Under the pieces are notes generated by a model. The model made no database searches. It saw only the letters and a list, made by a program, of their open reading frames with translations, and was not told the origin of the DNA. The position numbers and the translations under genes are program-made. A DNA stretch of 64,000 nt from Bacteroides caecigallinarum (GTDB taxonomy: Bacteria > Bacteroidota > Bacteroidia > Bacteroidales > Bacteroidaceae), in contig NZ_JADYTF010000002.1 of assembly GCF_021530995.1 (NCBI RefSeq), positions 1 to 64,000 on the forward strand, given 5' to 3'. The stretch's first letter is position 1. Every line of letters begins with the position of its first letter. This document shows, piece by piece, positions 1 to 64,000 of this stretch.

Positions 1-229
1 GCAAGGCATACATGTCCGCATAATAGCCGTTGGGCAGCTTGATACGTTTTTCAGCTTCAAGAGGATTCAAAACTCCACACTTGTACACGGCACGAATGGC
101 GGCACGGAGCGTCGGGGCGATTACCCCGAACAGCTCTACCAGCTCCATTTCATTCATCCATATATTGCCTGTATCAGATGGTATGGTAATTCTACCATAG
201 CTGTCCGTTGTGATTATTTCCCGTTTCAT
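1..229 (-). CDS. Hypothetical protein of the integrative element, 3' part outside the window
   Basis: Partial gene running off the left edge; 76 N-terminal residues are visible, beginning MKREIITTDSYGRITIP. Its ATG (229-227) overlaps the integrase stop codon as ATGA, so its translation is probably coupled to the integrase. The segment WMNEMELVELFGV resembles the start of a small helix-turn-helix region like those in RhuM-type proteins, but this is weak. No function can be assigned. Its position just downstream of the recombinase makes it element cargo or an accessory recombination or regulatory protein (inference). Confidence 0.6.
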   Translation of the reverse strand, partial: MKREIITTDSYGRITIPSDTGNIWMNEMELVELFGVIAPTLRAAIRAVYKCGVLNPLEAEKRIKLPNGYYADMYAL

Positions 230-1455
230 ATCCCTGCCATTTTCACGTTCCCGAATGATTTGCTCAGCTTGTCGCCCAGCATCGTGAGGTCATTATCCAA
301 TTTCTGCACGGTTATCTTCGCATAGATTTGCGTGGTCTCAATGTTCGTATGCCCCAAAATACGGCTGACGCTCTCGATTGGCATCCCTTTGCTGAGAGCC
401 AGGGTCGCAAACCCGTGCCTGGAGCAGTGAAAGCTGATTTTCTTGGTAATACCGCATTCCTTTATCATCTTTCCCATACGCTTGCATATTGACCAATAGT
501 TGAGATTGGGAAATACAAGATTGTTTTCCTGAAAAGCCTTGTAACGCTCGATTATCTGCAAGGGAATATCCAGCAGCTTCACCTGAAACGGTACACCCGT
601 CTTGTGTCGTTTGGAAATAATCCATTTCTCACCGTTCACTTCCACAATTTGGTCGTTGCTTAATTCCTTTATATCCACGAATGAGAGGGCGGTAAAACTG
701 GCGAAAACAAAAATATCACGGAGATAGGAGTTCTTGGGGTCTTTGAACTGAAATTCCATCAATGTTTTCAACTCATTCTCCGTCAGATATTCACGCTCTT
801 TCGTGTTCGGGCTTATATGGAACTGGGCAAACGGATTTCTCGGTATATGTCCGTTGAAATGCGCCCGCATCACCACACCTTTCAACCACATGCAGTTTTC
901 CCATATCGAACCGTTGTGCAGTCTGGCTTCGTTGGAAAGGAACACGGCGAACTCCTTGATGAAGTCGGGCGTAAGTTCAGGCATGGAGATGTCGTTCCGC
1001 TTGTAATGTGACCTGATGAATGCCGCCACATGGTTTCTTGCCCGCACCCTTGCCATATAGGTAGCCCTGACCCTGTCTTTTCCGACACGCTTCTTGAACA
1101 CTTCATTTTCCTTGTCGAAAGCACCGAGCAACGTTTCATACTCACCGCCCAATCCCTGATAGGCATTGCGTACCATTTCTGCCGTTACATACGCTTCACG
1201 GTCGGATATACGCTGGTAATGCTTGATGATTTGAGCCTTGATGTTGTCAAGCGCAAGATTGGTTTCCCTCGCTTCCATACTCTTACCCTTTGCCTTGTTC
1301 CCTTTGGCATCCCAAAGCTCTTTCGGGATAGCTCGCTTGCAGCTAAACTGTGCTACCGTTCCGTTGATTGTAACTCGTCCCATGATGGGGACAATTCCGT
1401 TCTTTTCCTTACTGCCGTTCACGTAGAACAGCACCTTGAATGTGCTTCTTGCCAT
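226..1455 (-). CDS. CTnDOT-type tyrosine recombinase (integrase)
   Basis: 409-residue site-specific recombinase of the Bacteroides conjugative-transposon type. An arm-binding N-terminal domain (about 1-110) and a SAM-like core-binding domain (about 115-215) precede the catalytic domain (about 220-400). Catalytic residues visible are a lysine near K282/K285, the HxxR box H343/R346, H369 in LGHTNIETT and the tyrosine nucleophile Y378. The first catalytic arginine, normally in TGLR, is replaced by S258 in TALSFVDI. IntDOT of CTnDOT is known to have a serine at this place, so this is probably a functional subfamily trait, not decay. The gene reads leftward into the element, and its upstream side faces the att-like core at 1722-1731. 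Confidence 0.93.
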   Translation of the reverse strand: MARSTFKVLFYVNGSKEKNGIVPIMGRVTINGTVAQFSCKRAIPKELWDAKGNKAKGKSMEARETNLALDNIKAQIIKHYQRISDREAYVTAEMVRNAYQGLGGEYETLLGAFDKENEVFKKRVGKDRVRATYMARVRARNHVAAFIRSHYKRNDISMPELTPDFIKEFAVFLSNEARLHNGSIWENCMWLKGVVMRAHFNGHIPRNPFAQFHISPNTKEREYLTENELKTLMEFQFKDPKNSYLRDIFVFASFTALSFVDIKELSNDQIVEVNGEKWIISKRHKTGVPFQVKLLDIPLQIIERYKAFQENNLVFPNLNYWSICKRMGKMIKECGITKKISFHCSRHGFATLALSKGMPIESVSRILGHTNIETTQIYAKITVQKLDNDLTMLGDKLSKSFGNVKMAGI

Positions 1456-1474
1456 ACTCGTTTCTTTTTGGTTG

Positions 1475-1482
1475 CAAAACTA
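1475..1482 (-). promoter_or_regulatory. Putative -7 promoter element of the integrase
   Basis: The minus strand reads TAGTTTTG, a match to the Bacteroides -7 consensus TAnnTTTG, 19 bp before the integrase ATG. No TTTG box lies at the usual 19-21 bp spacing upstream, so the promoter may be weak or factor-dependent. Confidence 0.5.
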
Positions 1483-1547
1483 TAAATCAACGAGTTACCT
1501 ATTGATAAGCAAAGCTGCGCAGAACGCCGCAAAATGAAATAGGGACT

Positions 1548-1690
1548 GTTAAATCTGCACTTTCATCGGGTAATGATTAGGAAACCGTTCTTTTGCTTTA
1601 ATCTGCTTTAAGACGGTTTTCAACTGTCTGCCCAACTTCTGCGTTTTTCCTCTAACTCCCTAATTATCAAATCCTGTTGCGTTAATCTGC
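1548..1690 (+). repeat. Three dispersed TTAA(A)TCTGC repeats near the element end
   Basis: Near-identical 9-11 bp words occur at 1548-1558 (GTTAAATCTGC), 1597-1606 (TTTAATCTGC) and 1681-1690 (GTTAATCTGC), all in the same orientation between the integrase and the att-like core. Repeats in this position are typical of arm-type integrase binding sites in attachment regions. The role is inferred. The rest of the 1456-1748 gap holds no gene. Confidence 0.45.
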
Positions 1691-1721
1691 TGCAATTCGG
1701 CGGATATTCCAGAGATTTTCC

Positions 1722-1731
1722 GTAAGTTTGC
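1722..1731 (+). other. Putative CTnDOT-type attachment core / element-chromosome junction
   Basis: GTAAGTTTGC matches the 10-bp core GTAnnTTTGC shared by CTnDOT and its bacterial target sites. It lies upstream of a CTnDOT-type integrase gene and 17 bp before the ATG of the neighbouring chromosomal gene. The same bases contain TAAGTTTG (1723-1730), a consensus Bacteroides -7 element. The integrated element would therefore end inside the potassium channel promoter, replacing sequence upstream of -7. The matching left junction is outside the window. Confidence 0.6.
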
Positions 1732-1748
1732 TATAATTATTATCAACT

Positions 1749-2564
1749 ATGGAAAAAGGAACAAACGACATCAGTAATCTTCGCGGAAAGCTGAACAGCA
1801 TTATCCGCCATGAAAAACTCTACAGAACTATACACCGTCAGCTAATGAAGAAATGGTTCCAGTATTTCGTACTGTTTTTCATAATAGGGTCTATATTCTC
1901 TATAATTTACAGTTCGTTCGACGAGTCAGAACCATACAGAAGCCGTTTGTTTCTGTTCAATTACCTTGCCTCATTCATTTTCACAATAGAATACATTCTG
2001 CGCCTTATAGCTGCTCCGGTTCAGTATCCGCGTTACAACCGAGCATGGCGTGCCCGCCTACACTACATTTTCTCCTTTTATGGTCTGATAGATTTCGTGG
2101 CGATACTACCTTTTGTTATGATATATGTCTTTACGGGAACTCCTCATATACATCTGGTAGTTCTGGCATATATTCTGATAATATTCAAGCTAATCCGCTA
2201 TTCACGTTCATTCCAGATGATAGGTACAGTGCTTCAAACCGTTAAAGAGGAACTCATCACATCATATACCGCATGCGGCATCATGCTGGGTTTCTCCGGA
2301 ATACTGATGTATTACATAGAGCGAAACGCACAGCCTCATGCATTCGAAAACATCGGCGACGGATTCTGGTGGGCCATAGTGGCATTCACTACTGTGGGAT
2401 ACGGCGATATATATCCTATTACTCCCCTTGGCCGTTTACTTAGCAGTCTTATAAGCCTGATAGGTATTGCCATGATTGCAATTCCGACCGGTATCATAAG
2501 TTCAGCTTTCATGAACATGCTTATAGAGAAAAAGCAGAAAGCCGAAAAGGAAAAACAGGAATAA
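1749..2564 (+). CDS. Voltage-gated-like potassium channel, six-TM
   Basis: 271-residue inner-membrane ion channel. Six predicted membrane segments can be read: S1 about 37-55, S2 about 68-88, S3 about 108-128, S4 about 136-156, a pore helix ending in the selectivity filter TVGYGD (215-220), and an inner helix about 233-255. S4 carries only a few basic residues (K147, R150, R153), so voltage sensing may be weak. A short charged coiled tail (about 260-271) ends the protein and no RCK domain is present. It stands alone: its promoter region overlaps the att-like core of the mobile element and a terminator hairpin follows. Confidence 0.9.
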   Translation: MEKGTNDISNLRGKLNSIIRHEKLYRTIHRQLMKKWFQYFVLFFIIGSIFSIIYSSFDESEPYRSRLFLFNYLASFIFTIEYILRLIAAPVQYPRYNRAWRARLHYIFSFYGLIDFVAILPFVMIYVFTGTPHIHLVVLAYILIIFKLIRYSRSFQMIGTVLQTVKEELITSYTACGIMLGFSGILMYYIERNAQPHAFENIGDGFWWAIVAFTTVGYGDIYPITPLGRLLSSLISLIGIAMIAIPTGIISSAFMNMLIEKKQKAEKEKQE

Positions 2565-2577
2565 TCATATAGAATAG

Positions 2578-2615
2578 AAAAATGGCTGCACCATAGTTCC
2601 GATGCAGCCATTTTT
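2578..2615. terminator. Bidirectional intrinsic terminator
   Basis: AAAAATGGCTGCA pairs with TGCAGCCATTTTT across a 12-base loop. It lies between the convergent potassium channel and S41 protease genes, with A and T tracts that serve both strands. Confidence 0.9.
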
Positions 2616-2645
2616 CTATTATCACTTTACATGTTTCTGTGTCTG

Positions 2646-5600
2646 TCACTTGATTGTCTTAAGCATTTCCTTCACTGCAGCTTCCAGCTGTCTGTCCTCG
2701 CCTCTCAATACTTCTTCAGGCGAATTATAGACTTCAATATCAGGCTGAAGCTCCTTGTTTTCAAGATATTCGCCGCGCATATCCATACATCCCACCTGAG
2801 GTATACCGAAGACAATACTTGGGTCAATCTGTCTTTCCCACCATACGGCAGTCATTGTTCCCGGAACTGGTGTTCCGATAAGCTTACCTATGCCCAATTC
2901 CTTATATACCCATGGGAAACCGTGGGCGTTACTGTAGTTGTCCTCACATACAAGAACGCATGACGGTTTGAGCCACTTGTTGAACGGGTCACTGCCGATA
3001 TACTGTCCTCTAGGAACGAACCTCTGATATTCCTTCCCGCTGAGAAGTGTGACCAAATCATCATGCAACCATCCACCGCCATTATGACGAGTATCAACTA
3101 TCACAGCATCCTTCGTTCTGTTCTTCTCGCTCAGCAACTCGCTATATACAGTACGGAAGCTAGGACTATCCATTCCCTGAACATGCACGTATGCCACACG
3201 TCCACCGGAAAGTTTCTCAACTATCTGTTCATTTCGTCTTACCCATCTCTTATAGAGTAAATTGGACTGTTCGCCTGCACTGATTGCCTTTACCGTAACA
3301 TCGAAACGTTTCTTGGTTTCAGGGTTATACACTGAAAGAAGCACCTTCTTGCCAGCCTTACCTTCCAGCATCGGGTAATAATCGACACCTGCCAATATCT
3401 TCTCGCCATCTATCTTTTCGATGATACATCCTTCGGTTACACCTGTCTTCTTTACAGCAAAAGGTCCTTTGGCAATTATTTCCTTTATCTTCAGACCGTC
3501 TCCTGTATATTCATTGTCATAGAACACGCCAAGACACGCTGTAGGGAATGAAGTACCGGCCGCATAATATCTTGCTCCGGTGTGGGAACCGTTAAGCTCG
3601 CCAAGCAACTCACTCAGCATTTCCTGGAAGTCATAATTATTGTTTATATATGGCAGGAAACGCTTGTAGTTTTCGTAATAGCCTTTCCAGTCAACTCCAT
3701 GCAGATCGGCTACATAGAATTTGTCTTCCACCTGCTTCCAGATGTGATTGAACATATACAGGCGTTCCTCATACGGACGATAATTGAAAGGAGCACTGAA
3801 CTCAACATCCTTCGACTCGCCTTTCTCCATATTCACTTTCTTGATAGAAGAATTGCAGAGATAGAGATTCTCCTGTTTCTTGTCAGTCATCATGACCCCG
3901 TAACCAATCTTTTTCATAACGATTGAAGTCTTGTTCTCCTTCAAGTCGTGCATCCAGAGATCATAACCGCCCTCGAATGCAGCCTGATAGTAAAGCTTGT
4001 CCCCCTTGGCAGAAAGTACGGCATCACCAAGTCTGGAAGAATTAACAGTCAGACGGATAATTCTGTCACGACAGTTTTCAAGGTCGAATACCAAAGGCTT
4101 GACTTCGTCTTCCTTATCCTTCTTTTCATCTTTCTTCTTTCCTTTTTTCTTTTCGTTTTCCTTCTTCTCCGCATCCTCTTTATCTTTCTTTTCCTGTTCT
4201 TCCACAAGGGCAAGCTCTTCCTTGCTCATGCGGAAACGTTCGTAAGCGTCAAGGTCGAAAAACATGATATAAACATCATCCTCAGAACCCCAACTGCCGT
4301 GACTGCGATAACCCGCACGGTCGCTTTTCCATATCATAGCCTTACCGCCCAGAACCCATTTCGCATCTCCGTCAGTATATCCGCTCTGAGTAAGATTATG
4401 TATTTCACCATTGCCTGACGCATTGACCAGTGCAACGTCATTATTGTTCCAGCCCCCATGACCGATATATCCCGAAAGGAGCCAACGGCTGTCAGGGCTC
4501 CATTCAAACCACTGGTCACCGTCACTATAAGAATATTCAAACTTACCATCCATTACTGTGCGAACTGCCTTTGTCTTCAGATTAAGAACACGTAATGTTG
4601 TTCTGTTTTCAAGAAAGGCCACTTCCTTGCCGTCAGGGCTATACTGAGGCTGGAATGAAGTCACATTACTGTTTACCAGTCTTTCTTCCTTGAATTCATT
4701 GACATATGTAAACAACTCATCTTCTTTATTAACCAACGAGGTCTGATATATCTGCCACAGACCGTTTCGTTCAGACGCATATACTATACTCCTTCCGTCA
4801 GGCGAGAAATCTATATCCCTCTCCTGCTCCGGAGTGTCGGTAATATGTTTTGTGGTTTTATATTCTACAGATGTGACATATACATCGCCACGCAAGATGA
4901 AAGCTATTTCCTTGCCTTCAGGAGATACTGAAATCTCTGTAGCGCCTGACGACTTCAGCCATTTCACGAGATGTTTGTCATAACTGTCGGACACGATGCT
5001 GACATTGACTTTCTTCGGAGATTCACCTTCTTTCACTGTATAGATTTCTCCATTGAACCCATAGCACAAAGTTCCGTTTGAAGCTACTGAAAGGAAACGT
5101 ACAGGATGGTCGGTATGAGATGTCAGACGTGTTATGTTCTTACCTTCAAGATCCGATTTATAGATATTGAAACTACCTTCCCTCTCGCTCAGATAATAGA
5201 ACGATTTTCCGTCCGGAGTCCATACAGGAGTTCTGTCTTCACCATCGAAAGAAGTGATTTTCCTGTAACTTTTTGCTGCCCCTTCCTGCTCTGTGCAAAG
5301 CCAAATATCACGTGTAATGGATGATGTGTGATGCTTTCTCCAGGCATCTTCATATCCCTTCTTGTCATGATAAAGAAGAGACTTGCCATCAGGACTTACA
5401 CTGATATCCTCCATAGGAATAGACGAGAACATTACAGGTCTGCCCCCATCTGTTCCTACTTCATATATCTGCGGGAACTGTGAACTGGGGAAAGTCATAT
5501 CCTGAGCATCAGGCATAACTACAGCCTGAAAAAGCACATGACTGTTGTCGCTAAAAGCGTATGGCACCTCATTCCCGGAATGAGTGGTAAGTCTTCGTGG

Positions 5601-5897
5601 CACTCCACCGTCCTTGCCAACAATAAATATATCCATACTTCCTTCCCTATCGGAAGCAAAAGCAATATTCTTTCCGTCAGGACTCCACACGGGATGTGTG
5701 TCGTGTCCCTGATTGGAAGTTATCTGCAAAGCTTTACCACCTCCGGCAGGTACAGTGTAAATATCACCCTTGTAAGTAAATGCTATCTGCTCGCCGTCAG
5801 GAGAAATAGCACAATAACGCATCCATAATGGAGCATCCTCAGCATAAGATGCAACTCCGGCAATAGAAACGACCGTTGCGAATAAAAGTCTTTTCAT
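2646..5897 (-). CDS. Secreted tricorn-like S41 protease with PD40 beta-propeller
   Basis: 1083 residues with an N-terminal signal peptide (about 1-19, ending SYAEDA). Repeated PD40/WD40-like motifs of the SPDGKxIAF type fill about 25-530 as a propeller. A strongly charged Lys/Glu-rich linker (about 560-605) follows, then a C1-like helical region, a PDZ-like part and the S41 peptidase domain (about 720-1075). The Ser-His pair is visible in ELNGSHTGARY and the likely nucleophile is S989 in NYSNAHGF. Family knowledge: tricorn-type proteases degrade peptides, with the propeller filtering substrates. The signal peptide puts this one in the periplasm or outside. It appears monocistronic. Confidence 0.9.
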   Translation of the reverse strand: MKRLLFATVVSIAGVASYAEDAPLWMRYCAISPDGEQIAFTYKGDIYTVPAGGGKALQITSNQGHDTHPVWSPDGKNIAFASDREGSMDIFIVGKDGGVPRRLTTHSGNEVPYAFSDNSHVLFQAVVMPDAQDMTFPSSQFPQIYEVGTDGGRPVMFSSIPMEDISVSPDGKSLLYHDKKGYEDAWRKHHTSSITRDIWLCTEQEGAAKSYRKITSFDGEDRTPVWTPDGKSFYYLSEREGSFNIYKSDLEGKNITRLTSHTDHPVRFLSVASNGTLCYGFNGEIYTVKEGESPKKVNVSIVSDSYDKHLVKWLKSSGATEISVSPEGKEIAFILRGDVYVTSVEYKTTKHITDTPEQERDIDFSPDGRSIVYASERNGLWQIYQTSLVNKEDELFTYVNEFKEERLVNSNVTSFQPQYSPDGKEVAFLENRTTLRVLNLKTKAVRTVMDGKFEYSYSDGDQWFEWSPDSRWLLSGYIGHGGWNNNDVALVNASGNGEIHNLTQSGYTDGDAKWVLGGKAMIWKSDRAGYRSHGSWGSEDDVYIMFFDLDAYERFRMSKEELALVEEQEKKDKEDAEKKENEKKKGKKKDEKKDKEDEVKPLVFDLENCRDRIIRLTVNSSRLGDAVLSAKGDKLYYQAAFEGGYDLWMHDLKENKTSIVMKKIGYGVMMTDKKQENLYLCNSSIKKVNMEKGESKDVEFSAPFNYRPYEERLYMFNHIWKQVEDKFYVADLHGVDWKGYYENYKRFLPYINNNYDFQEMLSELLGELNGSHTGARYYAAGTSFPTACLGVFYDNEYTGDGLKIKEIIAKGPFAVKKTGVTEGCIIEKIDGEKILAGVDYYPMLEGKAGKKVLLSVYNPETKKRFDVTVKAISAGEQSNLLYKRWVRRNEQIVEKLSGGRVAYVHVQGMDSPSFRTVYSELLSEKNRTKDAVIVDTRHNGGGWLHDDLVTLLSGKEYQRFVPRGQYIGSDPFNKWLKPSCVLVCEDNYSNAHGFPWVYKELGIGKLIGTPVPGTMTAVWWERQIDPSIVFGIPQVGCMDMRGEYLENKELQPDIEVYNSPEEVLRGEDRQLEAAVKEMLKTIK

Positions 5898-6086
5898 AAG
5901 CTTGATTTTGTAATTTTCAGAATATCCGTTTTTTTATAAATATTATCGTAATACAAAAATCACAAAATTCCGGAATTTCAGCAAGAAATGAATTGAAAAC
6001 TTTGAATCAGACTTTAATTCCTTTTATTATCCGATATATTCTTCAAGAAAGCAAGCAGCATATTAATTACCTTTTATTCTGGTGTT

Positions 6087-6118
6087 CTTGACATTGTGCG
6101 AAGAAAAACATATATTTG
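6087..6118 (+). promoter_or_regulatory. Promoter of the AAA-ATPase/nuclease gene
   Basis: TATATTTG (6111-6118) is a perfect -7 match. CTTG (6087-6090), one base from the -33 box TTTG, lies 20 bp upstream. The ATG follows at 6155. The rest of the 5898-6154 gap is AT-rich and shows no gene. Confidence 0.6.
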
Positions 6119-6154
6119 TAACGATTAATCATTCATTTAAAAAGCAACACTTAT

Positions 6155-7705
6155 ATGGCTAATATTTATCCGGTAGGGATACAGAGTTTCGACGAAATCC
6201 GTAAAGGTGGATATATTTATATCGACAAGACAGAATATATCCATGAATTGATTAAAAACGGGAAATATTACTTTCTGAGCCGTCCGCGACGTTTCGGGAA
6301 AAGCCTTCTTATTTCGACCATAGAAGCATACTTTCTTGGCAAAAAAGAACTTTTCAATGGTCTTGCCATGGAAAATCTTGAAAATGAATGGATAGAATAT
6401 CCTGTATTGCATATAGATCTGAACAATCAAAAATATGAGTATAAAGATAGTCTGGACGAGATTCTTAACAACACATTAACCCACTGGGAAGAACTATACG
6501 GAAAAAGAGAAGCAGAAAGCAGTCTCTCCTTACGTTTTCAGGGAGTTATACAGCGTGCTGCAGAAAAGACCGGTAAAAACGTTGTCATACTGATAGATGA
6601 ATACGACAAGCCTATGCTGCAGGCAATAGGAAATGAGGAGCTTCTTACAGAATACAGAAACACCCTGAAAGCATTCTACGGAACTCTGAAAAGCTGCGAC
6701 CGACACATCAAGTTTGCGCTGCTTACAGGAGTTACAAAATTCAGCAAAGTCAGTGTGTTCAGCGACCTTAACAATCTTATGGACATCTCGCTGTCAAGAC
6801 GTTTTGCCAATATCTGCGGAATTACAGAGCATGAACTCCACCGCGACTTCAAGGAAGACATAAAAGTAATGTCCGAAAAGAACGACATGTCCGAAGAGAA
6901 AATGAAGGATACTCTGAAGATATGGTACGACGGATATCATTTTGCCGACAAGAGCGAAGATATCTACAATCCTTTCAGTATTCTGAACACCTTTGCAGAA
7001 ATGCAGTTGGGAAGCTACTGGTTTGAAACCGGCACACCGACATTCCTGGTGGAACTGCTTAAGAAAAGCAATTATGACCTGAACAGATTCAATAATGAAA
7101 TGGCATCATCGGATTCATTAGGAGGAATCGAGTCTATATATGTAAATCCTGTACCTATTCTTTATCAGAGCGGGTATCTGACTATCAAAGATTTTGACAA
7201 GGAGTTCAGACTATACTATCTGGGATTTCCCAACCGTGAAGTAGAAGAAGGATTCAACCGATTTCTGTTGCCATACTATGCGTCTGTAGAGAACGGCAAC
7301 ACTACATTCCAGATAAAATCATTTATAAATGATGTGCGCAATGGAGATATAGATTCATTCATGCTACGCCTGCAAAGTTTCTTTGCAGACACCCCTTACG
7401 AACTGGCAAGAGAACTCGAACTGCACTATCAGAATGTTCTTTTCATAGTCTTCAAGCTATTGGGTTTCTATACCGAAGCCGAATACCATACCTCGAACGG
7501 AAGAATTGACATGATAGTCAAAACAAACAATTATATCTACGTTATGGAATTCAAACTTAACGGTAGTGCCGAAGAGGCTATAAAACAGATAAATGAAAAA
7601 GAATACGCAAAGCCATTCGCTTCCGACACCCGCAAATTGTTGAAGGTAGGAATCAACTTCAACAATCAGATAAGAGGAATAGAAAAATGGATAGTTGAAG
7701 AATAA
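6155..7705 (+). CDS. AAA-ATPase-like / PD-(D/E)XK nuclease fusion protein
   Basis: 516 residues of the family common and often multicopy in Bacteroidales (AAA-ATPase_like followed by the PD-(D/E)XK domain formerly DUF1703). The ATPase starts with the phosphate-binding SRPRRFGKS (42-50) and has a Walker B-like VVILIDEYDKP (about 143-153). The C-terminal nuclease-like core shows D452 in NGRIDMIV and E465-F-K467 in VMEFKL, the expected D...ExK pattern. Both halves keep their key residues. The cellular role of the family is not known; links to mobile DNA or defence have been suggested only by domain content. It has its own promoter and no obvious partner gene. Confidence 0.85.
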   Translation: MANIYPVGIQSFDEIRKGGYIYIDKTEYIHELIKNGKYYFLSRPRRFGKSLLISTIEAYFLGKKELFNGLAMENLENEWIEYPVLHIDLNNQKYEYKDSLDEILNNTLTHWEELYGKREAESSLSLRFQGVIQRAAEKTGKNVVILIDEYDKPMLQAIGNEELLTEYRNTLKAFYGTLKSCDRHIKFALLTGVTKFSKVSVFSDLNNLMDISLSRRFANICGITEHELHRDFKEDIKVMSEKNDMSEEKMKDTLKIWYDGYHFADKSEDIYNPFSILNTFAEMQLGSYWFETGTPTFLVELLKKSNYDLNRFNNEMASSDSLGGIESIYVNPVPILYQSGYLTIKDFDKEFRLYYLGFPNREVEEGFNRFLLPYYASVENGNTTFQIKSFINDVRNGDIDSFMLRLQSFFADTPYELARELELHYQNVLFIVFKLLGFYTEAEYHTSNGRIDMIVKTNNYIYVMEFKLNGSAEEAIKQINEKEYAKPFASDTRKLLKVGINFNNQIRGIEKWIVEE

Positions 7706-7709
7706 TATT

Positions 7710-7717
7710 TATTTTTG
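7710..7717 (+). promoter_or_regulatory. -7 element of the thioesterase gene
   Basis: TATTTTTG matches TAnnTTTG 29 bp before the thioesterase ATG and just after the preceding stop codon. No -33 box is visible, so readthrough from the upstream gene is an alternative. Confidence 0.45.
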
Positions 7718-7746
7718 TAACTGATAATAACAACAAACATATAATA

Positions 7747-8118
7747 ATGGAAACAGGATTGAAACACGTCAGCACAGTGACCGTAAGTGCTGCCAACACA
7801 GCCCTCACAATGGGTTCGGGCGATATGGAAGTTTTCGCTACACCTGCAATGGTAGCCCTAATGGAAAATGCCGCAATGAAAGCAGTTGCGCCTCATCTGC
7901 CAGAAGGCTCAACCACAGTAGGAGCTATGATGGAAACATCGCATATCAAGCCATCAGCTTTGGGAGAAACAGTCAATGCGGAAGCTGTTCTTGAAGAAAT
8001 AGACGGCAGAAAGCTTACATTCAAGGTTACTGCGTCAGATTCAAAAGGTACAATAGGCGAAGGAAAACATATCCGCTATATAGTAGATAGAGAACGTTTC
8101 CTCTCTAAACTGAAATAA
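7747..8118 (+). CDS. Hot-dog thioesterase, FlK-like
   Basis: 123-residue single hot-dog-fold acyl-CoA thioesterase. It resembles the fluoroacetyl-CoA thioesterase FlK: T32, E40 and H66 (in VFATPAM, ALMEN and ETSHIKP) have the same spacing as the FlK triad T42/E50/H76. Bacteria without fluoroacetate metabolism carry many such homologues, so the substrate is unknown. Hydrolysis of a short acyl-CoA is the safest call. The protein has no signal peptide and is cytoplasmic. A strong terminator follows, and the preceding ATPase/nuclease gene gives no functional hint. Confidence 0.85.
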   Translation: METGLKHVSTVTVSAANTALTMGSGDMEVFATPAMVALMENAAMKAVAPHLPEGSTTVGAMMETSHIKPSALGETVNAEAVLEEIDGRKLTFKVTASDSKGTIGEGKHIRYIVDRERFLSKLK

Positions 8119-8140
8119 GAAAAACCTTAAACAATAAACC

Positions 8141-8182
8141 AATACGGACCGTTTCAGTCTAATATGTGAAACGGTCCGTATT
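8141..8182. terminator. Bidirectional terminator, 16-bp perfect stem
   Basis: AATACGGACCGTTTCA pairs perfectly with TGAAACGGTCCGTATT around a 10-base loop and is followed by a T tract. It separates the convergent thioesterase and MATE genes. Confidence 0.92.
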
Positions 8183-8187
8183 CTTTT

Positions 8188-9531
8188 TTATATCCTCTTC
8201 AATTTCCATTTCCCCCGATGCAGATATATACTGCAGAAGATGAGCAGGAATCCTCCGTAAACATGTTCCGAAGTCCAGCACCAAGCCACATCGAGCCTCA
8301 TCACCTGAATTATAAATGTGATATATGCAGCATAAATCACTAGAGTTGACAGTTCCAACATAAACGCCATACGCGTATTTCCCGTACCCGATACAGATTG
8401 AAAATATATATTCGATGCAGCCGTAAGCCATGTAGTGGTACAGAACACCAACAACGACGGAATTGACGCTTCTATAAGATCAGGCATATCAGTATATATA
8501 CCTAATACCACAGTAGGAAATACCGCAAACAAAATGGTCAACGGTAAAACAATAGACAGTGCCAGTTTTATATGCTGATGCACCGTACAGACCACACTGT
8601 CAGCCTTACCTGCACCTATCTGATTACTTACGAGCGAACCGCACGTGGAAGCAAACGCAGATATTATCATAAACGTGATACCGGAGATGTTCCTTATGAT
8701 ATTTGTTATCGCAAGCGGACGTTCGCCCAGATGCTCCACATAAAGAAAGAATATAAACCATGTGGAAAGCGATACGAAATTCTGAATCATTGTCCACAGA
8801 GAGACATTAAGAATTCTTCTGAGTTTATCCGTATTGAATGAACTGAACCTGTTCAGTCCATATTTCTTCAGGTCTATTTTCCTGACGGTATATGTTATGA
8901 AAAAGATCAGTGATACAAGCTCCGCAAGCGACGAACCTATTGCCGCACCTGCTATTCCAAGAGCCGGAAATCCCAACTTACCGAAAATCAGGATATAATT
9001 GAAAACAATGTTCGAGCCCACCATCACAAGCGAATTCAGAGTAAGAGTCTTGGTCTGAGTAGTACCGACAAAGAAAGCCCTGAACATCACAGCCACGAAT
9101 GAGAAGAAGAATCCGAAAGCCCTCCAGTGAATATAACTCTCGGCGGCAGCATAAATATTCTGCGACGAAAGTATCTTCGGAAGCAACCACGGTGTTATCA
9201 ACTCGGTAAGAGTAAACGCGGCCGCTGCCAGAAAAATCATGAAATACACGCCCTGATAAAATATGTCGCCTATCTCGGAATATCTCTTTTCGCCGTTCCT
9301 TCGCGCCATCAGTATCTGCGAACCGATACTGAAACCGAAGCCTATCATGAAGATAGCAATATAATATACTCCGGCTATGGCAGACGCACCAAGCTCCACC
9401 TCACCCACTCGCCCCAGAAAGGCAGTATCAGTCATACCTATAGCCTGCTCCATCACAAGGCTAATAAGTATTGGATAGGCTATGGTCAGAATTTCTTTTG
9501 AGGTATATGCTTTTTTCTGAATATTATTCAT
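8188..9531 (-). CDS. MATE family multidrug/metabolite exporter
   Basis: 447-residue inner-membrane protein with about twelve hydrophobic helices in two MatE repeats (about 15-175 and 240-400). It begins with a short charged leader, then LTIAYPILISLVMEQAIGMTDTAF, the usual MATE opening. Such proteins exchange Na+ or H+ for cationic drugs or metabolites; the substrate cannot be read from sequence. The gene sits just downstream of the tRNA terminator. No good promoter is visible in the short gap, so weak readthrough from the tRNA unit is possible. Confidence 0.9.
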   Translation of the reverse strand: MNNIQKKAYTSKEILTIAYPILISLVMEQAIGMTDTAFLGRVGEVELGASAIAGVYYIAIFMIGFGFSIGSQILMARRNGEKRYSEIGDIFYQGVYFMIFLAAAAFTLTELITPWLLPKILSSQNIYAAAESYIHWRAFGFFFSFVAVMFRAFFVGTTQTKTLTLNSLVMVGSNIVFNYILIFGKLGFPALGIAGAAIGSSLAELVSLIFFITYTVRKIDLKKYGLNRFSSFNTDKLRRILNVSLWTMIQNFVSLSTWFIFFLYVEHLGERPLAITNIIRNISGITFMIISAFASTCGSLVSNQIGAGKADSVVCTVHQHIKLALSIVLPLTILFAVFPTVVLGIYTDMPDLIEASIPSLLVFCTTTWLTAASNIYFQSVSGTGNTRMAFMLELSTLVIYAAYITFIIQVMRLDVAWCWTSEHVYGGFLLIFCSIYLHRGKWKLKRI

Positions 9532-9544
9532 AGTTAATTGATTA

Positions 9545-9584
9545 TAAAAAAAGAAACCCTCATAAGCTACTCACTTACAAGGGT
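9545..9584 (-). terminator. Terminator of the tRNA-Pro/tRNA-Leu unit
   Basis: On the minus strand ACCCTTGTAAG pairs with CTTATGAGGGT over 11 positions, two of them G-U, around the loop TGAGTAG. A run of T follows. It lies directly after tRNA-Leu and before the MATE start. Confidence 0.85.
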
Positions 9585-9601
9585 TATGTTTTGATTTTTT
9601 G

Positions 9602-9685
9602 TACCCAGACCCGGGGTCGAACCGGGATGGATGTTACTCCACTGGTGTTTGAGACCAGCGCGTCTACCGATTCCGCCATCTGGGC
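9602..9685 (-). tRNA. tRNA-Leu (CAA)
   Basis: The acceptor strands GCCCAGA and TCTGGGT pair, with one G-U. The anticodon stem CTGGT/ACCAG encloses the loop CTCAAAC, giving anticodon CAA. The T arm contains GGTTCGACCC and the variable arm is long, as in class II tRNAs. CCA is not encoded. It is the second gene of a two-tRNA transcript. Confidence 0.95.
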
Positions 9686-9705
9686 TTATTGTCTTTTATT
9701 CTCTG

Positions 9706-9778
9706 TCGGAATGAGGCGACTCGAACGCCCGACCCCTACGTCCCGAACGTAGTGCGCTACCAACTGCGCTACATTCCG
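9706..9778 (-). tRNA. tRNA-Pro (CGG)
   Basis: The acceptor strands CGGAATG and CATTCCG pair, the D arm is GCGCAGTTGGTAGCGC, and the anticodon stem CTACG/CGTAG encloses TTCGGGA, giving anticodon CGG. The T loop is GTTCGAGTC. CCA is not encoded. It is the first gene of the tRNA unit. Confidence 0.95.
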
Positions 9779-9803
9779 AGTGAGAATTTTTCGTTTGCGG
9801 ATG

Positions 9804-9834
9804 CAAAGGTATTCATAAAATCGGTATTTGCAAA
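9804..9834 (-). promoter_or_regulatory. Consensus promoter of the tRNA unit
   Basis: On the minus strand TTTG (9834-9831) and TACCTTTG (9811-9804) are separated by exactly 19 bp. This is a full match to the Bacteroides -33/-7 promoter, about 25 bp upstream of tRNA-Pro. Confidence 0.85.
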
Positions 9835-9872
9835 ACTTTTGTAATATTTTTTGCTCGAAAACATAAAATATC

Positions 9873-9903
9873 ATTGTTGAATATAGGAAAATTCATACTT
9901 TTG
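9873..9903 (+). promoter_or_regulatory. Promoter of the histidine phosphatase gene
   Basis: ATTG (9873-9876), one base from TTTG, is 19 bp upstream of TACTTTTG (9896-9903). The ATG lies at 9939. It is divergent from the tRNA promoter. Confidence 0.65.
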
Positions 9904-9938
9904 AGCCGCAAAAGTATATTTTATAAGCTATAAACACC

Positions 9939-10454
9939 ATGACAACAATATATCTTGCACGCCACGGACAGACGGAAGAAAACCTTATGAGGATTTTTCA
10001 GGGACATCTGCCGGGAACACTGACAGCCGATGGCATTGAGCAGGCACGAAACCTGGGAAAGGAACTTGAAGGTATCACAATAGACTGCATACTGAGCAGC
10101 GACCTTAAACGCGTAATCGACACAGTGAACTATGCCATGGCAAACAGACATCTGCCTTGGGAAAAGACAAAATTGCTCAGAGAAATAGACTGGGGGAAAT
10201 GGACAGGGCTAAAGATAGACTCAGTTGATAAACAGAATCCTCCGGAAGATGCCGAAACCAAAGAAATGCTTTATGAACGCGGAAAACGTATAGTGGAATA
10301 TATAAAGGAGAAATACTCCGGAAAGAATGTACTGGTAGTGGCACACGGACTTATCAACCGCTCCATCCAGGCTCATATATTGGGAGTAGATATAAACGAG
10401 CTTTACAACATTCCGCACATGAAGAATGCCGAAGTGAGGAAATTCACTTTATAA
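9939..10454 (+). CDS. Histidine phosphatase superfamily protein (PGM/CobC-like)
   Basis: 171-residue phosphatase with the phosphohistidine motif ARHGQTEEN (R8-H9) near the N-terminus and the second histidine in VVAHGLINR near residue 135. The size fits small phosphoglycerate mutase-like or alpha-ribazole phosphatase-like enzymes. No cobalamin genes are nearby, so a CobC role is not supported, and the substrate remains open. It is cytoplasmic and monocistronic between a good promoter and a hairpin terminator that includes a tandem repeat. Confidence 0.85.
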   Translation: MTTIYLARHGQTEENLMRIFQGHLPGTLTADGIEQARNLGKELEGITIDCILSSDLKRVIDTVNYAMANRHLPWEKTKLLREIDWGKWTGLKIDSVDKQNPPEDAETKEMLYERGKRIVEYIKEKYSGKNVLVVAHGLINRSIQAHILGVDINELYNIPHMKNAEVRKFTL

Positions 10455-10467
10455 ACAGATAAAAGAA

Positions 10468-10537
10468 TTATTAACAGGAAAGAGAGTTATTAACAAAAAA
10501 GAAAGTTATTAACAGGTATATGCAAAGCTGTTAATAA
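10468..10537 (+). repeat. Three 19-bp tandem units plus one inverted copy
   Basis: TTATTAACA starts at 10468, 10487 and 10506, exactly 19 bp apart, in units of the form TTATTAACARRAAAGARAG. An inverted copy, TGTTAATAA, lies at 10529-10537. The third unit pairs with the inverted copy in the terminator, so the array may have grown by duplication of a terminator arm. Confidence 0.8.
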
Positions 10538-10548
10538 CTTTCTTTTTT
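10495..10548. terminator. Bidirectional terminator between the phosphatase gene and pyrH
   Basis: GAAAGTTATTAACAG (10501-10515) pairs with CTGTTAATAACTTTC (10528-10542) around a 12-base loop. Flanking A6 and T6 tracts extend the stem and serve both converging genes. Confidence 0.9.
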
Positions 10549-10570
10549 ATGTATCTATATCAACCGGAAA

Positions 10571-11281
10571 TCAAGGATGAACCAGAGTTCCTATGTTTTC
10601 GCCGGACATAACTTTCTTCAGATTACCTACTGTATCCATATCGAATACGATGATAGGCAGATTGTTTTCCTTGCACATACATGTAGCTGTCAGGTCCATA
10701 ACCTTAAGTCCGCGTGCAAGAACTTCATCATATGTTATTTCGTCGAACTTGGTTGCAGTAGGATCTTTCTCAGGATCAGCAGTATAGATACCATCTACAC
10801 GTGTTCCCTTCAACATTACGTCGGCCTCAATTTCAATACCTCTCAATGAAGAGCCTGTATCTGTAGTGAAGAACGGATTCCCTGTACCGGCAGACATGAT
10901 TACCACTTCGCCGTTTTCCATTGCCTCGATGGCTTTCCATTTGGTATAGAACTCACCTATCGGTTCCATGCGGATTGCTGTAAGCACACGTGCCTTCACA
11001 CCTGCCGCCACAAGAGCAGAGCTAAGTCCGAGGCTGTTGATAACTGTAGCAAGCATACCCATCTGGTCGCCTTTCACACGGTCGAATCCCTTACCAGCAC
11101 CGCTAAGTCCGCGGAAGATGTTACCACCGCCAATCACAATACCAATCTGCACACCCATATCGTGTATTTCCTTGATCTGCTGTGCATACTCGCCAAGGCG
11201 CTTTTCGTCTATACCGTATTTCTTTTCTCCCATCAGGCTTTCACCGCTCAGCTTAAGGAGGATTCTTTTGAATTTAGCCAT
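10571..11281 (-). CDS. pyrH: UMP kinase
   Basis: 236 residues, the usual length for bacterial UMP kinase of the amino-acid-kinase family, which converts UMP to UDP with ATP in the cytoplasm. The start KRILLKLSGESLMG gives the phosphate loop, and GIVIGGGNIFRG and the Asp-containing TRVDGIYTADPEKDP are the typical nucleotide-site segments. It has its own promoter, which reaches into the end of the upstream short-chain dehydrogenase gene, and it ends at a strong terminator. Confidence 0.97.
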   Translation of the reverse strand: MAKFKRILLKLSGESLMGEKKYGIDEKRLGEYAQQIKEIHDMGVQIGIVIGGGNIFRGLSGAGKGFDRVKGDQMGMLATVINSLGLSSALVAAGVKARVLTAIRMEPIGEFYTKWKAIEAMENGEVVIMSAGTGNPFFTTDTGSSLRGIEIEADVMLKGTRVDGIYTADPEKDPTATKFDEITYDEVLARGLKVMDLTATCMCKENNLPIIVFDMDTVGNLKKVMSGENIGTLVHP

Positions 11282-11311
11282 AACTTTTTATCGTTTATTA
11301 TTTTACCGAAA

Positions 11312-11343
11312 CAAAATTACTTATTTGATTATTACCTTACAAA
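11312..11343 (-). promoter_or_regulatory. Promoter of pyrH
   Basis: On the minus strand TTTG (11343-11340) is followed after 20 bp by TAATTTTG (11319-11312), 30 bp before the pyrH ATG. The -33 box lies inside the last codons of the preceding dehydrogenase gene. Confidence 0.75.
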
Positions 11344-12194
11344 TTTTCAGAAACTAAAAAGCTTTCCAGTTTCGTCTCCGTCTGTTCCCAAAGTTCTTTC
11401 ATATGAGGATGATGCAGATACTTGTCGCTTAATTTCCTCTGCTTGCAAGAGGCAAACATTCCGCCGGTAACTCCTTCGTACTTTTCATCAAGCAGAAGAT
11501 GTATCGCCGTATCAGCTCCCTGTCGTGGAGTACGGATACACGGACGGAACAGAATGTCCGTAAGAGGATCAAACCACATATCCATCCTGATGATATTGGT
11601 AGAAACGATTCCAGGGTCGGCAGCATTAACAGTTATTCCCTTGTCTTTCACTCTTTCAGAGAGTTCACGGGTGAAAAGCCAGAGTGCAAGTTTTGTATTA
11701 CTGTATATAGGGATACGGAAGAAACTACCCTCACGTCCTTTCGTAAAGAAATTAGGGCCTATTTTTCCGATGGCGTACGTACACGAAACCATACTCACAA
11801 TCCTGCTCCCTTCGTGCATCAATGGCAATAACAAACGTGTAAGAAGATACGGAGCCAGATAATTCACTGCCACTGTATGTTCGAAGCCGTCTTCCGTACG
11901 TGTGAAATGTGTACACATAGTCCCGGCATTATTCATCAGAAGTTCCACCGAAGGAGTCTTGCTCTTAATCTTTCTTGCAGCCTCAACCACCGACTCCATC
12001 GAAGACAAGTCTGCCTGAACCACCTCTATATCATCATTGCCGGTATCAAGAGCAATCCTGCTTTTCTTTTCCTCACCTTTAAAACTGGTGTAACACACCA
12101 TTATCACATGATAACCTGCCAGCGCAACGGCCTTGGTTATTTCCGAGCCCATACCTCCGTCGGCTCCCGTTATTACAGCAGTCTTCTTCATCAT
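11337..12194 (-). CDS. Short-chain dehydrogenase/reductase, probable 3-hydroxysteroid dehydrogenase
   Basis: 285-residue Rossmann-fold oxidoreductase of the retinol-dehydrogenase-like SDR group. It has the cofactor motif TGADGGMG (9-16), NNAG (88-91), a catalytic serine near S137 and Y164-x3-K168 in IYSNTKLAL. It is the last gene of a three-gene operon, overlapping the upstream flavin reductase gene by 4 bp. In gut Bacteroidales that make isoallolithocholate, a 3-beta-hydroxysteroid dehydrogenase accompanies a 5-alpha-reductase and an Old Yellow Enzyme-type reductase. The same company here suggests that this enzyme reduces the 3-oxo group of the product. Stereospecificity (3-alpha or 3-beta) cannot be decided from sequence alone. 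Confidence 0.8.
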   Translation of the reverse strand: MMKKTAVITGADGGMGSEITKAVALAGYHVIMVCYTSFKGEEKKSRIALDTGNDDIEVVQADLSSMESVVEAARKIKSKTPSVELLMNNAGTMCTHFTRTEDGFEHTVAVNYLAPYLLTRLLLPLMHEGSRIVSMVSCTYAIGKIGPNFFTKGREGSFFRIPIYSNTKLALWLFTRELSERVKDKGITVNAADPGIVSTNIIRMDMWFDPLTDILFRPCIRTPRQGADTAIHLLLDEKYEGVTGGMFASCKQRKLSDKYLHHPHMKELWEQTETKLESFLVSENL

Positions 12195-13417
12195 TTGTTC
12201 TCCAGTTTTTCAATTTCTTTTTTCAGACAAGGCGGAAGTTCCTCTTTCAGATGCTTATGGCATGCCATATCCACTGTGTACATTCTGCCTATACAGTAAT
12301 TGCTGTGTCCGCAATTGCATCTGGCACATTCTTCCGTCTTCATGCGGTTGACAAATCCCGGTTCATTCAACAGGGCACGCCCCATCTGCACAAACTCGAA
12401 TCCTTTGTTCAGCACCTCGTCTATTTTCTCTCTTGAAACAAGTCCACCTACATATACCAGCGGAATATCCTTTATCTGCTCTCTGAACTTCAGTGCATCA
12501 TCAAGGAAATAAGCCTCGCTGAAAGGCACTGTAGGTATCATCATGCGTCCGAAAAGTTTTACACTGTATTTCAGCCACCAGCAGTCCATGTAATGAGTAA
12601 GAGTCTTTATAGGCATCGCGCCACGCATGACGTACATAGGCGCCTTGCTTACGAAACCTCCACTGAGAACAAGAGCGTGCGCACCGTCCTCTTTCAACCG
12701 CTGTGCCACCTTCAGGCTCTCGTCAATATCCATTCCTCCCTTGAAGCCGTCGCGCATGTTCATCTTTACCAGAACAGCCATATCATCTCCGGCAGCTTTC
12801 ATCACCTCTGCCATAACCTCGTCCATGAAACGCATTCTGTTTTCCAATGAACCGCCATACTCGTCCTTTCTGTGATTGGTATATGGAGAAAGGAACTGGC
12901 TTATCAGATATCCGTGTCCGGCATGTATCTCTACGGCATCAAAACCTGCCTCGCGAGCCAGTCTCACCGCATCGCCGTATGCCTTAGCCATAACAGGAAG
13001 CTCATCTTTACGGAGTCCGCGGACAAATGTAGGCGAATAGAGATTAAATCCGGTACATGCACCTACAGGCGTTTCGCCACATATCTTCTTGTGCGACATG
13101 TTTCCACAATGCCCCAGCTGAATACTTGCAGCTGCTCCCTCACGATGGATAGCGTCAGTAAGTTTCTTCAGGTCGGGAACAATCTCAGGACGCATCCACA
13201 ACTGCCGATCGAAAGACAGTCCGCTTCGTGTCACCGCAGCGTATGCCACAGTAGTCATTCCCACTCCACCATGAGCAACCGACACATGATAGTCATACAA
13301 AGCCTTCGACGGCTTGTTGCCGGGACACATACTTTCGAACGCAGCCGAACGTATGGTCCTGTTTCTCAGCGTCAAAGGACCAATCTTATATTCTGTAAAC
13401 AGTTTTGATGTTTCCAT
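12191..13417 (-). CDS. Old Yellow Enzyme-family flavin reductase, probable 3-oxo-Delta4-steroid/bile acid reductase
   Basis: 408-residue FMN TIM-barrel enene reductase. The active-site motif HAGHGYLISQFLSP (165-178) supplies H165 and H168, and the family signature NHRKDEYGGSLENR follows (181-194). Near the C-terminus is a cysteine group (C364, C367, C369, C375, C386) that could hold an Fe-S cluster, although the spacing differs from 2,4-dienoyl-CoA reductase. The C-terminal NAD-binding domains of that enzyme are absent. Related proteins in bile-acid-converting Bacteroidales act as 5-beta-reductases on 3-oxo-Delta4 substrates. It lies 4 bp after the 5-alpha-reductase gene and overlaps the SDR gene. 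The exact reaction (5-beta reduction or another ene) is inferred. Confidence 0.8.
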   Translation of the reverse strand: METSKLFTEYKIGPLTLRNRTIRSAAFESMCPGNKPSKALYDYHVSVAHGGVGMTTVAYAAVTRSGLSFDRQLWMRPEIVPDLKKLTDAIHREGAAASIQLGHCGNMSHKKICGETPVGACTGFNLYSPTFVRGLRKDELPVMAKAYGDAVRLAREAGFDAVEIHAGHGYLISQFLSPYTNHRKDEYGGSLENRMRFMDEVMAEVMKAAGDDMAVLVKMNMRDGFKGGMDIDESLKVAQRLKEDGAHALVLSGGFVSKAPMYVMRGAMPIKTLTHYMDCWWLKYSVKLFGRMMIPTVPFSEAYFLDDALKFREQIKDIPLVYVGGLVSREKIDEVLNKGFEFVQMGRALLNEPGFVNRMKTEECARCNCGHSNYCIGRMYTVDMACHKHLKEELPPCLKKEIEKLENK

Positions 13418-13421
13418 ATTC

Positions 13422-14186
13422 CTAATATATATAAGGTATCAAACATTTTCTTTTTCCTACCACTTCCGTACCGAATTCCTCCACATAGCGTTTCCTTATG
13501 GCGTATGCACGTGGAGCAAGATTGGCAAAAGTCCATACCACGAATACCCATGCCGCAGCATCGCATGTCAGTATGGCAAATCCTGTCCATTCCATCAGCT
13601 CTCCCAGATAATTTGCCGATGTGACGTAACGGTACATTCCTTTTTGCGGGAAATAGTGACGTGTATCGCCTTTCGGACGAAGATGTCTTATCACATTGTC
13701 CGAATGAAGGTTTATCACCATCCCGGCAATGAATACCAGAAGGCCTATTATAAAATAAGGAGAATAGAGCCATTCGACGGTATATTGGTCAGAGTGCTCA
13801 ATATGAAACAATGAATATCCTATCAGAAAACCGTTGATAAGATTAAACACTACTCCCATAAGCATTATGCTGACAGGCATCTTGCTTTTACCTTTCATCA
13901 GTAGCGGAAAAACAAATGTCCTCTGGAAATAATGTATCTCGAAGAGGATGAAGAAAACGGCGGGGACGGACATCATGGTATATTGCCCTGTCAGCCACAT
14001 TGTTGCCATAAGGATGAATGCGGGACATTCCATTATCACCCAACCCACTTTATTGGGAAGGCTCAAGCCCCAACTTTTGGTGTGGAATATACCATAGCCT
14101 GCCTTAACGAAAAAGAGAGCGATGAACACTATTACAGCCAGCACAGGCATAATGTACATCAGAGAATTAAAAAAAGTATTAATCAT
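13422..14186 (-). CDS. SRD5A-like 3-oxo-5-alpha-steroid 4-dehydrogenase (5-alpha-reductase)
   Basis: 254-residue integral membrane protein with about six or seven hydrophobic helices. It closely resembles eukaryotic steroid 5-alpha-reductases. ECPAF (E53) and HYFQRTF (Y86) line up with E57 and Y91, the steroid-contacting residues of human SRD5A2. SANYLGELMEW (190-200) matches SGANFLGEIIEW, and the end KRKCLIPYIY matches the human C-terminus. It should reduce Delta4 double bonds of 3-oxo steroids or bile acids with NADPH. The ATG at 14186 is preferred over a TTG at 14207 because the latter lies within the -7 element. First gene of the operon with the flavin reductase and SDR. Confidence 0.88.
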   Translation of the reverse strand: MINTFFNSLMYIMPVLAVIVFIALFFVKAGYGIFHTKSWGLSLPNKVGWVIMECPAFILMATMWLTGQYTMMSVPAVFFILFEIHYFQRTFVFPLLMKGKSKMPVSIMLMGVVFNLINGFLIGYSLFHIEHSDQYTVEWLYSPYFIIGLLVFIAGMVINLHSDNVIRHLRPKGDTRHYFPQKGMYRYVTSANYLGELMEWTGFAILTCDAAAWVFVVWTFANLAPRAYAIRKRYVEEFGTEVVGKRKCLIPYIY

Positions 14187-14204
14187 AGAATTCGTATTTT
14201 CCCC

Positions 14205-14236
14205 CAAATTTATGATTTTATTTCCATTCGGTCAAT
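14205..14236 (-). promoter_or_regulatory. Promoter of the steroid/bile-acid reductase operon
   Basis: The minus strand shows TAAATTTG (14212-14205), a perfect -7, with ATTG (14236-14233) 20 bp upstream as a one-mismatch -33. The leader to the ATG at 14186 is very short. The remainder of the roughly 300-bp gap up to 14494 has no gene and holds two large inverted repeats listed separately. Confidence 0.7.
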
Positions 14237-14292
14237 TATTAATGTCAAAACATAGAATATGATGCAAAAAAACGAGCGCACACAGAAAGCGG

Positions 14293-14372
14293 AACACGTT
14301 CGTGTTGCGCGTGTTACACGTCAGTGCTACATGAGTTACACTTTCGAGTTACACGCGTTACACGAACGTGTT
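14293..14372. repeat. 25-bp imperfect inverted repeat rich in GTTACACG
   Basis: The arm 14293-14317 (AACACGTTCGTGTTGCGCG...) pairs with 14348-14372 at 22 of 25 positions. The 30-base centre carries further GTTACAC-like words. The left arm itself contains the palindrome AACACGTTCGTGTT. No T tract follows, so a terminator is unlikely. It lies about 60-140 bp upstream of the reductase operon promoter. Confidence 0.85.
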
Positions 14373-14408
14373 ACGCCATATACAACAGTAAATTTGTTTT
14401 GATAAAAG

Positions 14409-14469
14409 CGTAAACGGGATTTGAATACCGTTTAAACATTATTTAAACGCTGTTCAAATCCCGTTTACG
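14409..14469. repeat. 61-bp hairpin downstream of lpxB
   Basis: CGTAAACGGGATTTGAA (14409-14425) pairs perfectly with TTCAAATCCCGTTTACG (14453-14469). The inner GTTTAAA/TTTAAAC arms pair again around a short loop. It could end lpxB transcription, but it lacks a long T tract on either strand. Confidence 0.85.
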
Positions 14470-14494
14470 TATCCTATTTAGATATATACCGAAC

Positions 14495-15628
14495 TTATTC
14501 AGATTTCAAGGACTTTACTATAATCTCTGCCGCCTTTTCGGATGCTCCCGGACTCCCCAATATGCGTTTCAAATCGGAATATCCCTTCATAATACTTTCA
14601 CGCTTAGTACCTCCAGGCAATATTGCCGCAAACTCATGCTTCAGATTAGAGGCTGTCATACCGTCGGCTACAAGCTCTTTCACTGTTTCCTCGCCTGTGA
14701 TAAGGTTCACCAACGAAATATACTTCACTTTCAGAAGGAACTTCCTGAGGAAAGAGACCAGTTTTCCTGCCGACATATTGTAGCACACCACTTGCGGAAC
14801 TCCGAACAATGCCGTTTCTAGTGTTGCGGTACCGGAGGTAACCATAGCCGCAACAGAATGTTGAAGCAATCTGTATGTCTGCGAGAACACTATCTTAGTT
14901 TCAGGAGTGATGTACTGTTTATAATAGTCATGCGATATGCCTGGAGCTCCTGCCACAACAAACTGATAGTCGGGGAAAGAGCGTGTCACTTCCATCATAC
15001 GAGTAAGATTATCCCTTATCTCCTGCTTGCGGCTTCCGGCGAGTATAGCCACTATAGGCTTGTCCGACAGCCCGTTTTCTTTAATGAACGAAAGTCTGTC
15101 AGAAGGATGATTTGCAAGATATTCCGAGACGGAATCTACACTTGGATTTCCTACGTAAGATATAGGATAATTATGCTTCTTGTAGAAATCTATTTCAAAA
15201 GGGAGTATGGAAAGCATCTTGTCGATGTCGCGTTTTATATCCTTTATGCGGTATTCCTTCCACGCCCATATCTTCGGCGAAATGTAATAATAGACAGGGA
15301 TATCAGTATGTTGCTTGATATATTTGGCAATCTTCAGGTTAAATCCGGGATAGTCTATCAGAATAAGTACGTCCGGCTTCCACTCCACTATATCCGATTT
15401 ACACAGACTCATATTGCGGAAGATGGTACGCAGATGCAGCAGCACGGGGATAAATCCCATATATGCCATATCCTTGTAATGCTTTACCAGCGTTCCGCCG
15501 ACACTCTGCATCAGGTCGCCTCCGAAAAAACGGAACTCTGCATTCTTATCATACTTCTTCAGCGAACGCATAAGATTTGAAGCGTGCAAATCGCCTGAGG
15601 CCTCTCCTACTATCAGATAATATTTCAT
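14495..15628 (-). CDS. lpxB: Lipid-A-disaccharide synthase
   Basis: 377-residue glycosyltransferase (GT19) that joins UDP-2,3-diacylglucosamine and lipid X to form the lipid A disaccharide at the inner face of the inner membrane. Recognised by the opening YYLIVGEASGDLHASNLM, the central ISPKIWAWKEYRIKDIK and AILAGSRKQEI, and the nucleotide-site region VTSGTATLETALFGVPQV. Full length. It follows surE by 30 bp, probably co-transcribed, an arrangement common in this phylum. Confidence 0.96.
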   Translation of the reverse strand: MKYYLIVGEASGDLHASNLMRSLKKYDKNAEFRFFGGDLMQSVGGTLVKHYKDMAYMGFIPVLLHLRTIFRNMSLCKSDIVEWKPDVLILIDYPGFNLKIAKYIKQHTDIPVYYYISPKIWAWKEYRIKDIKRDIDKMLSILPFEIDFYKKHNYPISYVGNPSVDSVSEYLANHPSDRLSFIKENGLSDKPIVAILAGSRKQEIRDNLTRMMEVTRSFPDYQFVVAGAPGISHDYYKQYITPETKIVFSQTYRLLQHSVAAMVTSGTATLETALFGVPQVVCYNMSAGKLVSFLRKFLLKVKYISLVNLITGEETVKELVADGMTASNLKHEFAAILPGGTKRESIMKGYSDLKRILGSPGASEKAAEIIVKSLKSE

Positions 15629-15658
15629 GTGGGTTCTGAATTTTTATGTTTATAAGTT

Positions 15659-16429
15659 TTATTCCCAGTTCCAAGACTTCATTTTCTCCATAAGTTCATA
15701 TGAAGTGACGTCTATCTTTGTAGGCGTAATGGCTACATAACCATGGTCTAGAGCCCAATGGTCCGTATCTTCCACATTTGGCTCGTAATTCTTATATGAA
15801 CCTGTAAGCCAGTAATATCCGTTATGACGAGGATGGTTACATTCGGCAAACTCGTTTATCCACACTCCGTCTGTCTGACGGCAGATACGAATACCCTTAA
15901 GCTCCTTCGTATCAGGGAAATTCACATTAAGACATGTACCGTATGGAAGTCCGTTCTCCAACGTAGTTTTAACAATGCTCTTCACGTACGGCAATGTAAA
16001 CGAAAAATCCGCATCAGCGTCATGATTGCAGAGGGAGAAGCCTATCGACGGAATTCCTTTCAGACATCCTTCTACCACTACACCCATAGTACCGGAATAA
16101 TGCACATTCACGGATGAGTTGTCACCATGGTTTATACCTCCGATAATCATGTCCGGAGTACGGCCTACAATGGTGTGAAGAGCCAGCTTCGTACAATCCA
16201 CAGGAGTACCGCTACATTTATAGATAGAAAGACCTTCTTCCTCACTCACCTTCTCGTAATGTACAGGAACAGCAGAAGTTATAGCGCCCGAAGCTCCCGA
16301 ACGAGGTCCGTCGGGGGCAACGACCACCAACTCGGCCTCATCACGTAATGCCTTAATCAACTCATTGATACCTTTCGCCTGATAGCCATCGTCGTTCGAC
16401 AGCAGAATAAGCGGTTTACTGTTTGCCAT
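15659..16429 (-). CDS. surE: 5'/3'-nucleotidase SurE
   Basis: 256-residue metal-dependent nucleotidase or exopolyphosphatase of stationary-phase survival. The metal site starts at N12-D13-D14 in LLSNDDGYQAKG and is completed by GGINHGDNSSVNVHYSGTMG-type residues in the middle; SRD-type signature GPRSGASGAIT is present. It is the first gene of the surE-lpxB pair and divergent from parA across a 272-bp gap. Confidence 0.95.
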   Translation of the reverse strand: MANSKPLILLSNDDGYQAKGINELIKALRDEAELVVVAPDGPRSGASGAITSAVPVHYEKVSEEEGLSIYKCSGTPVDCTKLALHTIVGRTPDMIIGGINHGDNSSVNVHYSGTMGVVVEGCLKGIPSIGFSLCNHDADADFSFTLPYVKSIVKTTLENGLPYGTCLNVNFPDTKELKGIRICRQTDGVWINEFAECNHPRHNGYYWLTGSYKNYEPNVEDTDHWALDHGYVAITPTKIDVTSYELMEKMKSWNWE

Positions 16430-16573
16430 ATTTTAACTTTGTTTATTCAGATTCAACTTAAAACGACGTAAAGTTACAACCTTTCGGAATACAGAACAAA
16501 AAAAACTATGTGACAATAAGTTTTCAAATATTAATCTTCATAAAGCAGATTAGTATTTTTATGTGGTTTTCAG

Positions 16574-16581
16574 TATCTTTG
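16574..16581 (+). promoter_or_regulatory. -7 element of the parAB operon
   Basis: TATCTTTG is a consensus -7, 120 bp before the parA ATG. No TTTG box is seen 19-21 bp upstream. It implies a long parA leader that contains the hairpin at 16605-16629. Confidence 0.55.
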
Positions 16582-16604
16582 TTCCGATTTAGTTATTAAC
16601 AAAA

Positions 16605-16629
16605 GCGGTAAGTTATCAACACTTTCCGC
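16605..16629 (+). promoter_or_regulatory. Leader hairpin upstream of parA
   Basis: GCGGTAAGT pairs with ACTTTCCGC at eight of nine positions around TATCAAC. Within the predicted parA leader it could be an operator-like palindrome or RNA structure. It does not match the canonical parS sequence. Confidence 0.4.
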
Positions 16630-16701
16630 AAAAGTAACAGTTTTTTAATAGGTCGTATCACTAATTATTAGTTATTTCGCATCAGGATAAAACTGATTAA
16701 T

Positions 16702-17478
16702 ATGGGAAAAATAATTGCTTTGGCCAATCAAAAAGGCGGTGTGGGAAAAACAACCACAACAATAAATTTGGCTGCATCATTGGCAACTCTTGAAAAGAAG
16801 GTATTAGTAATAGACGCTGATCCACAGGCAAATGCCTCTTCAGGACTGGGAGTAAACGTAAACGAAATAGACTGTTCAATTTACGAATGCCTGATAAATC
16901 AGACGGACATAAGAGAAGCCATTTATACGACCGATATTGACAGATTAGACATTATACCATCTCACATAGACCTGGTAGGCGCTGAAATAGAGATGCTTAA
17001 TCTGGAAAACAGAGAAAAAATAATGAAAAAGGCTCTGGATCCGATGAAAAACGAGTACGACTATATACTTATAGACTGCTCTCCTTCACTAGGACTGATT
17101 ACTATAAATGCCTTGACTGCTGCCGACTCGGTGATTATACCTGTTCAATGTGAATATTTCGCACTTGAAGGAATCAGCAAACTGCTGAATACAATAAAGA
17201 TAATAAAAACGAAACTGAATCCGGCTTTGGAAATAGAAGGTTTCCTGCTTACAATGTACGATTCAAGACTACGCCTGGCAAATCAGATTTACGACGATGT
17301 GAAAAGACACTTCCAGGAACTGGTTTTCAAGACTATCATACAGCGTAACGTGAAACTGAGCGAAGCTCCAAGTCACGGCATACCGGCTATCCTGTACGAT
17401 GCTGAATCGACGGGAGCAAAAAATCATTTGGCACTGGCCAATGAAATTATAACGAAAACTGAAAGTCAACGAAGTTAA
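16702..17478 (+). CDS. parA: Chromosome-partitioning ATPase ParA/Soj
   Basis: 258-residue deviant-Walker P-loop ATPase with [12 protein letters not shown] (9-20), the Walker B-like [12 protein letters not shown] and the dimer-type switch region. It lacks an N-terminal HTH, as in chromosomal Soj. Works with ParB bound at parS to segregate the chromosome origin. First gene of a collinear series parA-parB-DUF5683-lytic transglycosylase, with parB starting 14 bp after the parA stop. Confidence 0.95.
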
Positions 17479-17492
17479 ATTCATAACATAAT

Positions 17493-18374
17493 ATGGCAGT
17501 ACAGAAAAAATTTGCTTTAGGAAGAGGATTGGATGCACTGATATCCAACGAGGAAGTAAAGACCTCAGGATCATCCAATATAGGCGAAATAGAGTTGAGC
17601 AAGATTTCTGCCAACCCTAACCAGCCACGACGTGAATTCGATCCGATAGCTTTGCAAGAACTGGCTGATTCTATAGCTGAGGTAGGTGTTATACAGCCTA
17701 TCACACTGAGAAAGATAAATGATGACTCATACCAGATAATTGCCGGCGAAAGAAGATATAGGGCTTCGGCCTTGGCAGGACTGAAAACTATACCTGCGTA
17801 TATCAAGACAGCCGACGACGAGAACGTCATGGAAATGGCGTTGATAGAAAACATTCAGAGAGAGGACCTGAACTCTCTGGAAATAGCACTGGCATATCAA
17901 CACCTTATAGAGCAATACGAACTTACACAGGAAAGACTGAGCGAAAGAGTTGGAAAGAACAGAACTACCATTGCCAATTATCTGAGACTTCTGAAACTTC
18001 CTGCAACGATACAGATGGCCCTGAAAAACAAGGAGATAGACATGGGACACGCCAGAGCGCTTCTTTCTGTAGACAATCCACAGACACAGTTGAAAATATT
18101 CAACGAAATAATCGCTAACGGCTACTCGGTAAGAAAGGTTGAGGAAATGGTAAAAGCGCTCAACAGCGAGAAACAGGAAAAACCTGTTGCCGCAAAGAGC
18201 AAACTTCCTGAAACATTCGGAGTGTTACAAAACCATCTGTCAAATTTCTTCGGAACCAGCGTGCAACTGTCATGCAGTGCAAAGGGAAAAGGTAAAATAA
18301 GTATTCCGTTTAAGGATGAAGCCGACCTTGAAAGAATAATGGAAATACTGGATTCGTTAAAACAAACTGAATAA
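17493..18374 (+). CDS. parB: Chromosome-partitioning protein ParB
   Basis: 293-residue DNA-binding CTPase. An N-terminal ParB/sulfiredoxin-like domain carries NPNQPRREFD and the CTP-binding GERRYRAS. An HTH region (about 120-190) has ENIQREDLNSLE and SERVGKNRTTIANYLRLLKLP. A C-terminal dimerisation segment ends the protein. It loads at parS and drives origin segregation with ParA. I saw no canonical parS in the window. It is followed 11 bp later by the DUF5683 gene. Confidence 0.95.
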   Translation: MAVQKKFALGRGLDALISNEEVKTSGSSNIGEIELSKISANPNQPRREFDPIALQELADSIAEVGVIQPITLRKINDDSYQIIAGERRYRASALAGLKTIPAYIKTADDENVMEMALIENIQREDLNSLEIALAYQHLIEQYELTQERLSERVGKNRTTIANYLRLLKLPATIQMALKNKEIDMGHARALLSVDNPQTQLKIFNEIIANGYSVRKVEEMVKALNSEKQEKPVAAKSKLPETFGVLQNHLSNFFGTSVQLSCSAKGKGKISIPFKDEADLERIMEILDSLKQTE

Positions 18375-18385
18375 AGAAAATAGTT

Positions 18386-19162
18386 TTGAAAACTAAATTC
18401 AAAATATACCAAAGTATATTATGTATCTTTGTGTTGTCGCTGTTGACAAACAAGATACATGCTACGGGTGTGTCCGGAATGATAGTATTACACACCATAG
18501 CTACAATCAACGACAGTATCGACAATAAGATAAAAAAAGACAGTATCATCATTGCCGATATAGATAAGGACTTCAAGAAAGCCAGAGAACTTGAAGCTCC
18601 TGTTGACACTGCTTTATTGTCATCAAAAAGCGATTCTGTATTAAATACACCTATAAAAGCATCCAAACGATGGATACCAGATTCTAACAAATCACTTTGG
18701 ATGGCAATGGTACTTCCCGGTGCCGGACAGATATATAACAGGAAATACTGGAAGCTCCCTATAATATATGGAGGATTTGTAGGTTGTGCATATGCTCTGA
18801 CCTGGAACACTAAAATGTATAACGACTATTCGCAGGCATATCAGGATATCATGAGCGACAATCCAAACAACGACAGCTACAAAGATTTCATACCTTCGTA
18901 TGTAGATATTGAAAGCAATAAAGAATATTATCAAAATACATTTAAAAACGCTAAAGATATATATCGTCGTCAGAGAGACCTTAGTATATTTGCATTCATA
19001 GGAGTTTATCTGCTATCAGTAATAGATGCATATGTAGATGCCGAGTTGTCCGACTTCGATATATCAAAAGACTTGAGTCTCAAGCTCGAGCCTACATTAT
19101 TTAACGACGTATTACGCAACCGTCCGCAAGGTGTGGGACTGCAGTGTAATATTAAATTTTAG
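18386..19162 (+). CDS. DUF5683 membrane protein
   Basis: 258-residue protein with an N-terminal signal or anchor segment (about 7-26). The DUF5683 region starts near WMAMVLPGAGQIYNRKYWKLP (about 110-130) and includes hydrophobic stretches at about 130-145 and 205-220. This family is conserved in Bacteroidetes next to parAB and a lytic transglycosylase. Its function is unknown; the neighbourhood suggests envelope work linked to division or segregation (inference). Confidence 0.8.
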   Translation: MKTKFKIYQSILCIFVLSLLTNKIHATGVSGMIVLHTIATINDSIDNKIKKDSIIIADIDKDFKKARELEAPVDTALLSSKSDSVLNTPIKASKRWIPDSNKSLWMAMVLPGAGQIYNRKYWKLPIIYGGFVGCAYALTWNTKMYNDYSQAYQDIMSDNPNNDSYKDFIPSYVDIESNKEYYQNTFKNAKDIYRRQRDLSIFAFIGVYLLSVIDAYVDAELSDFDISKDLSLKLEPTLFNDVLRNRPQGVGLQCNIKF

Positions 19163-19165
19163 ATT

Positions 19166-20404
19166 ATGAGAAAAATTTTAATTTGCCTTCTATCATTAGG
19201 ATTTTCAACTTTATACGCGCAGGAAAAGGTAGAAACAATAACTGTTAAAAACGATCAGGGAGTGAGTGAGGAAATAGAACTCCCGCAAGGTATGTTGTCT
19301 ACAACAGATAGTTTATATCTGGACTGGATATCAAAGAACTACATCACGCCTATAAATTGTGAATCCGGAAACACAAATCCATTAATAAGTGATTCTATCT
19401 ACATAGACAGGCTGCAGCGTATTCCAGCAATTATAGAAATGCCGTACAATGATATCATAAAAAAATTCATTGACCAATACACGACAAGACTCCGTGAAAC
19501 CGTAGCATTCATGCTTAGCGCAAACAATCTGTATATGCCAATATTTGAAGAGGCACTTGAGGCATACAACCTTCCTCTCGAACTTAAATACCTGCCAGTA
19601 ATAGAATCGGCACTTAATCCGAATGCAGTATCGAGACAAGGAGCAACAGGACTTTGGCAGTTCATGCTGAGAACAGGAAAAATCTACGGACTGGAGGTTA
19701 ATTCGCTGATTGACGAAAGAAGAGACCCTATCAAATCAACATACGCGGCTGCAAGGTATCTGAAAGACCTGTATGACATCTACCATGACTGGAATCTGGT
19801 ACTTGCGGCATATAACTGCGGTCCGGGAAATATAAACAAGGCTATACGACGTGCAGGTGGAGCTACAGACTTCTGGTCTATTTACAATTTCCTGCCTAAG
19901 GAAACCAGAGGATATGTTCCTGCATTCGTGGCTGCCAATTATATAATGACATATTACTGCGAGCATAACATCAGACCTATGGCAATGCAAATGCCTGAGG
20001 GAACAGATACAATACACATAAACAGAAATCTGAACTTTAACCAAATAGCAGATGTATGCAAAATAGACATCGAGCAGCTCAGAGCCCTAAACCCTGAATT
20101 CAGAAAAGATATAATTCCGGGAAATCAGAAAACATATGCACTGCGACTGCCTAACAATATGGTAAGCTGTTTCCTTGAACATGAAGACAGTATATACAAC
20201 TATAAGCCACAAGTATATCAGAACAGAAGGTCAACCGTAAAAGTCACTACACCTAAAACAGCAGAAGTATATCACAAAATCAAAAACGGCGAAACACTTG
20301 GAGGTATAGCTGCAAAATATGGAGTAAGCATAAACCAGATAAGAAGACTCAACGGCATAAAAGGAAGCAATATCAGAGCCGGAAAAACTATCAGAATCAG
20401 ATAA
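19166..20404 (+). CDS. MltD-like lytic transglycosylase with LysM
   Basis: 412-residue secreted murein hydrolase. The signal peptide ends near TLYAQ (about 19). The SLT domain (about 125-260) has the catalytic glutamate E147 in LPVIESALNP and the motifs GATGLWQFM and AYNCGPGNI. A LysM peptidoglycan-binding domain with YHKIKNGETLGGIAAKYGVS lies at about 365-412, and a less clear LysM-like segment at about 290-340. It cleaves glycan strands to 1,6-anhydro products in the periplasm. Fourth gene of the parAB series; a strong terminator follows. Confidence 0.92.
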   Translation: MRKILICLLSLGFSTLYAQEKVETITVKNDQGVSEEIELPQGMLSTTDSLYLDWISKNYITPINCESGNTNPLISDSIYIDRLQRIPAIIEMPYNDIIKKFIDQYTTRLRETVAFMLSANNLYMPIFEEALEAYNLPLELKYLPVIESALNPNAVSRQGATGLWQFMLRTGKIYGLEVNSLIDERRDPIKSTYAAARYLKDLYDIYHDWNLVLAAYNCGPGNINKAIRRAGGATDFWSIYNFLPKETRGYVPAFVAANYIMTYYCEHNIRPMAMQMPEGTDTIHINRNLNFNQIADVCKIDIEQLRALNPEFRKDIIPGNQKTYALRLPNNMVSCFLEHEDSIYNYKPQVYQNRRSTVKVTTPKTAEVYHKIKNGETLGGIAAKYGVSINQIRRLNGIKGSNIRAGKTIRIR

Positions 20405-20411
20405 TTATACT

Positions 20412-20461
20412 AAAAAAGCAAGTATTTCAATTAATTAGAACAGAAATACTTGCTTTTTTTT
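20412..20461 (+). terminator. Terminator of the parAB-mltD operon
   Basis: AAAAAGCAAGTATTTC pairs with GAAATACTTGCTTTTT around a 14-base loop and ends in a run of T. It partly overlaps the promoter of the following rel gene. Confidence 0.9.
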
Positions 20462-20479
20462 AATTATTTTATATTTTTG
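20449..20479 (+). promoter_or_regulatory. Promoter of the rel gene
   Basis: CTTG (20449-20452), one base from TTTG, and TATTTTTG (20472-20479) are 19 bp apart. The -33 box lies within the 3' arm of the upstream terminator. This placement decides the start of rel at 20510. Confidence 0.65.
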
Positions 20480-20509
20480 CACTCATGTTATTTTTGGAGG
20501 AATACGTAT

Positions 20510-22786
20510 ATGACGGATGAAAAACTTAACCAAGAACAAGCTGATGAGAAAATAATAAATGAAGCTTTTGAAGAACTTCTTGCCAGATATCTGGAAAGCA
20601 GACACCGCAAAAAAGTAGAAATCATTACCAAAGCTTTCAACTTCGCCAAGCAGGCACACAAAGGTGTGAGAAGGCGTTCCGGCGAACCATACATATTACA
20701 TCCTATAGCTGTAGCAAGAATAGCATGTTGCGAAATAGGTTTAGGCTCGACATCTATATGTGCCGCCTTGCTGCATGATGTTGTGGAAGACACAGATTAT
20801 ACAGTGGAAGACATACAAAACCTGTTCGGGGAAAGAATTGCCCTCATCGTTGACGGGCTGACAAAAATCTCCGGAGGAATTTTCGGCGACAGGGCATCTG
20901 CACAGGCAGAAAACTTCAAGAAACTTCTTCTGACAATGAACGATGATATCAGAGTTATTCTGATAAAAATTTCGGACAGACTGCATAACATGCGTACGTT
21001 AGGATCAATGCTTCCTAGCAAACAGTACAAGATTGCAGGAGAGACATTATATATATACGCTCCATTGGCAAACAGACTTGGGCTTAACAAAATCAAGACC
21101 GAGCTGGAAGACTTGAGTTTCAAGTACGAACACCCCGAAGCATACAATCAAATCCAAAAGAAGCTTGAGGCTACCCAAGCAGAACGCGATACCTTGTTCG
21201 CTGAATTCACAGCACCTATAGTAGAACAGCTCAACAACATGGGACTGAAATACAGAATTCAGGCAAGAGTAAAATCACCTTATTCCATATGGAATAAAAT
21301 GCAGACCAAGCATATCACATTCGAAGAAATATATGATATCCTGGCTGTAAGAATTATATTCGAACCCGAAAGTCCTGATAAAGAGGCTATAGACTGTTTC
21401 AATATTTACGTCTCTATCTCAAGCATTTACAAGCCTCATCCTGACAGACTCAGAGACTGGGTAAGCCATCCGAAAGCCAACGGATACCAGGCTCTTCATG
21501 TTACTCTGATGAGTAATAAGGGAAGATGGATCGAGGTCCAGATAAGAAGCGAAAGAATGAACGAAATAGCCGAACAGGGATTTGCTGCTCACTGGAAATA
21601 CAAGGAAGGCGGAATAAGCGAGGACGAAGGTGAACTTGGCAAATGGCTGCATACCATCAAGGAAATACTGGACGACCCACAGCCGGATGCCCTTGATTTT
21701 CTTGACACAATCAAACTTAATCTTTTTGCATCAGAAATATTTGTATTTACTCCGAAAGGCGAAATAAAGACCATGCCACAAAACTGCACGGCCCTGGACT
21801 TCGCTTTCTCAATACATACTTTCCTTGGCAGCCACTGTATAGGCGCCAAAGTAAACCATAAACTGGTTCCACTAAGCCACAAGCTGCAAAGTGGAGACCA
21901 GGTGGAAATTCTGACCTCTAAATCGCAGAAAGTACAGCCAGACTGGGTTAACTTCGCTACTACAGCAAAAGCTAAGGCTAAAATACAGGCTATATTAAGA
22001 AGAGAGCGTAAAGAGACACAACAGCTTGGCGAAGATATGCTTGCAGAGTTCCTCAAGAATGCAAAAATTGAGATGAACGAAGAGAACATATCAAAACTTT
22101 GCAACCTGCACAAGCTAAAATCGCCTGACGAGCTTATGTTGCAAATAGGACAGAAAGTTATTAAGCTCGGCAACAGCGACATTGAGGAATTCAAGGAAAA
22201 GAGCACCAGCAACGGATGGAAGAAGTTTATACCGTTCCCATTTGTTGGAGGCAATAAAAACAAAAACCAAAATCAGCCTAAGGAAGAGGCTCCAGCTATC
22301 AATATAGACAAGAAAAAGATTGTCAAGCTTACTCCTGACGCTATACAGAAGAATTTCATAATAGCGGATTGCTGTAAGCCAATACCGGGCGATGATGTAC
22401 TGGGATATATTGATGATAATAACAGAGTCATAATCCACAAACTTCACTGTCCTATAGCAGCCCAGCTGAAGTCAAGCTTCGGAAACAGACTACTGGCCGT
22501 ACAGTGGGAAACAGGCAAGGCACTATATTTCCCGGTTAATGTTCTTGTAAAAGGTATTGACGGAATAGGTATTCTTAACAAGGTGACGGAAATCATCTCA
22601 CAACAGCTTAACGTAAATATACACAAGCTTCACATAGAATCAAACGATGGTATATTTGAAGGAAGAATTCAGCTGTATGTACACGATGTGGATGATGTCA
22701 ACACGATATGCAATAATCTTAAGAAAATAGAGAATATCAAACGTGTGACAAGAATTGAAAACTTTGAAGATGACATTAATGATTAA
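20510..22786 (+). CDS. Bifunctional (p)ppGpp synthetase/hydrolase Rel
   Basis: 758 residues using the ATG at 20510, which follows GGAGG and the promoter; an upstream in-frame ATG at 20450 precedes the -7 element. Domain order is HD hydrolase (about 45-195, with ILHPIAVA and LLHDVVEDT keeping the HD residues), RelA/SpoT synthetase (about 240-360, with RVKSPYSIWNKM), TGS (about 400-465), a helical region with ADCCKPIPGDDV, and a C-terminal ACT domain (about 680-750). It controls the stringent response and is probably active in both directions. Its end overlaps the end of the convergent MerR gene by 4 bp. Confidence 0.95.
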   Translation: MTDEKLNQEQADEKIINEAFEELLARYLESRHRKKVEIITKAFNFAKQAHKGVRRRSGEPYILHPIAVARIACCEIGLGSTSICAALLHDVVEDTDYTVEDIQNLFGERIALIVDGLTKISGGIFGDRASAQAENFKKLLLTMNDDIRVILIKISDRLHNMRTLGSMLPSKQYKIAGETLYIYAPLANRLGLNKIKTELEDLSFKYEHPEAYNQIQKKLEATQAERDTLFAEFTAPIVEQLNNMGLKYRIQARVKSPYSIWNKMQTKHITFEEIYDILAVRIIFEPESPDKEAIDCFNIYVSISSIYKPHPDRLRDWVSHPKANGYQALHVTLMSNKGRWIEVQIRSERMNEIAEQGFAAHWKYKEGGISEDEGELGKWLHTIKEILDDPQPDALDFLDTIKLNLFASEIFVFTPKGEIKTMPQNCTALDFAFSIHTFLGSHCIGAKVNHKLVPLSHKLQSGDQVEILTSKSQKVQPDWVNFATTAKAKAKIQAILRRERKETQQLGEDMLAEFLKNAKIEMNEENISKLCNLHKLKSPDELMLQIGQKVIKLGNSDIEEFKEKSTSNGWKKFIPFPFVGGNKNKNQNQPKEEAPAINIDKKKIVKLTPDAIQKNFIIADCCKPIPGDDVLGYIDDNNRVIIHKLHCPIAAQLKSSFGNRLLAVQWETGKALYFPVNVLVKGIDGIGILNKVTEIISQQLNVNIHKLHIESNDGIFEGRIQLYVHDVDDVNTICNNLKKIENIKRVTRIENFEDDIND

Positions 22787-23130
22787 GTCATATAATCGAG
22801 CTCCTTACGAATACTGAGGAGCTCTTCTTTTATTTCTTTCAGACGCTCTATAATATCTACGTTTGTGGCTTCAAGGTCCTTTTCCTGCTTTAGTCTCTGT
22901 CTGGCACCGGCAATCGTCAAACCTTTCTCCTTAACAAGATGATACACCAGCCTTACATTGTCTATATCCTCTTTCCTGTACTGGCGCACATTGCCAACGG
23001 TTTTCCTAGGAGCAATAAAAGGGAATTCCTTTTCCCAATATCTCAGTGAAGATTCATTCACACCAAACATCTGTGCGACCTCACTTATCGAATAATATAT
23101 CTTCAGTTCTTTATCTTTACGTAAAGCCAT
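22783..23130 (-). CDS. MerR-family transcriptional regulator
   Basis: 115-residue DNA-binding protein. The winged HTH reads YYSISEVAQMFGVNESSLRYWEKEF (about 10-34), followed by RQYRKEDIDNVRLVYHLV and a coiled-coil tail. No ligand-binding cysteine cluster is present. This short MerR type occurs next to rel, M23 peptidase and alaS genes in the phylum; targets are unknown. The last codons contain the rel terminator, on the opposite strand. Confidence 0.88.
   Translation of the reverse strand: MALRKDKELKIYYSISEVAQMFGVNESSLRYWEKEFPFIAPRKTVGNVRQYRKEDIDNVRLVYHLVKEKGLTIAGARQRLKQEKDLEATNVDIIERLKEIKEELLSIRKELDYMT
22798..22832 (+). terminator. rel terminator embedded in the MerR coding sequence
   Basis: GAGCTCCT pairs perfectly with AGGAGCTC around an 11-base loop, followed by the T-rich TTCTTTTATTT. 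It starts 12 bp after the rel stop and lies wholly within the 3' coding part of the opposite-strand MerR gene. Confidence 0.75.
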
Positions 23131-23149
23131 ATTGCCAAGTTTTTTTTAA

Positions 23150-24118
23150 TCAATCGTAAACCTTACCATGATTGGAGGCTATTTCCACCATCTTGTCATA
23201 GTCTTCGGCATTCAAATCCATGAAATAATAGTTCACAGGATTTACCACCTTGCCTTTCACATGAACTTCATAGTGCAGATGCGGTCCGGTACTCTTTCCC
23301 GTACTTCCAACTTCACCGATAACCTCACCCCTTACTACATTCTGACCTACCCTGACCTTTATTTTGCTTAGATGTGCATATTTCGTCACATACCCAAAAC
23401 CATGGTCCACATTTATACAATTGCCATAAAGTCCTTCCCATCCGGCTTTGACAACCTTTCCGTTACCAGTAACATAAACAGGAGTACCAACATTGGCAGA
23501 AAAGTCCATTCCCTCATGAAACTTCACAGTCTTGTAGATAGGGTCTATTCTTGTTCCATATCCTGAAGCCGTTTTCTTCAAGTCCTTATTTGCAACCGGC
23601 TGGATGGCAGGGATACATTCAAGCATTTCATCGTGCTGTTTGCACATTTCAACTACTTCATCAAACGATTCGGACTGTATGTACAGCTGTCTTGCCAGAA
23701 GGTCCATCTTCTTTGATGTATTGACCACAAGTCGTGAATTTGCCATGTCCATAAGTTCGCCATAACGGTTGGTATTGCCATAACTGGCCAGTCTCAATCT
23801 GTCGTTTACGGGGTCGGCCTGCATTATAACTCTATATAAATTGTCATCTCGCTGCTGTATCTGTTTCATCACGTTCAGAGCCTCATCGAGTCTGGACGAC
23901 AAGATATGATACTGGGCTTGAAGCTGTGAATTCTCGGTACGAAGACCTTTTTCGGAAGGAGAACCGAATATGATTAACAATACGAGGAAGCTTCCTGCCC
24001 CCAATCCCATACCTACAAACAAACGCCGCAGATAACTCATTATCCTCTGGCGCAATGTGGGATAAATACGATCGTATGTACGTGTCTTCGGATTATATAT
24101 ATAGTAAACTTTGCGCAT
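23150..24118 (-). CDS. M23 family metallopeptidase (murein endopeptidase-like)
   Basis: 322 residues from the ATG opening MRKVYYIYNPKTRTYDR, the usual start in this family; an in-frame ATG ten codons upstream is less likely. One membrane helix (about 33-55) is followed by a coiled-coil (about 60-110) and the M23/LytM domain (about 185-300). The zinc ligands are H and D in KFHEGMDFSA and the HxH motif in GPHLHYEVH. Likely an envelope endopeptidase or a divisome-associated LytM factor. Transcribed with the downstream MerR gene, 19 bp away. Confidence 0.9.
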   Translation of the reverse strand: MRKVYYIYNPKTRTYDRIYPTLRQRIMSYLRRLFVGMGLGAGSFLVLLIIFGSPSEKGLRTENSQLQAQYHILSSRLDEALNVMKQIQQRDDNLYRVIMQADPVNDRLRLASYGNTNRYGELMDMANSRLVVNTSKKMDLLARQLYIQSESFDEVVEMCKQHDEMLECIPAIQPVANKDLKKTASGYGTRIDPIYKTVKFHEGMDFSANVGTPVYVTGNGKVVKAGWEGLYGNCINVDHGFGYVTKYAHLSKIKVRVGQNVVRGEVIGEVGSTGKSTGPHLHYEVHVKGKVVNPVNYYFMDLNAEDYDKMVEIASNHGKVYD

Positions 24119-24199
24119 TCTTAGCTGTTTTATGAAAAAATAAGACACAATATATCAATATTTTGCACCTATTTTAACGACAAAAATAATAAAACAAGT

Positions 24200-24207
24200 T
24201 ATCTTTG
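24200..24207 (+). promoter_or_regulatory. -7 element of alaS
   Basis: TATCTTTG is a consensus -7, 41 bp before the alaS ATG. No clear -33 box is at the proper spacing. Confidence 0.6.
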
Positions 24208-24248
24208 CAAATCAATTTTCAGAATATTAACCATCATAGTATATAAAT

Positions 24249-26870
24249 ATGTTGACAGCAAATGAAATCCGCGACTCGTTCGTAAAGTTCTTCGAGTCAA
24301 AAGGGCATCAGATTGTGCCTTCGGCACCAATGGTGATTAAAGATGACCCTACGCTGATGTTCACCAATGCAGGTATGAACCAGTTTAAGGATATTATCCT
24401 GGGAAATCATCCCGCAAAATATAAACGTGTCACTGACTCACAGAAGTGCCTGCGTGTAAGCGGAAAGCACAATGACCTTGAAGAGGTGGGACACGACACT
24501 TATCATCACACAATGTTCGAAATGCTCGGTAACTGGTCTTTCGGCGATTATTTCAAGAAAGAGGCTATAGAATGGGCATGGGAATTCCTGGTAGATGTAC
24601 TCAAAATCGATCCTAAAAACCTTTATGCCACAGTGTTCGAAGGAAGCCCTGAAGAAGGACTGGAACGCGACAATGAGGCTGCAGGCTATTGGGCGCAGTA
24701 TATGCAGGAAGATCATATCATAAACGGTAACAAGCATGACAACTTCTGGGAAATGGGAGATACAGGACCTTGCGGACCTTGCTCGGAAATCCATATCGAC
24801 CTTCGTCCTGAAGAAGAACGTGCGGCTATACCGGGACGTGAGCTTGTGAACCACGACCATCCGCAGGTGATAGAAATCTGGAACCTGGTGTTCATGCAGT
24901 ATAACCGTAAGGCTGACGGCAGCCTGGAATCTCTTCCTGCAAAGGTTATCGACACCGGTATGGGATTCGAACGTCTGTGTATGGCTATGCAGGGAAAACG
25001 TTCTAACTATGATACTGACGTTTTCCAACCAATCATCAAGGTGATAGGCGACCTGGCAGGCGTTACATACGGAACTGACGAAAAGACTGACGTAGCTATG
25101 CGTGTTATCGCAGACCATATACGTACTATCTCTTTCTCTATCACTGACGGACAGTTGCCATCGAACGCAAAGGCGGGTTACGTGATCCGCCGTATCCTGC
25201 GTCGTGCTGTGCGCTACGCTTATACGTTCCTCGGACAGAAACAGGCATTCATGTATCGTCTGGTTCCTGTACTGGTGGAAAACATGGGTGGGGCTTATCC
25301 TGAACTGAAAGCTCAGCAGAGCTTGATTGAGAAGGTTATAAAGGAAGAGGAAGAATCATTCCTGCGTACTCTTGAAACAGGTATCCGCCTGCTCGACAAG
25401 ACTATGAACGAAACCAAGGCTGCAGGAAAGACTGAAATCAGCGGTGTAGACGCTTTCACTCTGTACGATACATTCGGATTCCCATTCGACCTTACAGAAC
25501 TTATCCTCCGCGAAAACGGACTTACAGCCGACGTGAAAGGTTTCGAAACTGAAATGGAAAAACAGAAGGCGCGTGCGCGTAATGCGGCAGCTGTGGAAAC
25601 AGGCGACTGGGTGACATTGAAGGAAGGCGAAACTACATTCGTTGGATATGACTATACTGAATATGAAACATCCATACTCCGTTACCGTCAGATTAAGCAG
25701 AAGAATCAGACTCTGTATCAGATAGTACTGAGCGATACTCCTTTCTATGCGGAAAGTGGTGGTCAGGTGGGCGACACCGGTGTATTGGTAAGCGAGTTCG
25801 AAACTATCGACATTATCGACACTAAGAAGGAAAACAATCTTCCTATACATATCACAAAGAAATTGCCTGAACATCCTAAGGCTCCGATGATGGCTTGTGT
25901 GGATACGGACAAACGCAATGCTTGTGCTGCCAACCACTCTTGTACTCACCTGCTGGACGAAGCTTTGCGCAGTGTGCTTGGTACGCATGTAGAGCAGAAG
26001 GGTTCGCTCGTAACTCCGGATTCGTTGCGTTTCGATTTCTCGCACTTCCAGAAGGTTACTCCTGAACAGATTCGCGAGGTAGAGCATCTGGTGAATGCCA
26101 AGATCCGTGAGAATGTTCCTCTGACAGAGTATCGCAATCTGCCTATCGAAAAGGCTAAGGAACTTGGTGCAATCGCATTGTTCGGCGAAAAATACGGTGA
26201 CGAAGTCCGCGTGGTTCAGTTCGGTTCGTCTATAGAGTTCTGTGGTGGTACTCACGTATCGGCTACAGGTAAGATTGGTATGGTGAAAATCATTTCTGAA
26301 AGCTCCGTAGCTGCAGGTGTACGCCGTATCGAAGCTGTGACAGGCGCTAAGGTGGAAGAAATGCTGGATACTATCCAGGATACTCTGACAGACCTTAAGG
26401 CTCTGTTCAACAATGCTCCTGACCTGAAGGTGGCAATCAACAAATATATCGAGGAAAACTCCGGCTTGAAGAAACAGGTTGAAGAATTCATGAAGGAAAA
26501 GGAAGCTACCGTGAAGGCTAAGCTGATAGAGAATGCCAAGGAAGTGGAAGGCATGAAGGTGGTGAGCGCTGTTCTGCCTTTGCCTGCCGACACTGTGAAG
26601 AATATTGCATTCCAGCTGAAAGGCGAGATGGGCGGCAATCTGCTTGTTGCCATTGGTAGCGCGTATGAAGGCAAGCCTATGCTTACAGTTATGCTTGGCG
26701 AAGACCTTGTGAAGGCGGGAATGAACGCCGGAGCTATGGTTCGCGAAGCTGCGAAACTGATTCAGGGCGGTGGCGGCGGTCAGCCTCACTTCGCTACTGC
26801 GGGTGGCAAGAATGCCGACGGACTGAATGCTGCTGTAGACAAGCTGCTGGAGCTTGCAGGAAAGAAATAA
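24249..26870 (+). CDS. alaS: Alanyl-tRNA synthetase
   Basis: 873-residue class II synthetase, full length. The catalytic core begins [13 protein letters not shown] with motif 2-like [25 protein letters not shown]. The editing domain has the HxxxH zinc site in [12 protein letters not shown] and the distal CGGTH. The C-terminal oligomerisation and C-Ala part ends in [14 protein letters not shown]. It charges tRNA-Ala and clears mischarged Ser and Gly. It stands alone, between a -7 element and a strong terminator. A long antisense open frame under it is a composition artefact. Confidence 0.98.
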
Positions 26871-26905
26871 ATACAAGAGACTGCAAGACATATAAAAATA
26901 GATAT

Positions 26906-26944
26906 AAAGGAGGCAGGGCCGGAATGTGTGGCTCTGCCTCCTTT
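26906..26944 (+). terminator. Terminator of alaS
   Basis: AAAGGAGGCAGGGCC pairs with GGCTCTGCCTCCTTT (one G-U or mismatch) around a nine-base loop, followed by T-rich sequence. Confidence 0.88.
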
Positions 26945-27029
26945 AATTCTTTTATTCCTTTATTCTTTTCGATTATGCCTTTATTCTATTATGCCATGTA
27001 CGGGCTGAAAGTCTGCCTCCTTAAATCTG

Positions 27030-27364
27030 CTACTTTATTCCCTCTTTTGTCTGCACCACAGGCTTCATCGTTCCGTCAGGATTGTAATACAGCCTGTCGA
27101 CACATACCGAACGGCGCCCGATGGCTCCCTTGTGTCCGTCGATGGTGAGGACGGCATTGTGATAGAACAGATACCATTCGCCGCCGAACTCTGCTATCCC
27201 CGGATGGATGGTGAAACTGTTTTCTGCCATGCCGGTCAGCTCGCCGCGGTACTCCCATTCTGTTCCCATCCATTTCCTGTAGGAGTGAACTGCTTGCCGC
27301 CTGTGCAGGATATGGCTGCGGCGGTCATAATCGAAAGTAATAATAATTTTGCCGGTGTTTTCAT
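27030..27364 (-). pseudogene. GH43 glycosidase remnant: lipoprotein signal joined out of frame to the C-terminal end
   Basis: The ATG at 27364 opens a lipoprotein signal, MKTPAKLLLLSIMTAAAISC, which then runs out of frame to a stop after about 43 codons. In a different frame, from about 27269 to 27030, the text matches the C-terminal end of a GH43 catalytic domain, with NSFTIHPGIAEFGGEWYLFYHN and a final DRLYYNPDGTMKPV. The central part of the gene, about 250 codons or more with the catalytic acids, is missing. This is a large internal deletion with a frame change, so the product cannot be an active enzyme. It is the distal member of the xylan locus. Confidence 0.82.
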
Positions 27365-27401
27365 GATTTTATTGATTTGGGGATTTATGAAACTTATTGT
27401 T

Positions 27402-28402
27402 TTATTTGTTTGCGTCAGTGGCGAAGCCTAGCCAGTCTATCTCAACGTCGCCGCCACCTGCCAATGTCACTCTGACGACATTCAATCCGCCGGGAACTGA
27501 AGACACCGGGGCAGTCAGTACCTGCCAGTCCTTGCACAAAGGTATCTCCACTTCCGACAGTGTTTTTCCGCCTGCCTCTACGCGCAAGGTTCCTCCTTTA
27601 TCGGATTTCACACGAAGCTTTATCTGCGAATAATTTCCGGCGGCGAAATCCACATTGTTATACTCTAGCCATGCTCCACGGGATGTGAGGCAGGCTTTCC
27701 ATCCGTCGAACTTCTGTTCTGTGTTAAGGAACTGTATCTTCACCCCGCGACGGCTGGATTTACTGTAACGGTCTATCTGGATTTTCATCCTGGCATCGGT
27801 TATTCCCACTCCTCGCAGTGTAGGTTGTACCTTGCGTATAGTTCCGTCGGGATTGAATGAAAGAGAATCAATACGGGCGGAACGGTTCTTGTCAAACTGC
27901 GGAGAGTAATCGTTGTGATGATAGAACAGATACCACTGTCCCTTGTATTCCACTATGGAATGATGGTTGGTCCAGCAGCCTGTAGGCGACTCGTCCATGA
28001 TTATTCCCTTAAACTCGAAAGGACCGGTGGGCGTGTCGGACATGGCGTATGCCAGGGTTTCGGTATTCTTCCTCACCCACGGAAATGTGAGGTAATACTT
28101 ATCGCCGCGCCTGAATGCGAAGGGGCCTTCCTTAAATCCTTCGGGCAGTCCTTCTATCTGAACGGGCGATGTGGAAAGCTCGCGCATGTTGTCTTTCAAC
28201 TTGGCTACGTAAAGCCCTCTTCCCGACCAGTAGATGTATGAGTTGCCATCAGTGTCATTAAGCACGCAGGGGTCTATCCCGTGTATGCCTTCTATCGGTT
28301 TGCGGTCGGGGAAAAACGGTCCTTCAGGATTATCGGACACTGCGACGAAAGCACCTCCGGCAACGAGAGCATTAATGCCATCAGACAATAAAGATGTTTC
28401 AT
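27402..28402 (-). pseudogene. GH43-CBM6 protein, N-terminal deletion and frameshift after the signal peptide
   Basis: The ATG at 28402 opens a signal peptide (MKHLYCLMALMLSLP) that in its own frame stops after 36 codons. A shifted frame, open from before 28388 to 27402, encodes 327 residues of a GH43 domain: IDPCVLNDTDG (pKa-modulator Asp), KEGPFAF (catalytic Glu) and NHHSIVEYKGQWYLFYHH. A CBM6-like beta-sandwich follows at about 195-325. The first blade with the general-base Asp is missing. Use of a TTG at 28388 would make an unexported, catalytically incomplete protein. The long intact remainder suggests a recent lesion. Sequencing or assembly error in both neighbouring genes is an alternative. 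Confidence 0.75.
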
Positions 28403-28480
28403 AATAGTGGTTTTTAGGTTAATGAATAAGATTTCTGCTTTTACAAAATTAGGAAACTGTATCGTTATTACGTCCTGATT

Positions 28481-28510
28481 ATGTTACACAAAATATTCCG
28501 TACGTAACAT
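28481..28510. repeat. Short GTTAC inverted repeat in the intergenic gap
   Basis: ATGTTAC (28481-28487) pairs with GTAACAT (28504-28510); GACGCT/AGCGTT arms follow at once to about 28527. It has no T tract. It shares the GTTAC word with the larger palindromes at 14293 and 36299. Confidence 0.55.
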
Positions 28511-28598
28511 GGACGCTCTCCAGCGTTACAGCATTATGCGCTCCACGTTATCCGTCCTCCGGAGTGTCCTATGATTGATGTATTTCCATTGTCGGGAT

Positions 28599-28638
28599 AA
28601 AAAAAAGACTGCTGCATTTCGTGTGGAATGCAACAGTC
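28599..28638 (-). terminator. Terminator of the xylan operon after GH67
   Basis: On the minus strand GACTGTTGCATT pairs with AATGCAGCAGTC (one G-U) around an eight-base loop and is followed by eight T. It lies 30-70 bp after the GH67 stop, separating the operon from the broken GH43 genes. Confidence 0.88.
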
Positions 28639-28667
28639 TGTATAATCTAACCTAAACAAAACTTACG

Positions 28668-30680
28668 CTAAAATCCGGGAAGCATATCAGCCGACGGGCA
28701 TGTGTAGTTGTCTATCGGGAGCTTGACCTTTTTCAGTTTCTTAAGACTGAAACGTGGTTTCTCCACTCCTTCGGGATATTTCATGCGCGAGAATGTGCGG
28801 AAATACTCCAGGCAGGCGTCTTTCCACCACACGGCATCCGAGACCTGGATACGGAAACGGTGGGATACGGCTGCATGGCGCTCTGCGTCGACATAAGGCT
28901 GCATGGCTGACCACGTGTCGCAGAAACTGCGTGCGGAGTCAACTCCTCTCTGGTAGCGGACGCATAACTCATCCCACATGGTACGGCCGGACTTCATCTC
29001 ATGCTTCCATGGCACATGATGGAACCACAGAAGAAACTCTTCCGGGCATTTGTCGATGCTGTTGAACACAGCTGCCAGGGAGTCAGGATACTGTGAGACG
29101 GCGTCACTGCCTTCTGTAGTACGGTCAAAACCGAGCCCTTCACGATCGGCACGATGATAATACGAAGGGAGCCAGTCGGGACGCGCTCCTTCTATCTCGC
29201 ACCATGGTTCCGGTCCGTAATGATGTCCCCAGGCAAATATGTGATGAAGTCCGAGAGGCATCATATAGTCTACCACAGTCTCGCGGCTTTGCATCATCAC
29301 TTCCGTCATAGGGCGGACAAAACGGCTGTCTGTGGTAAATGTCTGGGCAAGCCATTCTTCCGCTATTTCTTCGGACGACAGCATAGGATTCCATGCCAAA
29401 CGCCCGAAAGCGTACCAGTTGGACTGCGCCAGGTCGTTTCCGCACCAGTTGGTGTCATCGCCAATGTTTGTCACTCCGGCAGCTGCACGCATCTCCTCAG
29501 GCGAAAAGTACTGATAGAACTCTTTCCACATAGGAGCGAGATAAGCCAGATGATTGGAGTGTCCCAGATACTCTTGAGTGACCTGAAACTCTACCATCAG
29601 CTGTGTGTGTGGCATGGCTCCGAAAAGCGGGCTGTACGGTTCGCGTGGCTGGAAATCTATCGGGCCGTTCTTGACCTGCACAATGACATTATCCAGGAAC
29701 TTACCGTCGAGAGGCTTGAACTCGAGATATGCCTGCTTGGCACGGTCGGCATCGCTCGGGCTGTATACGAAAGCACGCCACATCACTATTCCTCCGTAAG
29801 GCTTCAAGGCAGAAGCCAGCATGTTTGCTCCTTCGGCATGAGTACGGTTGTAATCGCACGGACCCGGCTGTCCTTCGGAGTTGGCTTTCACCAGGAATCC
29901 GCCGAAATCCGGTATCATAGAGTATATCTCTTGCACTTTCTGCTTCCACCATTCTGCCACTTCTGCGTTCAACGGGTCGGCTGTAGACAAACCGCCAAGT
30001 TTCATCGGTGTGGCGAAATTTACAGACAGATAAACCTTAATTCCGTATGGGCGGAATATATCTGCCAGCACTTTCACCTTATCCAGATTTTCGGAAGAGA
30101 GAACATCCGGCGATGCATTTACATTGTTCAGCACCGTACCGTTGATACCTATAGAGGCATTGGCGCGGGCATATTCTGCATATCGCAGAGAAACTGTAGC
30201 CGGCAGTTCATCCCATTTCCAAAGTGAACGTCCGGCATATCCGCGTTCTATCGTTCCGTCCGGATTATCCCAATGATTGAGTATGCGAATATCGTTCATC
30301 GGCTTCTCACAGATGTCGAGCGCAGAGCAATTTTCTCCGGAAGCCTGCAAGCGCAACAGATGATATGCAGCATAAAGCAATCCTGTCTCGGAGAGTGAAC
30401 GCAGCGTAACGACACCGTTCTCAGATGTTATGGTATAACCGTCCTTACCAAGCAAATAATAACTGCTATCCGCCATAAGCTGAAGCGATACTTTTCCGCC
30501 ATTCCAAAACGATGACAGCTCGTCTGTGGCAATACGCACAGTAGGAGAATCCACATTGCTGTCTATTTGTGGACGGACGGACACTTTGTCGTAACGCAAC
30601 CACAAACGGCTGCCGTCCTCGGCATGGGACGACAGCGCAGTGGCGCATATAAATAAAACTAATAATATTCGTTTCAACAT
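28668..30680 (-). CDS. Alpha-glucuronidase, GH67
   Basis: 670-residue enzyme with a signal peptide (about 1-20, ending SSHAEDG). It removes 4-O-methyl-glucuronic acid from the non-reducing-end xylose of aldouronic acids made by GH10 xylanases. An N-terminal beta domain (about 25-140) precedes the (beta/alpha)8 barrel (about 140-470), with GYAGRSLW, VYLSVNFATP and VKANSEGQPGPCDY, and a helical C-terminal domain with AWGHHYGPEPWC. Full length. Last intact gene of the leftward xylan operon and a terminator follows. Confidence 0.95.
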   Translation of the reverse strand: MLKRILLVLFICATALSSHAEDGSRLWLRYDKVSVRPQIDSNVDSPTVRIATDELSSFWNGGKVSLQLMADSSYYLLGKDGYTITSENGVVTLRSLSETGLLYAAYHLLRLQASGENCSALDICEKPMNDIRILNHWDNPDGTIERGYAGRSLWKWDELPATVSLRYAEYARANASIGINGTVLNNVNASPDVLSSENLDKVKVLADIFRPYGIKVYLSVNFATPMKLGGLSTADPLNAEVAEWWKQKVQEIYSMIPDFGGFLVKANSEGQPGPCDYNRTHAEGANMLASALKPYGGIVMWRAFVYSPSDADRAKQAYLEFKPLDGKFLDNVIVQVKNGPIDFQPREPYSPLFGAMPHTQLMVEFQVTQEYLGHSNHLAYLAPMWKEFYQYFSPEEMRAAAGVTNIGDDTNWCGNDLAQSNWYAFGRLAWNPMLSSEEIAEEWLAQTFTTDSRFVRPMTEVMMQSRETVVDYMMPLGLHHIFAWGHHYGPEPWCEIEGARPDWLPSYYHRADREGLGFDRTTEGSDAVSQYPDSLAAVFNSIDKCPEEFLLWFHHVPWKHEMKSGRTMWDELCVRYQRGVDSARSFCDTWSAMQPYVDAERHAAVSHRFRIQVSDAVWWKDACLEYFRTFSRMKYPEGVEKPRFSLKKLKKVKLPIDNYTCPSADMLPGF

Positions 30681-30779
30681 GTGATTCTATTAAGAAAGTT
30701 AGAGTTATTTCAGTTGGTAAGATATTCCCTCCGGACGGAAGTCTTGTCAACTTGTAACTGAGCCCTTAGCAATCATAAA

Positions 30780-31778
30780 TCAGTATCTCTGTCCGAACTT
30801 GCTTATATCTTCACTTCCTTCGATAGTGATAATCTTTCCGTCAGCATCATATTCCAGTTCCACTACTTTCAGGCTGCGAAGCCATGTCTTTCCGTTTGAA
30901 GGAATACAGTCATGATGGAAAAGATACCACTTGCCTTTATATTCGGCAATAGAATGATGTGTTGTCCATCCCACTACAGGAGTCAGGATTACACCCTGAT
31001 ATGTAAACGGCCCGTAAGGATTATCGCCCACTGCATAGCAGAGAAGATGAGTATCGCCTGTAGAATAAGAAAGATAGTATTTGCCATTATATTTGTGCAT
31101 CCACGAAGCTTCAAAGAAACGGTGAGGATCGCCGGCTGTGAGAGGTTTTCCATCCTCGCCAAGAATAATCACAGGGCGTGGTTCTTCTGCAAATTCAAGC
31201 ATATTATCGGCTAGTTTCACCACACGGCTAGGCAATGCAGGTTTATCGTCGGCAGGAAGGTGAGGATTCTCAATGGCTTTATTGTCACGGTAGCGCTGCA
31301 GCTGACCGCCCCAAATTCCACCGAAATAGATATAGTGGCTTCCGTCGTCATCGCGGAATACAGCCATGTCGATACTGTAGCTTCCACGGATAGGGTCCGG
31401 CTGCGGAATGAACGGGCCTTCAGGCTTGTCGCTGATGGCCACTCCCATACGGAAAATGTCATTGCGGTCCTTAAGAGGGAAATACAGGTAATACTTTCCA
31501 TCCTTGTAAGCCACATCACAATCCCAAAGCTGGCGTCCTGCCCAAGGGATATCAGCTACACGCAGGGCAACACCGTGGTCGGTCACTTCGCCGTGCATTA
31601 CATCGTCAGTAGAAAGGACGTGATAGTCGTTCATGTCGAAATGGTCGCCATTGTCATTTTCAGGAATTCCTGATTCGCGGTCGTGCGACGGGTAGATATA
31701 CAGACGGCCGTTGAACACATGTACTGATGGGTCTGCCATATAATCGACAGGAAAAAGGTATCTTTCTTCTTTTTTCAT
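30780..31778 (-). CDS. GH43 beta-xylosidase / arabinofuranosidase, cytoplasmic
   Basis: 332-residue five-bladed GH43 enzyme without a signal peptide. The general base is D16 in YMADPSVHVF, the pKa-modulating Asp is in YSIDMAVFRDDDG, and the acid Glu is in HRFFEASWMHKY. The length is that of single-domain GH43 enzymes without a CBM. Lying between GH10 and GH67 genes and lacking export, it probably cleaves imported xylo-oligosaccharides to xylose; arabinosidase activity is an alternative. In contrast to its two downstream relatives it is intact. Confidence 0.92.
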   Translation of the reverse strand: MKKEERYLFPVDYMADPSVHVFNGRLYIYPSHDRESGIPENDNGDHFDMNDYHVLSTDDVMHGEVTDHGVALRVADIPWAGRQLWDCDVAYKDGKYYLYFPLKDRNDIFRMGVAISDKPEGPFIPQPDPIRGSYSIDMAVFRDDDGSHYIYFGGIWGGQLQRYRDNKAIENPHLPADDKPALPSRVVKLADNMLEFAEEPRPVIILGEDGKPLTAGDPHRFFEASWMHKYNGKYYLSYSTGDTHLLCYAVGDNPYGPFTYQGVILTPVVGWTTHHSIAEYKGKWYLFHHDCIPSNGKTWLRSLKVVELEYDADGKIITIEGSEDISKFGQRY

Positions 31779-31858
31779 GATAATTAAGTTTTTATGGTAA
31801 TGTGTTTTTATGATAATTCAGTTTTTATATTCCGCAGTGAGAAGACTCTCACCACGGA
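31777..31858. repeat. Intercistronic direct repeat and hairpin between GH10 and GH43
   Basis: ATGATAATTAAGTTTTTAT (31777-31795) recurs at 31810-31828 with one change. Next to it TTCCG-CA-GTGAGA-AGAC-TCTCAC-CA-CGGAA (31830-31858) folds into a two-part stem. No T tract follows, so mRNA processing or stabilisation is more likely than termination. Confidence 0.7.
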
Positions 31859-31899
31859 ACATCAGTTGGTTATAATGGGATATTCAAAATTATATTTTA

Positions 31900-33033
31900 T
31901 TATTTGTTTTCATTGTCTGATTCAGAAATAAGTTCTTTCACGAACTCTTTTGGCTGATAGTTGCGGTCGAACAGCAGCGCATAGTCCTTTCTTCCTCTTA
32001 CAGGGAAATTGTTTTTCCATGAATCTCCGTCGCTCACTCCCCACGCTGTGACACGTGTCACGATATCGGCATGTTTCTCAAAGAGATTGAAGAACTGCAT
32101 CATTCTGTCATTCCATGCCTTGCTTACAGAATCAGGCAATGCATCCGGATAAGGATTGAGAGCTTTCTTGAACGCTACTGTATCCGAGATATTGGCACTC
32201 TGACGCGCTGTAGGCAGTGCGCTCATGTCCCATTCGGTAATAATGACCTTCACTCCGGTTGCAGCGAAAGCAAGCATACTTTCCTCAAACTCCTTTATGT
32301 CAGGATAGTCCATACCCATGTGTCCCTGCATACCCACTGCATCGATGCGCAGACCACGTTCCTTAAGCGAGTTAACCAGTTTCACCACTCCGTCACGTCT
32401 GCCTTTAACGTTCATGCCGTAATCGTTATAATAAAGTTCCACATCCGGGTCAGCCTCGTGAGCATACTGGAATGCCAATGGAATAAACTCCTCGCCAAGA
32501 ATCTCGTAGAATTTGCTCTTGCGATATGAACCATCTTCCACAATAGCTTCGTTAACAACGTCCCATCCTTTGATTTTTCCTTTATATCTGGTCACCACGG
32601 TTGTGATGTGCTCTTTCATTCTCTGCTTCAGCACCTCCGGCGAAACAGTCTTTCCCTTATCGTCGAGGAAGAACCATTCCGGACACTGCGAGTGCCATAT
32701 CAGACAGTGACCTGTCACTGTCAGTCCGTTCTCGATACCGAAGTTCACAAACTTATCAGCCTCCTTGAAATCGTACACGCCTTCTGCAGGATGCACTTCT
32801 TCCATCTTCATACAGTTTTCTGCAACAATGGCATTGAAGTGACGCTTTACTATCTTAACTGCCGATGTATCAATTCCTCCCGACTGCCATACATTAAGCG
32901 CTGTTCCGATGAGGAATTTATCTCCAACAGCATCTTTCAGTCCTTTTTCTACTTTAACTGTCGCATTGTTTCCGGCACAAGCAACCATCATGGCACAGCA
33001 AACAGATGCGGCAAAAATGTTTTTCAGATTCAT
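31900..33033 (-). CDS. Endo-1,4-beta-xylanase, GH10, lipoprotein
   Basis: 377-residue GH10 barrel with a lipoprotein signal: the lipobox ends at C19 (MVAC), predicting membrane anchoring, possibly on the surface. The acid/base is E162 in WDVVNEA and the nucleophile E267 in VIITEWDMS. Substrate-site segments GHCLIWHSQ and VGMQGHMG are present. It cuts the xylan backbone and leaves aldouronic acids that suit GH67. No CBM is inserted. It lies 33 bp downstream of the transporter gene in the operon. Confidence 0.96.
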
Positions 33034-33047
33034 TGTATTTAGGTTTT

Positions 33048-33075
33048 AGTTGTTAGTAATCAGTTGTTAGTAATC
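33048..33075 (-). repeat. Two 14-bp tandem copies spanning the transporter stop codon
   Basis: Minus strand: GATTACTAACAACT occurs twice in direct succession. The first copy read contains the transporter stop codon (33069-33067), and the second lies in the spacer before the GH10 ATG at 33033. It looks like a small tandem duplication in a translation-start spacer. Confidence 0.9.
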
Positions 33076-34560
33076 GTTTCTGCTTCTTCTGATTTTGAGT
33101 TCTGCCTGCATCTTCTCGTTATATTCCTTGCTGATAGGATAGAAGAACAGGGCTATCACTCCTACGAAGAAACAAGCAGCCGGGATGATACTTGACGAGA
33201 TGACAATACCATTTACGGCCGATTCCGACTGGGTCACACCGGCTCCCGACACATATCCGAATCCTGACAACAGGAAGCCAAGAATAGCTCCACCCACTCC
33301 AAGTCCGGCCTTGAGAGCGAATACCACACCGGCAAACACAAAACCTGTGGCACGACGGTAGTGAACGTATTCCGAATGGTCTGCCACATCGGCTATCATA
33401 GCCCAAAGCAGAGGAACTGTAGGCGCATATGCCAGACTCTTCAGGAAGTTGAGTGCAAACATCAGCCCGATGTTATCCCTGGCAGGGAAATAGAACATAG
33501 CCGTGAATACAGCTGTGAGAGTCAGACAAACGATGAATGTGCGCTTCTTGCCATACTTTGCAGCCAGATATTCAGAGAGGAAAATCACTCCGAAGAACTG
33601 AACCAGAGCCCCCAGCATATTGAACACACCGAAGCCCACCTCGTAAGCCTTGTCCGGCGAGCTGACTATCAATCCGAAGGCATTAAGAACAGTATATCCC
33701 CAAGAGTCGGATGCCTCTGCCGAAGCCAGTCCGATATTGTCAAGAAAAGCATACAGAGCGACAGGGTCGACATAATTCTCGAAATAATAGTTCATGGCAC
33801 TTCCCCACATGGCCAGAGTGATAAAGACGAAAAGAGTGAGCACAAACATAGCCTTCCATGGCACACTGCTCAACACGTCCTTGATGTCCTGACGAGTATC
33901 ATTCTTCTGTCCTGCCGGAGGAGTGATACGCTCTTTGGTTGAGAAGAACACCACGAGCAGGAACACAAGTCCCACAGCCGCAAACAGCGATATGGTGCAG
34001 AACCATCCGTGCGCCTTGTCCGCTCCGTCGGAGAACTTACTGACGAGAGGGAGTGTGAGTCCCTGAACCACGAACTGCGCTATGGTTGAGAACACGAACC
34101 TGACTGAAGTGATACTGGTACGCTCCTTGATATCGGCCGACATCACTCCACCCAGAGAAGAGTAAGGAGTGTTGTTGAAAGAGTACATGGTCATGAGCAG
34201 AGTGTACGAGATAGTGGCATACAGAGCCACAAGCCCCTTATCCTCGATGCCCGGGTTATAGAACGCCAGCACATAGAACACCATGAAAGGCAGAGCCGTC
34301 CAGAGCACCCACGGGCGATATTTACCCCAACGTGTATTGGTTCTGTCCGAAATAATACCCACGGTAGGGTCGACAAACGCGTCCACTATACGCGCCACGA
34401 GCATCACCGTACCGGCAATGGCACCTTCCAGCCCGAACACATCGGTATAAAACTTAGTCTGATAAATCATCATCATCTGGAAGACCAGGTTTGCCGAGCA
34501 GTCTCCCAGTCCATAGCCCACCTTCTCGGCCATGGACACTTTCTGGTTAAGAATATTCAT
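33067..34560 (-). CDS. GPH-family (MelB-like) xylo-oligosaccharide transporter
   Basis: 497-residue inner-membrane cation:sugar symporter with about twelve helices. The opening VGYGLGDCSANLVFQMM and DAFVDPTVGIISDRTNTRWGKYRPW are the GPH family signature, with the conserved Asp residues of the cation and sugar site. A cytoplasmic loop carries TPPAGQKNDTRQD. Its place between the esterase and xylanase genes suggests import of xylobiose or short xylo- and aldouronic oligosaccharides. No SusC/SusD pair is in the window. Confidence 0.93.
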   Translation of the reverse strand: MNILNQKVSMAEKVGYGLGDCSANLVFQMMMIYQTKFYTDVFGLEGAIAGTVMLVARIVDAFVDPTVGIISDRTNTRWGKYRPWVLWTALPFMVFYVLAFYNPGIEDKGLVALYATISYTLLMTMYSFNNTPYSSLGGVMSADIKERTSITSVRFVFSTIAQFVVQGLTLPLVSKFSDGADKAHGWFCTISLFAAVGLVFLLVVFFSTKERITPPAGQKNDTRQDIKDVLSSVPWKAMFVLTLFVFITLAMWGSAMNYYFENYVDPVALYAFLDNIGLASAEASDSWGYTVLNAFGLIVSSPDKAYEVGFGVFNMLGALVQFFGVIFLSEYLAAKYGKKRTFIVCLTLTAVFTAMFYFPARDNIGLMFALNFLKSLAYAPTVPLLWAMIADVADHSEYVHYRRATGFVFAGVVFALKAGLGVGGAILGFLLSGFGYVSGAGVTQSESAVNGIVISSSIIPAACFFVGVIALFFYPISKEYNEKMQAELKIRRSRNDY

Positions 34561-34597
34561 TTGGTATTAGGATTATTAGTTATTGTTATAGTAATTC

Positions 34598-36208
34598 TCA
34601 TTTGGTGAGCACCGCCTTCACAAGTCTTTCGGCCGGTGTTTTCTTGTCCAGCGGATGGATATCGTTCCATTCTCCCGTATCGCTGTTCTTTATCAGCGTG
34701 GCGTTTCCGTCGGTTTCAGCCGCCGCAGCCTGCTGCTTTCTCATCTCCGCCCAAGCTTTCCTGCCCGGATCGTCAGGCGCAAGGAAATCCGCAAGCTCTA
34801 TTATATAAAAAGGAAGATTATCGCCGAAAGTCTTTCTCCAGTCCTTCATCATCGCACAAAGCAAAGCAGAATATTCATTCCAGCGTTCCACATTCGATTC
34901 GCCCTGATACCATGCCACACCCTTGAAAGTATAGTCGCGTAGCGGATAAATCATACCGTTATAAAGTCCTGTCGGAATGTTCTGGAACGATGTGGACGAT
35001 GGCGATGCCGGCATCTGCGCTCCGGTGCGATGTTTCCACTCTCCCTCCAGAGAAATCTCACCTCCGCCGCAGATAATCTTGTAAGGCTTTTCCCTGACGA
35101 AAGAAGGCTTGCCGCCGTAGCTTACCAGACGGATAGTCACCTGATTTTTCCCCTCACGAAGCAGCCCCTGAGGCACCTTATATATACGCGGCGGATACTG
35201 ATAGCCCGTACTGCCCACGAAGCGTCCGTTCACGTATACCGAGTCCGCGTCGACCATACATCCCAGGCGCAACACAGCCTCGCCGCCCGCCATCTGTGCC
35301 GGTACGTCGAAATCCTTTCTGAGCCAGTGTGAACCTGCAGCAGGACGTCCGTTTCTCAGAGCCCAATCGCCGGAGAACATATCCACAGTATGCCAGTCGC
35401 TGTCGTCAAGTTCTTCGGCATACCACGGTGTAGAGGCACTGACACCCGGATCGACCATGTAGAGCTGCCTGCCCCACTGCGCCGAGCGCAAACGCTCCAT
35501 ACGCGTAATTTCGTCCGTCAGCTGTTTATCCTCGTACATTGATTTCAGATTTATATATTCCGGAAAATCCTTCAGTCCGGCCTCACTGATCCACGCCTCT
35601 ACCGGAGTGCCGCCCCAACTGGCGTTCACTATCCCCACGGGTACTCCAGTCTTCTCCTGCATCAGCCTGCCGAAGAAATAGCACAATGCAGAGAATCCCT
35701 GCACGTTACGTTCCGTCATGGTTTTCCACGGTTCGCGGCGGATGCTGTCTGCCGGATGATCGAAGTGCCATGCATACGGCACCTTGAGATACCTCACACC
35801 AGTGTTCTCATATCCGTTCACTTCGGAGGCGAACTTATCCATAACCCTCGCCACGGTGAGTTCCATGTTCGACTGTCCGGAGCAGAGAAAAACGTCGCCC
35901 ACCATCACGTCGTTCACTTCCACGGTGTTCACTGTCATCACGTACGGTCCGCCCGCCTTCATCGGTTCCAGCCTTACCGTCCAGCGTCCGTCCTCACCGG
36001 CACTCGTACTATACTTCTTTCCCGCCAGACTCAATTCGATTTTCTCGCCAGGCTCAGCCCATCCGCTGATGTTCAGCGAGCGGTCCCTCTGCAGCACCAT
36101 CCCGTCCGATACCAAAGGCGACATCCTTACCTCCGCAACCCCGTTCACGGCAACAGTCCATGCAGCCAGCAGAGCGATAATAACTGAATATAAACTATGT
36201 GTGTTCAT
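34598..36208 (-). CDS. SGNH-type sialate O-acetylesterase-like / acetyl-xylan esterase
   Basis: 536 residues with a signal peptide (about 1-22). The SGNH nucleophile is in FLCSGQSNMELT (about 108-119) and the Asp-His pair in NDIHPLDK near the C-terminus. A beta-sandwich insertion (about 265-385) of galactose-binding type splits the hydrolase domain, as in sialate O-acetylesterases. As first gene of a xylan operon its likely task is deacetylation of xylan or xylo-oligosaccharides (inference from context). It is preceded by a -7 element. Confidence 0.88.
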   Translation of the reverse strand: MNTHSLYSVIIALLAAWTVAVNGVAEVRMSPLVSDGMVLQRDRSLNISGWAEPGEKIELSLAGKKYSTSAGEDGRWTVRLEPMKAGGPYVMTVNTVEVNDVMVGDVFLCSGQSNMELTVARVMDKFASEVNGYENTGVRYLKVPYAWHFDHPADSIRREPWKTMTERNVQGFSALCYFFGRLMQEKTGVPVGIVNASWGGTPVEAWISEAGLKDFPEYINLKSMYEDKQLTDEITRMERLRSAQWGRQLYMVDPGVSASTPWYAEELDDSDWHTVDMFSGDWALRNGRPAAGSHWLRKDFDVPAQMAGGEAVLRLGCMVDADSVYVNGRFVGSTGYQYPPRIYKVPQGLLREGKNQVTIRLVSYGGKPSFVREKPYKIICGGGEISLEGEWKHRTGAQMPASPSSTSFQNIPTGLYNGMIYPLRDYTFKGVAWYQGESNVERWNEYSALLCAMMKDWRKTFGDNLPFYIIELADFLAPDDPGRKAWAEMRKQQAAAAETDGNATLIKNSDTGEWNDIHPLDKKTPAERLVKAVLTK

Positions 36209-36227
36209 GATACAATTTGTTTTAAGG

Positions 36228-36235
36228 CAAAGATA
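36228..36235 (-). promoter_or_regulatory. -7 element of the xylan operon
   Basis: The minus strand reads TATCTTTG, a consensus -7, 20 bp before the esterase ATG. No -33 TTTG is seen at 19-21 bp, so activator dependence is plausible. Confidence 0.55.
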
Positions 36236-36298
36236 GCGAAAACCTTACGCCCACGCTTGTCCGTATGATACAAAGGATTTACGGGAGGTTACATACAT

Positions 36299-36344
36299 GG
36301 GGCACAATGTAACAAAAACTTTGCTGTATGTTACATTGTGCCCC
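36299..36344. repeat. 15-bp perfect palindrome with GTTACATTG arms
   Basis: GGGGCACAATGTAAC (36299-36313) and GTTACATTGTGCCCC (36330-36344) are exact reverse complements around 16 bases. It lies between the recG stop and the esterase promoter. A T tract is missing on both sides. A third GTTACAT word lies just to the left at 36288. Confidence 0.92.
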
Positions 36345-36359
36345 AAACTACCTTATTTC

Positions 36360-38456
36360 CTATGATATTGCCGACCAGTCTACACTATGTTTCCTGATTT
36401 CCGCCAGATGTCGCCACACCACAGCATACTCAGGTTTCACTACCTGCGGATCGTCGTCGATGATATGCTCAGCCACCTCGCGCACATACTGCAGCAGCTG
36501 TCCGTCGCGTGCCAGATTCGCAATTTTCAGGTCGAAAGCCACCCCGCTCTGCTGCGTACCCTCTATGTCGCCCGGTCCGCGCAGCTTCAGGTCCGCCTCG
36601 GCTATCTCGAAGCCGTCGTTCGTATCCACCATAATCTGAATCCGCTTGCGTGTTTCCTCCGACAGTTTGTATCCCGTCATCAGGATGCAGTACGACTGGT
36701 CCGCCCCTCTGCCCACTCTTCCCCTGAGCTGATGCAGCTGCGAGAGGCCGAAACGTTCGGCATTCTCTATCACCATCACCGAAGCGTTCGGGACATTCAC
36801 TCCCACCTCTATCACCGTAGTGGCCACCATAATCTGAGTCTCACACTGTGCGAAGCGGCGCATCTCCTCGTCCTTCTCGGCAGGTTTCATCTTGCCGTGC
36901 ACACGGCTGACCTTATATTCGGGAAACACCTCGCACACCGTGGCATATCCATCCTCCAGATTCTTAATATCCATCTTCTCGCTCTCCTGAATCAACGGAT
37001 AAACGATATAAGCCTGACGCCCCATGCGCAACTGGCCGCGTACAAATTCGTACATCGAAGCCCTCGTCGAGTCGAAGCGGTGGACGGTTGTGACAGGCTT
37101 CCTGCCCGGAGGCAACTCGTCGATTACAGACACGTCGAGATCACCATAAAGCGTCATCGCCAGCGTACGCGGGATAGGAGTGGCAGTCATAACCAGCACA
37201 TGAGGCAGAATCCTGTTTTTCGCCCACAGCCTTGCCCTCTGCTCCACCCCGAAACGATGCTGTTCGTCTATGATCACCAGTCCGAGCGATGCAAATTCCA
37301 CAGTATCCTCTATCACCGCATGAGTTCCCACAAGAATATTCACGCTGCCGTCCGTAAGGCCGCTCAGTATGTTCTCACGCCTCTTGCCCTTCACCGACCC
37401 CGTCAGCAGCTCCACCCTGACGTTCATTCCGTCCAGGAAACGGCACAGTGTCTCGTAGTGCTGCGATGCCAGAATCTCCGTAGGCGCCATCATGCACGCC
37501 TGGCATCCGTTATCCAGAGCTATAAGCATGGCCAGCAGAGCCACAAGCGTCTTTCCGCTGCCCACGTCGCCCTGCAGCAGACGGTTCATCTGGCGCCCGC
37601 TACCCATGTCGCGACGCATCTCGCGCACCACACGTTTCTGCGCCCCCGTAAGGCTGAAGGGCAGATATTCGGAATAAAAAGTATTGAAATTCTCGCCCAC
37701 CCTGCCAAAGACGATTCCCCCGAAACGGTTCCTCCTCTCACGCGAATATCGCAGGATGTTAAGCTGTATATAGAACAGTTCCTCAAACTTGAGTCTGTAT
37801 TGCGCCCGTCTGAGCACTTCCGGATTTCGCGGAAAATGCACATTGCGCAGCGCCTCCATCAAAGGCATAAGTCCATGAGCCGCCACAATACCCGGACTGA
37901 GAGTCTCCTCCACCACATCATCGCCTATGACGCTGAAAAGTGTCGCCACAAGTTTCTCTATCGCGCCCGACGAGATATTCATGCGCTTCATCTTCTCAGT
38001 GGTGTTATAATACGGTCTCAGCCCCATAGCCGAAAGCGTCAGTCCATCGGCACTCTCTATGTCCGGATGAGCGATATTCACACGCCCACCGAAGACAGTA
38101 GGCTTCCCGAAGACGATATAATCCTCCCTGCACTTATACTTTCCGGTGACGAACTTTATCCCCTGAAACCACACCAGGTCGGCAACTCCCGTACCATCCG
38201 AAAAATGAGCCACCAGTCTGCGCTGCCGTCCCTCTCCGAAGGTTTCGAAACTCAGTATCTGCCCCTTGAGCTGGATGTAAGGCATCGTGCCGTCTATCTC
38301 AGATACCCTGTAGATACGGCTACGGTCCACATATTTATATGGAAAATGATACAACAGATCCCTTAAGGAACGGATACCCAATTCCTTTTCCAGAATTTCC
38401 GCCCTGTGCGGCCCCACACCGGGAAGAAACTTAATGTCGCGGGATGACAGAAACAT
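36360..38456 (-). CDS. recG: ATP-dependent DNA helicase RecG
   Basis: 698 residues from the ATG at 38456, opening [19 protein letters not shown], the normal RecG start; a longer upstream frame overlaps ispD and is unlikely. Wedge/OB domain about 50-230. Helicase motifs: [31 protein letters not shown], and QLRGRVGRG in the second RecA lobe. It remodels stalled forks and Holliday junctions. Its start overlaps the ispD end by 26 bp. A 659-residue antisense open frame is a shadow. Confidence 0.97.
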
Positions 38457-39123
38457 GACACAACGCTTCGGCCACAACCATATCGAAAGGAGTGGTGATT
38501 TTGATATTTTCCCTATTGCCCTCGGCCAGCTCCACACCTACGCCCATAGCTTCCACCACGGAGGCATCATCCGTAAAATCTTCCCTATAGTCAGCCGAGT
38601 ATGCATCCTTAAGCATACGCACCGAAAATACCTGGGGAGTCTGCACCAGCCTGTAGTCACCGCGTGGCACGGTTACGCTCGTACCGTCCTGTTTCATACA
38701 TCGTACAGTCTCCACCACACCCGTCACAGGTACCACGGCCTTTCCGCCTGCTGCCATATCGAAACAGCGGGCAATTACATCATGAGATACGAACGGACGC
38801 ACACCATCATGAACAGCTACAACCGCATCGTCATCGTCCACCAAAGCCAGACCATTACGAACTGAATGGAAACGGGTCTCACCCCCATCCACAATACGAT
38901 GCGGTACGGTAAAATTATACTCTTGACACAAACTGCGCCAATACTCCTGATGATCGTGCGGAAGCACCAGTATGATATCAATATCCGGAGAAAAAGAATA
39001 AAAATTCTCCAGCGTACGCATCAGTACAGGTTTACCGGCAAGAGGGATAAATTGCTTGGGCAGATCGCCTCCCATGCGCAAGCCTTTCCCTCCTGCCACT
39101 ATAATGACATACTGCTTCATCAT
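38431..39123 (-). CDS. ispD: 2-C-methyl-D-erythritol 4-phosphate cytidylyltransferase
   Basis: 230-residue MEP-pathway enzyme that joins CTP and MEP to give CDP-ME. The nucleotide-binding start is [20 protein letters not shown], followed by [10 protein letters not shown] and [13 protein letters not shown]. Its start overlaps the stop of the DJ-1/PfpI gene by 4 bp and its end overlaps recG. All six genes from exbB to recG point the same way with minimal gaps and probably share transcripts. Confidence 0.96.
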
Positions 39124-39665
39124 GCGTAGAGCATACCCTTTCTCACCTCTGCAGCCTTTTCGCTTCCTGCCAGTTTTTCAAGGATAGCGAATCCGAACTC
39201 AGCTGCTGCAGCCGGACCTTTGCCAAGAACGAAGTTGTCCACACATTCCACCAAAGCTCCTGTATATTCAGCTCCTTCCAGATATTTGTCAAAACCAGGA
39301 TAGCAGGTAGCTTTCTTACCTTTTAGCAGACCACGTTTGCCATATACCATAGGAGCGGCACAGATGGCAGCCATAGGTTTGCCGACTGCGGCAAAATCCA
39401 TAATAAGCTTGTCAAGCTCCGCACAAGTGTCAAGATTTGTAGCTCCTGGAAGTCCTCCGGGCAAGATAATCATCTGTACATCAGCAGCAGAAATCTCACT
39501 CATCAGAGCATCGGCTACAATCTGAACCCCATGCGAACTTTTCACTACCTTGTCTAATGACACAGATACAGTGATAGCATCAACTCCACCACGACGCAAA
39601 ATATCCAGCGGCAATAAAGCTTCAGATTCCTCGAATCCTTCAGCCAAAAAAATCATTGGTTTCAT
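39120..39665 (-). CDS. DJ-1/PfpI family protein (YajL-like)
   Basis: 181-residue protein of the DJ-1/ThiJ/PfpI class, with an acid residue in [10 protein letters not shown] near the N-terminus and the nucleophilic cysteine in [11 protein letters not shown] (C near residue 103). Members act as glyoxalase or deglycase-like or redox-protective proteins; the specific activity is not predictable. The start region contains the spacer GTTGTCAGTTGTC (39681-39693, plus strand) like other starts in this operon. Confidence 0.9.
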
Positions 39666-39695
39666 ATTGTTTTAGTTTAAGTTGTCAGTTGTCGT

Positions 39696-40538
39696 TTATC
39701 TCAGTCTGAAGTAATACGTTATAGTTCCACTCTGGTTGTCCGGTCCGTCTACAGCATTAAAACGAGCCTTCTTGGCAGCATCCTCTGCAGCTTTTCTCAA
39801 TACAGGATTCACGGTATTGGTACGCTTATTTATACTTGTACTTATAACATGCCCTGCCGGGTTAACCACTATTGTCACCACCACACGTCCTTCTTCCTGT
39901 ACATTATACACAGGCACCGGCAGTCCTCCCTGTCCCAGACTACGTCCGTTCAGGTCGAATGTACCATATCCTCCCATACCGGCCATTCCGCCCGTCGTAC
40001 TGTTACCGTCAGCCTTGCCCTGGACTCCCGAGCCCGATGCAGCCGTACCTTTACTTCCCATCTGTGCTCCTTTTCCGAAAGCTCCCGCAATCTTGTTTGC
40101 AGCAGCCTCGGCAGCAGCCTTTTCAGCTTCGGCACGTTTCTTAGCCTCGGTCTTTTCCCTGACAGCTTCAGCATTCACTTCGGAATTCTTCTTTGGATTA
40201 TCCTTAACCTGAGTTTCCGATTTTTTCTTTTCCTTAGGTTTTTCTTCCTTCACCTTCAGCGACGGTTCGTCCTGCTGGGTTATCATCGGCTGTTTCACTT
40301 CAGGTTGCGGTTCCGGCACACTCTGTGTCTCGGGCTGCGGCTGCGGCATCACGTCCACCTCAGTCATCGTGTAAGGATCAGCGTTACCCTGTGCAAGATC
40401 GGTATTCCCCATCATAACAGGCACACCTCCTTCTTCCTGCTTTTCCGGCATAGCCAGACGAAGCAGGAAAAGCAACACAACGACCAGCGCATGCACGGCC
40501 AGCGTTCCTATTATTCCTGTCAGTTTGCTTCTTTTCAT
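39696..40538 (-). CDS. tonB: TonB-family energy transducer
   Basis: 280-residue periplasm-spanning protein. An N-terminal anchor (about 9-28) is followed by a Pro/Glu/Lys-rich linker (about 60-150) and a Gly/Ser-rich stretch. The C-terminal TonB-like domain (about 200-280) carries GRVVVTIVVNPAGHV. It transmits proton-motive force from ExbB-ExbD to outer-membrane transporters. Its start overlaps the exbD stop by 4 bp, so the three form one complex and one operon. Confidence 0.9.
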   Translation of the reverse strand: MKRSKLTGIIGTLAVHALVVVLLFLLRLAMPEKQEEGGVPVMMGNTDLAQGNADPYTMTEVDVMPQPQPETQSVPEPQPEVKQPMITQQDEPSLKVKEEKPKEKKKSETQVKDNPKKNSEVNAEAVREKTEAKKRAEAEKAAAEAAANKIAGAFGKGAQMGSKGTAASGSGVQGKADGNSTTGGMAGMGGYGTFDLNGRSLGQGGLPVPVYNVQEEGRVVVTIVVNPAGHVISTSINKRTNTVNPVLRKAAEDAAKKARFNAVDGPDNQSGTITYYFRLR

Positions 40539-40951
40539 TTTTTATCCGGCCTTCTTGTGGCCAACACCATTTTAAAATGATTCTCGTTTGCTACATTCAG
40601 AATGCGCACTATCTCCCTGTAAGGAACAGATTCGTCAGCATAGAGCGCCACATACATTTCAGGTTCCTTTGCTGCACAATCCTGCAGAAATCCTGTCACC
40701 TCATCTATAAACAGCGGCATCTCGTCTTCATTTCCGAAAGCCCCATAATAGTTCAAATTCTTGTCAATGATAATTCTTGCCATAGGTTTGGCCGATGTCT
40801 GTTGCGACCCTTGCGGAAGCAACACCTTGATGGCATTTGGCGAAACCATGGTAGAAGTAATCATAAAGAATATCAACAGCAGGAATATCAGGTCCGTCAT
40901 TGACGACATGCTGAATCCCGGCGATATCCTTTGTCTTCTCTTCAGCGCCAT
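40535..40951 (-). CDS. exbD: ExbD/TolR biopolymer transport protein
   Basis: 138 residues with a cytoplasmic tail, one membrane helix (about 18-38) with the conserved Asp in MSSMTDLIFLLLIFFMI (D19-like position), and a periplasmic domain. It forms the proton channel with ExbB. Situated between exbB (4 bp gap) and tonB (4 bp overlap). Confidence 0.93.
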   Translation of the reverse strand: MALKRRQRISPGFSMSSMTDLIFLLLIFFMITSTMVSPNAIKVLLPQGSQQTSAKPMARIIIDKNLNYYGAFGNEDEMPLFIDEVTGFLQDCAAKEPEMYVALYADESVPYREIVRILNVANENHFKMVLATRRPDKK

Positions 40952-40955
40952 AACA

Positions 40956-41675
40956 TTATTTTTCGTTAGGTTCGTTCAACAAATCCATAAAAGCCATTGT
41001 ACGTGCCTCCATCTGGCTCACCACCTTATCTATTCTGTATACAAGATGATTATAGGCAAACATAGTCACGATACCTACTACCAGACCACCCACAGTGGTA
41101 ATCATAGCCTCATAAATACCACTCGACAGAAGAGTGATGTCAATATTATTGCCCGCATTCGCCATATTCCAGAATGCCTGTACCATACCAGTAACAGTAC
41201 CCAGGAATCCCAACATAGGAGCCCCGCTCGAAATGGTAGCCATTATCGAAAGGCCGTTCTCCAATTTTGCCACCTCAATATTTCCGGTATTCTCGATAGC
41301 AGCCTGAACATCCGCTACAGGATGCCCCATGCGTGTGATACCTTTTTCTATCATTCTGGACGCAGGAGTTTTTGCAATTCGGCAGTAGTTAATGGCCGAC
41401 TTCACCTCTCCCGTACGGATATAGTCGCGTATTCTGTCCATAAACAGCGGATCTTCCTTTGCAGCACGGCTTATAGTGAAAGCACGCTCGAAAAAGATAT
41501 AGAATGCCACAACCGACATCAGAGCCAGAACAGCCATAATCCATCCGCCCTTAAGAGCCATATCCCAAAGATTCATTTGCGGTTCGCCGTCCACCACCGG
41601 AGTAAGAACCGGATTGGCACCCGCCACTGTGTCGGCAGCCATTTGCGCAGCTGCCAGAAGAGTAAGTAATTGCAT
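40956..41675 (-). CDS. exbB: ExbB/TolQ/MotA proton channel protein
   Basis: 239 residues with a possible N-terminal signal segment (about 1-17), then three membrane helices at about 38-58, 130-155 and 170-195. The MotA/TolQ/ExbB signature lies in SSGAPMLGFLGTVTGMVQAFWNM and IYEAMITTVGGLVVGI. First gene of the exbB-exbD-tonB set, just after pdxJ. Its start is preceded by CTAACAACTAACAACTAAAA on the minus strand (41700-41681). Confidence 0.93.
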   Translation of the reverse strand: MQLLTLLAAAQMAADTVAGANPVLTPVVDGEPQMNLWDMALKGGWIMAVLALMSVVAFYIFFERAFTISRAAKEDPLFMDRIRDYIRTGEVKSAINYCRIAKTPASRMIEKGITRMGHPVADVQAAIENTGNIEVAKLENGLSIMATISSGAPMLGFLGTVTGMVQAFWNMANAGNNIDITLLSSGIYEAMITTVGGLVVGIVTMFAYNHLVYRIDKVVSQMEARTMAFMDLLNEPNEK

Positions 41676-41721
41676 GATATTTTTAGTTGTTAGTTGTTAG
41701 ATGTTAATTTCCAGTGTTAGT

Positions 41722-42435
41722 TTATTCCAGACATTTCCTGTATTCCTCGATAGTCTTCTTCAGTCCCAGATAGAGAGCGTCGCACACCAGGGCATGGCCT
41801 ATCGACACCTCATCCAGCCAAGGAATATTGCGATGGAAGAACTCAAGATTTTCCAGACTCAGGTCATGACCGGCATTAAGTCCCATACCCAACTTCCGTA
41901 CCGCCTTCGCTGCTTCTACAAAAGGAGCCACAGCCTCCTCCGGATTCTTCTTATATCCCGAAGCATAGGGTTCTGTATACAGCTCCACTCTGTCGGCTCC
42001 GGCACGAGCGGCATATTCTATCATCTCGATATCAGTGCCTACGAATATCGAAGTCCTGACACCGACCTCGCCGAACCTGTCCATCAACTCCGAAAGAAAT
42101 TCAAGATTAGCCTTTGTATCCCATCCGGAATTCGATGTTATCTGATCAGGAGCATCAGGCACCAGCGTCACCTGATGTGGTTTCACCTTAAGCACCAGAT
42201 CAATAAAATCACTTGAAGGATATCCCTCGATATTGAACTCTGTTTTCAATAACGGACGTAACGCATATACATCTTTATATCTGATATGACGTTCGTCAGG
42301 ACGTGGATGAACAGTAATTCCTTCAGCACCGAAAGCCTCACAATCCAATGCAACTTTCTCTACATCAGGATTATTTCCGCCACGGGCATTACGCAAAGTG
42401 GCAATCTTGTTTATATTTACGCTTAGTTTGGTCAT
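41722..42435 (-). CDS. pdxJ: Pyridoxine 5'-phosphate synthase
   Basis: 237 residues from the ATG at 42435 ([20 protein letters not shown], the normal PdxJ start). A longer in-frame start at 42474 overlaps the promoter and is rejected. TIM-barrel enzyme joining 1-deoxyxylulose 5-phosphate and aminoacetone phosphate to form pyridoxine phosphate. Motifs include [31 protein letters not shown] and [12 protein letters not shown]. It heads the exbB operon and is divergent from nadK. Confidence 0.96.
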
Positions 42436-42479
42436 AATTGATGTTTTTTTATATCTTTGCATATCAGAATGCAAAGTTA
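42427..42479. promoter_or_regulatory. Divergent, interleaved promoters of nadK and pdxJ
   Basis: Plus strand: TTTG (42427-42430), 21 bp, then TATCTTTG (42452-42459), aimed at nadK (ATG 42555). Minus strand: TAACTTTG (42479-42472), aimed at pdxJ (ATG 42435), with only a degenerate -33. The nadK -33 box lies near the pdxJ start codon, so the two transcripts compete for space. Confidence 0.6.
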
Positions 42480-42554
42480 GCAGGTTTTATCATAAACCAA
42501 CTAACATACAGGTTAAAAAAGATTGATAATACTCTATACTTAATACAATAGGAG

Positions 42555-43427
42555 ATGAAATTTGCCATTTTCGGGAATACATATCAGGAGCACAAATCAG
42601 CACATGTCACTCATTTGCTTAAAATCCTGCGAAAAAAAAATGCGGAAATATGTATAAGCCATGAGTTCTACGAATTCCTAAGAGTACATACACAGACAGA
42701 TTTAAGCTGTCTTGAAATATTCAATGGGAACGATTTCACGGCCGACATGGCGTTAAGCATAGGCGGAGACGGTACATTCCTCAAGGCAGCAAGCCGTGTA
42801 GGGGAAAAAGAGATTCCAATACTGGGTATAAACACCGGACGACTGGGATTTCTGGCAGCCATATCACCGGACGAAATGGAAGAGACTTTTGAAGACATAT
42901 ACAACGGTGATTATATAGCAGAGCCAAGAAGGGTACTCAAGCTGACATGCGAAAACAACATTCTGAAAGGTTGCCCGTATGCGCTTAACGAGATAGCAGT
43001 CCTCAAAAGAGACAGCTCATCCATGATAACAATCAAGGCTTATATAAACAATGAGCTCCTGAACATATACCAGGCTGACGGACTTATAATTGCCACACCG
43101 ACAGGTTCCACCGGATATTCATTAAGCGTGAACGGTCCTATAATGGTGCCACAGAGTGGAACAATCAGTATCACAGCAGTAGCACCACACAGCCTAAACG
43201 TACGCCCCATAGTAATACGCGACGACTGGGAGATAACACTCGAAGTGAGCAGCCGAAGTCACAATTTCCTGATAGCAGTAGACGGACGAAGCGAGAGTTG
43301 CCACGAGGAGGCAAGACTCACAATAAAGAGAGCCAATCATTTCACCAAGATCGTAAAACGCAAAGACCACACATTCTTCAATACATTAAGAGAAAAGATG
43401 ATGTGGGGAGCAGACAACAGAATATAA
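42555..43427 (+). CDS. nadK: NAD kinase
   Basis: 290-residue enzyme that phosphorylates NAD to NADP. The catalytic motif is [10 protein letters not shown], followed by NTGRLGFLA and the NE/D-type [11 protein letters not shown]. The Gly-rich [16 protein letters not shown] is the conserved nucleotide-binding segment. Monocistronic, with a leader of about 90 bases and a terminator shared with GH127. Confidence 0.96.
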
Positions 43428-43430
43428 AAG

Positions 43431-43477
43431 AAAACTGACCGTATCTTTCATAAATAACTCCAGATACGGTCAGTTTT
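43431..43477. terminator. Bidirectional terminator between nadK and GH127
   Basis: AAAACTGACCGTATCT pairs perfectly with AGATACGGTCAGTTTT around a 15-base loop. It serves the two convergent genes. Confidence 0.92.
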
Positions 43478-43483
43478 ATGTTT

Positions 43484-45826
43484 TTATTCAAAAATCAATC
43501 TTACAGAACAGAATCTTGGTGTCACATCCGACGTCCCCCGCATTATCTTCACCTCCCATTCCGAAGCTTTCAACAACTCCTTAGGAAGTTTCAGTACATT
43601 CAACGTATTTTTGCCGTCAACATCCCCCACCTTAACTCCGTTTACATAAAGTACAGCATTTTTTGACGAATCGTAGAACGATTTCAACATCACTGCATTC
43701 ACAGGCTTTCCGTTCGATTTCATCTTATATGAGAACCATCCACGGGTCTCACGCCATGGTATCCCCTGCTCACTGCCAATCACCGAATTATCCATCTCAA
43801 TAAAATGGTCACTCTCAGGCTGCTGTTCACCGCACGCCACAACATCAGCTGTAGCTTTATCCAATTTCATGCGTTCCTCCTCTGCTTTGGCCAGTTCTTC
43901 TTGCCTCTGCTTCAACTCACCTTCTGAAACAATTTCCCAATAAACCATATACCTGCATTCATGAGTCTTATAGAAAGGTTTCAGCAGCATGCCCTCATAT
44001 CTTGAAGGATATGTACCATACAGTTTAAACTCAAGTTTATCGTTGTCAACCTTTTTGATATTCTCCAGAATTGCTTCCTTCTGGCATACAATTACAGGCA
44101 TTCCCTGCAACGGTAGCTGTGGGCCAGAAGCGATATGTCCTCCCCTACTGTCGTCGGCAAACATTCCGTCAAGTCTTTCCTTGCCCAAATCGGCAGCCAA
44201 AACCACAGGACCGTACATAAAAGAATAATAAGGCGACTTATCCGGCAACTGTACGGCACGCAATGTCATAGGCAAAGACATCTCTACAGTATCACCATCA
44301 CTCCACTTTCTATCAACAGTATAGTAACCGTCATCAAAAACAGCCTTAATATTTTCGCCATTTACCTTAAACCAGACTTTATCCTTCTCTATCCATTCCG
44401 GACATCGGAAACTGATTTTCATTTTTTTCGACTTTTCAGTCTTCACAACCAACCGAGTTTTTTCACTCTCAGGAAATGATGTTTCCTGAATAAAGGTCAT
44501 ACCCTTTTCTTTCCAATTTAGGGATGAAGGGATGAACAAATTTACAATAAGCTCATTTTCACGCGAAGCATATATCATTTCTCCATATCTGGCATGATTT
44601 TCCATTCCAGAACCTACACAACACCAGAAACAGTTCTGCGGCTGTGAGTACACCCTGTAATGTCCCGAACGCATAGGAGTGAAATACACAAACCCTCCCT
44701 GCACCGGATTCTGGCTGGACAGAATATGATTATACAATGCACGTTCGTAGTAGTCCATATATGATGATTTTCCAGAAGTTTGATAAAGCATCTTTGTCAG
44801 ACGGAGCATATTATAGGTATTGCATGTCTCAGGTCCCTGCTCGCTTGTCATCATACTCGAAAAATCGTCCGACTTATGAAAATGTTCCCTAACACTGTTT
44901 CCGCCAATCGAAACACTTCTGTTGTCCACTACAGTATTCCAGAAAAAAACTGAAGCTTCATCCCAATCCGAATTACCTTCCAGATCAGCAATTCTCTTAA
45001 ACCCTATCACCTTAGGTATCTGTGTGTTGGCATGCTTTCCAGTCAGGTTGTCTTCTTTCTTCAAAAGAGGATCAAGTATCACCTTATGCGAGAAACGTTT
45101 GGCAAGGTCAAGATACTTATCGTCTCCGGTAATACCATAGACATCGGCAAAGACCTCATTCAATCCTCCATGTTCACTCCTAAGCATATCCTGAATCTGT
45201 TCATCGTTCAATTCTGAGACAACATCCATCATCCAGTCCGTAAGAGCGATAAGCATACCTTTTGCCTCTTCCTTACCAGCTATAATATATGCATCACGCA
45301 GTCCGGCATACGTCTTATGTATATTATATAACGGAACCCAGCGATCATTAAGTCCGAATGGATTTGCATTAATTTCACCGTTTTTAATTTCTTTCCATAT
45401 AGTCTTTCCTCCAGGTACTCCACACAAATAGCCACATCCGGAAGCATCCTGACAACGCTTCATTTCTGAAAGAAAATAATCCAAACGTCTGCCTATTTCC
45501 TCATCTCCCATAGAAGCATACATATACGACAATGCAGAAAGATAATGTCCTCCTATATGTCCGTCCAGACCTGTATTCTCCCAGTTAGGATAATTATCAG
45601 CCTTAGGCTGTAAACCAGCTTCTTTCAGATATGGTGCCAACAGCCTGTCAGGATTCAATCCCATCAGATAGCACTTGTCCAAAACTTCCGCATTTTTGAA
45701 GACACCGTCAGTCAATCTTATTTCATTCACAGGGAAAGTGTTGACCTTTTGTGGCAAGCCGGCGTATGCATAAACAGAGGCCCATAAAGCCAATCCAAAA
45801 AGATAAATTTTTCTCATGTTTTTCAT
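43484..45826 (-). CDS. GH127-family beta-L-arabinofuranosidase-like protein (DUF1680)
   Basis: 780 residues from the ATG at 45826; an upstream in-frame ATG (45865) precedes the -7 element. Signal peptide about 1-22 (ending YAYAG). The (alpha/alpha)6 barrel fills about 40-440, and beta domains follow. The zinc/catalytic set of GH127 is visible as E-x-C in GPETCNTYNML and the CC pair in CFWCCVGSGMENH. It probably releases beta-L-arabinofuranose or a related sugar from plant polymers in the periplasm; GH146-like substrates are an alternative. Monocistronic and apart from the xylan locus. Confidence 0.9.
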   Translation of the reverse strand: MKNMRKIYLFGLALWASVYAYAGLPQKVNTFPVNEIRLTDGVFKNAEVLDKCYLMGLNPDRLLAPYLKEAGLQPKADNYPNWENTGLDGHIGGHYLSALSYMYASMGDEEIGRRLDYFLSEMKRCQDASGCGYLCGVPGGKTIWKEIKNGEINANPFGLNDRWVPLYNIHKTYAGLRDAYIIAGKEEAKGMLIALTDWMMDVVSELNDEQIQDMLRSEHGGLNEVFADVYGITGDDKYLDLAKRFSHKVILDPLLKKEDNLTGKHANTQIPKVIGFKRIADLEGNSDWDEASVFFWNTVVDNRSVSIGGNSVREHFHKSDDFSSMMTSEQGPETCNTYNMLRLTKMLYQTSGKSSYMDYYERALYNHILSSQNPVQGGFVYFTPMRSGHYRVYSQPQNCFWCCVGSGMENHARYGEMIYASRENELIVNLFIPSSLNWKEKGMTFIQETSFPESEKTRLVVKTEKSKKMKISFRCPEWIEKDKVWFKVNGENIKAVFDDGYYTVDRKWSDGDTVEMSLPMTLRAVQLPDKSPYYSFMYGPVVLAADLGKERLDGMFADDSRGGHIASGPQLPLQGMPVIVCQKEAILENIKKVDNDKLEFKLYGTYPSRYEGMLLKPFYKTHECRYMVYWEIVSEGELKQRQEELAKAEEERMKLDKATADVVACGEQQPESDHFIEMDNSVIGSEQGIPWRETRGWFSYKMKSNGKPVNAVMLKSFYDSSKNAVLYVNGVKVGDVDGKNTLNVLKLPKELLKASEWEVKIMRGTSDVTPRFCSVRLIFE

Positions 45827-45854
45827 TATATTATAAGTTTGTGAAACGATACTG

Positions 45855-45885
45855 CAAAGATACAATTAAGTGTATAATTCACAAT
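45855..45885 (-). promoter_or_regulatory. Promoter of the GH127 gene
   Basis: Minus strand: TATCTTTG (45862-45855) with ATTG (45885-45882) 19 bp upstream. It places transcription just ahead of the ATG at 45826. Confidence 0.65.
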
Positions 45886-45901
45886 ATTTATAATCACAAA
45901 A

Positions 45902-45982
45902 AACTCCTTGACATTCTATTTCGAATAACAAGGAGTTAAAAAAATAACTGCCAACCATTCTGAACACAGACGATTGGCAGTT
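45902..45982 (-). terminator. Two consecutive terminators after efp
   Basis: Stem 1: AACTGCCAA/TTGGCAGTT (45946-45982). Stem 2: AACTCCTTG/CAAGGAGTT (45902-45937). Each is followed on the minus strand by a T tract. They insulate GH127 from the highly expressed efp. Confidence 0.88.
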
Positions 45983-46006
45983 TATTTAATACAAAAGAAA
46001 TCAATA

Positions 46007-46573
46007 TTAAGCCTTAACACGACCTACGTAAGAACCGTCACGAGTATCAACTTCGATGATTTCATCCTGGTTGATGAACAAAGGTACACGTACTGTCGCA
46101 CCTGTTTCTACAGTAGCTGGCTTAGTAGCGTTTGTAGCAGTATCACCCTTCAATCCCGGTTCAGTGTAAGTAACCTTCAACTGAACTTTAACAGGCAATT
46201 CAGCGAAAAGGATAGTTTCAGTAGAAGCGTCAGAAACAACTTCGATAATCATTTCTTCTTTCAGGAAGTCAACGCCTTCGATAAGGTCGTGAGCTATAGG
46301 TACCTGTTCGAATGTTTCCTGGTTCATGAAGATATAGTCTGCTCCTTCTTTGTAAAGGTACTGGTAAGGACGACGTTCAACACGTACATCTTCAAGTTTT
46401 TCACCAATATTGAAACGACGTTCCAAAACGTAACCGTCAACAACGTCTTTCAATTTTGTACGCATGAAAGTGTTTCCTTTACCTGGTTTTACATGAAGGA
46501 AATCGATACAGAAATAAATCTTACCATCCATACGGATAGCTGTTCCGATTTTAATGTCTTGAGCATTAATCAT
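46007..46573 (-). CDS. efp: Elongation factor P
   Basis: 188-residue translation factor that relieves ribosome stalling at polyproline stretches. The three OB-like domains start with KIGTAIRMDGK; the tip loop HVKPGKGNTF carries the lysine at the modified position, and the last domain ends GDSYVGRV-like (RDGSYVGRVKA). Full length. It is divergent from rpmH and transcribed from a good -33/-7 promoter. No modification enzyme is next to it. Confidence 0.97.
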   Translation of the reverse strand: MINAQDIKIGTAIRMDGKIYFCIDFLHVKPGKGNTFMRTKLKDVVDGYVLERRFNIGEKLEDVRVERRPYQYLYKEGADYIFMNQETFEQVPIAHDLIEGVDFLKEEMIIEVVSDASTETILFAELPVKVQLKVTYTEPGLKGDTATNATKPATVETGATVRVPLFINQDEIIEVDTRDGSYVGRVKA

Positions 46574-46631
46574 AAGTAGAAATCTTTATATTTATATGTA
46601 ATAATTGATATTCAGAGTAATAATTCGGGTA

Positions 46632-46663
46632 CAAAATTAATCTAAATCACGAAAAAACGCAAA
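46632..46663 (-). promoter_or_regulatory. Promoter of efp
   Basis: Minus strand: TTTG (46663-46660) and TAATTTTG (46639-46632) with a 20-bp spacer, about 60 bp before the efp ATG. Confidence 0.75.
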
Positions 46664-46690
46664 AAGTTTTGTGTAAAAATGACTTATATC

Positions 46691-46721
46691 TTTGATTATT
46701 AAAAAAAAGTCACTAATTTTG
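46691..46721 (+). promoter_or_regulatory. Promoter of rpmH
   Basis: TTTG (46691-46694), an exact 19-bp spacer, then TAATTTTG (46714-46721). A second -7-like TATCTTTG overlaps the -33 box at 46687-46694. The ATG is at 46766. Confidence 0.82.
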
Positions 46722-46765
46722 CAGCCCGAACGCATAGAATAATAACATAAATAGTATATACAAAA

Positions 46766-46927
46766 ATGAAAAGAACATTCCAACCCTCTAACAGAAAGAG
46801 AAAAAACAAACACGGTTTCCGTGAAAGAATGGCTACTGCAAATGGTCGCCGAGTATTGGCAGCACGTCGTGCTAAAGGTCGTAAAAAATTGACTGTATCT
46901 GACGAATACAACGGAGTTAAGGCTTAA
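46766..46927 (+). CDS. rpmH: 50S ribosomal protein L34
   Basis: 53-residue basic protein beginning [18 protein letters not shown], the invariant L34 signature, with [20 protein letters not shown] next. It binds 23S rRNA near the exit-tunnel region. In many bacteria rpmH neighbours dnaA and oriC, but here it stands alone between its own promoter and terminator. Confidence 0.97.
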
Positions 46928-46953
46928 GCCGTGCTTTGGAATTAAGATTTAAG

Positions 46954-46995
46954 AAAAGCCGCAATGTACTGGTGACAGTATTTTGCGGCTTTTTC
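46954..46995 (+). terminator. Terminator of rpmH
   Basis: AAAAGCCGCAA pairs with TTGCGGCTTTT around an 18-base loop, followed by T5. Confidence 0.88.
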
Positions 46996-47106
46996 TATTG
47001 TCATTAATCATTATACTAGCAATCATAATCTCCATACATTTGAGATGCACATCCAGACACGTAACCAATGAAGTTAAGAATTTAATTTGGTATAGCGGAA
47101 AAATGT

Positions 47107-47172
47107 GGGCAAATTTAAGGTTAAACACGGGCAAGTTTAAATTCGAATTTGGGCAAGTTTAAAACAGGATTT
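47107..47172 (+). repeat. Three 22-bp direct repeats GGGCAARTTTAA
   Basis: GGGCAAATTTAA, GGGCAAGTTTAA and GGGCAAGTTTAA start at 47107, 47129 and 47151, an exact 22-bp period (about two DNA turns). Between copies two and three lies the palindrome AAATTCGAATTT (47139-47150). The array sits in the 425-bp gap between rpmH and the PASTA gene, about 155 bp before the latter's -7 element. Nothing else recognisable fills the gap. A binding site array is likely; the protein is unknown. Confidence 0.88.
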
Positions 47173-47324
47173 TCAGTACATAAATTTTCCTTACTTATCT
47201 CAAGTTATTTGAGATTGAAAACTTAAATTAAATAATTCTTGACTTATATACCATTAATTACTTTCTATGCTAAAGATTTAATGTTTTTATCAGCAAGCAA
47301 TAAAACGAATAATCAAAAAAATCG

Positions 47325-47332
47325 TATCTTTG
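47325..47332 (+). promoter_or_regulatory. -7 element of the PASTA-rluA operon
   Basis: TATCTTTG, a consensus -7, lies 20 bp before the ATG at 47353. It decides that start over an in-frame ATG at 47239. No -33 box is visible. Confidence 0.6.
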
Positions 47333-47352
47333 TCGAAAATATTCAACAAGTT

Positions 47353-48003
47353 ATGATAGGATTCAAAGACTTTTTTTCTTTCCAGAAAAACAGGTTTTTC
47401 TGGATAAACATAATAGGTATGATAGTGGTAACAATAGCCGTGATATGGAGTACATTGGCATGGCTTGATTCATATACCAGACACGGAGAAGCACACATAG
47501 TACCGGACGTGAAAAACAAGAACGTGGAAGAGGCAATGAAAATACTAAGTTCCGGCACAATGAAAAGTGTTGTAACAGACTCTAATTACGTGAAAGGACT
47601 CCCGGCTGGAATGGTTCTTGAACAGACTCCTGCAGCAGGCGCAAGAGTTAAGGAAGGAAGAACCGTATATCTGACAATAACCACTACATCAGTACCTCTC
47701 ATTCAACTGCCAGACATTATAGATAACAGTTCAATAAGACAAGCTGAAGCTAAACTGAAAAGTATAGGCTTCAAGCTCACAGAACCGGAACTTGTCCCTG
47801 GAGAGCAGGATTGGGTTTACGGCGTTAAATACAGAGGAAAAGAACTCAAACCTGGAGACAAGGTTCCTAATGAAGCATTGCTGACATTATGTGTAGGTAA
47901 TACGCATCTGAGAGATTCACTGGCGATGGATTCTACTTATCTTGATATTAACTCTATACCTCAAAACAATGAAGAAGCTGAGGTTGATGATTCATGGTTC
48001 TAA
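47353..48003 (+). CDS. PASTA-domain membrane protein
   Basis: 216 residues: short cytoplasmic start, one membrane helix (about 17-38), then two or three extracytoplasmic PASTA domains (about 43-110, 112-182) with VPDVKNKNVEEAMKIL, LEQTPAAGARVKEG and LPDIIDNSSIRQAEAKLKS. PASTA domains bind peptidoglycan or muropeptides in Ser/Thr kinases and PBPs; no kinase or transpeptidase domain is attached here. First gene of a set with rluA and ddl, suggesting a cell-wall link. Confidence 0.88.
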   Translation: MIGFKDFFSFQKNRFFWINIIGMIVVTIAVIWSTLAWLDSYTRHGEAHIVPDVKNKNVEEAMKILSSGTMKSVVTDSNYVKGLPAGMVLEQTPAAGARVKEGRTVYLTITTTSVPLIQLPDIIDNSSIRQAEAKLKSIGFKLTEPELVPGEQDWVYGVKYRGKELKPGDKVPNEALLTLCVGNTHLRDSLAMDSTYLDINSIPQNNEEAEVDDSWF

Positions 48004-48017
48004 CTAATACATACAGA

Positions 48018-49097
48018 ATGGCTGAAGATATTTTTATTGATGATATAGATGATTCATTGGATGACCTGGAACCAACAGGTAATCAGGGAGAACTATATGA
48101 ACATTTTAAGGTAGTTGTAGACAAAGGACAATCTCCGGTAAGAATAGATAAATATCTTTTTGAGAGAATTGTTAATGCTTCAAGAAACAGGATTCAGAGT
48201 GCGGCCGATGCAGGATTTGTAATGGCCAACGGAAAACCGGTAAAAAGTAGCTATAAAGTAAAGCCGTTGGATGTTCTGACGGTAATGATGGACCGCCCGA
48301 AATATGACAATGACATCATTCCTGAAGATATTCCGCTTGACATCGTTTATGAGGATAGCGAGCTGATGGTTATCAATAAACCGGCAGGACTTGTGGTTCA
48401 TCCTGGATGTGGGAACTATCATGGTACACTTGTGAATGCTATAGCATGGCATCTGAGGGATGTCCCTACGTACGATCCGAACGACCCGCAAGTGGGATTG
48501 GTGCACCGTATTGACAAGGATACTTCCGGCCTGCTTGTCATAGCAAAGACTCCCGACGCAAAAACCAGTCTGGGAATGCAGTTCTACAACAAGACAACCA
48601 AACGTGAATATAATGCTTTGGTATGGGGTATTGTAGAGGAAGATGAGGGAACTATCACTGGCAATATAGGACGTAATCCTAAGGACAGGATGCAAATGGC
48701 TGTAATGGCTGACCCAAATCAGGGGAAGCACGCCGTGACACATTATAAGGTCTTGGAAAGACTGGGATATGTGACACTGGTGAAATGTGTACTTGAAACA
48801 GGAAGAACACATCAGATACGTGTGCACATGAAGCATATAGGACACGTACTTTTCAACGACGAAAGGTATGGAGGCAATGAGATTCTGAAAGGAACTCATT
48901 TCAGCAAATACAAACAATTCGTAAACAATTGTTTCGATATATGCCCAAGACAGGCTTTGCACGCAAAGACATTAGGTTTCGTACATCCTAAGACAGGAGA
49001 AGAAATGTTCTTCACTTCAGAACTGCCTAAAGACATGACAGACCTGATTGAAAAATGGAGAACATATATCAGTAACAGAGAACCGACGGTCATATAA
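48018..49097 (+). CDS. RluA-family 23S rRNA pseudouridine synthase
   Basis: 359 residues from the ATG at 48018, 14 bp after the PASTA stop; an earlier in-frame ATG overlaps that gene. An N-terminal acidic stretch precedes an S4 RNA-binding domain (about 45-105). The catalytic domain has the motif HRIDKDTSGLLVIAK with the active-site Asp (about 168-182). The class is RluD-like (S4 plus catalytic domain), probably modifying helix 69 of 23S rRNA; the exact site is inferred. Confidence 0.93.
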   Translation: MAEDIFIDDIDDSLDDLEPTGNQGELYEHFKVVVDKGQSPVRIDKYLFERIVNASRNRIQSAADAGFVMANGKPVKSSYKVKPLDVLTVMMDRPKYDNDIIPEDIPLDIVYEDSELMVINKPAGLVVHPGCGNYHGTLVNAIAWHLRDVPTYDPNDPQVGLVHRIDKDTSGLLVIAKTPDAKTSLGMQFYNKTTKREYNALVWGIVEEDEGTITGNIGRNPKDRMQMAVMADPNQGKHAVTHYKVLERLGYVTLVKCVLETGRTHQIRVHMKHIGHVLFNDERYGGNEILKGTHFSKYKQFVNNCFDICPRQALHAKTLGFVHPKTGEEMFFTSELPKDMTDLIEKWRTYISNREPTVI

Positions 49098-49127
49098 GAT
49101 AACAGATTTGAATAATATAAAATAGAA

Positions 49128-50117
49128 ATGAAACGTACAGTAGCAATTATTGCAGGCGGTGACTCTTCGGAACACGAAGTGTCTATGAACAGCGCAAAAG
49201 GTATTTATTCTTTTATCGACAAGGAGAAATATAATCTATATATAGTTGAATTGAGTAAGAAGGCTTGGGAAGCTGTACTTCCTGACGGAACACGTTCTAA
49301 AATTGACAAGAACGATTTCAGCTTTATGGATGGTGAGAAAAAGGTGAAACCTGATTTTGCATACATTACCATACATGGAACTCCTGGAGAGAACGGTATT
49401 TTGCAGGGATATTTCGAACTATTGGACATCCCATACTCTACATGTGATGTTCTGGTTTCTGCAATGACTTTCAGCAAGTTCACACTTAACCAGTATCTGA
49501 AAGGATTTGGTATAAGAGTAGCTGAGTCTATGCTGGTGAACAAACATTTTGGTATTGAAGACAAGGATGTGATAGAGAAAATTGGTCTTCCATGTTTTAT
49601 AAAGCCTAATGCAAGCGGATCAAGTTTTGGAGTGACCAAAGTAAAAACTGCTGAACAGATACAGCCTGCACTACAAGCTGCTTTTGCAGAATCGGACGAT
49701 GTAATGATAGAAGCCTTCATGGACGGTATAGAACTGGCCAACGGCTGCTATAAGACTAGGGAGAAATCTGTTGTATTCCCTATCACAGAAGTTGTGAGCG
49801 ACAATGAGTTTTTTGACTATAATGCCAAATATAAGGGTGAAGTGACTGAAATCACACCCGCACGCTTAAGTCCTGAACTGACAGAGAGGGTTAAAAAACT
49901 TACCTCGGCAATATATGATATACTGGGATGTAAAGGTATAGTGAGAATTGACTATATCATTACTGAAGGTGAGAAAATAAATATGCTTGAAATTAACACT
50001 ACTCCCGGTATGACTTCTACAAGCTTTATTCCTCAACAGGTTAAAGCTGCAGGTCTGGACATAAAAGATGTAATGACAGACATTATAGAAGAAGGACTGA
50101 ACAAAATTTCCAGATAA
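49128..50117 (+). CDS. ddl: D-alanine--D-alanine ligase
   Basis: 329-residue ATP-grasp enzyme making D-Ala-D-Ala for peptidoglycan. The start IIAGGDSSEHEVSMNSA, the substrate loop PNASGSSFGVTKVK and the metal-site end MLEINTTPGMTSTSFIP are diagnostic. Full length, cytoplasmic. Third gene of the PASTA-rluA-ddl run, with 30-bp gaps on both sides. Confidence 0.96.
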   Translation: MKRTVAIIAGGDSSEHEVSMNSAKGIYSFIDKEKYNLYIVELSKKAWEAVLPDGTRSKIDKNDFSFMDGEKKVKPDFAYITIHGTPGENGILQGYFELLDIPYSTCDVLVSAMTFSKFTLNQYLKGFGIRVAESMLVNKHFGIEDKDVIEKIGLPCFIKPNASGSSFGVTKVKTAEQIQPALQAAFAESDDVMIEAFMDGIELANGCYKTREKSVVFPITEVVSDNEFFDYNAKYKGEVTEITPARLSPELTERVKKLTSAIYDILGCKGIVRIDYIITEGEKINMLEINTTPGMTSTSFIPQQVKAAGLDIKDVMTDIIEEGLNKISR

Positions 50118-50146
50118 ATTATTCGACAACCATAAAACTGTAAGCT

Positions 50147-51301
50147 ATGAATATACCTGCTGAATTTGACGAAATCAGACCTTATTCGCCGGAAGAGCTT
50201 CCAAAGATTTTTGATGAGCTTTTGTCTGACGATAAATTTCGGGAAGTTATAAAAAAAGTACTGCCTGACACTCCAATTGAAGGTGTGGCCCATATTTTGA
50301 AAAACTGCAAAACAAACCTGGATGTGCAGAAAAACATTTTTTATGGACTACTGCATGACATCTTAAACAAATATAGCGACGGATTCACTTTTGACAGTTC
50401 ACAATTATCAGACAAAAACAAAGGGTATACTTTTATCTCTAACCACAGAGATATTGTGCTTGACTCTGGCTTCCTCTCAGTAGGACTTATTGACAATGGT
50501 TTTCCTACTACAGTAGAAATCGCAATTGGAGATAACTTGCTAATATATCCATGGATAAAGAAGCTTGTAAGAGTAAATAAAGCTTTCATTGTTCAAAGAG
50601 CTTTAAGTATGAGACAAATGCTTGAAGCATCGGCTAGAATGTCAAGATATATCCATTTTGCAGTTACCAAAAAAATGGAAAACATCTGGATTGCACAACG
50701 TGAAGGAAGAGCAAAGGATTCTAACGACCGTACACAGGATAGTGTTCTGAAAATGCTTGCTATGGGAGGTAACGGTGATGTGATTGACAGTCTGAAAGAG
50801 CTTAATATAGTTCCATTATCTTTATCATATGAATATGATCCGTGTGATTTCCTCAAAGCACAGGAAATGCAGTTAAAAAGAGATATTGAAGGGTTCAAAA
50901 AAAGCCAACAAGACGATCTTATCAATATGCAGACAGGAATATTCGGCTATAAGGGAAGAATACACTTTCAGGCTGGGCCATGTATTAATGATGAGATAGA
51001 AGGATTAAGAGGATTGCCTAAAGTTGAGATATTTGCTAAGGTATCAGAAATAATTGATTCTTATATCCACAGAAATTATAAAATGTATCCGGGGAACTAT
51101 ATTGCGTGTGATTTATTAAACGTCAATAATGACATGTCAATGCACTATAATTCTGAGGACAAAATGAAGTTCGAAGCATATTTGGACAAGAAAATTTCAC
51201 TCATAAACATACCTAATAAAGATAATGAGTTCCTAAAAAAATGTATTCTTACTATGTATGCTAATCCTGCAATTAACCACATTCATGCAATTAAAGGATG
51301 A
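50147..51301 (+). CDS. Glycerol-phosphate acyltransferase-like protein
   Basis: 384-residue PlsC-like acyltransferase. The catalytic histidine segment is ISNHRDIVLDSG (H100, D106), giving HX5D instead of the usual HX4D. A later IWIAQREGRAKDSNDR resembles the substrate-binding EGTRS-type block. It probably acylates a glycerophospho- or ornithine-type lipid precursor at the inner membrane; the acceptor is unknown. Its stop overlaps the next ATG by 4 bp, so it is coupled to the lipoprotein gene downstream. Confidence 0.82.
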   Translation: MNIPAEFDEIRPYSPEELPKIFDELLSDDKFREVIKKVLPDTPIEGVAHILKNCKTNLDVQKNIFYGLLHDILNKYSDGFTFDSSQLSDKNKGYTFISNHRDIVLDSGFLSVGLIDNGFPTTVEIAIGDNLLIYPWIKKLVRVNKAFIVQRALSMRQMLEASARMSRYIHFAVTKKMENIWIAQREGRAKDSNDRTQDSVLKMLAMGGNGDVIDSLKELNIVPLSLSYEYDPCDFLKAQEMQLKRDIEGFKKSQQDDLINMQTGIFGYKGRIHFQAGPCINDEIEGLRGLPKVEIFAKVSEIIDSYIHRNYKMYPGNYIACDLLNVNNDMSMHYNSEDKMKFEAYLDKKISLINIPNKDNEFLKKCILTMYANPAINHIHAIKG

Positions 51302-51954
51302 AATGGAATGCTAATATAATACTTTTATCGTGCCTAATATCAGTCAGTGCATGCCAAAAAGAGGAATATTATTATCCAAGTGTACTGACTGAATTTGTCG
51401 ATATTGAAACGAATTCAACAGGAAGATTGTCATTTATTAAACGCGACAACGGTGAAAATTATGAGATTGCAGAAAGAAGCGGACTAGAAGGATTCGCACA
51501 TGATTCAATCTATAGAGCTGTATCAATATTCGAACCGATAAAAGACACAAATGATAATATAACAGCAAAACTCTACTCATGTAAACTTATCACCTCAGTA
51601 ATACCATCAACTGAGGATAAGTTTACCAATGGAATAAAAACTGACCCACTGAATATAGACAGGATTTGGCAATCTGGCGATTATATCAATATGATACTTG
51701 AAATAATGGCCAAAGATAAGCCGCATGGATTAAACTTTATTGAAAACGAAATAACAGAGGATGCAGATGGAAGTAAAACTCTTTATCTGACTCTTTATCA
51801 CAATCAGAATGGAGACTACGAAGCTTTTACAAAGAAAGTATATGCTTCCATACCATTATGGCCTTACAGAAATGTATTATCTGAAGGGGACAAGGTTATA
51901 GTAAACATAAATACATATAAGGAAGGTAAAACGAAACGTGAATTCTATTTTTAA
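51298..51954 (+). CDS. NigD-like lipoprotein
   Basis: 218 residues with a lipobox near C19 (SVSAC). Two predicted domains match the NigD-like N-terminal OB fold and C-terminal beta-sandwich, with PSVLTEFVDIET early and GDKVIVNINTYKEGK late. NigD proteins are Bacteroidetes lipoproteins of unknown role, originally noted beside a bacteriocin gene. Translationally coupled (ATGA) to the acyltransferase gene. Confidence 0.8.
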   Translation: MKWNANIILLSCLISVSACQKEEYYYPSVLTEFVDIETNSTGRLSFIKRDNGENYEIAERSGLEGFAHDSIYRAVSIFEPIKDTNDNITAKLYSCKLITSVIPSTEDKFTNGIKTDPLNIDRIWQSGDYINMILEIMAKDKPHGLNFIENEITEDADGSKTLYLTLYHNQNGDYEAFTKKVYASIPLWPYRNVLSEGDKVIVNINTYKEGKTKREFYF

Positions 51955-51966
51955 AATTGACAGACT

Positions 51967-52368
51967 ATGATGCTAAAGAGTGTTTATTTTATGTTCTTTG
52001 TATGCATGTTCATGCTAGGACTTATGGCATGCAGTTCAAAGCCTAAAGATAAGTTTAAAAACCTAACAGCTGATGAATTTGAAAGACTGATAGAAAACAG
52101 TAACGTACAAAGATTGGATGTTAGAACGGTAGCCGAATATAGTGAAGGACATATTGCAGGCAGTATTAATATAAATGTCTTCGATGAAAACTTTTCAGCC
52201 ACAGCGGACGAATTACTCGACAAGACACAACCGGTAGCCGTATATTGTAAAAGCGGAAGAAGAAGCAGAAATGCAGCTCAACTGCTGGTTAAAAAAGGAT
52301 ATACAGTATATAATCTTGATAAAGGTATTCTAAGCTGGATTGAACTGGGAAAAGATATTGAAAAATAG
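51967..52368 (+). CDS. Rhodanese-like lipoprotein
   Basis: 133 residues. Lipoprotein signal with the cysteine in GLMACSSKP (about residue 23). A single rhodanese domain (about 35-130) contains RLDVRTVAEYSEGHIAGSIN and the active-site loop YCKSGRRSRNA with its cysteine intact. It may transfer sulfane sulfur or act in periplasmic redox; substrate unknown. Last gene of the run from the PASTA protein; a terminator follows. Confidence 0.9.
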   Translation: MMLKSVYFMFFVCMFMLGLMACSSKPKDKFKNLTADEFERLIENSNVQRLDVRTVAEYSEGHIAGSININVFDENFSATADELLDKTQPVAVYCKSGRRSRNAAQLLVKKGYTVYNLDKGILSWIELGKDIEK

Positions 52369-52397
52369 TAATACAAAAGAGTAAATACATATGAAAA

Positions 52398-52430
52398 GAA
52401 AGAGGATATGCCGTTGGCATATCCTCTTTT
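52398..52430. terminator. Bidirectional terminator at the end of the ribosomal cluster
   Basis: AAAGAGGATATGCC pairs perfectly with GGCATATCCTCTTT around GTT, with flanking A and T tracts. It ends the rplQ-side transcript and the rhodanese transcript. Confidence 0.93.
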
Positions 52431-52452
52431 AATATATATTGCATCTACAGAA

Positions 52453-52938
52453 TTATTCAGCTTTTGGGGCTTCCTCTGTTGTTGCTTCTGCAGTTTCAGC
52501 AGCAGGTGCTTCAACTGTAGTATTCTTCTTTGAACGACGTGTACGAGTAGTTTTCTTAGCAGCTGATTTAGCCATGTTCTCGTTGTAGTCAACCAATTCG
52601 ATGAAACACATTTCAGCGTTATCACCCAAACGATTACCAGTCTTGATTATACGAGTATAACCTCCTGGACGATCGGCAACCTTAACAGAGATTTCTTTAA
52701 AAAGTTCAGTTACTGCAAACTTGTCCTGCAAGTTGCTAAATACAACACGACGTGAATTAGTTGTATCTTCCTTTGACTTAGTTATCAATGGTTCAACGAA
52801 CTTCTTCAAAGCTTTAGCCTTCGCAACAGTCGTAGTGATTCTTTTGTGCTTGATCAAAGAACATGCCATATTTGACAACATAGCGTTTCTATGAGAAGCA
52901 GTACGACCTAAATGGTTAAATTTTTTATTATGTCTCAT
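52453..52938 (-). CDS. rplQ: 50S ribosomal protein L17
   Basis: 161 residues. The conserved L17 body (about 1-115) starts [17 protein letters not shown]. An Ala/Glu/Thr-rich C-terminal tail (about 120-161) is the usual extension in this phylum. Last gene of the cluster, 3 bp after the rpoA stop. Confidence 0.97.
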
Positions 52939-52941
52939 TTT

Positions 52942-53934
52942 TTATTCTTTATCTAATTTATATTTAGAAATATCTGTTCCAAACGTAAGATTCAGACTCT
53001 CGAGCAAATCATCAAGCTCAGTGAGCGATTTCTTACCAAAGTTTCTGAACTTAAGAAGATCTGTCTTATTAAACTGAACAAGGTCTCCCAATGTTTCAAC
53101 ATCTGCAGCTTTCAAACAATTCAATGCACGTACTGATAAATCCATATCAACGAGTTTTGTTTTGAGAAGCTGTCTCATGTGAAGTACTTCTTCATCAAAT
53201 TCTTCGTTACTGTCAGCATCAGATGCTTCAAGAGTAATCTTCTCATCAGAGAATAACATGAAATGATGAATCAATATCTTCGCTGCTTCTTTAAGCGCAT
53301 CCTTTGGGTGTATGGAACCATCCGTACTAATTTCAAGTACAAGTTTCTCAAAATCGGTTTTTTGTTCAACACGATAATTTTCTACTGAATACTTAACATT
53401 ACGTATCGGAGTATAAATAGAATCAATAGGAATTACATTAACATCAGTGCAATACATGCGATTTTCATCAGCAGGTACATATCCACGACCTTTGTTAATT
53501 GTAATATCTATTTGCATAGTTGCTTTTGAGTCTAAATGGCAAATAACCAATTCAGGATTTAACACTTCAAATCCGGTCAAATGCTTACCAATGTCTCCTG
53601 CTTTAAATTCAGTAGAATTTTCAACAGTTATACTGACACTTTCATTTTCGTATTCGTCAACTATTTGCTTGAATCTTACTTGCTTAAGATTCAAGATAAT
53701 GTTAGTTACATCTTCTTTTACACCAGGAATTGTTGCAAATTCGTGTTCAACACCTTCAATACGTATTGTATTAATAGCGTAACCTTCCAAAGAAGAAAGA
53801 AGAATACGGCGTAAAGCATTACCTACGGTAATACCGAAACCGGGTTCAAGCGGTCTAAATTCAAACTTTCCGAATTTTGAATCCGCTTCTAACATTAATA
53901 CTTTATCTGGTTTTTGAAATGCTAATATCGCCAT
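52942..53934 (-). CDS. rpoA: RNA polymerase alpha subunit
   Basis: 330 residues. The N-terminal assembly domain (about 1-230) contains [16 protein letters not shown]. The C-terminal DNA- and activator-contacting domain (about 250-325) contains [15 protein letters not shown] and [14 protein letters not shown]. Assembles RNA polymerase and reads UP elements. Between rpsD and rplQ. Confidence 0.98.
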
Positions 53935-53945
53935 GAAATTAATTA

Positions 53946-54551
53946 TTATTTAGAGTACAATTCAACGATTAAGTGTTCTTTAATGTTTTCTGGTATGTCA
54001 GCTCTCTGTGGAACATGTAACATTTTACCTGTCTTAGAGTTCTGATCCCATTCTATCCAAGGATATTTACTGTGGTTGAATCCAGCTAAAGAATTAGTAA
54101 TTACTTCCAAAGACTTAGATTTCTCGCGTACAGCGACTAATTGTCCTGGTTTGATAGAATAAGAAGGTATATTTACAACCTTACCATCAACAGTTATGTG
54201 CTTATGTCCAACTAACTGACGAGCAGCAGCACGAGTTGGAGCAATACCCATACGGAACACAACGTTATCTAAACGACATTCAAGTGCCTGCAACAAAAGT
54301 TCACCAGTAATACCATTCTGGCTAGCAGCTTTTTCAAACATATTACGGAACTGTTTTTCCAAAACTCCATAAGTATATTTAGCTTTCTGCTTTTCTGCTA
54401 ACATGACACCATATTCAGATGTTTTTCTACGGCGAGTATTTCCATGCTGTCCAGGAGGATAGTTTCTCTTAGCCAAAACTTTATCCGCTCCGAAGATAGC
54501 TTCACCGAATTTACGTGCAATTCTACTTTTAGGTCCAGTATATCTAGCCAT
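53946..54551 (-). CDS. rpsD: 30S ribosomal protein S4
   Basis: 201 residues with the S4 RNA-binding domain (about 93-155, [23 protein letters not shown]). Starts [17 protein letters not shown]. No zinc-binding cysteine set is present in the N-terminus (C- form). Primary 16S rRNA binder and a known autoregulator in other bacteria. It lies 11 bp from rpoA. Confidence 0.97.
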
Positions 54552-54594
54552 TTCTATTTCAAATTTTAATTGTTATTAATACAGGTGTCTGAAA

Positions 54595-54984
54595 TTATAC
54601 TCTTCTTCTTTTTGGAGGACGACAACCGTTGTGAGGCAATGGAGTTACGTCAATGATTTCTGTAACTTCTATTCCGGCTCCGTGTACGGTTCTGATAGCT
54701 GACTCACGTCCGTTACCTGGACCTTTAACGTATGCTTTTACTTTTCTCAATCCAAGGTCAAATGCTACTTTTGCACAATCTTGTGCAGCCATCTGTGCTG
54801 CATAAGGAGTGTTCTTCTTTGAACCTCTAAATCCCATCTTACCTGCAGAAGACCAAGAAATAATCTGACCTTCACTATTTGCTAAAGAAACAATGATATT
54901 GTTAAATGATGAATGAACGTGTAACTGTCCGTTTGCATCAACCTTCACATTTCTCTTTTTAGCTGCGACTGTTTTTTTTGCCAT
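54595..54984 (-). CDS. rpsK: 30S ribosomal protein S11
   Basis: 129 residues; [15 protein letters not shown] and the C-terminal [13 protein letters not shown] are diagnostic. It forms part of the platform and mRNA exit region. Lies 11 bp after rpsM. Confidence 0.97.
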
Positions 54985-54995
54985 ATCAACAATTA

Positions 54996-55376
54996 TTATT
55001 TAGTAGCTTTTTTCTTATTTGCAACTGTTTTCTTTCTTCCCTTACGTGTACGAGCATTATTCTTTGTGCTCTGACCTCTTACAGGAAGTCCCAAACGGTG
55101 ACGTACACCACGATAACAACCAATATCCATTAATCGCTTAATGTTTAACTGGATTTCTGAACGAAGATCACCTTCTACTTTGTATTCAGCACCAATAATC
55201 TCACGGATTTTAGCAGCCTGATCATCAGTCCAATCCTTTACTTTAATGTCACGATCAACACCTGCTTTGTCCAAAATTTTTGCTGAACTGCTGCGTCCTA
55301 TACCATATACGTATGTTAACGCAATCTCACCTCTTTTATTCTGAGGCAAATCTACACCAACTATTCTTATAGCCAT
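54996..55376 (-). CDS. rpsM: 30S ribosomal protein S13
   Basis: 126 residues; starts [20 protein letters not shown] and has a basic C-terminal tail ([17 protein letters not shown]) that contacts tRNA. H2TH-like fold. Follows rpmJ. Confidence 0.97.
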
Positions 55377-55409
55377 ACACTAAATTATTTTTTTTGCAAA
55401 AATAATAAA

Positions 55410-55526
55410 TTATCCTTGACGTTGTTTATACTTAGGATTTTTCTTGTTAATAACATACAAACGGCCATTACGTCTAACGATCTTACATTCCGGCGTACGT
55501 TTTTTTAATGAAGCTCTTACTTTCAT
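55410..55526 (-). CDS. rpmJ: 50S ribosomal protein L36
   Basis: 38 residues, [20 protein letters not shown] at the start and [10 protein letters not shown] at the end. Only one cysteine is left, so this is the zinc-free (C-) form of L36. It lies in the usual place between infA (14 bp) and rpsM. Confidence 0.96.
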
Positions 55527-55540
55527 ATCTTAATTTTCTA

Positions 55541-55759
55541 TTATTTGTATCTAAAAACAATTCTTCCTTTAGATAAATCATATGGAGACATTTCAACTCT
55601 CACCTTATCTCCAGGAAGTATTTTTATGTAATGCATTCTCATTTTACCAGAAATATGAGCTGTAATCTCATGTCCGTTCTCCAGTTCTACTCGAAACATT
55701 GCATTTGACAATGCCTCAACTATAACACCATCTTGTTCTATTGCAGATTGCTTTGCCAT
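55541..55759 (-). CDS. infA: Translation initiation factor IF-1
   Basis: 72-residue S1-like OB-fold protein; [17 protein letters not shown] and the end [13 protein letters not shown] are typical. It occupies the 30S A site during initiation. It lies 3 bp after map. Confidence 0.97.
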
Positions 55760-55762
55760 ATT

Positions 55763-56560
55763 TTAATTTTTCTTTTCTCTTAAAACTTCTTCTATATAGT
55801 CAAATGATGAAAGTATATCTGCTTTATCCAAACCTACAGCTATTGTATGTTCAAAATGAGCAGCAATACTGTTGTCTCTAGTCCTGACTGACCAATTATC
55901 TTTTTCAAGGAATACCTTCCTATCACCTAAAGTAATCATAGGCTCAATTGCAAGACACATTCCTTTTTTTAACAGAGGACCACTACCTCTCCTACCATAG
56001 TTAGGAACAGCAGGATCTTCGTGCATTTCTTTACCTATTCCGTGTCCTACGAATTCACGGACAACACCGTAATGATAAGATTCACAATGATTTTGTATAG
56101 CAAAACCAATATCTCCTACTCTTTTCCCATGAACTGCATTTTCAATACCTTTATATAAAGCCTCTTTTGTAATCGCTAAAAGTTGCTGCACCTCTGGCGA
56201 TACTTCACCAACACAAAAGGTATAAGCAGAATCACCACAAAAACCGTTTAGTAGAGTTCCACAATCAACCGATACGATATCTCCATCATGAAGAGGTTCA
56301 TCATTCGGTATTCCATGAACTACCTGACTATTAACAGATGTACATATTGATGCTGGAAATGGAGAACCATATGGATTTGGGAATCCTTTAAATGTCGGTA
56401 TTGCTCCATTATCTCTAATAAACTCTTCTGCGATTCTATCAAGCTGTCTGGTAGTAATTCCTGGCCTTATCATTTTGGCAACTTCGGCCAGAGTTCTTCC
56501 AACTAGAAGATTACTCTGACGAAGTAGCTCTATTTCATCATCTGTTTTAAGAATAATCAT
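55763..56560 (-). CDS. map: Type I methionine aminopeptidase
   Basis: 265-residue pita-bread metalloprotease that trims initiator methionine. Metal-site motifs: VSVDCGTLLNGFCGDSAYT (two Asp), GHGIGKEMHEDP (His), CLAIEPMI (Glu) and the final HFEHTIAV (Glu). It directly follows secY; adk, often found between them elsewhere, is absent. Confidence 0.97.
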   Translation of the reverse strand: MIILKTDDEIELLRQSNLLVGRTLAEVAKMIRPGITTRQLDRIAEEFIRDNGAIPTFKGFPNPYGSPFPASICTSVNSQVVHGIPNDEPLHDGDIVSVDCGTLLNGFCGDSAYTFCVGEVSPEVQQLLAITKEALYKGIENAVHGKRVGDIGFAIQNHCESYHYGVVREFVGHGIGKEMHEDPAVPNYGRRGSGPLLKKGMCLAIEPMITLGDRKVFLEKDNWSVRTRDNSIAAHFEHTIAVGLDKADILSSFDYIEEVLREKKN

Positions 56561-56568
56561 AGCATTAT

Positions 56569-57915
56569 TTAGTAAGCTGCAACGTTACCAGAACGTCCTC
56601 TGATTCTTCCTGTACTCAACAAACCATCGTAATGTCTCATTAACAAATGACTTTCTACCTGTTGAAGAGTATCCAAAACTACACCTACCAAAATCAGTAG
56701 TGAAGTACCACCAAAGAACTGTGCAAACTCTGCTTGAATTCCGAAATAACCTGCAAAAGCAGGTAATACTGCTATAATAGCCAAGAAAATAGAACCAGGA
56801 AGAGTTATTCTAGTCATTATCGTATCCAAATAATCTGCTGTTTGCTTACCAGGCTTAATACCAGGTATGAAACCATTATTACGTTTCATATCCTCAGCCA
56901 TCTGGTTAGGATTGATTGTTATTGCAGTATAGAAATATGTGAATACAATTATCAATATTGCAAAAATCAAATTATAAGCAAAGCTAGTATGATCAATCAA
57001 AGATCTCATCAAACCGCTAGCGCTTTCAGTATTAGAAAAACCAATAAATGTTATTGGAATAAACATAATAGCCTGAGCAAAAATTATTGGCATTACATTC
57101 GCAGCATTAACTTTTAACGGTATATACTGTCTTGCTCCACCATATTGTTTGTTTCCAACGATACGTTTAGCATATTGTACAGGAACTTTTCTGACTCCCT
57201 GAACCAACAGTATAGCAGCTGCTATAACAGCTAATAACGCAACGATTTCAATTATAAACATAATAACACCACCTGTTTCAGCTAAAGTCAATCTTGAAAC
57301 TAACTCACCACCGAAAGCTTGTGGAAGTCTTGCTATAATACCAACCATTATTATCAAAGATATTCCATTACCAATACCTTTATCAGTAATTCTTTCTCCT
57401 AACCAAAGTACAAACATACTACCAGCAGCCAAAATAATGGTAGATGTAATAATAAAGAAAGTCCAATCTAATGAAGCATTAAGAGCTGGTCCAGCCTGAA
57501 ACTTCAAGTTGATAAGGTATGAAGGAGCCTGAAATACCAAAATTAACAAAGTAAGAATTCTTGTATATTGGTTGATTTTTCTTCTTCCACTCTCACCTTC
57601 TCTTTGCATCTTCTGGAAATATGGAACAGCTATCGCTAATAATTGGATAACGATTGAAGCTGATATATATGGCATAATTCCCAAAGCAAATATAGATGCA
57701 TTGGAAAAAGCTCCTCCAGAAAACATATTTAACAAAGCCAAAAGACCTTCACTAGTTTGCTCATGCAATTTAGACAACATTTCTGGATTGATACCTGGTA
57801 ATACCACATAGGAACCTAAACGGTAAATTGCAACAAACAATATGGTAATGAGGATCCGCTTTCTCAGATCCTCAATATTCCATATATTTTTTAATGTTTC
57901 AATAGATTTTCTCAT
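56569..57915 (-). CDS. secY: Protein translocase subunit SecY
   Basis: 448-residue, ten-helix channel of the Sec translocon. LGIMPYISASIVIQLL (helix 2 region) and the cytoplasmic loops with QREGESGRRKINQYTR and IRGRSGNVAAY at the C-terminus are characteristic. It lies 4 bp from rplO, as in most spc operons. Confidence 0.97.
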   Translation of the reverse strand: MRKSIETLKNIWNIEDLRKRILITILFVAIYRLGSYVVLPGINPEMLSKLHEQTSEGLLALLNMFSGGAFSNASIFALGIMPYISASIVIQLLAIAVPYFQKMQREGESGRRKINQYTRILTLLILVFQAPSYLINLKFQAGPALNASLDWTFFIITSTIILAAGSMFVLWLGERITDKGIGNGISLIIMVGIIARLPQAFGGELVSRLTLAETGGVIMFIIEIVALLAVIAAAILLVQGVRKVPVQYAKRIVGNKQYGGARQYIPLKVNAANVMPIIFAQAIMFIPITFIGFSNTESASGLMRSLIDHTSFAYNLIFAILIIVFTYFYTAITINPNQMAEDMKRNNGFIPGIKPGKQTADYLDTIMTRITLPGSIFLAIIAVLPAFAGYFGIQAEFAQFFGGTSLLILVGVVLDTLQQVESHLLMRHYDGLLSTGRIRGRSGNVAAY

Positions 57916-57919
57916 TTAA

Positions 57920-58366
57920 TCAGAGTTTTACTGCATTACCACCAACGGCTTCGATTGCAGCTACCGCACTTTTTGAGAAAGCATTTGCTTCAACATCAAG
58001 TTTAGTAGTTAAACTACCGTTACCAAGAACTTTCACTAACTGGTTAGAAGATATGTAACCTGCTTCAATCAGCTCATTGAGACCAACTTTAGTTAAATTT
58101 TTAGCATCTGCTAAAGCTTGGATTGTTTCAAGGTTGATTGCTTTATATTCTACACGGTTTATATTCTTGAAACCAAATTTTGGAACACGACGCTGAAGTG
58201 GCATCTGACCACCTTCAAATCCGATCTTTTTAGAATAACCAGATCTAGATTTTGCTCCTTTATGTCCTCTTGTAGAAGTACCTCCTAAACCAGAACCTGG
58301 ACCACGACCAATTCTTTTTCTAGTCTTTACAGAACCTTCAGCAGGACGCAAATTATTTAAATTCAT
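57920..58366 (-). CDS. rplO: 50S ribosomal protein L15
   Basis: 148 residues; the Gly/Arg-rich start MNLNNLRPAEGSVKTRKRIG and GFEGGQMPLQRRVPKFGF are diagnostic. Between rpmD and secY. Confidence 0.97.
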   Translation of the reverse strand: MNLNNLRPAEGSVKTRKRIGRGPGSGLGGTSTRGHKGAKSRSGYSKKIGFEGGQMPLQRRVPKFGFKNINRVEYKAINLETIQALADAKNLTKVGLNELIEAGYISSNQLVKVLGNGSLTTKLDVEANAFSKSAVAAIEAVGGNAVKL

Positions 58367-58396
58367 ATTGTAAAATCCTTTATTATTAACAATATA

Positions 58397-58573
58397 TTAC
58401 TTAACGATTTGAACAAGGTGCTTAACCTTTTGAATCATTCCAAGGATTGATGGAGTTTCTTCGTGTTCAACCACACGATTCATCTTGCGAAGACCAAGTG
58501 CATCCAATGTTTTTTTCTGATCTGCAGGAGCACCAATTCTACTCTTTACTTGTTTAATCTTTATAGTTGACAT
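58397..58573 (-). CDS. rpmD: 50S ribosomal protein L30
   Basis: 58 residues, MSTIKIKQVKSRIGAPADQK at the start, then LGLRKMNRVVEHEETPSILGM, the L30 signature. Short gene between rpsE (11 bp) and rplO (30 bp). Confidence 0.97.
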   Translation of the reverse strand: MSTIKIKQVKSRIGAPADQKKTLDALGLRKMNRVVEHEETPSILGMIQKVKHLVQIVK

Positions 58574-58584
58574 GTTATTCCTCC

Positions 58585-59100
58585 TTATCCTCTAAATACT
58601 TTATCCAAACTTACACCTCTATTCTGTGCAACCATTCTTGCATCTCTCATCTCTCCTAAAGCCTTGATAGTAGCTTTAACCAGATTGTGAGGGTTAGAAG
58701 AGCCTTTAGATTTAGCCAAAACGTCTGTTACACCTACACTTTCAAGTACTGCACGCATTGCACCACCTGCTACAACTCCTGTACCGGTTGAAGCTGGTTT
58801 GATGAATACTTCAGCACCACCAAATTTAGCTGACTGTTCGTGAGGAACAGTACCTTTAAGAACAGGAACACGTGTAAGGTTTTTCTTTGCAGCCTCTACA
58901 CCTTTGGCAATAGCAGCAGTAACTTCACCTGCTTTACCAAGTCCCCAACCGATGATACCATCTTCGTTACCAACTACTACAATAGCAGAGAAACTGAAAG
59001 TTCTACCACCTTTAGTAACTTTAGTAACACGGTTGATTGCAACCAATCTATCTTTTAATTCAATATCGTTAGTGATCTTAACTCTGTTGTTAACTGCCAT
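58585..59100 (-). CDS. rpsE: 30S ribosomal protein S5
   Basis: 171 residues: N-terminal dsRBD-like domain (about 15-80) and C-terminal domain with [17 protein letters not shown]. Takes part in translational accuracy. It lies 6 bp after rplR. Confidence 0.97.
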
Positions 59101-59106
59101 AATTCA

Positions 59107-59448
59107 TTAAAATTTAAGTCCACCGTTACGAGCAGCATCAGCTACTTCTTTTACTCTCCCATGATACAAGTAACCATTACGGTCGAATACGACAGTCGTA
59201 ATTCCAGCTTCCTGAGCCTTTTTAGCGATCAGTTCACCAACTTTTGCAGCTTGTTCTTTCTTTGGGCATGCTTCCATACCAAGTGAAGATGCAGCAGCTA
59301 ATGTTTTTCCGCTCAAATCATCGATTACCTGAACGTAGATCTGCTTGTTACTTCTAAATACACTCATACGCGGACGCTCAGGAGTACCTGATACTTTATT
59401 GCGTACTCTATATTTGATTTTAATTCGTCTTTCTATTTTTGTTGTCAT
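59107..59448 (-). CDS. rplR: 50S ribosomal protein L18
   Basis: 113 residues; [20 protein letters not shown] and [21 protein letters not shown] are typical. Binds 5S rRNA with L5 and L25. Confidence 0.97.
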
Positions 59449-59469
59449 AATTATACGTATTTAAGTGAA

Positions 59470-60039
59470 TTATTTAGCACCAGCTGACTTACCAGACTTT
59501 CTACGAATTTCTTCGCCAACAAACTTAATACCTTTTCCTTTGTAAGGTTCAGGCTTACGGAAAGAACGTATTTTAGAACAAACTTGACCGAGCAGCTGTT
59601 TGTCACAAGATTCCAAAATAACAAGAGGGTTCTTATTTCTTTCAGATTTTGTTTCAACTTTTACCTCAGGTGGCAACTGTAAAAATATATTGTGTGTATA
59701 ACCCAATGCAAAATCAATAATATTACCATTATTTGAAGCACGGTAACCTACACCAACAAGTTCTAATTCTTTTTTGTATCCCTGAGAAACACCAACAACC
59801 ATATTGTTGATCAATGCACGATACAAACCGTGGAAAGCATGACGCTGTTTTGGATTGTCCTGCAAAGCATTTTCGTTTTCAGTCAATACAACGTGTCCAT
59901 CAGCAATTTCGACATTGATAGAAGGATCAACAAACTGACTAAGTTCTCCTTTTGGACCTTTAACGTTTACAACATTTTCCTTTAGAGTAACTGTTACCCC
60001 AGAAGGGATTGTAATAGGTAATTTACCAATTCTTGACAT
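59470..60039 (-). CDS. rplF: 50S ribosomal protein L6
   Basis: 189 residues with the two L6 repeats; the second ends in IRSFRKPEPYKGKGIKFVGE, the family signature. Near the factor-binding region of the large subunit. Confidence 0.97.
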   Translation of the reverse strand: MSRIGKLPITIPSGVTVTLKENVVNVKGPKGELSQFVDPSINVEIADGHVVLTENENALQDNPKQRHAFHGLYRALINNMVVGVSQGYKKELELVGVGYRASNNGNIIDFALGYTHNIFLQLPPEVKVETKSERNKNPLVILESCDKQLLGQVCSKIRSFRKPEPYKGKGIKFVGEEIRRKSGKSAGAK

Positions 60040-60054
60040 AGTTAATCCTCCTAA

Positions 60055-60450
60055 TTAATATACATAACAAAGAACTTCACCACCAATCTTCAATTCAGCA
60101 GCTTCCTTGTTTGTCATTACACCTTTGGAAGTAGATATAATTGCAATACCTAATCCATTAATTACTCTCGGCATGTCTTTGTATCCAGTGTATTTACGCA
60201 TACCTGGAGTAGAAACTCTGATAAGCTTCTTGATTGCGTTAACCTTGTTAACGTTATCATACTTCAAAGCCACTTTGATAGTTCCCTGAGGACCATCTTC
60301 TACGAATTTGTAGTTCAAGATGTAACCTTTGTCGAACAAGATTTTAGTAATCTCTTTTTTCAAGTTTGACGCAGGCACTTCTACTACTCTGTGCTTAGCA
60401 CTAATTGCATTTCTCAATCTTGTGAGATAATCTGCTATTGGATCTGTCAT
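60055..60450 (-). CDS. rpsH: 30S ribosomal protein S8
   Basis: 131 residues; MTDPIADYLTRLRNAISAKH and the C-terminal GLGIAIISTSKGVMTNKEA are diagnostic. Primary 16S binder and, in E. coli, repressor of the spc operon. Confidence 0.97.
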   Translation of the reverse strand: MTDPIADYLTRLRNAISAKHRVVEVPASNLKKEITKILFDKGYILNYKFVEDGPQGTIKVALKYDNVNKVNAIKKLIRVSTPGMRKYTGYKDMPRVINGLGIAIISTSKGVMTNKEAAELKIGGEVLCYVY

Positions 60451-60505
60451 AAAAAAAGTTGTTAAATTAATCAGGACTACCCTGACAATATTTAATTATA
60501 AAATT

Positions 60506-60805
60506 TTACCAGCTTGCTTTCTTAACACCAGGAATCAAACCGTTTGAAGCCATTTCACGGAATTGTATACGTGAAATTCCGAACTGACGCATATAACCTT
60601 TTGGACGTCCAGTAAGTTTGCAACGATTATGCAAACGTATCGGATTTGAATTCTTAGGCAGGTCCTGCAATTTCTGAGCTGCTTCAAAAGCTTCTACAGG
60701 GTCACCTGTGTTAACGATTTTCTTGAGTGCAGCACGCTTCTCAGCATATTTTGCAACAAGTTTAGCTCTTTTTACTTCACGAGCTTTCATTGATTCTTTT
60801 GCCAT
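60506..60805 (-). CDS. rpsN: 30S ribosomal protein S14
   Basis: 99 residues, the long form. [20 protein letters not shown] is the signature. With a single cysteine it is the zinc-independent (C-) type. Lies 6 bp after rplE. Confidence 0.97.
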
Positions 60806-60811
60806 AGCTTA

Positions 60812-61369
60812 TCAATCTTTTTTAGCGTTTTTAAACGGTAAACCGAATTCTTTCAAAAGAGCATATCCTTCTTCATCAGTCTGAGCAGAAGTCACGAAAG
60901 TGATGTTCATACCCAAGATTTTAGTAATGCTGTCGATGTTGATTTCAGGGAAGATAATCTGTTCCTGAATACCCAAAGTATAGTTACCTCTACCATCGAA
61001 CTTACTTTCAATACCTTTGAAGTCACGGATACGTGGCAATGCAACACGTACAAGTTTTTCAAGGAATTCATACATTCTCTCACGACGCAAAGTTACCATT
61101 ACACCGATAGGCATTTTTTTACGTAACTTGAAGTTTGCGATATCTTTGCGAGATACAGTTGCTACAGCTTTCTGACCAGTAATAGCAGTCAATTCATTAA
61201 TAGCAACGTCAATGATCTTCTTATCGGCTACAGCCATTCCCAATCCCTGATTGATAACAATCTTTTTAAGAACAGGAATCTGCATTGTCGAAGAATACTG
61301 GAATTGATTCTTCAATGCTGGAGCTATACGCTCAGCATATTCTTTCTTAAGGCTTGCAGTATTACTCAT
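60812..61369 (-). CDS. rplE: 50S ribosomal protein L5
   Basis: 185 residues; [17 protein letters not shown] and [20 protein letters not shown] are typical. Binds 5S rRNA and contacts P-site tRNA. Lies 3 bp after rplX. Confidence 0.97.
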
Positions 61370-61372
61370 TTA

Positions 61373-61693
61373 TTAGATCTCCTCTCCTGATTTTTTTGCA
61401 TAACGAACAAATGTTCTTCCGTCAGAACTTTCTCTTCTACCAATACGTGTTGGTTTACCTGTCTTAGGATCTACAGGGTTAAGATTTGAAATGTGAATAG
61501 GAGCTTCCTGTTTCACAATACCACCCTGAGGGTTCTTTGCATTAGGCTTAGTACTCTTAGATACCATATTGATACCTTCTACCAAAGCGCGTCCTTCTTT
61601 AACAAGAACTTTCAACACACGTCCAGTCTTACCTTTATCTTCACCAGAGTTAACGTAAACTGTATCGCCTTTTTTAATATGTAATTTACTCAT
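61373..61693 (-). CDS. rplX: 50S ribosomal protein L24
   Basis: 106 residues with a KOW motif at the start ([20 protein letters not shown]). Early assembly protein near the tunnel exit. Confidence 0.97.
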
Positions 61694-61713
61694 TACTTAA
61701 ATCTTTTACAAAA

Positions 61714-62079
61714 TTAAAGTACTTCAGGTGCCAAAGAAACAACTTTCATGTTTGCATTACGCAATTCTCTTGCTACCGGACCAAAGATACGACTTCCTCT
61801 AATTTCGCCAGCGTTATTAAGAAGTACGCAAGCATTATCATCAAAACGAATGTAAGAACCGTCAGCACGACGGATTTCTTTCTTAGTACGTACGATCAGG
61901 GCTTTTGATACGGCACCTTTTTTAACATCACTTGAAGGGATTACACTCTTTATTGAAACTACAATAACATCCCCAACAGAGGCATAACGTCTTTTTGTAC
62001 CACCTAAAACGCGTATACAAAGAGCTTCTTTTGCACCACTGTTGTCACACACTGTAAGTCTTGATTCTGTTTGTATCAT
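61714..62079 (-). CDS. rplN: 50S ribosomal protein L14
   Basis: 121 residues; [20 protein letters not shown] and [13 protein letters not shown] are the L14 signature. Lies 2 bp after rpsQ. Confidence 0.97.
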
Positions 62080-62081
62080 GA

Positions 62082-62339
62082 TTACTTAGCTCTTTCAATA
62101 ATTTCAACTAATCTCCATCTCTTTGTTTTGCTCAACGGACGAGTTTCCATAATACGAACTGTATCTCCTGGAAGACATTCGTTCTTTTCATCGTGAGCAT
62201 GGTATTTTTTCGTTTTGCTAACGAACTTACCATATATAGGGTGTTTCTCCTTAAACTTAGCAGCAACAGTAATGGTCTTATCCATTTTGTTGCTAACTAC
62301 AACACCAGTTCTTTCTTTTCTTAAATTTCTAACTTCCAT
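62082..62339 (-). CDS. rpsQ: 30S ribosomal protein S17
   Basis: 85 residues from the ATG at 62339 ([17 protein letters not shown]), the usual start for this phylum; an in-frame ATG three codons upstream (62348) is possible. OB fold with [18 protein letters not shown]. Confidence 0.95.
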
Positions 62340-62350
62340 GTGGACCATTA

Positions 62351-62545
62351 TTATTTGTTAAGTTCTCTCTGACGCAACTCTGTCTTCATTCTTGCGATTG
62401 TTCTGCGCAATTGTTTAATCTGAGCAGGATTTGCCAGTGGAGAGATTGAATGATTCAAAACCATTTGTTTGTAATTAGCTTCTTCAGTCTGAATTCTTTC
62501 AGCTAATTCGCTAGTAGCTATTTCTCTAATTTCTGCAATCTTCAT
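62351..62545 (-). CDS. rpmC: 50S ribosomal protein L29
   Basis: 64-residue helical hairpin; [18 protein letters not shown] and the end [15 protein letters not shown] fit L29. Between rplP and rpsQ. Confidence 0.96.
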
Positions 62546-62552
62546 ATCTCAA

Positions 62553-62984
62553 TTAAGCATTTTGACTTGCGTCGTAATCACGTCTAACAATAAACTTAGT
62601 TGTAACTGGAAGTTTCTGAGCTGCAAGGCGCAGAGCTTCTTTAGCTATATCAAAAGGAACTCCTTCTACTTCGATCAGGATACGACCTGGAGTTACAGGA
62701 GCAACGAATCCTTCTGGTGAACCTTTACCTTTACCCATACGTACGTCAGCAGGTTTACGAGTAATAGGTTTATCAGGGAAAATACGAATCCATATCTGAC
62801 CCTGACGCTGCATATATCTTGTTACAGCAATACGAGCTGCTTCTATCTGACGTCCAGTGATCCATTTAGTCTGCAATGACTTGATACCAAAAGTACCGAA
62901 AGCCAGCTGATGTCCTCTCTGGGCATTACCTTTAGCGCTACCTTTCTGCTGTCTTCTGAATTTTGTCTTTTTCGGTTGTAACAT
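62553..62984 (-). CDS. rplP: 50S ribosomal protein L16
   Basis: 143 residues; [19 protein letters not shown] and [20 protein letters not shown] are diagnostic. Located at the A-site entrance of the large subunit. Confidence 0.97.
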
Positions 62985-63005
62985 AATTCCTAAAATTCAA
63001 ATTCG

Positions 63006-63737
63006 TTAGCGATTGTTGTTTCTTTTCTTACGGAAATTCTTTCCACCATTGTTTGAACCGTTGTTACGGCCAGTTTCTTTTGTCTGAGTGAAGTTAGGAG
63101 CCAACTCACGTTTTCCATAAACTTCGCCACGGCAAATCCATACCTTAATACCAAGCAGACCTACTTTTGTCAAAGCTTCAGCATGACAATAGTCAATGTC
63201 AGCACGGAAAGTATGAAGTGGAGTACGTCCTTCTTTATACATTTCAGAACGTGCCATTTCAGCACCGTTCAAACGACCAGATATAAGAATCTTTATACCT
63301 TCAGCGCCCATACGCATTGTGTTTGCAATAGCAGTTTTGATAGCGCGTCTGTAAGCGATCTTACCTTCAACCTGGCGTGCTATATTATTAGCAACAATCA
63401 CAGCGTCTAACTCAGGTCTTTTTACTTCAAAGATATTGATCTGAATGTCCTTGTCAGTGATCTTCTTCAACTCTTCTTTCAACTTATCAACTTCCTGACC
63501 ACCTTTACCTATGATAATTCCTGGACGAGCAGTGCATACAGTGATTGTCACCAATTTCAGAGTACGTTCAATTACAATTCTTGAAACACTTGCCTTTGCA
63601 AGTCTGGCATTCAAGTACTTACGGATTTTGCTATCTTCGAGCAAAGCGTCACCATAATTTTTGCCACCGTACCAATTTGAATCCCATCCTCTGATAATTC
63701 CTAAACGGTTGCTTATCGGATTAACTTTCTGTCCCAT
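63006..63737 (-). CDS. rpsC: 30S ribosomal protein S3
   Basis: 243 residues: KH type 2 domain (about 40-110) with [17 protein letters not shown] and a C-terminal domain, then an Asn/Arg/Gly-rich tail (about 220-243). It lines the mRNA entry tunnel. Confidence 0.97.
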
Positions 63738-63743
63738 CTACTC

Positions 63744-64000
63744 TTAATTTTGATTATCATTAGTATTCTTAGAATCAACGAACAAAGTCACGTGATTTGA
63801 GCGCTTACGGATTCTGTAACCTCTACCCTGTGGAGCTGGTCTCATTCTTTTAAGAGTTGCACCACCATCAACATAAATCTTAGTTACAAACAATTCGCCG
63901 CTTTCAGCCTTACGTTCGTTTTTCTGTTCCCAGTTAGCAATAGCAGAGCGTAACAATTTTTCCACTCTAGCAGAAGCTTCTTTAGAAGAAAACTTCAGTA
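63744..64000 (-). CDS. rplV: 50S ribosomal protein L22, 5' end outside the window
   Basis: C-terminal 85 or so residues of L22, cut by the right edge. The reading frame is open through 64000, with [18 protein letters not shown] leading into [20 protein letters not shown], the tunnel-lining hairpin of L22. The methionine near 63965 is internal, not the start. Confidence 0.95.

Follow-up and report, generated by a model that had tools for sequence, protein, structure and literature searches.

The locus examined here is the 10-bp sequence GTAAGTTTGC, located between an integrase gene and a potassium channel gene. The window, i.e. the whole stretch of 64 kb of Bacteroides caecigallinarum DNA analysed here, is contig C207 from its base 1, in a draft assembly of 392 contigs; since the contig begins at this base, the remainder of the element is located elsewhere. 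A sequence-only reading had pointed to a core fitting GTAnnTTTGC and containing the -7 element, and both are present on the + strand, GTAAGTTTGC enclosing TAAGTTTG. GTAnnTTTGC is the core of CTnDOT. On its own, such a match is weak evidence for a boundary: the motif occurs 7 times in the 64-kb window against 2.3 expected, a mild enrichment consistent with GTAnnTTTGC being a piece of the promoter consensus. Other matches, at 60612-60621, 45854-45863 and 61087-61096, are possible vacant attachment sites. Within the 276-bp element end, the sole outward TAnnTTTG is the one at 1723-1730.

The evidence becomes strong because the sequence 1456-1730 recurs elsewhere and stops at the core, and because an empty site exists. 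Among 100 related genomes searched, many carry 96-100% matches to this sequence beside the same integrase, each ending at the core, as the earlier reading had supposed for the element; in further subfamilies, the terminal region is 73-83% identical and likewise ends there. These comparisons show that the 10-bp core marks a genuine boundary of an element: very probably, a small integrative and mobilizable element has inserted in the channel promoter with its int-end junction at 1722-1731, the integrase site corresponding approximately to the extended -7 region and the box being rebuilt on insertion. The features of the locus are collected in Table 1.

Table 1. Features at the element-channel junction (positions in the window).
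Feature	Position	Strand	Basis
Part of small gene that in siblings comes after int	1..229	-	75% DNA match to own contig C76
Int-end part of element	1..1719	.	Second int-end copy in own genome, 98% (C6:1-1278); end recurs in many relatives
Tyrosine integrase, 409 aa, IntCTnDOT type	226..1455	-	Pfam Phage_integrase, Arm-DNA-bind_5, Phage_int_SAM_5
Element terminal region up to left core arm (...GATTTT)	1456..1719	+	Identity across junctions, ending at core
Putative -7 box of int, TAGTTTTG	1475..1482	-	19 bp ahead of int ATG
T-run of left core arm	1716..1719	+	Matches T-rich -7..-4 position before TAnnTTTG in local promoters
Putative coupling (overlap) region, 7 bp, CCGTAAG	1720..1726	+	Sibling near and far junctions differ there
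Attachment core GTAAGTTTGC	1722..1731	+	Host-derived at least for TTTGC
Predicted -7 box of channel promoter, TAAGTTTG	1723..1730	+	Retained in empty site G053
Potassium channel (kch), 271 aa, TVGYGD filter	1749..2564	+	Pfam Ion_trans 2.2e-30, Ion_trans_2 2.8e-16

The empty site is provided by a close relative, G053, in which the kch locus is found without the element and matches the window 1716-2800 at 98%, the similarity beginning at 1716. In the alignment (G053 ...aataacaagtttttttcCTAAGTTTGCtataattattatcaactATGG, window ...gatattccagagattttccGTAAGTTTGCtataattattatcaactATGG), both sequences are identical from TAAGTTTGC on and unrelated upstream; therefore the upstream DNA was wholly replaced by the element, whereas TAAGTTTGC and the leader are host sequence. 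The core of G053 reads CTAAGTTTGC, with C for G as first base, which indicates that the first G of the core is not conserved while TAAGTTTGC is. The region 1456-1721 is absent from this integrase-free relative, and the claim that integration keeps the -7 box while exchanging everything upstream is thus borne out. Orthologous empty sites were also found for other insertions: hppA in G022, trk in G027, a glucosaminidase gene in G021 and G027, and trkH in G022. The hppA site of G022 was first suspected to be occupied by another element, its upstream DNA resembling an element end; the neighbouring gene looks like an aconitase gene, hence the site is empty.

Both junctions of the same insertion were read for hppA in G007 (8.3-kb element), for trk in G045 (ttttttCGTAAAATCTGTATAAGG) and for a glucosaminidase gene of the window's own genome (junction ttttttCCGTAAATCTGTATAAGG on C37, pairing with C6), and were recognised by pattern for G007 trkH, G052 rnz, contig C130 of G045 and G034. 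For hppA of B. mediterraneensis, the empty site (G022) reads gattttttGTAAGTTTGAgg, the int-side junction gattttTTGTAAGTTTGAgg and the far junction gattttCCGTAAATCTGTATAAGG. The second GTAnnTTTGC copy expected earlier at the far end did not hold for the siblings, whose far-end core reads GTAAATCTGT or GTAAAATCTGT (GTAnnTCTGT). On the far sides of the G007 trkH (L075, ~7823) and G052 rnz (L079, ~8646) insertions, the host left arm aaggttattccRgagatttt resembles int ends seen in a different subfamily (e.g. L191, L192, L196), which hints at tandem or successive insertions. In G034 (L090, 16622-19888), a decayed element of 3.3 kb keeps both ends, with a truncated integrase gene beside relaxase remnants.

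As for the window copy, the syntenic host contig C391, found via synteny with G053, carries carB and then a 9-copy repeat; the far end is unassembled because C391 enters this multicopy repeat ~38 bp short of the core. The repeat (L058, 2209-2334), starting with TAGATTCCAAAACGAAGTGCAACG, lies at 9 places in the draft, mostly at contig ends, and is probably an IS. A search with the spacer from the C391 far end returned no other occurrence. Another far end of the same genome, on C349, was weighed as the partner of the window int end; on its host side, however, lies a different locus, next to a gene resembling those for bile-acid transporters and an older stretch that looks like an element. There (L174, 2002-2930), the far end with SMR/MFS cargo abuts a stretch holding a degenerate far-end-like sequence, an arrangement which suggests repeated insertions at one spot.

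The earlier reading had also placed an IntDOT-like gene beside the core and pointing away from it. This gene encodes an integrase with arm-binding, SAM-like core-binding and catalytic domains, whose relatives are nearly all from Bacteroidota. Motifs read by eye show that the box I arginine is replaced by serine (TALSF at 255) and that the remaining catalytic residues are kept (RHKTG at 283, HCSRHG at 343, LGHTNIETTQIY at 367). The box I arginine is also missing in the CTnDOT, ERL and Tn5520 integrases, in the IntCTnDOT subgroup (PMC8138268), and the window integrase, judged by these motifs and domains, fits this subgroup of tyrosine recombinases. The small gene following int is intact in G007, where it adjoins int and encodes 123 aa; it gave no Pfam match, and an excisionase-like role would be a guess.

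Complete sibling elements are mostly 5-9 kb long. The 8.3-kb sibling G007a carries HTH, N6-methylase, specificity-subunit-like, Mob_Pre relaxase and small ORFs together with the integrase, and G007b has a relaxase, a DUF5906 protein and the integrase, along with ORFs resembling MFS and SMR transporters. Neither of these two siblings has transfer genes or a mating apparatus, which, together with the MobV relaxase, indicates integrative and mobilizable elements and not CTnDOT. The element of the window is thus most likely a small mobilizable element, to judge from its siblings, rather than the CTnDOT-type conjugative transposon proposed before. Megablast of window 1-2800 gave no match against phages and nothing beyond 77% integrase matches against plasmids, and a scan of viral contigs returned a single distant relative, so that no phage link was seen.

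The channel gene is one target among many. In twenty loci that were retrieved, 19 more junctions with related ends were found, mostly at different genes and nearly all shortly before a start codon, and a scan of genome contigs added Bacteroides caecigallinarum, B. mediterraneensis, B. ilei, B. salyersiae, Phocaeicola coprocola, P. barnesiae, Mediterranea and Parabacteroides. A junction was scored as positive when an ATG opening at least 100 codons lay within 60 bp downstream, which was the case at 26/34 scorable junctions of the first set and at 10 of the 17 further distinct junctions from a search across the order Bacteroidales (raw count 11/18, one being a repeat of an earlier junction). In total, 36 of the 51 distinct int-end junctions are followed by a start codon within 60 bp, compared with 17/68 for the reversed motif (p = 9e-7), figures which are approximate because gene calls are ORF-based and the junctions partly related. 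By this simple ORF criterion, approximately 30% of the junctions have no start close by, and the core is degenerate in a few. Among the targets, genes for phosphoglycerate kinase, ribonuclease Z, nicotinate phosphoribosyltransferase, UDP-galactopyranose mutase, a DEAD-box helicase and a proton pyrophosphatase were recognised by their predicted products, as was that for chorismate synthase, whose start is just past the 60-bp limit; the starts of these recognised products look like true N-termini. The promoter of the glucosaminidase gene is a hot spot, the same base being hit in three genomes by two element subfamilies (L039, L045, L052). The insertion pattern is general, with many other genes hit like the channel gene, a point absent from the sequence-only reading. 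Elements with integrases at 61-82% identity likewise sit at promoters; for integrases below ~45% identity, the core and start pattern was not seen among those checked.

An extended sigma-ABfr -7 consensus was derived from 129-137 local promoters, i.e. TAnnTTTG sites just upstream of genes in ~620-650 kb of Bacteroidales DNA. These promoters have a T-run at -7..-4, pyrimidines at -3/-2, often a G at -1, a C or T after TTTG, and a TTG peak 19-20 bp upstream of TA. The attachment site TTTT-nnGTAnn-TTTGY is very close to this consensus: the T-run is found in 62/137 promoters against 38/339 in-gene sites (p = 3e-15), and the attB-like motif in 22/137 against 9/339 (p = 6e-7), counts that are again approximate. 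As the attachment site overlaps the extended -7 consensus, promoter targeting follows from sequence specificity. The same data leave room for a rival explanation, in which the integrase needs only GTAnnTTTGY, usable copies are mostly promoters, gene-breaking insertions are lost, and the element ends are not adapted to promoters. This coincidence of motif, with a possible survivor bias, is a serious contender that we hold slightly below even chances: of 38 background copies of the extended motif, 22 stand at promoters, a fraction not significantly lower than that of the insertions (36/51, p = 0.26), but the left arm GATTTT agrees as well with the T-rich position of promoters and the elements at 61-82% integrase identity behave alike, two observations which fall short of proving selection.

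A second alternative is that the element end provides upstream promoter or regulator sites and brings the channel under element control. TAnnTTTG is the sigma-ABfr -7 box (PMC7366714; PMC9723704), and TAAGTTTG would fall 12-5 bp before the channel transcription start expected near 1735 (numbering of PMC9723704), the ORF starting 17 bp past the core. All native DNA upstream of this box is replaced by conserved element sequence, and a second subfamily has a TTTG 23 bp upstream of TA, as promoter capture would have it. However, the TTTG near -33 is lacking: neither the element end nor the reconstructed empty sites, G053 included, have a TTG at the usual distance of 19-20 bp before the -7 box (in F. 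johnsoniae, the -33 was not found either, PMC7366714). Little -33 information may therefore be lost or gained, and insertion may be roughly neutral; furthermore, many targets look like housekeeping genes, suggesting tolerance rather than rewiring. Capture of the channel promoter thus appears unlikely. Downstream, an inverted repeat at 2573-2620, between the channel gene and a convergent tricorn-like protease gene, is probably a shared terminator. Guidance of the integrase by RNA polymerase, sigma factor or open promoter DNA is very improbable, since the excess of promoter insertions over the 10-bp motif alone (36/51 against 62/129 occurrences near starts, p = 0.008) loses significance once the T-run is included, sequence specificity being sufficient and the data showing no targeting beyond it.

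We lean, with modest preference, towards a Bacteroidales clade of mobilizable elements that uses the housekeeping -7 box as attachment site, with ends shaped like the flank of the box, each insertion regenerating a working promoter. In the mechanism that we propose, the integrase would recognise TTTT-nnGTAnn-TTTGY, a sequence largely shared with the extended -7 region of sigma-ABfr promoters, which would therefore often be the target; the arms would be TTTT and TTTGY on the host and GATTTT and TCTGT on the element. Strand exchange would take place across a short variable coupling region (probably the 7 bp nnGTAnn), which may differ between partners; in CTnDOT, the coupling region need not match between partners. 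The GATTTT end of the element would be joined to the host TTTGY, rebuilding the T-run, TAnnTTTG and start region before the host gene, and the native DNA further upstream would be shifted to the far side of the element. A circular intermediate would have the predicted junction GATTTT-7 bp-TCTGTATAAGG. The exact points of cleavage and the continued transcription of the gene downstream are inferred. The -7 box is rebuilt since TTTG is always host-derived and nearly all versions of the overlap contain TA, and the far arm, which carries TCTG, would give the upstream part of the host no good -7 box to drive the element. Rebuilding the key sequence of a promoter may let the elements settle before genes without silencing them.

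Several known systems are comparable. CTnDOT shares an integrase with an arm-binding domain and without the box I arginine, and a core resembling GTAnnTTTGC, whereas the siblings here are mostly 5-9 kb, with a far core GTAnnTCTGT and many targets, the two that were read having a MobV relaxase and no transfer apparatus. Tn5520, Tn4555 and NBU1 have a single tyrosine integrase plus a mobilization gene (PMC5704250, PMC8138268) but are set apart by their described targets, which are AT-rich regions, two preferred sites or specific sites and not -7 boxes; Tn5520 inserts into AT-rich regions with low site specificity (PMC5704250). ICEs targeting promoters are already known: TnGBS and relatives, which use a DDE transposase, target the promoters of many genes in an oriented manner, inserting 15-17 bp ahead of sigma-A promoters (PMC3942029). 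TnGBS/ISLre2 insert 15-17 bp upstream of the -35 and leave the promoter whole, whereas the elements described here cut in and rebuild the -7 box. No tyrosine integrase cutting within a -7 box and regenerating it was found in the literature searched, the original CTnDOT papers lying outside it, and this mode of insertion provisionally looks new.

If this reading is true, these elements would parallel, at promoters, the integrases that restore tRNA 3' ends, and any Bacteroidales host would offer them a very large number of safe sites, which would explain how IntDOT-like elements insert in many places and are yet tolerated. A simple rule would then predict insertion sites, and hence the genes possibly rewired in gut Bacteroidales. 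The upstream part having been naturally swapped dozens of times, these insertions also let the sufficiency of the -7 region alone for sigma-ABfr promoters be tested.
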